NCBI GenBank assembly: GCA_009695285.1
Contig: SIBH01000008.1
Coordinates: 1-35,606 of the forward strand
DNA from: Pedosphaera sp.
GTDB taxonomy: Bacteria; Verrucomicrobiota; Verrucomicrobiia; Limisphaerales; SIBH01
DNA: 35,606 nt
Reading direction: 5' to 3'
In this document: positions 1 through 35,606 of the stretch, in pieces
Position numbering within the stretch: the stretch's first letter is position 1
Layout: the number at the start of each line of letters is the position of its first letter
Translations under genes and position numbers: made by a program
Notes under the pieces: generated by a model
What the model saw: only the letters and a program-made list of their open reading frames with translations
Databases searched by the model: none
Told to the model about the DNA's origin: nothing

Positions 1-1757
1 CCCCCGGCGTCGTCAACACCAACGTGGCCACCCTCCCCGCCTTCCCATCGCTCTGGCTCAATGAAGTCCAGGCCGAAAACATCAACGGCCCCACCAACAG
101 CGCCGGCCAGCGCACCGCCTGGCTCGAACTCTACAACGCCGGCACCAACGTCATCACGCTGACCAATCTTTTCCTCACCGGCAACTACACCAACCTCACC
201 AACTGGGCCTTCCCCGCCGGCGCCACCCTCGCCCCCGGCGAATTCAAAATCATCTTCGCCGACGGCCTCACCAACCTCTCCACCCTGTCCGAACTCCACA
301 CCAGCTTTGCCCTCCCGCCCGGCAGCGGCTCCCTCGCCCTCTCCCGCCGCTTCAACGGCCAACCCCAGGTCATCGACTATCTCAACTACACCGCCGCCCT
401 CGGCCACTCCTACGGCTCCTTCCCCGACGGCCAGTCCTTCGACCGCCAGGAATTTTACTACGTCACCCCCGGCAGCAACAACAACGCCGCTGCTCCGCCG
501 CTCCTGGTCTTCATCAACGAATGGATGGCCGACAACACCTCCACCCTCGCCGACCCCGCCGACAACGACCTCGAAGACTGGTTTGAAATCTACAACCCCG
601 GCACCGGCACCGCCGACCTCTCCGGCTTCTACCTCACCGACAACCTCACCAACAAATTTCAATACCTCATCCCCCCCGGCTACACCATCCCCCCCGGCGG
701 CCACCTCCTCGTCTGGGCTGACAACGAAACCGCCCAGAACAGCACCAACCGCATCGACCTCCACGTCAACTTCAAACTCGCCGCCGACGGCGAAGCTATC
801 GGCCTCTTCGCCGCCGACGGCACCCAGATCGACGCCATCACCTTCGGCCCCCAGACCCCCAACATCAGCCAGGGCCGCTACCCCGACGGCACGCCCAACA
901 CCCCACTCATGACCACCCCCACCCCGCGCGCCGCCAACATCGGCAACGGCAACGGCAACACCGCCCCCATCCTCACCCCCATCCCCAGCATCAAACTCAA
1001 CGAAGGCAACCTCTACACCTTCACCGCCACCGCCAACGACACTGACGTGCCGGCACAAACCTTGAGCTTCACCCTTTCCGGCCAACCCGCTGGAGCCACC
1101 ATCACCACCGGCGGCCTCTTCACCTGGACCCCCACCGAAGCCCAAGGCCCCGGCGTTTACAACCTGTCCGTCATCGTCGCCGACAACGGCACCCCCAGCC
1201 TCACCCACACCCAATCCTTCACCCTCACCGTCGATGAAGTGAACACCGCCCCGACCCTCACCCCCATCCCCGGTGCCAACGTCAACGCCGGTGCCCTCCT
1301 CACCTTCACCGCCAGCGCGACCGACCCGGACCTCCCCGCACAAATCCTGAACTTCTCCCTCTCCGCCCCGCCCGCCGGCGCGAGCATCACCACCGGCGGC
1401 CTCTTCACCTGGACCCCCACGCAAAACCAAGCCCCCGGCACCAACACCATCGCCGTCGTCGTCGCCGACAACGGCCTGCCCAGCCTCACCGCTACCCAAA
1501 CGTTCAACGTGATCATCATCCCGCCCCCGCTCAACCTCACCATCACCCGCCCCAACGACACCGAAGTCGTCCTCACCTGGACAGCCCTCGCCGGCCGCAG
1601 CTACCGCGTGGAATACATCGAAACCGTGGACGCCCCCGCCAACGCCTGGACCCCCGCCGGCGGCCCCCTCACCGCCACTACCGCCACCCTCACCTACACC
1701 GCCACCATCGCCCCCAACATCCAACGCTTCTACCGCATCCGCCAACTCCAGCCGTAA
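1..1757 (+). CDS. Large secreted/surface protein with lamin-tail and Ig-like repeats (5' partial)
   Basis: The reading frame is open to the left edge, so the N-terminus lies outside the window; the GTG at 24 is only the first possible start codon inside it. Two lamin-tail-like domains are visible. The first begins around 'WLNEVQAENING' and the second around 'FINEWMADNTST', each followed by the typical 'WFEIYN' or 'WLELYN' strand. Two cadherin/He_PIG-type Ig repeats follow, each with 'GGLFTWTPT' and 'VADNG'. The C-terminal ~75 residues look like the fibronectin-type domain that often ends Verrucomicrobia exported proteins ('GRSYRVEY' to 'FYRIRQLQP'). Lamin-tail domains often accompany CotH domains, and the missing N-terminus could carry one. 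Cell-surface adhesion or matrix structure is inferred. The coding strand is strikingly C-rich, with nearly all third positions C. The stop is TAA at 1755-1757. Confidence 0.85.
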   Translation, partial: PGVVNTNVATLPAFPSLWLNEVQAENINGPTNSAGQRTAWLELYNAGTNVITLTNLFLTGNYTNLTNWAFPAGATLAPGEFKIIFADGLTNLSTLSELHTSFALPPGSGSLALSRRFNGQPQVIDYLNYTAALGHSYGSFPDGQSFDRQEFYYVTPGSNNNAAAPPLLVFINEWMADNTSTLADPADNDLEDWFEIYNPGTGTADLSGFYLTDNLTNKFQYLIPPGYTIPPGGHLLVWADNETAQNSTNRIDLHVNFKLAADGEAIGLFAADGTQIDAITFGPQTPNISQGRYPDGTPNTPLMTTPTPRAANIGNGNGNTAPILTPIPSIKLNEGNLYTFTATANDTDVPAQTLSFTLSGQPAGATITTGGLFTWTPTEAQGPGVYNLSVIVADNGTPSLTHTQSFTLTVDEVNTAPTLTPIPGANVNAGALLTFTASATDPDLPAQILNFSLSAPPAGASITTGGLFTWTPTQNQAPGTNTIAVVVADNGLPSLTATQTFNVIIIPPPLNLTITRPNDTEVVLTWTALAGRSYRVEYIETVDAPANAWTPAGGPLTATTATLTYTATIAPNIQRFYRIRQLQP

Positions 1758-2062
1758 GCCCGGCACAGGCAGAACGCTGAAGCGAAATCAGGGGGACGCG
1801 ACCGGAGCGCGGCCTGGCATTGGACCTGCACTTTCCTCACTTCGGAGTTCGGGGTGAAACCGGATGGTGGCTCTCCGTTTCGGAGTCCGGCTGGTCCCGA
1901 AAACCGAAGCTGGCTGACAGAAGGAAACGGAGAGAACGAAGCGGGGAAAAGTTGGATCTGTCCGCCGCGAAAACATTTCACCAAGGCCGCTCCCGGCAGA
2001 AAGCCCTGGCTCTTTGTTTTCTTTGCTCCCTGCGGTGACTCGTCGCCTTTCGAAGTCCCGGC
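1758..2062. other. Intergenic gap between convergent genes
   Basis: About 305 bases separate the ends of the surface-protein gene and the minus-strand DUF4038 gene. I see no supported gene, RNA or clear terminator. Several frames are open by chance because the DNA is GC-rich, but none gives a recognisable protein. Confidence 0.6.
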
Positions 2063-3652
2063 CTATTTCACGTTGGCGGGGGCGATCTTGGCCTGGCTGC
2101 GCAGGAGCAGAATCCAGTCTCCCTCCCCGGGGGTGGGAAACTGGCAGCTCCGTTCCGTGACCACCCCGACGGCGGGCGATTTTTCGCCGGTGCGGGGGTT
2201 GATCCACTTCACATCCGGCGAGGGCGGGAACGATTCGAGCAGAATCTCCACCGTGCGCTCTTCGGGCACATAGGCGACGAGCACATCTTTTTTCTCGCTG
2301 CGGGCGAGGGCGATGAACTTGAGCGGGTTTTGCACACCAGGATTGTTGACCACGGCGAACGGCATGGGGCGCAGATGCGCGAAGTCGATGCCGGTAAAAA
2401 ACTCCGTCATCACTTTCGCCTCCGCCGCCACCAGCGAACCCGGATCGGAACTGCTCACGCCGACGGTGGGGGCGTTTAAGAGAGACCAGTAGAGCGACCG
2501 CCGGATTTCGTTGGCGCGGTTGGTGGCGCCGGGTGAAAGCGACTGGCCGGAAAGCGGGGCGGACCGCAGGTTGAGGAAGGGCCGGGCCGGCGGCGGCTGG
2601 TTCCAATCTTTGGCCACGGGGCCTTCCTGAAGCCAGCGCAGCGCCTCCGGGTCCAGGTTCGATCCGCTCGCATAACCCACCACGTTCATCCACCGCTCGC
2701 CGGAAAATTCGGAGGCGATCCAATGGCGGGGCGGCGGGATCAAGGCCACCGGGGCCGGCGTCTGGCTGCCAAACACGGCGCGGCCGATTTGTTTCCAGTG
2801 GTTCCCCTCGCCGCCAAAGTAGTGGCCACCACTGCTGAGAATCCAGAAACACGGCGACGCCTGCCAGCGCGCGACCATGTAACGCGCCAGCTTCACGACC
2901 TGGGCGGACGGGAGAGAATTGACTCCCTTGATCTCGCCCTCCAGCAGAATGGGCGCGCTCAACAGCCCGGCCTTTTCCAGTCGAAGAATCTTCGCGTCCA
3001 GTTTGGCAAACTCGGCGGGGTGGATGGTGATCTGCTCGCGGCCGGAATATATCCGGGACGCTCCGGCCTTGCTCCCGGCGGAAAACTGCACGGCGGTGAA
3101 CTTCTCCGCGGCCCGTTTGTCCACCAAGGCCGCCCAATCCGCCTCAGCGATCTCGGTCCCGTCACCGGCCGGGGCATCGGCCAGCCAGAAGAACGGCGTG
3201 CCGTCCGCATGGGCCAGCGAGCGGCCGGTCGTGGCGACCTGCACCGGGCCGTGTTCTTGAAAACGCGTTGCGCCCTGCGGCGGCCCGCAAAGAAAGGTTC
3301 CCTTCTGGCCGTGCAGCCCCGTGTTTGCCGGGTCGGAGCAGGAGGTGGTGAACTCCCATTGCCCGCCCGCGTCCGGCGCGAACCGGAAGCGCCAAGTTTT
3401 GCCCCCGTCCCAGAAACCGTAAATCTGTTTCATCACGCCGCCCGGCGAAGTCAGCGTCACCGTGAGTTCCGCCTGCTGCCAGGGATTGGTGTAGGTGGCG
3501 GTGCTGGTCAGGGTCTTTTCGTAGGCCTGCCATTTGGGCACGACCGTTTGCTCAGCAATGATCTCAGCGGCGCGCACCACCGGCACACCGAGGAGGGCCA
3601 GGCCGAGGAATCCGGCACGCCAAACGAGCGGGATTTGAATCATCATCTTCAT
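2063..3652 (-). CDS. Secreted DUF5060/DUF4038 glycosidase-like protein
   Basis: This 529-residue protein has an N-terminal signal sequence (MKMMIQIPLVWRAGF, then a hydrophobic stretch ending near VVRAAE). A DUF5060-type beta-sandwich follows, covering about the next 90 residues, with motifs 'FWDGGKTWRFRFAPD' and 'GQWEFTTSCSDP'. Then comes a DUF4038-like TIM-barrel domain beginning at 'GRSLAHADGTPFFWLADAP'. DUF4038 families include apiosidase-type enzymes (GH140) acting on plant cell-wall polysaccharides; the exact substrate here is unknown. The frame is open upstream to 3838, but I place the start at 3652 because it gives a proper signal peptide and lies just downstream of a good promoter (3684-3712). 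The C-terminal ~90 residues resemble a small beta-sandwich that often closes such proteins. It is divergent from the multicopper oxidase pseudogene. Confidence 0.8.
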   Translation of the reverse strand: MKMMIQIPLVWRAGFLGLALLGVPVVRAAEIIAEQTVVPKWQAYEKTLTSTATYTNPWQQAELTVTLTSPGGVMKQIYGFWDGGKTWRFRFAPDAGGQWEFTTSCSDPANTGLHGQKGTFLCGPPQGATRFQEHGPVQVATTGRSLAHADGTPFFWLADAPAGDGTEIAEADWAALVDKRAAEKFTAVQFSAGSKAGASRIYSGREQITIHPAEFAKLDAKILRLEKAGLLSAPILLEGEIKGVNSLPSAQVVKLARYMVARWQASPCFWILSSGGHYFGGEGNHWKQIGRAVFGSQTPAPVALIPPPRHWIASEFSGERWMNVVGYASGSNLDPEALRWLQEGPVAKDWNQPPPARPFLNLRSAPLSGQSLSPGATNRANEIRRSLYWSLLNAPTVGVSSSDPGSLVAAEAKVMTEFFTGIDFAHLRPMPFAVVNNPGVQNPLKFIALARSEKKDVLVAYVPEERTVEILLESFPPSPDVKWINPRTGEKSPAVGVVTERSCQFPTPGEGDWILLLRSQAKIAPANVK

Positions 3653-3683
3653 GGTATTCTTCAAGGTGGTAAACACGCCCTGC

Positions 3684-3712
3684 ATTTCACCGAAATTCCC
3701 CCTCATTGTCAA
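3684..3712 (-). promoter_or_regulatory. Promoter of the DUF4038 gene
   Basis: Read on the minus strand, a perfect -35 TTGACA (3707-3712) is followed after 17 bases by TGAAAT (3684-3689, 4 of 6 matches to TATAAT). Transcription would begin about 25 bases before the ATG at 3652, which supports that start over the longer open frame. Confidence 0.55.
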
Positions 3713-3824
3713 ATCTCGGCCCGGTTTGGCAGTGTCCGAATTAACATGGGGCGCGGCAGTGTCGAAGACCGACCGCGGCACTTCGACGCGGCGACGGTTG
3801 GTCGAGGACGACACATACGCACGA

Positions 3825-3853
3825 TTGACAGCGGCCATGCTGCTTGATGCTAT
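3825..3853 (+). promoter_or_regulatory. Promoter of the multicopper oxidase gene
   Basis: A perfect TTGACA at 3825-3830 is followed after 17 bases by TGCTAT (3848-3853). The -10 box is weak, but the position is right: transcription would start about 20 bases before the ATG at 3880. Confidence 0.4.
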
Positions 3854-3879
3854 CGCACCATCAGTGCAGCGTTGATAAA

Positions 3880-5522
3880 ATGAACACCATAATTTTTTCC
3901 CACCGGGCAGTTTTGTCTGGCTGGGTCGCCGCGTTGGTCTGTCTGATGCCTGGCCCCGCCCACCTCAAGGCGCAAAATGCCGCCACCGTCACCAACGTGA
4001 TCGCCCCAACCGTCACCGCCGCCATGGGCGATGTGGGCGGAAAAATTTTCGGGCAGGCCCCCGCCCCCGCGAAAACCCGGCACTACTAGATCGCGCCCGA
4101 ACCAGAGCTGTGGGATTATGCGCCCAAGGGCCGTGATCCCATCTGCGGAAAGCCGCTGCCGCCGCCGGTGGTCAACCAGCGCCGCGGCGCAAAATTGCGC
4201 TATGTGGAATACACCGACGCCAGCTTCGGCACCCGGGTCATCACCGATCCTCGCTTGGGCATTCGCGGACCAACCCTGCGCGGCGTGGTCGGAGAATATC
4301 TTGCAGTTACATTTTTGAACCGCACACCCGATCCGGTTTCGATGCACCCGCACGGGGTCAAATACGACAAGGACAGCGAGGGCGCGCACTATGAGCCGAA
4401 ACCCGGACTCGGTGCGGCCGTCGGTCCCGGAGCCAGGTTCACCTACGTCTGGCAACTGGACGAAAGTTCAGGTCCCCTGCCGGATGAGCCAAGTTCCAAG
4501 GGTTCGCTCTACCACAGCCACGTGAACGGCGACCGCGAAACGGATCTCGGCCTGTTCGGATTCATCATCGTGACCGACCCGAAACGCGCGCGCGCCGATG
4601 GCACCCCAAAGGATGTGGATCGTGAGATGGCGCGGTCTTCATGATTTTCGATGAGAGCGGGCTGAGCCTCGAAGCCAAGGAGGCCTGGGAGTAAGCCACC
4701 CTGCCCAACGCGCCACCGCCCGTGCCGTGGGCCAAGATTCAGGAAATGACGGAACAGGGAAAACGCTACGCCATCAACGGGCGGATCTTCGGGAACCTGC
4801 CCGGCTTGGAAATGAAGGAAGGCGAACGCGTGCGCTGGTATCTCTTCGGCCTCGGCTCGGAATCCGACCTGCACACCGCACACTGGCATGGAGCGCGGGT
4901 CATTGAGGACGGACGCCGCCGCACCGATGTCGTCGAACTGCTCCCGGCCAGCATGAAAGTCGCCGACATGGTGGCGGACAATCCCGGCCACTGGTTGTTC
5001 CATTGCCATGTGGCGGAACACATGGCCGAGGGGTTGTTTGCCCGCTTCACCATTCACCCGCGCGATTTCAAAGGTGCCAGTCCCGCCTTGGAGCATCCGT
5101 TCTTTGGAGTGCGCGGTGCGCAATCTTCCATCCAAATCAAGAGCGCCAGCGCCGACCTCGCCCCAGGCCCGCAGTTCACCCTGACTCTCGCGGGCGGCGT
5201 CACGGTCTATCCCGCCTACACCGTCACGGCGGCACCCGTCACCGTCCAAATCGGGAAGAAATCCGTCAGCTTCAAACCCGGACGGAACGGGAAAGCCCAG
5301 GCCGACGGTGGAACGCTCGCCATCAAAAACTCCGGTCAGTTCGGGGTGGTTTACAGCGGGATGATGGAGTTTGAGATGACCCTGACCGGCGAAGACTGGC
5401 GCGCGGAACTCGCGACATTTGGTCCTTTGAAGGACAAGGCCGAACTGACCGTGCCGGTCACCATTGGCCTGGGGGACGCCCAGCACCTTGGTTCCGCGCA
5501 CATTTCATTCCACACTCCGTGA
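3880..5522 (+). pseudogene. Multicopper oxidase, broken by two in-frame stops and a frameshift
   Basis: Joined across its breaks, this encodes an exported multicopper oxidase of roughly 545 residues, a family that oxidises substrates or metal ions and reduces oxygen to water. All four copper-binding motifs survive: HPHG (4345-4356), HSH (4513-4521), HxxHxH (4872-4889) and HCHxxxH (5001-5021). A signal peptide follows the ATG at 3880. The breaks are a TAG at 4087-4089, where 'HY*IAPEPELWDYAP' suggests a lost Tyr codon; a frame change near 4635, where 'DVDREMA' should run into 'VFMIFDESGL'; and a TAA at 4692-4694, between 'AWE' and 'ATLPNAP'. After 4695 the frame is open to TGA 5520-5522, including a ~150-residue C-terminal beta-rich extension. 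The motifs are untouched, so decay is recent or the breaks are sequence errors. Confidence in family is high; confidence in true loss of function is moderate. Confidence 0.85.
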
Positions 5523-5605
5523 TCGCGAATCATCCCTGGCCGGTGACCAACCCGGCATTGACGGTCGCCGCCATTCCTGCTCGTCTATCCGTGAACAAAA
5601 AATCC

Positions 5606-6484
5606 ATGAAACTCCTCCTCCTCCTCGCTGTGACTGCCACGTCCCTCTCCGCCGCCGCCCCCGCGCTCACGCTCCACACCCGCTCCCGCCTCGCCGCGGA
5701 CAAGGCCACCCCCGAAGAACCCGTCAGCAAGGTCGCCAATTGGGACCCGAAGAAAACGGCCCTCATCATCTGCGACATGTGGGACGACCACTGGTGCAAA
5801 AGCGCCGCGCGCCGCGTGGGCGAAATGGCCGGCCCGATGAACGATGTCGTCAAACTGGCGCGCGCCAAAGGCATCTTCATCATTCACGGCCCGAGCAGCG
5901 TCACCAAATTCTACGCCGACACGCCCCAGCGCAAACTCGCCGGGCAATCGCCCTTCGCCAAAACTCCCGTGCCGCTGGCCACCGCCGAGCGCTGGGGCAC
6001 CACCTGGTGCTGGCCCGACACAAAACGCGAAAAGGACATGCCCATCGACGACTCGGACATGGGCTGTGACTGCAAAGTGAAGTGCACCATCCGCGAAGCC
6101 TGGACCCGCCAGATTTCCACCATCGAAATCGGCCCGGACGACGCCATCACCGATCACGGCCAGGAAACCTGGAACCTCCTCGCCGCGCGCGGCATCGACA
6201 ACGTCATCCTCATGGGCGTGCATTTGAACATGTGTGTGCTGGGCCGGCCCTTCGCCATCCGCCAGCAGGTGCAGCTCGGCAAGAACGTTGTCCTCTGCCG
6301 CGATCTCACCGACACGATGTACAACCCGGACAAGGCTCCAAAGGTTTCGCATTTCCAAGGCACCGACCTCGTCGTCGAGCACGTCGAGAAATACTGGTGC
6401 CCGACCATCACCAGCCAGGACCTCACCGGCCAACCGCCCTTCCGTTTCAAGGACGACAAACGGACGAAGCGCGGAGTCGATTGA
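5606..6484 (+). CDS. Secreted isochorismatase-like cysteine hydrolase
   Basis: The 292-residue product starts with a Sec signal (MKLLLLLAVTATSLSAAA) and then has an isochorismatase/nicotinamidase-type fold. The catalytic Asp is D57 in 'LIICDMWDDHW' and the nucleophilic Cys is C210 in 'GVHLNMCVLGRPF'. This superfamily hydrolyses amide or related bonds. Extracytoplasmic members with this layout are, as I recall, common in Planctomycetes and Verrucomicrobia, but their substrate is not known to me. A Cys-rich insert near residues 152-160 (MGCDCKVKC) is not part of the usual core. I chose the ATG at 5606; an in-frame GTG at 5591 would add five residues. It lies between two broken genes but is itself intact. 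Confidence 0.8.
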   Translation: MKLLLLLAVTATSLSAAAPALTLHTRSRLAADKATPEEPVSKVANWDPKKTALIICDMWDDHWCKSAARRVGEMAGPMNDVVKLARAKGIFIIHGPSSVTKFYADTPQRKLAGQSPFAKTPVPLATAERWGTTWCWPDTKREKDMPIDDSDMGCDCKVKCTIREAWTRQISTIEIGPDDAITDHGQETWNLLAARGIDNVILMGVHLNMCVLGRPFAIRQQVQLGKNVVLCRDLTDTMYNPDKAPKVSHFQGTDLVVEHVEKYWCPTITSQDLTGQPPFRFKDDKRTKRGVD

Positions 6485-6505
6485 TCGCCCCCGGCACCCA
6501 GGCAT

Positions 6506-7462
6506 GTGAACCAGTTCATGTCATCGCTCCCCGCCCGCATTGGTGTGATTGCCGCCATGCTGGCCGTGGTCGGCTTCGCCTTTGCGGCTGATCCAGCCGC
6601 CCGAATCAATCTGGCGGGCAACAGCAAATTACCCTCCGGCAGCGGTCTGGCCGCCGCCCATCCTGCCGACGCCGGACTGAAGGAAAATCCCGGCGTAATT
6701 TTTGCGGATGATTTTGAATTGGGCGCCCTCGGCAAGGGATGGGATGAGACGGGCAACAAGGACGGCAAGGTGCTGGACTTGGTCTCCCCGGGAGCGGATG
6801 CGCGGTTCGGGGAAAAATATCTGCGCGTGGAGGCGCACCTCGGCCAGGACACCGGCGGCGGACTGACGAAGTGGTTCGAGCCGGCGGACACGGTCTTCAT
6901 CCGGTTCCATACGCGCTTCGATGCAGGGTGCGATTACGTGCATCATTTTGTCACGTTGCGGGCGAACAAGGGGCTGCGCGGCGGGGACCGGTGGAGCGGA
7001 TTCGGCAAGGCCGGTCTGAAGCCCGAGGGCGGCGAACGTTTTTCCACAGCCATCGAGCCGTGGGGCAACTCGGGCCGCTGGCCCGCGCCGGGTCGTTGGA
7101 ATTTTTACAGCTACTGGCATGAGATGGAGGCTTCCAAGGACAGCAAGTATTGGGGTAACTCGTTCAGCGGCCTGACCGCACCGCTCATCCCGAAAAATCG
7201 CTGGATTTGTGTCGAGTTCATGTTGAAGCACAACACACCCGGGCAGCCGGACGGCGAACAGTCTTTCTGGATCGACGGCGAGCTGCAAGGGCATTGGCAA
7301 TGAATCAACTGGCGGAAGAAGGAACAGCTCAAAGCCAACGCGCTGACTCTGGAAAGCTACTTCACCGACCGCTGGACGAAGGACCCCGTGAACGTCGTGT
7401 CCTTCGACAACGTGGTCATCGCCCGGCGCTACATCGGGCCGACGGCCAAGCCGAAAGAATGA
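6506..7462 (+). pseudogene. Secreted lectin/lyase-like hypothetical protein with an in-frame TGA
   Basis: The frame starts at a GTG (6506) or more likely an ATG (6518), with a signal peptide ending near FAFAADPA. The mature part has the look of a secreted beta-sandwich protein ('VIFADDFELGALGKGWDE', 'RWNFYSYWHEM', 'FWIDGEL'), as in concanavalin-like polysaccharide-binding or lyase proteins. I do not recognise the exact family. A TGA at 7301-7303 interrupts it. The same frame then continues without a gap for 52 codons ('INWRKKEQLKA' to 'FDNVVIARRYIG') and ends at TGA 7460-7462. That tail fits the family's expected end, so the TGA most simply replaces a GGA (Gly) codon. It is either a recent nonsense mutation or a sequence error. 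Confidence 0.7.
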
Positions 7463-7540
7463 TCGGCCCGCCGTCCTAACCTCATCGAAGGATCATTTTT
7501 CGTTGCCCGCCTTCGGGATTTCGTCAGAGACTTCAAAATC

Positions 7541-10540
7541 ATGAATCGTTCTGTTCACTCTGTTCTGGCCTTGATGGCGCTGCTCGCCAACGTGGGAGCC
7601 GCGGAACCCGGCCCGGCCGGCGAGGCGCGTTTTCTTTCCCACACCCGCCAACTCATCTTCGAGGGACGACGGAGCGGTGAGGGCTACTTTTCGCCGGATG
7701 GCCAGGTGCTGATTTTCCAAAGCGAACGCGAGCCGGGCAATCCCTTCTACCAGATTTACACGCTCGACCTGGAAAGCGGCGACAGCCGGCGCGTCTCGCC
7801 CGGCACCGGCAAAACGACGTGCGCCTTTTTCCGGCCGGGCCGCGACGAAATCAGCTTTGCCTCCACCCATCTGGACCCGGAGTCCGTCGCCAGGCAAAAA
7901 GCCGAACTGAACTTCCGGGCCACGGGCCAGGAGCGCCGATACTCATGGGACTACGACGAGCAGATGGACATCTTCGTCGCGCGCCGCGACGGCTCGAACG
8001 TGCGCCAACTCACCCGTGCCCCGGGCTACGACGCCGAGTCCGCGTTCTCGCCGGACGGAAAGCTGATTGTCTTTTGCTCGCTGCGGGACGCCTATCCCAC
8101 GAACAAACTTACCGCCGCCGAGCAGCAGCGTCTGGCGACCGACCCGGCCTGGTTCGGCGAAATCCATCTGATGAACGCCGATGGATCAAACATCCGCCGC
8201 CTCACACATACGCCCGGTTATGACGGCGGCCCGTTTTTCTCGCCCGACGGCCAGCGCATCGTCTGGCGGCGCTTCACCGAGAAGGGCGACACGGCGGACG
8301 TGTTCACCATGAAGCTGGACGGCTCCAACCAGCGGCGGCTGACCGATTTCGGCGCGATGTCGTGGGCGCCCTATTTCCATCCCTCGGGGCGATACCTCAT
8401 CTTCACGGCGAACAAACTTGGGTTCGCCAATTTCGAGCTGTTCATCGTGGACGCGGACGGCAGTCGCGAGCCAGTGCGCGTGACGTTCACCGACGGCTTT
8501 GACGGCCTGCCCGTGTTTTCGCCGGACGGGCGGAAGCTGTCCTGGACTTCGAGCCGCACGGAGGACAGCAAATCGCAAATTTTCCTGGCGGACTGGAATC
8601 ACGCGGCTGCACTCGACGCCTTAAAGAAAGCGCCGCACCGGCAGCCGACGGCCGGAGGCAAATTCGCGACCACGCCACCGGGTGATCCGGCGGTGCGCGG
8701 CCGCACGAACGGGCCGCCCACCGGCGCGACCCCGCCCACGCCACCCCACCACCGTTTTTCCGCCGAGATCACCACCAACGACCTGCGTGCGATCGTCTCG
8801 CACCTGGCCTCCGACGAACTGGAAGGCCGCCTCGCCGGCACGCGCGGCGCGGAACTCGCGGCGGATTACATCGCCGCCCAGATGAAGCGCATCGGCCTCC
8901 AGCCGGTGGGCACCAACCAAAACTATTTTCAGAATTATGAGTTCACCGCCGGCGCGCGCGTCCTGACCAATGCCAGCCGCCTCACCGTCTCGCCCACCAC
9001 CGGGATGCCGGTGGAGTTCGCTGTTGAAAACGATTTCCGGCCGCTGGCCTTCACCGCCAACGCGGAAGTGGAAGGCCAGGTGGTTTTCGTCGGCTACGGT
9101 TTGTCGGTGCCCGGCAAGCCCGGCGAAGGTTACGACTCCTACGCCGGAGTCAACGTCTCGAACCGCATCGCGCTCGTCCTCCGCTACGTGCCCGAGCAGG
9201 TGGATCCGAAACGGCGCGCGGAATTGAACCGCTACGCCGGGGTCCGTTACAAGGCCCTGCACGCGCGCGAGCACGGTGCCAAAGGCGTCATCTTCATCAC
9301 CGGCCCGACGTCGCCCAACGCCGGGGAACTGCTCAAGTTGTCGTCCGACAGCAGCCTGGCCGGCTCGGCCATCGCCATCGCCTCGGCCGGCAGCAATGTG
9401 GTGGCCGCGCTGTTCGCCGGTTCCGGACGGAGCCTCGAGAAATTGCAGGCGGCGCTCGACATTGAAAACCCACATGCCGAAAGCGGCATCGTGCTCACCA
9501 ATGTCCGCGTGCGGCTGGCCACGGGCGTCGAGCACATCCGCAAACCCGACCGCAATGTCCTCGGGATGATTCCTCCCGCGCCCAAGGCCGCCGGCCCGGC
9601 CGGCGATGAATTTCTCATGGTGGGCGCGCATTACGATCATCTGGGCCGGGGCGAGGCCGGCGCGATGAACCGCCAGGGCGAGGAAGGGCTGATCCATTAC
9701 GGTGCGGACGACAACGCCTCCGGTGTCGCCACGCTGCTCGAACTGGCCGACGCGCTGCACACCGAGCGCAAGAAAAACCCGGCGGCGTTTCCGAAGGGGG
9801 TGATCTTCGCGGCCTGGGCCGGCGAAGAAATCGGCCTGCTCGGTTCGTCGCGGTTTGCCGAGCATCCGCCGCTGCCGCTGACCAATGTGACGGCCTATTT
9901 GAATTTCGACATGGTCGGCCGGCAGCGCGACAACAAGCTTACGTTGCAGGGCATCGGTTCCTCGCCCGTCTGGACGAAGCTGATCGAGAAGCGGAATGTG
10001 GCGGCCGGCTTTCAACTGACCCTCCAGGACGATCCTTATTTGCCGACCGACACCACGGCCTTCTACCCGAAAGGCATTCCCGTGCTGGCCTTCTTCACCG
10101 GCGGCCATGACGATTACCACCGGCCGACCGACCGGCCGGACACCTTGAACTACGACGGCATCGGGCGAATCGCGAAACTGGCCCGGGGCCTTTTGCTCGA
10201 TCTCGAAACCGCCGTCCGTCCCCAGTATGCCCAGGTGGCACGGAAAGATTCCGGCGGCGGCAGCCGGGAAACACTCCGCGCCTACCTCGGCACCATTCCC
10301 GACTATGCCGCGGAAGTGCAGGGCGTGAAACTGAGCGGCGTGCGCGCGGGTGGCCCGGCGGACAAGGCGGGTCTCAAAGGTGGCGATGTGATTGTGGAAT
10401 TTGGCGGCACGAAGATCGCCAATGTTTACGACTACACCTACGCCATGGACGCCGTGAAGATCGGCAAACCCGTGACGGTCGTCGTGCTCCGCAACGGCCA
10501 GCGCGTCACACTGACCGTGACCCCCGAAGCCCGCAAGTAG
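7541..10540 (+). CDS. TolB-like propeller / M28 aminopeptidase / PDZ fusion protein
   Basis: This 999-residue exported protein has a signal peptide at residues 1-21. A PD40/TolB-like beta-propeller spans about 40-355, with repeated 'FSPDG' motifs and blades ending like 'MNADGSNIRRLTH'. A Pro-rich linker (370-405) follows. The M28 zinc peptidase with an inserted PA-type region covers about 406-890. Its metal and catalytic residues are all visible: H697 (HYDHLG), D723/D724 (GADDNASG), E762-E763 (AGEEIG), D790 (NFDMVG) and H856 or H860 in 'GGHDDYHRPTD'. A PDZ domain (about 905-995, 'AGGPADKAGLKGGDVI') ends the protein. M28 enzymes are usually aminopeptidases. The propeller may gate or present substrates and the PDZ may bind peptide ends; both roles are inferred. 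The stop is one base from the stop of the converging gene. Confidence 0.9.
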   Translation: MNRSVHSVLALMALLANVGAAEPGPAGEARFLSHTRQLIFEGRRSGEGYFSPDGQVLIFQSEREPGNPFYQIYTLDLESGDSRRVSPGTGKTTCAFFRPGRDEISFASTHLDPESVARQKAELNFRATGQERRYSWDYDEQMDIFVARRDGSNVRQLTRAPGYDAESAFSPDGKLIVFCSLRDAYPTNKLTAAEQQRLATDPAWFGEIHLMNADGSNIRRLTHTPGYDGGPFFSPDGQRIVWRRFTEKGDTADVFTMKLDGSNQRRLTDFGAMSWAPYFHPSGRYLIFTANKLGFANFELFIVDADGSREPVRVTFTDGFDGLPVFSPDGRKLSWTSSRTEDSKSQIFLADWNHAAALDALKKAPHRQPTAGGKFATTPPGDPAVRGRTNGPPTGATPPTPPHHRFSAEITTNDLRAIVSHLASDELEGRLAGTRGAELAADYIAAQMKRIGLQPVGTNQNYFQNYEFTAGARVLTNASRLTVSPTTGMPVEFAVENDFRPLAFTANAEVEGQVVFVGYGLSVPGKPGEGYDSYAGVNVSNRIALVLRYVPEQVDPKRRAELNRYAGVRYKALHAREHGAKGVIFITGPTSPNAGELLKLSSDSSLAGSAIAIASAGSNVVAALFAGSGRSLEKLQAALDIENPHAESGIVLTNVRVRLATGVEHIRKPDRNVLGMIPPAPKAAGPAGDEFLMVGAHYDHLGRGEAGAMNRQGEEGLIHYGADDNASGVATLLELADALHTERKKNPAAFPKGVIFAAWAGEEIGLLGSSRFAEHPPLPLTNVTAYLNFDMVGRQRDNKLTLQGIGSSPVWTKLIEKRNVAAGFQLTLQDDPYLPTDTTAFYPKGIPVLAFFTGGHDDYHRPTDRPDTLNYDGIGRIAKLARGLLLDLETAVRPQYAQVARKDSGGGSRETLRAYLGTIPDYAAEVQGVKLSGVRAGGPADKAGLKGGDVIVEFGGTKIANVYDYTYAMDAVKIGKPVTVVVLRNGQRVTLTVTPEARK

Positions 10541-10541
10541 G

Positions 10542-13500
10542 CTATTCGTCCCGCAACGGTATTGGCACCGGAGCTGGCACGGGGAAGCCGCTCTTCGGCC
10601 GGAAGACCGGACGGATTTGCACTTTGAACGTGCCGAGATCGAAGGGCGCATCAGGTTTTCCCTGAGTCGAAGGCGGCACGGTGACAGCCGCGTAATGATT
10701 GCCAATGGATGAGTAATTGTTCTCCCCCCCCGCCGGATCGGTAAAATTCATCGACAAGGAGTAAGTGCCCGGCTCGACACCCTCCACGCGAAATGTTCCG
10801 TTGGTTTCGAACAGCAGTGTGTAACTGCGCTGGGCGTGCCGGATCGCGAGCCCTTCCGGCGAGCGCCAATAATCGGCGACCCGGCGGTTGTGTTCGGCCA
10901 TCTGCTTCTGCCGTTCTTCCTCGGTGACCGCGTTCTGAAAGTTCATCACCGGATAGGACGGTCCGGCTTGCGTGACCATGGTTAGTGTTTGCTGATCACG
11001 CCGCCAATCCACACCCCGTGCATTGCCCGTGCTGGATTCCACCTGTCCGATGACCTGCCGCCCCGTGCCGCCAATCAGGATTTCGGTAGTTTCCCCCGGC
11101 TTGACCGTCACCTGGCGGGCGTGACTTGTGGCCATCCGGCTGTTTTTCCGGTCATTCCGCTTGAATTCGAGATGCACCTTGCGCTCGCCGGGCGGCACCC
11201 GGTCAAAGACATAGGCGCCGGCCTCGTCCGGATCAGCCTTCAGATAAAGCCAGACCGGCGCAACCGTGCGGCCACCATCGCCCTGCTGAAAATCCGGATT
11301 CTGGAGACGCACGACCGCATTCGGATCCAACTGACCGACACGCACCACCCCTTTGATCCGGCCCCACGGCTGCAGCACGATTTTACCTACCTTCAACAAA
11401 TTCGTCGCGTGCAGCTCGGCGTAGCCCACCGGAGCCGAGGCCAGCACGGTGTGCGGATCGAGCCGGGGCTGAAATTCGAAATACCCTTTTGCGTCAGTCC
11501 GCACGTGCTCGCCATAGTTGTTGACGCGGCGCAACTCGCCGGGCCGGTCCATGTAGAAATATTCGTTCACGTCCACCAAGGCCATGGTCGCGCCCACCAC
11601 GGGCCGTCCGTCCGGCATTTCCACAATGCCGGAAGGGCCTTTGCCCCTTTTCAACACAAAGTCGTTCGTGCTGATCCCTGCCTTGGTCACAATCTGGGCC
11701 GCTTGCGGGAGGTAGCCCGGTGCCTCGACCAGGATTTGCTGCCGATCTCCGTTTCCGTTCGAGTAGTCGAGGCGCATGGAATATTCGCCATTGCGGCCGC
11801 GGACGGGGTTGTATCGCTCCCAGCGCGTTGACTCGCCAGGGTTGTAGGCAAAACCGCGGATGATGGAAAATTCCGGCAGCGGCTTTCTGGTGTCCGCGTC
11901 GATCACCCGTCCGATCACCCGGGACATTTTCTGAATGTTGAATGTGTATTCCGTGATCTCACCCGAGAGCGAGGCGTTCAACGCGGCGTGGTTCGCCGCA
12001 GACACGGTGAAGGTCAGGCCACCCTCCGGGAGCATGTCCCAGGTCACAAGTCCGTTCGTGTCAGCCACGCCCTGCCATTGCACCAGACGCGTGTTGTTCC
12101 ACGAATCCAGATGCACACGGGCGCGCGGCACGGGCTGCTGGTATTGATCGAGCACGCGCCCACGAAATGTCCGCGCCTTGGTCAGCGTCATGGCCACAAG
12201 ATTTTCCGGCCAGCGCACCGGACCGCCCCCCCATAAATTCCGGGGCAGCCCGTCCAGGCCGGGCGGGATGGAATCGTCCAGATCCCCGGGTGTGAAATTC
12301 CGCGGAGTCAAACCGGTCGCCGGCAGCGGCCGGACCATCACATTGGCCATGCGTGGCGCAAAACCCCGGGCCATCACCGCCACCGAAAGTTGCGTCGCCT
12401 CCGGCACCATGAACGATGCCCGTCCCTTGGCGTCAGTTCTGAAGGACGGCAGGATTGCGCCGTTCTGGTGATCCTGCACGCGGATCTCGGCCCCGGCTAC
12501 CGGTTGACCGGCCTCATCCTTCGCCATCACCAGCACCCGGATCGAGGGCAGCAGAATCGTCTCCGTCCTGCCCGCCAGCAAATCCTCGCGGGCCGTGGCG
12601 AGCGTATTGGTCTCGGCGGATGCCCCCGGCGTGTAGGTCGCGGCGCGGAACTCCGGATGGTAGAACTCGAAGATAAATTTACCGAACTCCGGCGGCAACG
12701 TGCTGCATTGCCACTGGCCGGCGGCGTCCGTGAACACGGCCTCATGGTCGGTGCGGGTGTATTCGCGCGCGGAGGTCTTTTCTATTCTGGCGGCGATGAC
12801 CTTCACGCCGGAAACGGGTTTGCCATCCGTCCCCTTCACCAGTCCGCCGACGCGCACGCCCGGTTCGAGACGGGCCTGGACTTCACGCGCAAACGCACCG
12901 GTGCCGGTCTTCGCCCCGCGGACCTGTGCAGGCACATGCCCCGGCGCGCGCACCTGAAGAATATAGGAATGCGTCTGCTGCGGAGGATAAGGCAGCCGCA
13001 ACACGCCGTCCGCGTCCGCCTTCACCTCGCCAAAATAAAACGGCGCCTGATCGTCGGCGATGGTCAAAGCAGCCGTGGCACCGGCCAGCAACTGCCCGCT
13101 GCTGGAATCCATCGCCCGGATCACCAGAATATCCCGGAAGTCGCTGGTGTCAGAGCCCAGCGCGCGTTTCACCACCTTGCGCGTGGTGTCCATCGGCACC
13201 AGCGGCGCGGGTACCCCCTGCTCCAGCGTCAGCGCGACCAGCAGCGGCGTGGCCCGGCTGAACAGCGAAACCCATTCCACGCCCGCGATCTCCCGGCCGG
13301 GCAGCGGATTGTCAAACGCCGTGTGAAACCAGCGCCCGCGATCGCCTTCCTCCCCGGCCTGGTCGGAATTCGGATCGAGCAGCCCGGATTTTTTTTCGCC
13401 CTTCTCGCGGGTCAGGCTCCGGGCATGGAGCCCGTAGGCCAGCCGCCATGCGCGTCGCTCGCCATTCGCGTAAAGCAGGACTAGCTCCGCCAGCGGCACG

Positions 13501-13862
13501 CCGTCCTTGTCCGAGTGATCCGCGCCGTGCAGCACATGCAACCGCGCCGCCTTGCGCCCCACCGCGAGGCCCGCCACGCGCGTTGGAAAAAAATCCCCGC
13601 GCCGCGCCGCATCTAGGCCCGTCACCGCGACCGGTTCACCGGGGCGGAACGGGACGCCGCCGTTGGTCAGCGCGCGCTGCGGCAAGGCCGGCCAGAGCGG
13701 CGCGGGCGGCGCGATGGCGGCGCCGGGCGGCGTGAGATCAACGGGGAAAAACGCCGCGCGGCCCGGCACGGGCGCGACCAGCATCCACAGGCTGGCCAGC
13801 AGCAAGGCCAGGAGCGGACGCTTGCCGCGCCGTCGGATGGTCCATGCCGGATGTTGTTTCAT
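10542..13862 (-). CDS. Large exported protein with carboxypeptidase-regulatory (transthyretin-like) repeats
   Basis: The 1106-residue product has a signal peptide (hydrophobic stretch ending near VPGRAAFF). An N-terminal beta-sandwich of about 170 residues carries 'GVPFRPGE', 'VAGLAVGRKAARLHVLHGA' and 'VLLYANGERR', a pattern I associate with Verrucomicrobia exported proteins. From about residue 245 onward there are at least six repeats of the carboxypeptidase-regulatory or transthyretin-like type. Each opens like 'VLDQYQQPVPRARV' or 'VEMPDGRPVVGATM' and is followed by 'TDAKGRASF' or 'TDAKGYFEF'. No peptidase domain is present, so it is probably a structural or binding protein of the envelope or surface. 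It converges on the M28 fusion gene with a one-base gap, leaving no room for a separate terminator between them. Confidence 0.85.
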   Translation of the reverse strand: MKQHPAWTIRRRGKRPLLALLLASLWMLVAPVPGRAAFFPVDLTPPGAAIAPPAPLWPALPQRALTNGGVPFRPGEPVAVTGLDAARRGDFFPTRVAGLAVGRKAARLHVLHGADHSDKDGVPLAELVLLYANGERRAWRLAYGLHARSLTREKGEKKSGLLDPNSDQAGEEGDRGRWFHTAFDNPLPGREIAGVEWVSLFSRATPLLVALTLEQGVPAPLVPMDTTRKVVKRALGSDTSDFRDILVIRAMDSSSGQLLAGATAALTIADDQAPFYFGEVKADADGVLRLPYPPQQTHSYILQVRAPGHVPAQVRGAKTGTGAFAREVQARLEPGVRVGGLVKGTDGKPVSGVKVIAARIEKTSAREYTRTDHEAVFTDAAGQWQCSTLPPEFGKFIFEFYHPEFRAATYTPGASAETNTLATAREDLLAGRTETILLPSIRVLVMAKDEAGQPVAGAEIRVQDHQNGAILPSFRTDAKGRASFMVPEATQLSVAVMARGFAPRMANVMVRPLPATGLTPRNFTPGDLDDSIPPGLDGLPRNLWGGGPVRWPENLVAMTLTKARTFRGRVLDQYQQPVPRARVHLDSWNNTRLVQWQGVADTNGLVTWDMLPEGGLTFTVSAANHAALNASLSGEITEYTFNIQKMSRVIGRVIDADTRKPLPEFSIIRGFAYNPGESTRWERYNPVRGRNGEYSMRLDYSNGNGDRQQILVEAPGYLPQAAQIVTKAGISTNDFVLKRGKGPSGIVEMPDGRPVVGATMALVDVNEYFYMDRPGELRRVNNYGEHVRTDAKGYFEFQPRLDPHTVLASAPVGYAELHATNLLKVGKIVLQPWGRIKGVVRVGQLDPNAVVRLQNPDFQQGDGGRTVAPVWLYLKADPDEAGAYVFDRVPPGERKVHLEFKRNDRKNSRMATSHARQVTVKPGETTEILIGGTGRQVIGQVESSTGNARGVDWRRDQQTLTMVTQAGPSYPVMNFQNAVTEEERQKQMAEHNRRVADYWRSPEGLAIRHAQRSYTLLFETNGTFRVEGVEPGTYSLSMNFTDPAGGENNYSSIGNHYAAVTVPPSTQGKPDAPFDLGTFKVQIRPVFRPKSGFPVPAPVPIPLRDE

Positions 13863-14127
13863 TTGCTGCTGATGCTCATTCCCAAGGCCGGCCTGGCTGG
13901 CGCGGGTGAAGGCAACCGCACGCTAAGTGCGCTGGTCCGGATTTCCAATCACAAACCCCGGCGGGCGCGCGAAATTTTTTGTTGGACGAAACCTGGCCGG
14001 TTTTGCTGCCAAACTTTTTCCGCCCGCCGGAGATTTCTTTTCTCGATCGACCAGTTTGAATTTGCCAAGGCGCGGCGGTTTCTAAAAACTCGCTTGCAGT
14101 AAACCGTCCTTGGAAAAAACTTGCGCC

Positions 14128-16257
14128 ATGTTCCGAATTGAACCGCCCCGCCGCCCCGCCGCCGCCGCGCTCGCGCTGCTGCTCGCCCTGACGTGGCCGG
14201 CCACCGCGAAAGAGCCGGCCGCCGCCGCGCCCGCGTTCTCCATTCCCGGCGGCGTTTTTACCAACCACCCCACTGTCGCGCTCACGGCCACGCCGCCCGG
14301 CGCGGCGGTCCGATACACGCTCGACGGCTCCGAGCCGGGAGCCGCCTCCCCGATCTACACCCGCCCGCTCGCCATCACCAATTCGCTGATCCTCCGCGCC
14401 CGCGTGTTGGCCAAGGACGCGCCCCCCGGCCCGGTCCGTTCGCAATCCTACGTGCTGCTCGCGGACGACCTGCTCGATTTCAATTCCAACCTTCCGCTCG
14501 TCATCATCAACACCTTCGGCCCCGAAATTCCACACGAGGAAAAAGCCGCCGTCAGCACGCGCTTCATCGACCCCAGGAACGGCCACGCCACGCCACTCGG
14601 CGCGGCGGACTTCGACGGGCGCGCCCATCTCAACATCCGGGGCCGCGCCTCGCTGCGTTATCCGAAGCGTTCCTACACGGTCAAAATCCTGGCGGAAAAC
14701 GACGACGCCGCGAAGGCACCCATCCTCGGCCTAGCCCCGGAATCCGACTGGATTCTCTACGCGCCGTTTCCCGACAAGACGCTGCTGCGCGACGTGCTCG
14801 CCTACGAAATGAGCAACCAGCTCGGCCGCTGGGCGCCACGCACGAGATTCGTGGAGGTGTTCGTGAACGAGTCCGGCGCGAAACTTTCCCGACGCGATTA
14901 CGTCGGCGTCTATGTCTTCGAGGAAAAGGTGAAGCGCGACCTCAACCGCGTGCCCTTGAAAAAACTCGATCCCGCCGACCACGCCGAGCCGGAGATCACC
15001 GGTGGCTACCTTTTCAAAAAGGACCACACGGACCGCGGCGACATGGGGCCGGTGACGCTGGGCGGTTTCCCCTCGTATCAGGGCGCGATCACCAACAACC
15101 GCGTCGGCTTCCCCACCGGCCCCGGCGGTTTTCCCGGCGACCCGGCCGGGTTTCTGCCGCCCTACAAAATCCCCGTGCGCACCAACAAGCTGATCGTGTT
15201 CGACGGCGTCCCGGGCCTCTCGACCGGGGTCCGGCCGGTCCGCGAGTGGCCCGGCCCGCTCGTGACCAATCACCTCGGCGGGGCGGCGCGGCGCGGGCCA
15301 AGTTCGCCCCGGCCCGCTCCCGGCCCGGACAATGAAGAGGCCCTGCCGCCGGGCGAGCCGGTCCGGGAATTTCTCCGCACCGCGCGGACCAACCAGTTTT
15401 TCTTCGTTGATCCCGAGCCGGACGAAATCACCGGCGTGCAGCGCGGCTGGCTGCAGCATCATCTCAACCGCACCGAGGCCGCGCTCCACGGCGACGACTT
15501 CACCGACCCGGCGAAAGGTTATGCCGCCTTTCTCGACGCCGATTCGTTCATCGACTACCACCTGCTCGCCGAGGTCACGAAGAACGCGGACGCCTTCCGC
15601 TTCAGCACTTTTTTCCACAAGGATCGCGGCGGCAAAATCAAGATGGGGCCGCTCTGGGACTGGAACCTGAGCTTCGGCAACTGCAACGGCAAGCAGGCTT
15701 GGCAGCCCGAATACTGGCTCTGGCCGCAGCTCAACGACACGGAATACGTCTGGTTCCGCCGCCTCTTCGACGATCGAGACTTCGCGCAGAAATATGTCGA
15801 TCGCTGGACAGAACTGCGCGGCACCGTTTTCTCCACCACCAATTTGCTGGCCCGCGTCGATCAGATCGCCGCTGAGCTGCGCGGGCCGCAGGCGCGCAAT
15901 TTTCAGCGCTGGCCCATTCTCGGCCTGAACGTGAACCCGAACTACTTCGTCGGCGAAACCTACGAGGAGGAGCTGCAATGGATGAAAAACTGGACGGCGG
16001 CCCGCCTCGCGTGGATCGACCAGCAATTCGTCGCCCCGCCCGTCGCCGCCAAAGCCGGGGACGGCCAGATCGCGCTCACCGCCGCCGCTGGCGCCATTTA
16101 CTACACCCTCAACGGCACCGATCCGCGCGCGCCCGGCGGCGGCGTGGCCCCAAAGGCGTTGACCTACGAAGGCCCGATCAAACTCAACGACCGTCTCACC
16201 GCGCGCGTCCTCCAGCAGACCAATCGTTGGAGCGGCCCGATCATGCTGGGCAAATAG
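14128..16257 (+). CDS. Exported CotH-like kinase with N- and C-terminal chitobiase-type repeats
   Basis: From the ATG at 14128 the product has 709 residues; a TTG at 14110 would add six. A signal peptide covers about 1-27. A chitobiase/HEX_C-type repeat at about 48-93 ('VRYTLDGSEPGAASPIYTRP') is matched by a second at about 645-705 ('IYYTLNGTDPRAPG'). Between them lies a CotH-like domain with 'LNIRGRASLRYPKRSYTVK', 'DKTLLRDVLAYEMSNQLG', 'VYVFEEKVKRD' and the active-site-like 'PLWDWNLSFG' (D511-W-N513). CotH in Bacillus phosphorylates spore-coat proteins; a role here in modifying exported proteins is inferred. A Gly/Pro-rich insertion of about 120 residues (301-422) splits the kinase domain and is unusual. 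A divergent gap of 265 bases separates it from the previous gene. Confidence 0.85.
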   Translation: MFRIEPPRRPAAAALALLLALTWPATAKEPAAAAPAFSIPGGVFTNHPTVALTATPPGAAVRYTLDGSEPGAASPIYTRPLAITNSLILRARVLAKDAPPGPVRSQSYVLLADDLLDFNSNLPLVIINTFGPEIPHEEKAAVSTRFIDPRNGHATPLGAADFDGRAHLNIRGRASLRYPKRSYTVKILAENDDAAKAPILGLAPESDWILYAPFPDKTLLRDVLAYEMSNQLGRWAPRTRFVEVFVNESGAKLSRRDYVGVYVFEEKVKRDLNRVPLKKLDPADHAEPEITGGYLFKKDHTDRGDMGPVTLGGFPSYQGAITNNRVGFPTGPGGFPGDPAGFLPPYKIPVRTNKLIVFDGVPGLSTGVRPVREWPGPLVTNHLGGAARRGPSSPRPAPGPDNEEALPPGEPVREFLRTARTNQFFFVDPEPDEITGVQRGWLQHHLNRTEAALHGDDFTDPAKGYAAFLDADSFIDYHLLAEVTKNADAFRFSTFFHKDRGGKIKMGPLWDWNLSFGNCNGKQAWQPEYWLWPQLNDTEYVWFRRLFDDRDFAQKYVDRWTELRGTVFSTTNLLARVDQIAAELRGPQARNFQRWPILGLNVNPNYFVGETYEEELQWMKNWTAARLAWIDQQFVAPPVAAKAGDGQIALTAAAGAIYYTLNGTDPRAPGGGVAPKALTYEGPIKLNDRLTARVLQQTNRWSGPIMLGK

Positions 16258-16297
16258 AAGCCGGCCAAATCTCGGAGGCCCATGAGCCGACGCGTGA

Positions 16298-16408
16298 CCC
16301 GGAACGTCGGCTTCAGTCAGCAGCAGGCGGCGAAGTTCGAGCGGGATGGAATCTCCAGAAGGTTTCCTGTGACCGGAAATCTCTGCCGGCTGAAGCCGGC
16401 GTTCCGGG
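16298..16408. repeat. Inverted pair of palindromic intergenic repeats
   Basis: A 26-base sequence at 16298-16323 returns inverted at 16383-16408 with about three mismatches, separated by 59 bases. Each copy contains a core like GGCTGAAGCC, and the right copy also holds a short palindrome (GCCGGCTGAAGCCGGC). This resembles paired REP/BIME-type elements. It lies between the CotH gene and the converging response-regulator gene, where it could form a stem that ends both transcripts. Confidence 0.6.
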
Positions 16409-16465
16409 CCGGCCTGTCTCTCCCCTACGCTCCGGTCAGAAATGCAGGCTAGTGGAAAACGCTGC

Positions 16466-16929
16466 CTAACTCGTCACGAGTTTCAGCGAGGATGGGACGG
16501 GCGGTGCGGGCGGTGCCGGCAGCCCGCCCTGTCTAGCTTTGCGTTCGTCCAGGGCGGCGCGAATGGCGGTGAAAAGAGGAACCGCCCCGTCATTTTTGTC
16601 GATGACCGCAAACACGCCCATGGCCTTGGCCCGCATTTCCACCTCGGTTTGGTGTTCGCGGAATAAATGATCACAGCGGTGTCGGCTTCAGGATAGCGCA
16701 GGCGCAGCAGGCTCAACACGGCGAAGCCATCCGTCAGGCCGGTCGGGTCATCATCAAACAAGGTCAGGTCCAGCACCACCAAGTCCGGCATCCGGGTCCG
16801 CATCGCGTGCAGGGCCTCGGCGACTTTGCTGGCGCCGGTGACTTCATACCCGTCGGCCGTCAACCGCGACCGCAGGAGGATCATAACCAGGGCGGTGTCT
16901 TCGACGATTAAGATGTGTTCGTTGCTCAT
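16466..16929 (-). pseudogene. Response regulator receiver protein with a frameshift
   Basis: The frame starts at ATG 16929 and encodes a stand-alone receiver domain: acidic pair E10-D11 ('ILIVEDTALV'), phosphoacceptor D54 ('LVVLDLTLFDD') and 'VIIYSANT'. Around 16644-16655 the frame slips. Continuing in the original frame gives an implausible Arg/Pro/Cys-rich tail ending at 16483. The shifted frame restores 'EVEMRAKAMGVFAVIDKND' (with the conserved Lys) and 'FTAIRAALDERKA' and ends at a stop at 16466-16468. A single missing base explains this. The ATG overlaps a TGA as ATGA, so the gene was once coupled to an upstream cistron, most likely a sensor kinase. Function, if active, would be phosphorelay signalling. 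Confidence 0.8.
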
Positions 16930-17033
16930 GACAAGTTCAACAACTCATCGGCAGGCGGGGCGGCGGGCTGGAGCGGTTTCTGAAGCTCGCGGCGGGCCAC
17001 GACCTTGGCTTCGAGGGGGGCGATCCGCCCCGG
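16926..17033 (-). other. Open 35-codon stretch after the desaturase stop, ending in ATGA with the response regulator
   Basis: Directly after the desaturase TGA (17034-17036) the same frame stays open for 35 codons ('PGRIAPLEAKVVARRELQ' through 'PPADELLNLS') and ends at TGA 16926-16928, which overlaps the response-regulator ATG. Third positions are mostly G or C, as in real genes here. It may be the remnant 3' end of a lost upstream gene such as a histidine kinase, or a C-terminal extension of the desaturase cut off by a new TGA. Confidence 0.45.
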
Positions 17034-18089
17034 TCAATGCCGGGCGGCTTGCTTCTGCAGTGTGTGCACGGTTTTGAGGTGGGCGTAGCCGACAAGCTTG
17101 CGCCGCGGTTCGTCCCAGAGACGGTAGGTGAAAGATTTGAAGCTGGAGAACAGCGTCACGGGCTTGACGCTTTGAAACAGCGGCTCCGCTTCGTGACATT
17201 TCTCCAAGTAATAATTGGGAATGCGCGGGCTGAGATGGTGAATGTGATGGAAGCCGATGTTGCCGGAGAACCATTGGAGGATTTTGGGCAGCTTGTAAAA
17301 CGAACTCCCTTGGAGCGCTGCCTGCGTATAATCCCATTCGGCGTTGCGCTCCCAGTAAACTCCGTCGAACTGGTGCTGCACGTAAAACAGCCACACCCCT
17401 GCCGTGCCGGCCACCGCCGTCACCGTCAACTGGATCAGCAGATAGTCCTTGAAGCCGAACAACCCGCCCATCCCTAGGACCATACCCAAAATCGCCAAGT
17501 TCGTCCAATGCACCGAGTGCCGCTCCCGCTGGCTCGCGCCCGGAGTCGGAAACCGCTGCCGAATGGCGAACAGGAACAGCGGCGCAATCACGAAAAGCAC
17601 GAACGGATTCCGCGCCAACCGGTAGGCGAACCGCCGCCAGCGCGAGGACTCCAGATATTCCTGCACGGTCAGCGTCCACACGTCACCCGTGCCGCGCCGG
17701 TCCAGGTCGCCGCTCGTCGAATGATGCAGGGCGTGTTCCCAGCGCCAGTGAAAGTAAGGCGTCAAGGTCAGCACGCCGGTGAGGAAGCCCACCACGTCAT
17801 TGGCAGCCCGCGATTTGAAAAACGAGCTGTGCCCGCAGTCATGGTGAATGATGAAGGTCCGCACCACAAATCCCGCCGCCAAGATTGCCAGCGGGAGGAC
17901 GAGCCAATAAGACACCTCCCTGCTGAGATACATCAGATACCACAGGCCCGCGTAGGGGATGAGCGTGTTCGCGACCTGCCAGACGCCCCGGCCGACCGAG
18001 GGCTTCTGGTAGCGGGCCACGATTTCCTTCCACGCCGGCGACTCGTTGGAGAGTACCTTCTGCGCCAAAGTCGGTTCGTTTTTTTTCAT
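17034..18089 (-). CDS. Membrane fatty acid desaturase
   Basis: The 351-residue protein belongs to the membrane di-iron fatty acid desaturase family. The three histidine boxes are clear: HHDCGH (residues 82-87), HALHH (119-123) and HHIHH (281-285). Hydrophobic segments lie at about 37-78, 100-112, 162-177 and 196-236. Such enzymes insert a cis double bond into acyl chains using oxygen and electrons from ferredoxin or cytochrome b5-type donors. The box pattern is closest to the delta-12/omega-6 type, but regiospecificity cannot be read from sequence. I chose ATG 18089 (MKKNEPTLAQ) rather than the longer open frame to 18134. It is divergent from the FxLYD gene. The frame continues 35 codons past its TGA (see 16926-17033). 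Confidence 0.88.
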   Translation of the reverse strand: MKKNEPTLAQKVLSNESPAWKEIVARYQKPSVGRGVWQVANTLIPYAGLWYLMYLSREVSYWLVLPLAILAAGFVVRTFIIHHDCGHSSFFKSRAANDVVGFLTGVLTLTPYFHWRWEHALHHSTSGDLDRRGTGDVWTLTVQEYLESSRWRRFAYRLARNPFVLFVIAPLFLFAIRQRFPTPGASQRERHSVHWTNLAILGMVLGMGGLFGFKDYLLIQLTVTAVAGTAGVWLFYVQHQFDGVYWERNAEWDYTQAALQGSSFYKLPKILQWFSGNIGFHHIHHLSPRIPNYYLEKCHEAEPLFQSVKPVTLFSSFKSFTYRLWDEPRRKLVGYAHLKTVHTLQKQAARH

Positions 18090-18313
18090 GCAATTTTTTT
18101 CTGCGCGACCGCCGGTCGATGGTGTGCGGATCACGGAAGATCGACGATCAAACCACAGTAGTGGGCGGCGGCGGACGTGGCAACGCGCAAAGAAAATTAT
18201 CTTTGAATATTTTTGCGACGAACCGGTGACGGGCGCAGTTGATTAAATTTGAAATTGTCTTTCCCGGTCTGATTCGTGCCGCCAGAGTGCGGCGGCATTC
18301 ATCAAACGACGAC

Positions 18314-18934
18314 ATGGCCGACAACCAGTTCTTGATCTGCGACTGCCCGCACTGCGCCGGGTCCATCGAATATCCCGCCGAGGGCGGCGGGATGGTCGTG
18401 CCCTGCCCGCATTGCGAGGCCAGCATGAGCCTGCCGGTGCCGTTCGCCCCGGAAACGCCCGAGGAAGAAGCGTCCGTGGCACCGGCGGGAAAAAGCCGGA
18501 GCTGGACCAGCTGGATCATCGGGTTGGTGGCCGTGGCAGCGGCGGCCGGCGTGTTCATCGTCTGGCCGCAGTTCAAACCACCGCCCCGGCCGGTGACCGC
18601 CCGGCCGCCACCAGCCAGGACCAACGCGCCGCCGCCGGCCCACACCGTGCTGACGAACCTGCCGGAGGGGTTGACCGTGAGCGAGGTGCTCATGGAGAAG
18701 GCGCCCGCCGGCACGCTGGTCTATGTGGTGGGCGCAGTGAAAAACGAAAGCACCCGCCAGCGCTTCGGCGTCAAAGTGGAGCTGGACCTGTTCGACAACA
18801 AGAACACGAAAATTGGCGTGGCGACCGATTACCAGCCGGTGATCGAGCCGCAGGCGGAGTGGCGTTTCCGCGCGCTCGTGCTGGACGCCAAGGCGGCCAG
18901 CGCCCGGCTGGCCGCATTGAAAGAAGAGCAATGA
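18314..18934 (+). CDS. Zinc-ribbon, single-pass membrane protein with FxLYD domain
   Basis: The 206-residue product begins with a zinc-ribbon made of CPHC at residues 11-14 and CPHC at 31-34. A Pro/Glu linker, one transmembrane helix (about 67-85, 'SWIIGLVAVAAAAGVFIVW') and a Pro/Ala-rich stalk follow. The C-terminal domain at about 128-195 ('GTLVYVVGAVKNESTRQRFGVKV') matches the FxLYD type, an extracytoplasmic beta-sandwich of unknown role. The zinc ribbon should be cytoplasmic and the FxLYD domain outside. Its TGA overlaps the next ATG as ATGA, so it is translationally coupled to the CotH-like gene and probably works with it. Confidence 0.8.
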   Translation: MADNQFLICDCPHCAGSIEYPAEGGGMVVPCPHCEASMSLPVPFAPETPEEEASVAPAGKSRSWTSWIIGLVAVAAAAGVFIVWPQFKPPPRPVTARPPPARTNAPPPAHTVLTNLPEGLTVSEVLMEKAPAGTLVYVVGAVKNESTRQRFGVKVELDLFDNKNTKIGVATDYQPVIEPQAEWRFRALVLDAKAASARLAALKEEQ

Positions 18935-20085
18935 GCATGAAAACCGTCGGCACCATCATCCTCGCCGCCGCGCTGTTTCTTTCGGCCACCGCCCCGCTCC
19001 CCGGCGCGGAACCGGTCAAGAAGAAGGCGGCGGAAGGCGACAAACTGTTCGCGCAGCCGCAGGTGCTGCACTTGCAGATTGAAATTTCCACCGCCAACGC
19101 CGCTCTGCTCAAGGCCGAACCAAAAAAATACGTGCGGGGCGTCCTCCGCGAGGGTGCCAAGGTTTACGCCGCCGTCGGCATCCGGCTCAAGGGCAGTGAA
19201 AGCTTCCAGCCCTTCGACAAAAAACCGGGCCTGGCCGTGAAGTTCAACGAATACGTGCCGGGCACGTCCTTCCACGGGCAGAAAAAAATTCTACTCAACA
19301 ACTGCCTGCAGGATCCCACCTGCCTGAGCGAGGTCATCGGCGGGGAAATCTTCCGCAGCGCGGGCGTGCCGGCGGCGCGCGTGGTCTTCGCGCGCGTCGA
19401 ACTCAACGGGCGCGATCTCGGATTCTACACGCTGGTCGAGGCAGCCAGCCCCGATTTTCTCACCCGCTATTTCAAGGACGCCAAAGGGCGTCTCTACGAA
19501 GGCGCGGCCGCCGACGTGCACGAAAGGCTGGAGCAGGATTCCGGGGAAATTTCCAAGGACCAGTCCGATCTGCAGGCCCTCGCCGCCGCCGCCGCCGAGA
19601 AGGACCCGGTGCTGCGGTTCAAGAAGCTTTCCACGCTGCTCGACATGGATCGTTTTATCTCATTCGTCGCCGCCGAGATTTTCACCGGCCATCACATGGG
19701 CTATGCGCTGGCCGGGGACAATTACCGGATCTATCACGATGTGGCGACCGATCAGATGACGTTTCTCCCGCACGGCCTGGATGTGCTGTTTGAAAAACCG
19801 GCCAGCCCGCTCGTGCCGGAGTGGAAAGGACTCGTCGCTAAGGCCGTTTTGGAAGCACCCGAAGGCCGGCGCCGCTACCACAACCGGATGACCGCCCTGC
19901 TCGCCACCTCGTTCAGCGCGGAGACGCTCCAGAAGCGCATCGACGAACTGGCCGGCGTCATCCGCGCCGAGGCCAAAGGTGACACCGCGCGCGGCTGGAC
20001 CTTCGACGAGGCGGTGACGGCCTTGCGCGAACGGGTCGCGGCACGGTGCAAATTTGTGACCGAGGAGTTGAACCGGCAGAAGTAG
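18931..20085 (+). CDS. Exported CotH-like protein (second copy)
   Basis: This 384-residue protein has a signal peptide (about 1-26, ending 'PLPGAEP') and a compact CotH-like domain: 'VGIRLKGSESFQPFDKKPG', 'KKILLNNCLQDPTCLSEVIG', 'FYTLVEAA' (E170) and 'FLPHGLDVLFEK' (D284). It lacks the 'DWN' form of the active-site motif seen in the CotH-like protein at 14128, having 'HGLD' instead, a variant I associate with PVC-group proteins. It also lacks chitobiase-type repeats and the Gly/Pro-rich insert. Kinase activity on exported proteins is inferred from the family only. The start is fixed by the ATGA overlap with the FxLYD gene, with a purine-rich GAAGAG just before it. Confidence 0.82.
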   Translation: MSMKTVGTIILAAALFLSATAPLPGAEPVKKKAAEGDKLFAQPQVLHLQIEISTANAALLKAEPKKYVRGVLREGAKVYAAVGIRLKGSESFQPFDKKPGLAVKFNEYVPGTSFHGQKKILLNNCLQDPTCLSEVIGGEIFRSAGVPAARVVFARVELNGRDLGFYTLVEAASPDFLTRYFKDAKGRLYEGAAADVHERLEQDSGEISKDQSDLQALAAAAAEKDPVLRFKKLSTLLDMDRFISFVAAEIFTGHHMGYALAGDNYRIYHDVATDQMTFLPHGLDVLFEKPASPLVPEWKGLVAKAVLEAPEGRRRYHNRMTALLATSFSAETLQKRIDELAGVIRAEAKGDTARGWTFDEAVTALRERVAARCKFVTEELNRQK

Positions 20086-20100
20086 CCGCCGAACCCCGCC

Positions 20101-20129
20101 TTGTCCGCCGCGCGCCGTTGCCCTACCTT
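20101..20129 (+). promoter_or_regulatory. Possible promoter of the FtsX-type permease gene
   Basis: TTGTCC (20101-20106) and TACCTT (20124-20129) are separated by 17 bases. Transcription would start near 20136, at or just before the start codon (GTG 20136 or ATG 20142). The match is moderate, but the form agrees with the better promoters at 22574 and 28489. Confidence 0.35.
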
Positions 20130-20141
20130 TCCGCCGTGCGC

Positions 20142-21305
20142 ATGGCGCTGCCCCTGACCTACAACCTCCGCAACGTCTTCGTCCGCTGGCGCGCGACGCT
20201 GGCCACGGTGCTGGGCGTCGCTCTCGTAGTGGCGGTCTATCTTCTCGTGCAATCGCTCGCCGTCGGCCTCGAGAAATCCAGCCAGAACACCGGCGACCCG
20301 CGCAACGTCATGATCGTCCGCAAAGGCTCCACCGCCGAATCCAGCAGCCAGGTTTCCCGCGAGGCCCTGAAAATGATCCAATACCTCCCGCAGATCGCGC
20401 GCGACGAACTGGGTCGTCCGCTCATTTCCGGCGACGTCCTCGTGCTCATCAACCTGCCGCGCCTCGAAAACAACGGCGAAGCCAATGTCCTCATGCGCGG
20501 CGTTTCGCCGATGGGTCTCCAGTTGCGCCCGCAGGTCACGCTGACCAACGGCCACTGGTTCACACCCGGCCAGCGCGAAGTCGTCGTCAGCCGGCGGCTG
20601 GCCGCGCGCTTCGCCCATTTCCAAATCGGCGACAAATTCAAAACCGGCGGCAAGGAACTCACCGTGGCCGGCTGGTTCGACGGACATAGCAGCGCGTTCG
20701 ATTCCGAAGTCTGGATGGACGCCGACGAGGCACGCTCCGTCTTCGACCGGGAAAATTATTCTAGTATGCTGGTGCGCGTGACCGACGCCGCGGCGGCGGA
20801 GGCGCTCGCCGGGCGCGTCGAGACGGACCGGCGCCTGACACTGCGTGCGATTCCCGAACTGAAATATTACAGCGCCCAGACCATGACCGCGACGCCCATC
20901 AAATACCTCGGCAAATTCCTCGCCACCGCCATGTCCATCGGCGCGGTCTTCGCCGCCATGAACACCATGTATGCCAGCGTCGGCTCGCGCACGCGGGAGA
21001 TCGGAACCCTGCGCGTGCTCGGCTACCGGCGGCGGACGATCCTGATCGGCATCCTGATCGAAGGCTCGTTCCTAGCGCTGCTCGGCGGCGTGCTTGGCTG
21101 CCTCATCGCGCTGCCCATGCACGGCTACACCACCGGAACGATCAGTTTCGAAAGTTTCAGCGAAACCGTCTTCCAATTCCGCATCACGCCCCGGCTGGGG
21201 GCGGAAGGGCTGATCTTCTCCTTGCTGGTTGGGCTGATTGGCAGCCTCCTACCAGCCTTGCGCGCGGCCCGCCTGCCCGTGATCGCGGCGCTAAAATCAG
21301 TTTGA
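20142..21305 (+). CDS. ABC transporter permease, MacB/FtsX type
   Basis: The 387-residue product has the MacB/FtsX layout: one N-terminal membrane helix ('TLATVLGVALVVAVYLLVQS'), a large periplasmic domain, and three C-terminal helices in the FtsX domain ('FLATAMSIGAVFAAMNTMYASV', 'GSFLALLGGVLGCLIALPM', 'LIFSLLVGLIGSLLPAL'). The coupling segment 'SRTREIGTLRVLGYRRRTILIGIL' lies between the first two of these. These permeases drive mechanotransmission or efflux rather than classic import. The next gene is a periplasmic adaptor, as in MacAB systems, but no ATPase gene sits beside them; the nearest is the LolD-type gene at 23882. ATG 20142 is preferred over GTG 20136. Confidence 0.85.
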   Translation: MALPLTYNLRNVFVRWRATLATVLGVALVVAVYLLVQSLAVGLEKSSQNTGDPRNVMIVRKGSTAESSSQVSREALKMIQYLPQIARDELGRPLISGDVLVLINLPRLENNGEANVLMRGVSPMGLQLRPQVTLTNGHWFTPGQREVVVSRRLAARFAHFQIGDKFKTGGKELTVAGWFDGHSSAFDSEVWMDADEARSVFDRENYSSMLVRVTDAAAAEALAGRVETDRRLTLRAIPELKYYSAQTMTATPIKYLGKFLATAMSIGAVFAAMNTMYASVGSRTREIGTLRVLGYRRRTILIGILIEGSFLALLGGVLGCLIALPMHGYTTGTISFESFSETVFQFRITPRLGAEGLIFSLLVGLIGSLLPALRAARLPVIAALKSV

Positions 21306-21308
21306 AAG

Positions 21309-21333
21309 GTAGCGGCGGGACGCCCGCCGCTAC
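21309..21333. repeat. Short perfect palindrome after the permease gene
   Basis: Eleven-base arms (GTAGCGGCGGG and its complement) flank a three-base loop. No T-run follows, so it is either a rho-independent-like stem without a tail or a small intergenic palindromic repeat. Confidence 0.5.
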
Positions 21334-21436
21334 GAAAGCCCGCGCCCCGCCCAATGCCCCCAAATTATTTTCGTGATTCAACCTCGCGAAACGAGTTTAG
21401 TGGGCGGGTGCCCAATCACCCGACACCGGCCGCCCG

Positions 21437-22402
21437 ATGAATTCCGACCAACTCGACAAACTCCGCATCCAGAGCAGCGACCGCCGCCGGCCGTGGGGCG
21501 GCATCTTCGCGATCTTCGCCGCCGTCATTCTCCTCACCGGCGTCGCGCTTTTCTTCGCCTGGCCCCGGGACAGCGATGGCCGCCGCACCTTCGGAAAAAC
21601 CCGCGCCGCCGCGACCAACTCCACCGCCAGCGCCACCACCGCCCCGGCCCAAAACACCAACGGCCTCCTCTTCACCGTCAGCGGCTACATCATCAACCGC
21701 GAGCGCATCGAACTCAGCCCGCGCTTTCTCGGCGTCGTGAAATGGATCGGCGTCAAGAAGGGCGACGCCGTGACCAACGGGCAGGTCGTCGTCCTCCTCG
21801 ACGACGCCGAGCAGAAGGCCCGCCTCGCCGAGGCGGAAAGCCGCGTGGCCAGCGCCCGCGTCACCGTCAGCAAGACCGAACTGGATTACGAACGCATCCG
21901 CAAGCTCATCGCCGCGAACATCGAGAGCAAACAGAACGAGGACGACTTTCGGCTCCGCGTCGAATCCGCCAAGGCCAGCCTCAAGGAAGCCGACGCCCAT
22001 CTCGAATTGAACAAGACCTACCACGACTGGACCGTGATCCGCTCGCCGATCAACGGCGTGGTCATGGAAAAACTGGCCGTGGCCGGCGCGCTCGTCACCC
22101 CGCAAAGTTTCGGCGGCACGCGCGGCCCCAGCACCGCCGTCCTCGCCGTGGCCGACCCGAAGGATTTGCAGGTGGAGATTGATTTGAACGAGGAATACGT
22201 GGGCAAAGTTTATCTCCAGCAGCCCTGCCGCGTCAGTCCCGAGGCGTATCCCAAAAAAATTTACACCGGCTACGTGGCGGAGATGGCGCCGGAAGCCAAC
22301 CGGCAGAAAGGGACGCTGCAAATCAAGGTCCAGATTCGCGACCCGGACCAATTCCTCAAGCCCGAGCTGAGCGCCAAGGTGGATTTCCTCGCCAAGCCCT
22401 GA
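21437..22402 (+). CDS. Periplasmic adaptor (HlyD/MacA-type membrane fusion protein)
   Basis: The 321-residue protein has one N-terminal membrane anchor (about 22-42, 'IFAIFAAVILLTGVALFFAW'). A Thr/Ala-rich spacer is followed by a split lipoyl-like domain ('GVVKWIGVKKGDAVTNGQVV' and 'IRSPINGVVMEKLAVAGA'), an alpha-hairpin (about 115-195), and a beta-barrel ('LQVEIDLNEEYVGKV'). Such adaptors bridge an inner-membrane transporter and an outer-membrane channel. Together with the permease at 20142 it resembles a MacAB-type pair lacking its own ATPase. The 131-base gap before it holds the palindrome at 21309 and no clear promoter. Confidence 0.85.
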   Translation: MNSDQLDKLRIQSSDRRRPWGGIFAIFAAVILLTGVALFFAWPRDSDGRRTFGKTRAAATNSTASATTAPAQNTNGLLFTVSGYIINRERIELSPRFLGVVKWIGVKKGDAVTNGQVVVLLDDAEQKARLAEAESRVASARVTVSKTELDYERIRKLIAANIESKQNEDDFRLRVESAKASLKEADAHLELNKTYHDWTVIRSPINGVVMEKLAVAGALVTPQSFGGTRGPSTAVLAVADPKDLQVEIDLNEEYVGKVYLQQPCRVSPEAYPKKIYTGYVAEMAPEANRQKGTLQIKVQIRDPDQFLKPELSAKVDFLAKP

Positions 22403-22458
22403 GCCGGCTGCACCAGGAATATCCTGGCTCGCTGGTGATGTCCTGTTTTATACATCTC

Positions 22459-22539
22459 CGGAGCGCGGCTGTGTCGTCCTCGACCAGCCGCAGCAGGGTT
22501 GCAAGTGCTGCGACTGGTCTGCGACACAGCCGCGCTCCG
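22459..22539. repeat. Long near-perfect hairpin element
   Basis: The outer 18 bases (starting CGGAGCGCGG) are perfectly complementary to the last 18. The inner part (ACCAGCCGCAGCA against TGCTGCGACTGGT) also pairs with one mismatch, leaving a loop of about ten bases. The whole 81-base unit would fold into one long stem. It sits between the adaptor gene and the lolC promoter and may be a mobile-type palindromic repeat that also stops transcription. Confidence 0.7.
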
Positions 22540-22573
22540 TTCAAATTCGGACACGCCCGCTCGCCCCGCCTCG

Positions 22574-22602
22574 TTGACACTCCCCTGCCCCGCGTCTAGC
22601 CT
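22574..22602 (+). promoter_or_regulatory. Promoter of the LolC/LolD pair, probably leaderless
   Basis: TTGACA (22574-22579), a 17-base spacer and TAGCCT (22597-22602) form a good promoter. The ATG at 22612 is only ten bases beyond the -10 box, so the message would have almost no leader. Confidence 0.6.
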
Positions 22603-22611
22603 TTCGCCCCA

Positions 22612-23889
22612 ATGTCACGGCTGCCATTCGAACTGTCCCTCGCGCTGCGCTACCTGCGTCCCAAGCGCACGTTCGTCTCGGTCATCACCCTCATCTCCAT
22701 CATCGGCGTCATGCTCGGCGTGGCCGTGCTCATCATCGTCATCGCCGTGATGAGCGGATTCGACCGTGAATGGCGCGAGCGCATCCTCTCCTTCAACGCC
22801 CATCTCAAGATCGTCAAAACCGAATCGACGATGCCCAACTACGCGCTGGCCATGAGCCTGGTCGCCACGAACCAAAACGTGAAAGGCGTCGCCCCCTACG
22901 TGCTCGGCCAGGTGCTGGTGAAATCCCAGCCCGCCAGCGGCGACGCGATGATCCGCGGCCCGGTGCTGCGCGGCATCGATCCGCGGCACGAGTCGAACGT
23001 GAGCGTGCTGCCGAAAAGCATCGCCCCGGACAAGGGGAAGTTTGATCTGCGCGGCAAGGGCGTGGTGGTCGGCACCGAGTTCGCGCGCGACATGCGGTTG
23101 AACGTGGGGGATCACCTGGCGGTTTACTCGCCGCGCAGCCTGGAGAAGATGGAAAAGGCCCGCAACCGCGCGGACGCCGAGGCGATTCTGCCGGAGGATT
23201 TCGAGGTGCGCGGCATCTTCGACGTGGGGTTCAACGATTTTAATTTCATGATGATCGTTACCTCGCTGGAGAACGCTCAGGAACTCTACGGTCTGGACAA
23301 TGCCGTCCACGGCCTCTACGTGATGCTTCACGATCCGTTCAAGGTGAACGAAGTCCGCGACCAACTGCAACGGGCGCTCGGCCCGGATTATCACGGCCTG
23401 ACCTGGATGGAGGAGAACTCGCAGATCTTCGGCGCGCTGGCCACGGAGAAAACCATGATGTACGTCATCCTTTTTATTGTGATGATCGTGGCGTCCTTCG
23501 CCATCGTGAATTCGGAAATCACTTTTGCCGTGAATAAAATGAAAGAGATCGGCCTGCTCAAGGCGCTCGGCGCTTACAACCGGCAGGTGATGGTGATCTT
23601 TCTCAGCCACAGTATGGGCGTGGGCCTCCTCGGCGTCGGCCTCGGCCTGCTGGTGGGCCGCGTGGCTCTCGCCTACATGAACAACCTGCTGAACGCAATC
23701 CGCAGCCTCGCGCACATCGATCTGCTGCCCGCCGGCATCTACCAGATTCACGAACTGCCCTACCTCCTGCTGCCGATGGATGTGGCGATCATCTGTGGGG
23801 GTGGCTTTTTAATCTGCGTGCTGGCCGGCTTCCTGCCTGCGTGGCAGGCGGCGCGACTCGCGCCCGTGGAGGCGTTGCGCAATGAGTGA
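22612..23889 (+). CDS. lolC: Lipoprotein-releasing ABC transporter permease, LolC/LolE type
   Basis: The 425-residue protein has the LolC/E layout: an N-terminal 'FELSLALRYLRPKRT', a first membrane helix ('GVMLGVAVLIIVIAVMSGF'), a large periplasmic domain ('DHLAVYSPRSLEKM', 'GIFDVGFNDFN'), and three C-terminal helices. The coupling motif 'NKMKEIGLLKALGAYNRQVM' is typical. LolCDE extracts lipoproteins from the inner membrane for transfer to the outer membrane, which fits a Gram-negative envelope. Only one permease is adjacent to lolD, so it probably works as a homodimer (LolF-like) unless another copy exists elsewhere. The gene overlaps lolD by eight bases. Confidence 0.88.
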   Translation: MSRLPFELSLALRYLRPKRTFVSVITLISIIGVMLGVAVLIIVIAVMSGFDREWRERILSFNAHLKIVKTESTMPNYALAMSLVATNQNVKGVAPYVLGQVLVKSQPASGDAMIRGPVLRGIDPRHESNVSVLPKSIAPDKGKFDLRGKGVVVGTEFARDMRLNVGDHLAVYSPRSLEKMEKARNRADAEAILPEDFEVRGIFDVGFNDFNFMMIVTSLENAQELYGLDNAVHGLYVMLHDPFKVNEVRDQLQRALGPDYHGLTWMEENSQIFGALATEKTMMYVILFIVMIVASFAIVNSEITFAVNKMKEIGLLKALGAYNRQVMVIFLSHSMGVGLLGVGLGLLVGRVALAYMNNLLNAIRSLAHIDLLPAGIYQIHELPYLLLPMDVAIICGGGFLICVLAGFLPAWQAARLAPVEALRNE

Positions 23890-24574
23890 CGTCAAATCCA
23901 ACGGCGCGCCGCTGCTCGAAGCCCGCGCGCTCCGCAAGACCTACCAAATCGGCGGACGCCCGCTCGAGGTTCTGCGTGGCGTGAGCCTGACGGTGGCGCG
24001 CGGGGAGATGCTGGCGTTGCGCGGCGCGTCCGGCGCGGGCAAGAGCACCCTGCTCCATCTGCTCGGCGGACTCGACACGCCCAGCGCCGGGCAAATCCAG
24101 TTCGCCGGCCAGCGGCTCGACGCGCTTTCCGGCCCCGAGCTGGCGCGGCTGCGGAACAAGCGCGTTGGTTTCATTTTTCAGGCCTACCATCTCTTCCCCG
24201 AATTCAGCGCGCTGGAAAACGTGATACTGCCCGCCCGCATGGCACGCGTGCCCGCCGCCGAGGCCGTGAAGCGAGGACGCGAACTGCTCGCGCGCGTCGG
24301 CCTTGGTCTGCGGATGGAGCACCGGCCCAACGAGCTTTCCGGCGGCGAACAGCAGCGCGTGACCATCGCCCGCGCGCTGATGAACGCGCCCGAACTCGTT
24401 CTCGCCGACGAGCCGACCGGCAATCTCGATTCCCACACCGGCGAGGAGATCATCGAACTGCTCTGCGCCCTGCGCGCCGAGCGGCAGACCACCCTGCTCA
24501 TCGCCACGCACGACGCCAAAGTCGCCGCCCGCGCCCCGCGCGTGATCGAGCTGGCGGACGGACAGATCGCGTAG
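23882..24574 (+). CDS. lolD: Lipoprotein-releasing ABC transporter ATPase, LolD type
   Basis: This 230-residue ATPase shows Walker A GASGAGKST (48-56), the Q-loop 'FIFQAYHLFPE', the signature LSGGEQQRV (152-160), Walker B LVLADE (172-177), the D-loop 'GNLD' and the switch His H210 ('IATHD'). It belongs to the LolD/MacB ATPase group. Its ATG lies inside the end of lolC, so the two are translated together. It powers LolC, and it might also serve the unpaired MacB-type permease at 20142; that second role is inference. Confidence 0.9.
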   Translation: MSDVKSNGAPLLEARALRKTYQIGGRPLEVLRGVSLTVARGEMLALRGASGAGKSTLLHLLGGLDTPSAGQIQFAGQRLDALSGPELARLRNKRVGFIFQAYHLFPEFSALENVILPARMARVPAAEAVKRGRELLARVGLGLRMEHRPNELSGGEQQRVTIARALMNAPELVLADEPTGNLDSHTGEEIIELLCALRAERQTTLLIATHDAKVAARAPRVIELADGQIA

Positions 24575-24678
24575 CGGCGACGCCCTCGTCGCCGCAGGAT
24601 GGATGCGACGCCCCCGTCGCATTTTTCCCGCTGCAAGGTCTGGCTGACCGCACCCGCCGGGCGACGAGGGGCGTCGCC
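24575..24678. repeat. Three tandem GCGACG...CGTCGC hairpins
   Basis: Three related stems lie in a row: 24575-24594 (8-base arms, 4-base loop), 24603-24622 (8-base arms, 4-base loop) and 24660-24678 (7-base arms). The third is the same core in the opposite orientation. This looks like a small palindromic repeat family that has gathered after lolD. Confidence 0.6.
24603..24626 (+). terminator. Rho-independent terminator-like stem after lolD
   Basis: An 8-base-pair stem (ATGCGACG / CGTCGCAT) with a CCCC loop runs straight into a run of five T. It lies 29 bases after the lolD stop and is the middle unit of the repeat cluster. Confidence 0.55.
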
Positions 24679-24723
24679 GTCCCATCCAGGCGGCGAGGCG
24701 TCTTTTCCACAAAGAAAAGCGAA

Positions 24724-24751
24724 TTGACCGCGCACCAGAATCCACTAGTCT
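24724..24751 (+). promoter_or_regulatory. Promoter of the Gfo/Idh/MocA gene
   Basis: TTGACC (24724-24729), a 16-base spacer and TAGTCT (24746-24751). The TAGnCT form matches the promoter before lolC. The ATG is 38 bases downstream. Confidence 0.5.
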
Positions 24752-24788
24752 CGCCGCAGAGCCCGCTAACATCATCAAAAAATATTTT

Positions 24789-26180
24789 ATGAACACACCA
24801 TCCTCCTCCCCATCGGCCGGCCCGGAAACACGCCGGAGCTTCCTCCGCAAAACCGCCACCGCCACCGCCGTGGTCGCCGCCACCGGCTTCATCAGGACGC
24901 CGATTTACGGCCAGGCCACCGCGCCCTCGGTGAACGTCATCGGCGCGAACAACAAAATCACCGTCGGCCACATCGGCGTCGGCGGCCAGGGCTTGAACGC
25001 CCACGTCCGCACCGTCTGCGACAGCTTCAAGGAAAACAACGTCATGCCCGTCGCGGTCTGCGACGTCTCCAAGACGCGCGTCCGCGTCGCCTCGGAGGTG
25101 ATCACGCAGAAAACCACCACGACCCCGGAAGGCTTCGACAATTACCAGAAGCTGCTCGCCCGAAAAGACATTGACGCCATCTTCTGTGCCACGGTCGATC
25201 ACTGGCACACGCGCGTCTCGGTGGACGCGCTCAACGCTGGCAAGCATGTCTATGTCGAGAAGCCGATGACGCGCTACCTGGCCGAGGCGTTTGAGATTTA
25301 CGACACGGTCAAGAAGACCGGGAAGATTTTACAGGTCGGCTCGCAGGGCTGCTCGGACATGAAATGGCACCGGGCGGCGGAACTGATTCGCGCGGGGAAG
25401 ATCGGCCCCATCGTCATGTCGCAGGGCAGCTACATGCGGAACAACGCGAAGGGCGAGTGGAATTACGCCATCCAGGACTGGTGCAAGCCGGACGATTTGA
25501 ACTGGGACGCCTGGCTCGGCATGGAGATCAAGACGCGCCCCACGTTCGCCCCGGACGATTATTTCCGCTGGCGCAAATACTATCCCTACTGCGCCGGCCT
25601 GCTGGGCGACCTCTTCCCGCACAAACTCCACCCCTACATGCTGGCCACGGGCAATCCGGAGTTCCCCCTGCGCGTCTCCTCCATCGCCAACAAAAAGGTC
25701 CGCACGGACAGAAACACCCCGGGCACCCGCGAGCGCGACGTGCCGGAAATCGTGCAGCTCATCGCCGAGTTCCCCAGCGGCATGACCATGCACATCTGCA
25801 GCGGCACGGTGAACGAACAGGGCACCCAAGAAATGATCCGCGGCCACAAGGCCACCCTCTACATGGCCGGCAATCGCATCGAGATGAAGCCGGAAAAGCC
25901 GTTCACCGACGAAATCGAGCCGATCACCATCCCGGACATCAAACCCGGCGAAAGCGTGGCCAACCATCACAAAAACTGGTTCGAATCCATCCGCGGCAAC
26001 AAACAGCCCAACGCCGGCATCGACCTCGCCATCCGCGTGCAGACGGTCATCTCGCTCGCCGAAATGTCCGAACGCCTGAACATGATGTGCCTCTTCGACG
26101 AGAAGACGCGCAAAGTCACCACCGGCAACGGCTATCAAATCCCCCTCCTCACCTACGGCTCCATCAAGGGCGAGTCCTGA
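24789..26180 (+). CDS. Tat-exported Gfo/Idh/MocA family oxidoreductase
   Basis: The 463-residue protein starts with a twin-arginine signal (RRSFLRK at 15-21, hydrophobic core, end near 'IYGQA'). A Rossmann fold follows ('VGHIGVGGQGLN', about 59-70), with the family motif 'YVEKP' (E157-K158-P159) and a C-terminal substrate domain. Gfo/Idh/MocA enzymes oxidise or reduce sugars and their derivatives with tightly bound NAD(P). Export by Tat allows the cofactor to be loaded before transport, a pattern typical of Planctomycetes and Verrucomicrobia, where many paralogues exist. The specific substrate is unknown. A strong terminator follows at 26199. Confidence 0.88.
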   Translation: MNTPSSSPSAGPETRRSFLRKTATATAVVAATGFIRTPIYGQATAPSVNVIGANNKITVGHIGVGGQGLNAHVRTVCDSFKENNVMPVAVCDVSKTRVRVASEVITQKTTTTPEGFDNYQKLLARKDIDAIFCATVDHWHTRVSVDALNAGKHVYVEKPMTRYLAEAFEIYDTVKKTGKILQVGSQGCSDMKWHRAAELIRAGKIGPIVMSQGSYMRNNAKGEWNYAIQDWCKPDDLNWDAWLGMEIKTRPTFAPDDYFRWRKYYPYCAGLLGDLFPHKLHPYMLATGNPEFPLRVSSIANKKVRTDRNTPGTRERDVPEIVQLIAEFPSGMTMHICSGTVNEQGTQEMIRGHKATLYMAGNRIEMKPEKPFTDEIEPITIPDIKPGESVANHHKNWFESIRGNKQPNAGIDLAIRVQTVISLAEMSERLNMMCLFDEKTRKVTTGNGYQIPLLTYGSIKGES

Positions 26181-26198
26181 GCGGAACGGTTTCCCACG

Positions 26199-26230
26199 AG
26201 CGGCGGTCCCGGACCGCCGCTCTTTTTTTG
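26199..26230 (+). terminator. Strong rho-independent terminator
   Basis: A 12-base inverted repeat (GAGCGGCGGTCC and its complement) separated by a single C, so a few bases open as the loop, is followed by seven T. It ends the Gfo/Idh/MocA transcript and stops only five bases before the apbE start codon. Confidence 0.8.
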
Positions 26231-26234
26231 CCCG

Positions 26235-27290
26235 ATGCCCACCGCCCCGCCCACCGTCGCCGTCGCACGCCACGCGATGGCGACGCGCTTTGAAATCATT
26301 TTGCACGGCGCGAACGCGGCCTCGTTGCGCGCGGCGGGCGAGGAGGCGTTGAACGAAATTGCCCGGCTCGAAGATCAGCTCAGCCTCTACCGGCCCGCCA
26401 GCGAGATCGCCCGCGTCAACGCCCGCGCCCATCTCGAACCCGTGCGCGTCAGCTCGGAGCTGTTTGCCCTGCTGCAGCACGCGCGGCAACTCCACCGCGA
26501 GACCAACGGCGCGTTCGACATCACCATCGGCCCGCTGATGCGCTGCTGGAGTTTCCTGGGCGGCACCGGTGCGCTGCCCGAGCCCGCCGCGCTGGCCGAG
26601 GCGCGCACAAAAGTGGGAATGGATTTGGTGCAACTCAACAATCTCACTGTCCGCTTCGCGCGTCCCGGCGTGATGCTCGATCTCGGCGCGATTGGCAAAG
26701 GTTACGCCATCGAGCGCGCAGCGGAGTTGCTGCGCGAGGCCGGCGTGACCAGCGCCATTCTGCACGGCGGCACCAGCACGGTTTTCGCGATCGGCCGGCC
26801 ACCGGATGCGGACGGTTGGAAAGTTGCCGTGGACGTGAACGCTGATCTAGAACGCCGGTCTCCGACCCTGCGCAATGATTATGTTGGAGTTCAAGCTTCA
26901 GCTTGTTCCCCGGACAGGCTGAAGCCTGAACTCCAACGGGCCGGGCCGGTTTCACCCATCATCATCCCGTTGCGCGATGAAGCCCTCTCCGTTTCCGCCG
27001 TCTGGGGGAAATCGTTTCAGTCCGGCTCGAAAACCTTGGGTCACGTCCTCGACCCACGCACCGGCGAACCGGCTGACCGCGCCGTGCTCGCCGCCGTCGT
27101 CACCCGCTCCGCGACGGAGAGTGACGCCCTCTCGACGGCGTTGCTGACGGACGGGCCGGAGGCCGTCGAGTGCATCGCCGCGCTGCGTCCCGGCACGCGC
27201 ACGCTGGCCGTGCAGCACACGAATGGACCGATGAAAGTCGCGGCCCAAGGCATCAAGCATCTGCTCATTGGCGGGGCGGAAGAAATTTGA
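26235..27290 (+). CDS. apbE: FAD:protein FMN transferase (ApbE family) with an in-frame palindromic insert
   Basis: The 351-residue product carries ApbE motifs: 'RHAMATRFEIILHG', 'TNGAFDITIGPLMRCWSF', 'LDLGAIGKGYAIERAAELL' (about 148-166), 'ILHGGTSTVFAIG', 'LRDEALSVSAVWGK' and 'HVLDPRTGEPA'. ApbE uses FAD and Mg2+ to attach FMN to Thr/Ser of target proteins such as Rnf or Nqr subunits, usually outside the cytoplasm. No signal peptide is visible on this start. Residues about 204-238 are not part of the family; they are encoded by a palindromic element (26883-26937) and its flanks, which keep the frame. The insert replaces the loop just before the 'IIPLRDEALS' strand, so the enzyme may still fold. 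The start lies five bases after a terminator, with no room for a normal promoter; transcription may come from readthrough. Confidence 0.85.
   Translation: MPTAPPTVAVARHAMATRFEIILHGANAASLRAAGEEALNEIARLEDQLSLYRPASEIARVNARAHLEPVRVSSELFALLQHARQLHRETNGAFDITIGPLMRCWSFLGGTGALPEPAALAEARTKVGMDLVQLNNLTVRFARPGVMLDLGAIGKGYAIERAAELLREAGVTSAILHGGTSTVFAIGRPPDADGWKVAVDVNADLERRSPTLRNDYVGVQASACSPDRLKPELQRAGPVSPIIIPLRDEALSVSAVWGKSFQSGSKTLGHVLDPRTGEPADRAVLAAVVTRSATESDALSTALLTDGPEAVECIAALRPGTRTLAVQHTNGPMKVAAQGIKHLLIGGAEEI
26883..26937. repeat. Palindromic element inside apbE
   Basis: Arms of 22 bases (26883-26904 and 26916-26937) match at 20 positions as an inverted repeat around an 11-base loop. The core again contains GGCTGAAGCC. 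In the apbE frame it is translated as 'VGVQASACSPDRLKPELQ', a sequence foreign to the ApbE family. Confidence 0.8.
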
Positions 27291-27446
27291 GGTGAAAGCC
27301 CGACATCCTAGGTCGCTTCTCCCATTCGTGTGCATTCGTGGTTCCCATTGCGTGGTTCCGCCTGAGACCTCGCCACCATCGGACGGAAAACAACCCCGAA
27401 AACGACCGTTGAAAGCTCGTCGTCAGCCGACTAATTTGACTGCAAC

Positions 27447-28376
27447 ATGCTAGAGAACCGGGATTACATGCGAGAACAGCCATCGTTCGGAGAAGGCCCA
27501 CGGTTTCATTGGTCGGCGAGCGTCGTCCTCATGGTGGTGCTGACCGTGGCCTTCACGGTCCAGTGCTTCAATGACGTGTATATCCGCTCGACCGTCGAAA
27601 GCTGGCTGGCCTTGACTCCGTTCGCCCTGGCCCGCGGATACGTCTGGCAATTGCTGACCTTCCAGTTCCTCCACGTTGATCTCTGGCATCTGATTGGCAA
27701 TCTGCTCGGGCTTTGGTTCTTTGGCCGATTCGTGGAAAATGTGCTTGGAACCCGGCGCTTTCTGGCCGCCTATTTTGGCGCGGGCGTCATCGGCGGCTTG
27801 CTGCAATGCGCCTTGATGCTCCTGTTCCCGGAACATTTTCAGCCGTTCGTGTTCGGAGCCTCCGCCGGCGAAATGGGCATCTTCGCCATCTTCTGCCGGC
27901 TGCAGTCGAGTTCCGAAATCCGCTGGAACTTCATCCTACCGATCCGCGCGGACGTCCTGTTGTGGGTCACGGCCGGCATTTCGCTGTTCTTCACCCTCGT
28001 GCCTTCCCAGCGGGGAGGCAACTACGCCCACGCCGCCCACCTCGGTGGCATCCTAGCCGGTCTCGCCTGGGTGAAACTCGGCTGGCACCTCGACTTTGTC
28101 ACTCTCCCGTGGCAAGGGTTTTTCGCCCGCTGGCGTCGCTGGCGGCCCTTGCAGTCACGGCAACGCAAGCTCGAACTCGTCCGCGTCGCCGCCTCCAAGC
28201 CGGCCCCGTGGCGCAAGCCCAGACCGGACCGGGATGAGGAACCGCCCGCCGGCGATTACATCAGCCAGGAAGTCGATCCGATCCTCGATAAAATCTCCGC
28301 GCACGGCCTCCACAGCCTCACCGAGCGCGAGCGGAAAATCCTCGAAGCCGCCCGCGCGAAGATGTCCAGAAAGTGA
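27447..28376 (+). CDS. Rhomboid-family intramembrane protease with C-terminal extension
   Basis: The 309-residue protein has about six membrane helices. Rhomboid landmarks are the HxxxN motif in 'HLIGNLLGLWFFG' (H81, N85), the serine motif 'FGASAGEMG' (S139) and the catalytic His in 'HAAHLGG' (H198). Rhomboids cleave membrane proteins within or near helices. The soluble C-terminal ~90 residues are basic and then end in 'VDPILDKISAHGLHSLTERE', a short helical domain (DUF6576-like) found after rhomboids in this phylum. A second ATG at 27468 is also possible: a TTGACT at 27436-27441 would place transcription start near it. Confidence 0.85.
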   Translation: MLENRDYMREQPSFGEGPRFHWSASVVLMVVLTVAFTVQCFNDVYIRSTVESWLALTPFALARGYVWQLLTFQFLHVDLWHLIGNLLGLWFFGRFVENVLGTRRFLAAYFGAGVIGGLLQCALMLLFPEHFQPFVFGASAGEMGIFAIFCRLQSSSEIRWNFILPIRADVLLWVTAGISLFFTLVPSQRGGNYAHAAHLGGILAGLAWVKLGWHLDFVTLPWQGFFARWRRWRPLQSRQRKLELVRVAASKPAPWRKPRPDRDEEPPAGDYISQEVDPILDKISAHGLHSLTERERKILEAARAKMSRK

Positions 28377-28488
28377 CGGGCCGGCCGGTTTGTTTTCTCC
28401 CGCGACATTCCTTTTCCTGCCCCGGCCTCCGGCATCGCAGTCCCCGACACGAACTGCGATCAGAAAAAAAAGTCGCGCCGCGGCCGCG

Positions 28489-28517
28489 TTGACTTGCCGG
28501 GCGGTGGCGGTCATATT
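28489..28517 (+). promoter_or_regulatory. Promoter of the UVR-motif gene, probably leaderless
   Basis: TTGACT (28489-28494), a 17-base spacer and CATATT (28512-28517). The ATG at 28524 begins seven bases after the -10 box, exactly where transcription would start. Confidence 0.5.
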
Positions 28518-28523
28518 GGGGGC

Positions 28524-29285
28524 ATGAACTTCGATATTTCGCATCTGCTGGAGAATTGGGACTACCAGGCGGGGCAGGTTATCGTCAGAAAATTTACGGG
28601 TAAAGACGGCCTCGAGAAAATCCAGTTGCGGGTCGATCTCGGCCTGCTGCAGATGAACGCCGCCGGCCGGCCCGACGGGAAACGCCCGATGGGCAATGCC
28701 TCGCTTCTCGAATATTACACCGCGCGCCTAGCGAAACATCGCGCCGCCCACGATGGCGACGACGAGGGATTCGTTTTGAAGCCCGAGGACTGCAGCAAGC
28801 TTCAGTTGGAGGCGCTGCAATATCACCACCGCTACATCTGTCTCCTGCAACTCGAGGACTACCCCGCTGTGGTGCGCGACGCCGAGCGCAATCTCTCCGT
28901 CTTCGAGTTCGTGGAAAAATACGCGGAGGCCGACGAGCTTTCCTGGTCGCTCAACCAGTTCCGCCCGCAGCTCCTGATGATGCACACCCGCGCCACCGCC
29001 ACGCAAAGCCTGGTCGCGAAAAATTTTTCCGAGGCCATCGGCAAGATCGAAGCCGGCGTGGAATCGATCCGCGAATTTTTCCGCACCCACTCGCGCCATG
29101 ATCTGCTCGAGCAGAGCGGCGAGATTCATTCCCTGGAATCGTGGCTGGAAGACATCCGCAACAACCGCCCGCTCTCCAAGCGCGAGAAGCTCGAACTGGC
29201 CCTGCACGAGGCCGTCACGCGCGAAGATTACGAAAAAGCCGCCGCCGTCCGCGACGAACTGCGCAACCTCAAGCCCCAGGACTAA
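28524..29285 (+). CDS. UvrB/UvrC-motif protein of unknown function
   Basis: The 253-residue protein ends in a UVR motif (about 217-250, 'REKLELALHEAVTREDYEKA' then 'AVRDEL'), the helical hairpin found in UvrB, UvrC, ClpC and McsA that mediates protein contacts. The N-terminal ~200 residues are mostly helical, with a 'YYTARLAKHRAAHDGD' segment and TPR-like pairs around 'YHHRYICLLQLEDYPAVVRD'. I do not recognise this part. It is not next to nucleotide-excision repair or clp genes. The ATG follows a promoter directly, and the YqeY gene starts four bases after its stop, so the two form an operon. Confidence 0.75.
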   Translation: MNFDISHLLENWDYQAGQVIVRKFTGKDGLEKIQLRVDLGLLQMNAAGRPDGKRPMGNASLLEYYTARLAKHRAAHDGDDEGFVLKPEDCSKLQLEALQYHHRYICLLQLEDYPAVVRDAERNLSVFEFVEKYAEADELSWSLNQFRPQLLMMHTRATATQSLVAKNFSEAIGKIEAGVESIREFFRTHSRHDLLEQSGEIHSLESWLEDIRNNRPLSKREKLELALHEAVTREDYEKAAAVRDELRNLKPQD

Positions 29286-29288
29286 ACC

Positions 29289-29735
29289 ATGCCCCTGCTC
29301 GAACAACTCCAGGCGGAGATCAAAACCGCCATGCTCGCCAAAAACGCCGGACGGCTCGGCACCCTGCGCCTCCTCAAATCCGCCATCGGCTACGCGCAGA
29401 TTGAAAAGAAGACCGAGAGCCTGCCCGACGCCGAGATCGTGGTCATCGTCCAGAAGGAAGTGAAGAAACGGCGCGACTCGGTGGAGCAATTCACCGCCGG
29501 CGGCCGCCCCGAACTGGCCGCCATCGAAACGTCGGAAATCACCGTGCTCGAAACATTCCTGCCCCAGCAGCTTTCCCCGGAGGAACTGGAGCAGTTGGTG
29601 CGCGCGACGATTCAGGAACTGGGCGCGACCAGCAAGAAGGAGATGGGGCCGGTGATGAAAGCCGTGCAGGCCAAAGCCGCCGGGCGCGCGGAAGGCAAGA
29701 CAATCAGCGGTCTGGTCGGACGACTGCTGCCCTGA
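29289..29735 (+). CDS. yqeY: GatB/YqeY-domain protein
   Basis: This 148-residue protein covers the whole YqeY family: 'LLEQLQAEIKTAMLAKN', 'RLGTLRLLKSAI', 'VVIVQKEVKKRRDSVEQF', 'ITVLETFLPQQLS', and a C-terminal 'GPVMKAVQAKAAGRAEGKTI'. YqeY resembles the tRNA-binding tail of GatB (amidotransferase) and may bind tRNA; its cellular role is not settled. An AGGA lies about eight bases before the ATG. It follows the UVR gene closely, and its TGA overlaps the ATG of the broken gene after it. Confidence 0.9.
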   Translation: MPLLEQLQAEIKTAMLAKNAGRLGTLRLLKSAIGYAQIEKKTESLPDAEIVVIVQKEVKKRRDSVEQFTAGGRPELAAIETSEITVLETFLPQQLSPEELEQLVRATIQELGATSKKEMGPVMKAVQAKAAGRAEGKTISGLVGRLLP

Positions 29736-30178
29736 TGATGAACACGCCTCCAGCCACGGTGAAAGCCGGGTCCGGCTGGGGCTTCAAACACCTCGGCGCG
29801 GCCTAGCTGTCCGGGATTTTGCTGCAATCTCTCCTCCTGCCGTGCCTCTGCAGCACCGGCGTCGCGAACTCAAAATTTGCGCTGGCGTTCGATGCGCTCG
29901 TTCTCCTGCGGATGCTGCTGGCGCGCCACCGGCACGAGACCGGGAAGGATTGGATTTTCTACGCGGTGCTGTGCCTCTCGTCACCCCTCTGGATTGAAGG
30001 ACTGACGCGGCTCGTGCTGGGCGGACACTGCCCCCCCGTCACTTCGCCGGGTAAAGGTGGTAGAGCATCACGTAAACAATCACCCCCGTCACCGACACGT
30101 ACATCCAGAGCGGCCAGGTCCAGCGGGCGATTTTCTTGTGCAGCTCGAACCGCTCCTTCCACGCGCGGTGGAGCGTGA
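29735..30178 (+). pseudogene. Small membrane protein interrupted by an in-frame TAG
   Basis: An ATG at 29735 overlaps the YqeY stop (TGATG). After 23 codons there is a TAG at 29804-29806. The same frame then continues as 'LSGILLQSLLLPCLC', 'ANSKFALAFDALVLLRMLL' and 'KDWIFYAVLCLSSPLWIEG', which looks like a real small membrane protein. Coding character fades near 30030 at a run of seven C (30027-30033), and the nominal stop at 30178 lies inside the opposite DUF420 gene. One extra C would give a stop near 30050, so a second frameshift is possible. The family is not recognised. Confidence 0.55.
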
Positions 30179-30482
30179 TGAAAATCAGCGGCACGATCAC
30201 CACCGCGAGGATGATGTGGCTGATGAGAATGGTGAAATAAACCGGTCGCACCCAGCCCTGCCCTTGAAACGGCGTGCCGCTCTGGCCGGTCGCCTGGCGG
30301 AGCAGATAGTGATACGTGAGGTAGCAGCCAAGAAAGACCGTCGAGATGCAGAACGCCGCGATCATGCAGTTGCGGTGCGCGATCTTTTTCTGCCGCTTGA
30401 TGAAGACGTAGCCGAGCGCGAGGAAGACCGCGCTGGTCGCGTTGAGCGTGGCGTTGATGGCGGGCAGGTCGTGCAGGGTCAT
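30039..30482 (-). CDS. DUF420 family membrane protein (cytochrome oxidase associated)
   Basis: The 147-residue protein has four membrane helices and the DUF420 hallmarks: 'INATLNATSAVFLALGYVFI', 'HRNCMIAAFCISTVFLGCYLTYH', 'YFTILISHIILAV' and 'HKKIARWTWPLWMYVSVTGV'. DUF420 proteins include CtaM, needed to make active haem A-type oxidase in Gram-positives, and conserved His residues suggest metal or haem contact. It is the last gene of the oxidase cluster, four bases after the SCO gene, which supports an assembly role. Confidence 0.85.
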   Translation of the reverse strand: MTLHDLPAINATLNATSAVFLALGYVFIKRQKKIAHRNCMIAAFCISTVFLGCYLTYHYLLRQATGQSGTPFQGQGWVRPVYFTILISHIILAVVIVPLIFITLHRAWKERFELHKKIARWTWPLWMYVSVTGVIVYVMLYHLYPAK

Positions 30483-30486
30483 GGCG

Positions 30487-31122
30487 TCATTTCTCGCGGG
30501 CCAGCGCCTGCACCGCGCTTAAAATTTTCTGCTGCGTGTCCGGCTCGGTGCTGTCGAACCAGCCGCGAATCCGTCCCTGCTGATCCACCAGCACGAACTG
30601 TTGGCTGTGCAAAAAGTATTCCTCGATGCTCGGCGGGTTCTTTTCCGTGTTGTCCACCACGATGAATTTCAGGCCGTTGATCGCCAGCTCGTAAATGTCT
30701 TTTTTCGGTCCGGTCAAAAAATGCCAGCGCTCCGGCGCGGACTGGTGGCGCTCACCGTATTTTTGGAGGACGGCTGGCGTGTCGAAACCGGGGTCCGCCG
30801 TCAGCGAGATGAATTTGACCGGCTGGCCCGGGGCGATGGCGGTTTGCAGCGCGGCCATTTTTCGGCTCATGCGTTCGCAGGCAATCGGACAGCGGCTGAA
30901 GATGACGTCGGCGATCCAGACCTGGCCGAGCAGATGGGAGCCGGAGACCACCTGGCCGAGCTGGTTGGTGAGGGTGAACGCGGGGACTTTTCCGAAGACG
31001 CCCGGCGGCGGTTCCAGTTTCGGAGCCAGCTTCTCGCGGACGAAGACGAACGCGATGACCAGCGTGGTCGCGGCCAGCGCGCCCCAGACCAGCCATTCGA
31101 TTTTAGGTCGGGATTGATTCAT
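30487..31122 (-). CDS. sco1: SCO1/SenC copper chaperone for cytochrome oxidase
   Basis: The 211-residue protein is anchored by one N-terminal helix (about 10-28) and has a thioredoxin-like domain. Copper ligands are visible: C78 and C82 in 'SRCPIACERM', and H172 in 'EEYFLHSQQFVLVD'. SCO proteins deliver copper to, or reduce, the CuA site of oxidase subunit II, outside the inner membrane. Position between coxB and the DUF420 gene fits that job. Segments 'VKFISLTADPGFDTPAVL' and 'LTGPKKDIYELA' are typical of the family. Confidence 0.92.
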   Translation of the reverse strand: MNQSRPKIEWLVWGALAATTLVIAFVFVREKLAPKLEPPPGVFGKVPAFTLTNQLGQVVSGSHLLGQVWIADVIFSRCPIACERMSRKMAALQTAIAPGQPVKFISLTADPGFDTPAVLQKYGERHQSAPERWHFLTGPKKDIYELAINGLKFIVVDNTEKNPPSIEEYFLHSQQFVLVDQQGRIRGWFDSTEPDTQQKILSAVQALAREK

Positions 31123-31182
31123 GGAGCCATTCTGGTCAGACCGTCAGCCAACGAACGGCGGCCCGCGACCCGGCCAGTCGGA

Positions 31183-31935
31183 TCACTCGAAGCTCTCTTC
31201 GCCGGCGTTGGTCTTGAGCCATTGGTCGAATTCCGCCGGCTTGAGCACCTTGAGCAGCCCGATCATGCTGGAGTGGCCCACGCCGCAAAGTTGCGCGCAG
31301 TTGATCTGGAATTTGCCTTCCTTGATCGCCTTGAAGTGCAGCGGAATGTTCATGCCGGGAATGGCATCCTGCGTCACGCGCATGGAATTCAATTTGAAGG
31401 AGTGGATCACGTCGAGCGAACCGAGGTGGATGATCACGTCCTTGTCCACGGGGATGGCGATCTCCGACGAGACCTTGTTGACCACATCGTCCTTGCCCTT
31501 GCCGATCCGGTTAATGCCGGTCGGGTTGTTATTGGCAACGAATTTGGTGTCCTGATCGCCGAACTGGCCGTCCGCACCCGGATAGTGGGCGATCCAGTTG
31601 AACTGTCGTCCAGTCACACGAATGACGACGGATTCTTTTTCCTTGGGAAATTCATCGACGGCCCTGGCCCAGAGCGGTATGGCGAATCCGATCAGCAGCA
31701 CGGCCTCAATGGTGGCGATGCCGACCTCCACCCAGGTCGAGAGGTGGTTCTGCACGCCGGTGTGGCTGGCCTGCGGGTTTCGGGATTTACGGAAGCGGAA
31801 CAGGACGTAGATGAAATAAGCCAGCCAGCCGACGAAGAGAATGAGCATCAGCCCGTGGACGAGCCAACTCAGCCGGTCGAGCGCAGCGCCGTGATGCGAG
31901 GCGATGAGCGGGGTTCCAAAAAAATGTTCGTTCAT
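31183..31935 (-). CDS. coxB: Cytochrome c oxidase subunit II
   Basis: The 250-residue protein has two N-terminal helices (about 24-46 and 70-90) and a periplasmic cupredoxin domain with CuA ligands H178, C213, C217, H221 and M224 ('DVIHSF', 'CAQLCGVGHSSM'). The residue between the cysteines that is usually Glu is Gln (Q215); it ligates through its backbone, so CuA should still form. There is no fused cytochrome c domain. Subunit II takes electrons from cytochrome c or another donor and passes them to subunit I. The N-terminus has no clear lipoprotein signal. Confidence 0.93.
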   Translation of the reverse strand: MNEHFFGTPLIASHHGAALDRLSWLVHGLMLILFVGWLAYFIYVLFRFRKSRNPQASHTGVQNHLSTWVEVGIATIEAVLLIGFAIPLWARAVDEFPKEKESVVIRVTGRQFNWIAHYPGADGQFGDQDTKFVANNNPTGINRIGKGKDDVVNKVSSEIAIPVDKDVIIHLGSLDVIHSFKLNSMRVTQDAIPGMNIPLHFKAIKEGKFQINCAQLCGVGHSSMIGLLKVLKPAEFDQWLKTNAGEESFE

Positions 31936-31944
31936 TGATTAAAT

Positions 31945-32190
31945 TCAGTTGAATCGGTTTTGCCCGGCGTTGACGGCGGCTGATTTCCGCGCCAGAAAAA
32001 TAAAGAAGGCGGCGATCCCGGCCAGCACGGTGACCACGACCACCAGCAGCGTGAAGATGCCGGCGTTCATGCCCTCGGCCATCTTGGAATCGGACTTGCC
32101 AAAGCAGGTGGAGCAGGCGAACAGCGCCTGCGGGGCAAGGCCGAAGGCCAGGGCCGGCAGGGTGAAACAAAATTTCAAAGGGCGCTTCAT
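31945..32190 (-). CDS. Small membrane protein with exported CxxC motif
   Basis: The 81-residue product has a signal-like N-terminus ending 'QALFA', immediately followed by C26-S-T-C29-F-G, with M37 and M41 nearby ('KMAEGMNAG'), then one membrane helix (about 45-67) and a short basic tail. The CxxC and Met cluster on the outer side could bind copper or act in thiol chemistry, and its place between subunit IV and coxB points to oxidase assembly. This is inference; I do not know a named family. The ATG overlaps the stop of the upstream 68-residue gene as ATGA. Confidence 0.7.
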   Translation of the reverse strand: MKRPLKFCFTLPALAFGLAPQALFACSTCFGKSDSKMAEGMNAGIFTLLVVVVTVLAGIAAFFIFLARKSAAVNAGQNRFN

Positions 32191-32393
32191 AGCAGGCTGA
32201 TCTTTTTCAGCTTCTTCACCACGGCGCGGCCATAAATAATCAACGCTACGCCGGTCACGCCCGACACGCAGCCCCAGATCAAATCCGACTGCCCGGCACT
32301 CTCCGCATACCGGCGCAGGCACCAGACGGCCAACCCGAAGGCCAACCCGATGGAGGCGGCGATGAACACGAGATGAAAGGCTTTCAGTGACAT
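32187..32393 (-). CDS. Small two-helix membrane protein of the oxidase cluster
   Basis: The 68-residue protein has two hydrophobic helices (about 6-25 and 38-55) with a short loop 'RRYAESAGQSD' and a basic end 'VVKKLKKISLL'. I recognise no domain. It starts seven bases after the subunit IV stop and overlaps the next gene by four bases, so it is part of the same message. A structural or assembly role in the oxidase is inferred from position only. Confidence 0.65.
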   Translation of the reverse strand: MSLKAFHLVFIAASIGLAFGLAVWCLRRYAESAGQSDLIWGCVSGVTGVALIIYGRAVVKKLKKISLL

Positions 32394-32400
32394 GATCGGC

Positions 32401-32715
32401 TCAGGGTTTGATCACGGGATAATCATTCATGGCCCAGATGGTGAGAAACATCAGCGACACGAAAAACACGGCGGTCGTGAAGAGCATGGCGTAGATCGCC
32501 TTCTTCTCCGAGATCAGGTGCATGAAAAATCCGGCGACCAGAAACGACTTGATCGAGGCGACAAACAGTGCAATGGAGACGGTCAAGGCCACGCTCTCGA
32601 AGTGGACGTAGTACAAACCCACCGTGATGGCGGTGCCAACGAGCAGCGCCAGGAAGACCAGCATGTAGGTGCGGATGTGTTTCTTCAGGTCGGCAGTCGA
32701 ATGGTTGTCGCTCAT
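32401..32715 (-). CDS. coxD: Cytochrome c oxidase subunit IV (prokaryotic type)
   Basis: The 104-residue protein has three membrane helices and the COX4_pro pattern: 'YMLVFLALLVGTAITVGLYY', 'SIALFVASIKSFLVAGFFMH' and 'AMLFTTAVFFVSLMFLTIW'. The 'K-S-F-L-V-A-x-F-F-M-H' strip is the most conserved part. It has no redox centre and helps stability or assembly of the oxidase. It lies eight bases after the subunit III stop. Confidence 0.85.
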   Translation of the reverse strand: MSDNHSTADLKKHIRTYMLVFLALLVGTAITVGLYYVHFESVALTVSIALFVASIKSFLVAGFFMHLISEKKAIYAMLFTTAVFFVSLMFLTIWAMNDYPVIKP

Positions 32716-32723
32716 AAATTTTT

Positions 32724-33551
32724 TTAGAGGAGATAAAGCACGGGAAACAGGAAAATCCAGACCAGGTCAACGAAGTGCCAAAACAGGCCCGCCGTCTCGA
32801 CGCGGTTGGTGAATCGTTCCGGATCGGTCTTCCACATTTTCGCGCCCGGCAGCCAGAGGAAGGCCATGACCAGCGCGCCGCCGATGACGTGCAGGGCATG
32901 CAACGCGGTGAGCGTGAAATAAATCGCGAAGAAGGTGTGGTGCTTCGGAACGAACGCCGAGAGGTAGGTGATTTCACCGACCGGAATGGGCGCGTGCTTG
33001 GCGTGCTCCTTCGCGGCGGGAGCCTCGCCCGCCTTCGCCCCGTGCTTGGCGGCGTCCGGATGAAAATCCAGCGCGGTGATTTTTTTGTCGGCCAGCGTCT
33101 TGAGGTCCCAAAACATCGGGCTGCCTTGGATGTGGCCGGTCATGATCTTGCCGTCCTGCAGGCGCACTTCGTAATGGGTGAACTTCTCGTGGTACTCGTA
33201 GGTCTTGATGCTGACGAAGCCGAGGGCGCAGAGGAGCGTCAGGCCCATGTAGAGTTTAAACTTGCCGAAGTCGTGCATCTTGAGCGACGCCCACGCCATG
33301 ACCACCGTGATGCTGGAGCTGATGAGGACGGCGGTGTTGAAGGTGCCGATGGGAATGTTGAGCAGGCCGTGGGGCCAGGCGAGCGAGATGGCCGGCCAGT
33401 CACCCGAGGCCGCGCCGACCCGCAGCAGGATGTAGGAGGAAAAGAGCGCGCCGAACAGCATCACTTCGGAGGCGAGAAACAGCCAGATGCCGACCTTGGC
33501 GTTATACAGGCCGGTGTCCTTGCGCGCTTCTACAGTGTAGGGGATTTCCAT
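32724..33551 (-). CDS. coxC: Cytochrome c oxidase subunit III
   Basis: The 275-residue protein shows the subunit III core: 'GIWLFLASEVMLFGALFSSY', 'LNIPIGTFNTAVLISSS' and, at the end, 'FFAIYFTLTALHALHVIGGA' and 'WHFVDLVWIFLFPVLYLL'. Between the fourth helix ('KLYMGLTLLCALGFVSIKTYEY') and the later helices it carries a soluble insertion of about 75 residues (124-200) that is rich in His, Lys and Ala, which I would not expect in the core family. Subunit III stabilises proton uptake by subunit I. It lies 14 bases after coxA. Confidence 0.92.
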   Translation of the reverse strand: MEIPYTVEARKDTGLYNAKVGIWLFLASEVMLFGALFSSYILLRVGAASGDWPAISLAWPHGLLNIPIGTFNTAVLISSSITVVMAWASLKMHDFGKFKLYMGLTLLCALGFVSIKTYEYHEKFTHYEVRLQDGKIMTGHIQGSPMFWDLKTLADKKITALDFHPDAAKHGAKAGEAPAAKEHAKHAPIPVGEITYLSAFVPKHHTFFAIYFTLTALHALHVIGGALVMAFLWLPGAKMWKTDPERFTNRVETAGLFWHFVDLVWIFLFPVLYLL

Positions 33552-33565
33552 GAAATTGGTGCGGA

Positions 33566-35392
33566 TTAAACTTTTTGATTCTGGGGCGTGAAATCTTTCT
33601 TATGACCGGGAACACTGTAGTCATACGGCCCGCGAAACACCTCCGGCGTGGTCGTGAAGTTGCCGTGCGGCGGCGGGGTCGGCGTCTGCCATTCGAGCGT
33701 GGTCGCCTCCCAGGGATTGTCCGAGGTCACCTTGCGGCCGCGCTTCATGCTCCAAAAGAAATTGATGATGAACGGAATTTGCACCACGCCCAAGGCCCAG
33801 GCGGCGTGGGAGACGGTCTTGTTCATCTTGATAATCTTGGGGCTCAGGCCGTCCTGGGTGCCGGTGTTGTTCTCCTTCGCGTAGGCCATCGAGTAGGTCG
33901 CGCCGCCGTCGGCCATGCGCCTTTGCATCCCAGCCAGCCCTTGCATAAACATCGGCATGAAAATCAGGTTCATGAAAATGAGCGAGAGGACAAAATGGGT
34001 CTTGCCCCAGAACTCGTTCATGTGACGCCCGGTCGCCTTGGGAAACCAGTAATAAACACCGGCGAAGAGCGCGAAAATGGTGCCGGGCGCGACCACGTAA
34101 TGGAAATGTGCGATCACATAATAGGTGTCGTGCAGGTAAATGTCGGTGGCATTGAAGCCGAGCGGCAGGCCAGTCAGGCCGCCGATGCCGAACATCGGCA
34201 GGAAGGCCAGCGCGAAGAGCATCGGGGTGTTGAAGCGGATCGAGCCGCCCCAGAGCGAAAGAAACAGCGCCGTCAGAATGATGACCGACGGGATCGAGAT
34301 GATCATCGTCGTCGTCTGGAAGAAGGTGCTGATCTTGGTGCCCATGCCGGTGAGATACATATGGTGCGCCCAGACGATGAAGGAGATGAAGCCGATCGCG
34401 AGGACGGAGTTGACCAGCGCCTTGTAGCCCCAGATCGGCTTGCGGGTGTTGCAGGCGATGATTTCGCAGACGATGCCCATGCCCGGCAGGATCAGCACGT
34501 ACACTTCGGGATGGCCGAGGAACCAGAACAAATGCTGCCAGAGCAACGGGCTGCCGCCGCCGCTCACCGGCAGGGGATTGCCGGATACCGACAGGCCGGC
34601 CGGCAGGAAAAAGCTGGTCTGAAACAAATTGTCCATCAGCTGCATGATGCCCGCCGCCTCGAGCGGAGGAAACGCCAGCAGCAGCAGGAAGCCGGTCACG
34701 AACTGCGCCCAGACGAAGAACGGAAGCCGCATCCAGCTCATGCCCTTCGCTCGAAGCTGGATGATGGTGGTGATGAAATTCACCGCGCCGAGCAGCGACG
34801 AAGTGATGAGCAGCACCATGCCGAGAAGCCACAAGGTCTGGCCGTTCACCCGGTGCGCCAGATCCGCGACCGTGGCGAGCGGCGAGTAGGAGGTCCACCC
34901 GGACTTGGCCGCGCCGCCGGGAATGAAAAAGCTGATGAACATCACGACGCCGCCCAGGAAGTAGGCCTGATAGCTGACCATGTTGATGCGCGGAAACGCC
35001 ATGTCCGGCGCGCCGATCTGCAGCGGCACCACGAAATTGCCAAACGCGCCGAAGGCCAGCGGCACAATCGCCAGAAAGACCATGATGGTGCCGTGCATCG
35101 CGCCGAAGGAGTTGTAGAGGTCGGGCGACATGATGCCGTCCTTGGCCACGTCCCCAAGCAGTGCTTCGAGCATTTTTCCAAAGACGGGGATGGCCGTGTT
35201 GGGGTTGGCCAGTTGCCAGCGCATCAGCATCATCAGGGCAAAGCCGAAGAACAGGAAGATCAGCGAGGTGACGCCGTACTGGATGCCGATCACCTTGTGG
35301 TCGCTGGAGAAAATATACTTGGTCAGAAAGCCCGGTTCGTGATGAGCGTCGTGGCCGTGGGCGTGTTCCGCCGTGTGAGATGGTGCCTGCAT
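33566..35392 (-). CDS. coxA: Cytochrome c oxidase subunit I (A-type haem-copper oxidase)
   Basis: The 608-residue protein has the twelve-helix core. Ligands are visible: H100 ('FGAMHGTIMVF') and H431 for the low-spin haem, H294 and crosslinked Y298 in 'GHPEVYVLILP', H343-H344 ('WAHHMYL') for CuB, and H429 ('IAHFHYV') for the high-spin haem. E296 in 'HPEVY' marks the A-type, with a D-channel glutamate. It reduces oxygen to water while pumping protons. A His-rich N-terminal tail (residues 5-18) precedes the first helix. I chose ATG 35392; a TTG at 35434 is in frame, but the ATG is favoured, with the promoter at 35451-35480. Confidence 0.95.
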   Translation of the reverse strand: MQAPSHTAEHAHGHDAHHEPGFLTKYIFSSDHKVIGIQYGVTSLIFLFFGFALMMLMRWQLANPNTAIPVFGKMLEALLGDVAKDGIMSPDLYNSFGAMHGTIMVFLAIVPLAFGAFGNFVVPLQIGAPDMAFPRINMVSYQAYFLGGVVMFISFFIPGGAAKSGWTSYSPLATVADLAHRVNGQTLWLLGMVLLITSSLLGAVNFITTIIQLRAKGMSWMRLPFFVWAQFVTGFLLLLAFPPLEAAGIMQLMDNLFQTSFFLPAGLSVSGNPLPVSGGGSPLLWQHLFWFLGHPEVYVLILPGMGIVCEIIACNTRKPIWGYKALVNSVLAIGFISFIVWAHHMYLTGMGTKISTFFQTTTMIISIPSVIILTALFLSLWGGSIRFNTPMLFALAFLPMFGIGGLTGLPLGFNATDIYLHDTYYVIAHFHYVVAPGTIFALFAGVYYWFPKATGRHMNEFWGKTHFVLSLIFMNLIFMPMFMQGLAGMQRRMADGGATYSMAYAKENNTGTQDGLSPKIIKMNKTVSHAAWALGVVQIPFIINFFWSMKRGRKVTSDNPWEATTLEWQTPTPPPHGNFTTTPEVFRGPYDYSVPGHKKDFTPQNQKV

Positions 35393-35450
35393 GGTTCTAT
35401 TTTCGTTTCTAATGTTGTGCCCGCTCAACTTCAAAAAAAATCAAGGGCGA

Positions 35451-35480
35451 AAAATAATCAGCCGCGATTGCCGGTGTCAA
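35451..35480 (-). promoter_or_regulatory. Promoter of the cytochrome oxidase cluster
   Basis: On the minus strand, a perfect TTGACA (35475-35480) is followed after 18 bases by TATTTT (35451-35456). Transcription would start about 50 bases before the coxA ATG, so coxA and the genes after it can be transcribed without ctaB. Confidence 0.6.
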
Positions 35481-35505
35481 CGGCAGAATAAATGTTTCAG
35501 CCTGC

Positions 35506-35606
35506 TTAGTGTTTAATTTTATCCAGCGCCAGCAAGCCCAGCAGCAGCGGCAGATAAATGATCGACGCAAAAAACAACTGCCGCGCGCGGCGGTGCGTCA
35601 ACTCGC
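35506..35606 (-). CDS. ctaB: C-terminal end of haem O synthase (protohaem IX farnesyltransferase), partial
   Basis: Only the last 33 codons lie in the window. They read 'ELTHRRARQLFFASIIYLP' followed by a Leu-rich helix and 'ALDKIKH', ending at TAA (35506-35508). The 'ARxLFxxSIxYLPLL' pattern is the usual end of CtaB/CyoE, the membrane enzyme that adds a farnesyl tail to haem b to make haem O for the oxidase. Position directly upstream of coxA on the same strand agrees. The identity rests on a short piece, so confidence is moderate. Confidence 0.7.
   Translation of the reverse strand, partial: ELTHRRARQLFFASIIYLPLLLGLLALDKIKH

Follow-up and report, generated by a model that had tools for sequence, protein, structure and literature searches.

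The apbE gene of the analysed stretch of Pedosphaera sp. DNA (35,606 nt of contig SIBH01000008.1; below, the window) carries an in-frame palindromic insert. Judged from the sequence of its many copies, this insert is likely to belong to a non-autonomous, REPIN-like mobile repeat, which consists of two inverted 23-nt units, each with a fixed 5' tag and a covarying mini-hairpin. The repeat, here called family A, is dispersed mainly as inverted pairs and lies in frame in many conserved genes, from which it is absent in relatives; its structure is maintained by compensatory change. As family A sits in frame in many unrelated enzymes, small selfish-looking DNA appears to add new stretches to working proteins.

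The hairpin in apbE

The features of the window and the copies of the dimer in other genes are listed in the table. The hairpin at 26883-26937 is made up of the two inverted 23-nt units and a 9-nt spacer between them. As an inverted repeat it has arms of 24 nt (26883-26906 and 26914-26937, 92% complementary) around a gap of 7 nt. A first-pass annotation made from the letters of the window had described a 55-base hairpin with 22-base arms at this place; the hairpin is confirmed, the arm length is not. As DNA the hairpin has an MFE of -22.1 kcal/mol (z -7.9) and as RNA of -40.2 kcal/mol (z -9.1), and in both calculations 0 of 200 shuffles were equally stable. It encodes residues 217-234 (VGVQASACSPDRLKPELQ) without a stop and with the frame kept, just as the annotation had it with its addition of about 18 residues to an intact apbE ORF.

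Homology to ApbE is found on either side of the insert. Three solved ApbE proteins align up to residue ~188-201 and resume at ~238-245, skipping the inserted stretch. When apbE was aligned from relatives, as had been proposed, none of the 29 genes compared contained the A element; none of these relatives is from the family of the window, and the exact empty site is not among them. The insert sits in a variable loop, which ranges from ~0 to 50 residues among the 29 relatives, and the A dimer together with the adjoining unit of another repeat (here family C) adds roughly 35 codons to it. The conserved C-terminal part is intact after the insert, and thus the ApbE of the window probably still works.

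Rfam has no family matching at the apbE element, and its matches, all sub-threshold, lie at a hairpin near 26200. There, between an oxidoreductase gene and apbE (26198-26229), the sequence GAGCGGCGGTCC-C-GGACCGCCGCTC is followed by seven T and looks like an intrinsic terminator, the stem of which resembles family C.

Table. Features of the window and family A dimers in other genes
Feature	Position or locus	Strand	Basis or remark
apbE (FAD:protein FMN transferase family)	26235..27290	+	ORF list and Pfam PF02424, E 1e-61; ORF unbroken through insert
Family A head-to-head dimer (REPIN-like hairpin)	26883..26937	.	inverted repeat, fold z-scores, repeat family; residues 217-234
Left A unit	26883..26905	+	tag GTTGGAGTTC and mini-hairpin CAAGC-TTCA-GCTTG; unit covariation
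Right A unit	26915..26937	-	tag GTTGGAGTTC and mini-hairpin CAGGC-TTCA-GCCTG
C unit GAACGCCGGTCTCCGACC	26850..26867	+	encodes foreign residues upstream of hairpin; copies and recurrent offset to A dimers
Possible eroded right C unit GGGCCGGGCCGG	26938..26951	-	weak; below motif threshold in window
Family B head-to-head dimer, intergenic	16301..16405	.	element compared in the first-pass annotation; family distinct from A
A dimer in copper-type P-ATPase (CopA)	L159
A dimer in family 9 glycosyltransferase	L166
A dimer in FabD-type acyl transferase	L168
A dimer in Mfd	L180		54/55 bases identical to window copy
A dimers in BioF-like and BioA-like aminotransferases	L182		adjacent genes
A dimer in PSCyt/PSD1 protein	L188
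A dimer in DUF2851 protein	L179
A dimers in GH20	L091, L233
A dimer in chorismate-binding enzyme (PabB)	L224
A dimer in PLP decarboxylase	L227
A dimer in probable surface or heparinase-like protein	L230
A dimer in Methyltransf_30 protein	L226

Neighbouring and similar repeats in the window

Foreign residues had also been claimed for the flanks of the hairpin. This applies mainly to the left flank, where the C unit lies; on the right there is only the weak remnant, which has GCCGGGCCGG in common with the C unit on the right-hand side of the Mfd dimer (L180). The right C unit in apbE is either eroded or absent. The C motif (GAGCGCCGGTCTCCGACC type) has 37 matches within 2 mismatches in the window genome (reversed control, 1), and the C units themselves are mostly arranged head-to-head. 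They occur in 7 of 190 A-dimer flanks, where the background rate predicts ~0.4, and stand at similar offsets around the A dimers of the window, L075, L091, L180 and L181. Family A may have inserted into C, or the two may be mobile as one.

A core shared with an intergenic repeat at 16298 had been taken to join that repeat and the hairpin in one family. The core, the 10-mer GGCTGAAGCC, is indeed present in both and occurs in the window only at 16388 and 26917, but the kinship does not hold. The shared part is only the stem with its TTCA loop, and a common family of A with this repeat was rejected since tag and unit differ. The repeat at 16301 belongs to a separate hairpin repeat family B (GGAACGYCGGCTTCAGYCRGCAG; GGAACGCCGGCTTCAGCCGGCAG); further copies of B were seen in the window-genome loci L016, L027 and L270.

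Structure and distribution of family A

The consensus of the A unit is GTTGGAGTTCA-N-GC-TTYA-GC-N-TG. In the window genome (2.15 Mb, 57% complete), GGCTGAAGCCTGAACTCCAAC is matched 31 times when up to 3 mismatches are allowed, and not once in the reversed control; a search anchored on tag and loop found 41 units. The element suspected to be a repeat thus has between 31 and 41 copies there. Within the order, the unit is present in 30 of 196 genomes with 1 to 158 copies each, the highest count being that of G024; the distribution is patchy, and the reversed control gave none.

The mini-hairpin was evaluated in 217 tag-anchored units. Its stem is Watson-Crick paired in 96.3% of cells, compared to 7.8% when the pairing is slid by one. 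Pair 12-21, on which the search patterns set no constraint, shows all four Watson-Crick types, i. e. compensatory change; pairs 13-20 and 14-19 were partly favoured by these patterns.

Head-to-head dimers were found in 64 stretches in a scan of species genomes. Their hosts are Limisphaerales and other Verrucomicrobiota, Pirellulaceae, Planctomycetaceae and one MAG labelled Akkermansia. There are 91 distinct head-to-head dimers of 52-99 nt (commonest 54-56) and 14 tail-to-tail pairs, the latter counted before removal of duplicates; the species-genome scan, which used a dimer as its pattern, partly favoured this excess of dimers, a bias from which the order-wide unit search is free.

In the window genome the tail-to-tail form is commoner than the head-to-head form. 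There the tags lie inside, 19-20 nt apart around a GC-rich centre, and the pairs are placed within a ~130-nt palindrome bounded by ATGCACTTGATTCC / GGAATCAAGTGCAT-like ends (examples: G000:C17:4248-4303, C64:3344, C95:5661-5716, C102:9509-9564 and C106:2665-2720).

Copies inside other genes

The A dimer interrupts at least a dozen recognisable genes in frame, within Pfam domains, which bears out the suggestion that this repeat family can live inside genes. Neither half of the counter-case considered in the first-pass annotation is found: the relatives do not all carry the residues, and similarity to other repeats does exist. Of the 13 exact dimers in G196, at least 9 lie within genes, and in the window genome the copies lie mostly outside recognised genes; these fractions were counted on the retrieved loci only. 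The bioF and bioA orthologues in relatives have no A element. The same is true for GH20 in the genus mates of G176, where the alignment shows further length differences.

As read from the sequence, dimers with a length of 1 mod 3 translate as VGVQASAC..LKxELQ and those with a length of 0 mod 3 as xWSSxFSxx..LKxELQ. Only one frame of the right arm is free of stops (LKxELQ), and in the left arm two frames are always open. Family A explains odd inserts in verrucomicrobial proteins, such as VGVQASAC..LKRELQ and RWSSSFSLS..TLKRELQ.

Mobilisation and alternative explanations

The first-pass annotation had advised a search for a RAYT-type transposase. Y1_Tnp genes exist in 20 of 22 genomes tested. 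In the retrieved, limited flanks of 38 of 39 distinct loci with such RAYT-like genes, taken from draft genomes and comprising only part of the Y1_Tnp matches, no A unit was found; the remaining one is a doubtful neighbour with an A unit ~340 bp away (G110:C7). Thus no transposase could be tied to family A among these loci, and the partner that was sought did not turn up. The only Y1_Tnp match of the 57%-complete window genome is a degenerate relic with an internal stop (L031, G000:C74:6277-6516). Other hairpins (GGGGCGTTGCCCC and GGGCCAAAGGCCC) were seen near this relic, and no A unit.

The proposed mechanism is that family A would be mobilised in trans by an HUH/Y1 transposase and would spread as single-stranded hairpin DNA, without target duplication. 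Insertion into genes would be about as frequent as elsewhere, and purifying selection would then leave only the in-frame copies in tolerant loops.

It is rather unlikely that the element is a classical MITE, i. e. a short element with terminal inverted repeats that a DDE transposase mobilises; the units would then be the ends of this element and not REPs. Like MITEs, family A is short and non-autonomous, has inverted ends and can be genic, and longer palindromic forms with additional inverted ends likewise occur in the window genome. Unlike in MITEs, however, each 23-nt unit forms a separate hairpin in which compensatory changes preserve the pairing, and recognition of double-stranded ends does not need this. 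Moreover, no parent IS was seen, as no autonomous element with A-type ends was found among the retrieved loci, and the flanks of the genic copies, inspected by eye and with no exact empty site for comparison, showed no consistent target duplication.

The great stability of the RNA hairpin would fit a palindrome which is not mobile but selected for a role in apbE mRNA or DNA, such as attenuation, pausing or mRNA stability. This reading is already disfavoured and we regard it as very unlikely: the same dimer recurs in intergenic DNA and in a dozen genes with no relation to one another, whereas the apbE genes of the 29 relatives do without it and Rfam offers no family match. Hardly credible, too, is an assembly artefact in which repeat copies were misjoined into genes. 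All genomes are draft MAGs, and one locus would suit a misjoin: in L152 (4187-4241, JAPLTZ010000136.1) one ORF has an A dimer exactly at the junction of a flavodoxin domain with a helicase C-terminal domain, which is either a repeat-mediated gene fusion or a MAG misjoin. Yet in nearly all cases, and in several assemblies, the sequences to the left and right of the dimer belong to the same domain of a single gene and share its frame, which a misjoin would not give. In addition, bioF of G200 carries a decayed A unit beginning at the same base as the insertion in bioF of G196.

Relation to known repeats

REPs and REPINs are usually taken as extragenic. Family A, in contrast, is found in two phyla, and in at least one of the genomes most of its copies are genic. 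It does consist of many dispersed palindromic units, mostly in inverted pairs with a short spacer, and departs from the mostly extragenic location of REPs and REPINs with the genic dimers of G196. The REPINs of Pseudomonas are described as extragenic and occur in clusters beside RAYT genes (PMC3116915). Like family A, they are built from two short, tagged, palindromic units in inverted orientation, and they resemble it further in the variable spacer, the compensatory changes, the many dispersed copies and the lack of autonomy; they differ from it in that many A copies are genic and no convincing RAYT neighbour was seen at the loci retrieved.

Genic REPs have been described in Opitutus terrae and Rickettsia, often as dimers adding 20-30 residues; dimers or groups of this kind made up more than 50% of the genic inserts surveyed (PMC3733652). 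The genic GTAG REPs of O. terrae come from the same phylum (Verrucomicrobia) and are likewise dimers in frame in genes. Family A is set apart from them by description, with a GTTG/GGAG tag instead of GTAG or GTGG, a 5-bp stem and a TTYA loop, and it is shared with Planctomycetota. The GTAG superfamily is defined by a terminal GTAG (or GYAG, GYRG, GTRG, GTMG, GTGG), and the CGTC-tagged REPs, to which the Rickettsia repeats RPE-4 and RPE-6 belong, by a terminal CGTC (or TGTC, CCTC) and an 8-9 bp stem (PMC3733652). The tag of family A has GTTG in place of the former; its sequence (GTTGGAGTTC) is not of the CGTC type either, and its stem has 5 bp. We therefore call family A REPIN-like and do not file it in these groups. 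The likeness to the palindromic elements of Rickettsia noted in the first-pass annotation is real at the level of how they work, both being palindromes that enter many unrelated genes without loss of the frame; the CGTC tag of RPE-4 and RPE-6 is lacking. In-frame genic REPs hence have precedents in Opitutus and Rickettsia, and family A is a further REPIN-like type, differing in its tag, its high genic fraction in at least one genome and its spread over two phyla.

A literature search found no paper describing the A unit, and among the matches listed for GTTGGAGTTCA the subjects were unrelated.

Loops used by several repeat families

Some loops have been used by more than one repeat family. The apbE loop of G036 is occupied by a palindrome that is not of family A but related to CGCCGAGCAATGCTCGGC; in this genome the latter is matched 137 times in forward and 135 times in reverse orientation, a near-palindrome being scored on either strand. 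The loop in BioA contains an A dimer in G196 and another repeat, of the GGTGGGGCGAGCGTCCTCGCGAGCC type, in G199, G201 and G214, where this type has 34, 46 and 50 matches, respectively. For BioF, the genes of G196 and G200 are not grouped in the tree, which is too weak to prove independent insertions. The native codons at the bioF site of a relative (L241) are CGTTGG, matching the A tag; this one locus hints at a possible target preference of family A. Different REPs at about the same recB site are also known from two Xanthomonas species (PMC3733652).

We tentatively consider, as a possibility short of an even chance, that several unrelated REPIN-like families may have inserted and decayed again and again in the same tolerant loops (ApbE, BioF, BioA, GH20) of Limisphaerales and their relatives, and that this may be a main source of loop-length change. 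If this is true, REPIN-like elements would keep supplying proteins with new sequence and would not be extragenic DNA. The genic A copies and the shared loops allow direct tests of the way in which working enzymes gain residues from selfish DNA.

In a further genome, G024, the apbE loop (L034, G024:C22) contains GAGTTCCGCGTTCGCGCGG, which resembles yet a further hairpin repeat, GTTTGGAGTTCCGCGTTTACGCGG, of the window-genome locus L027.
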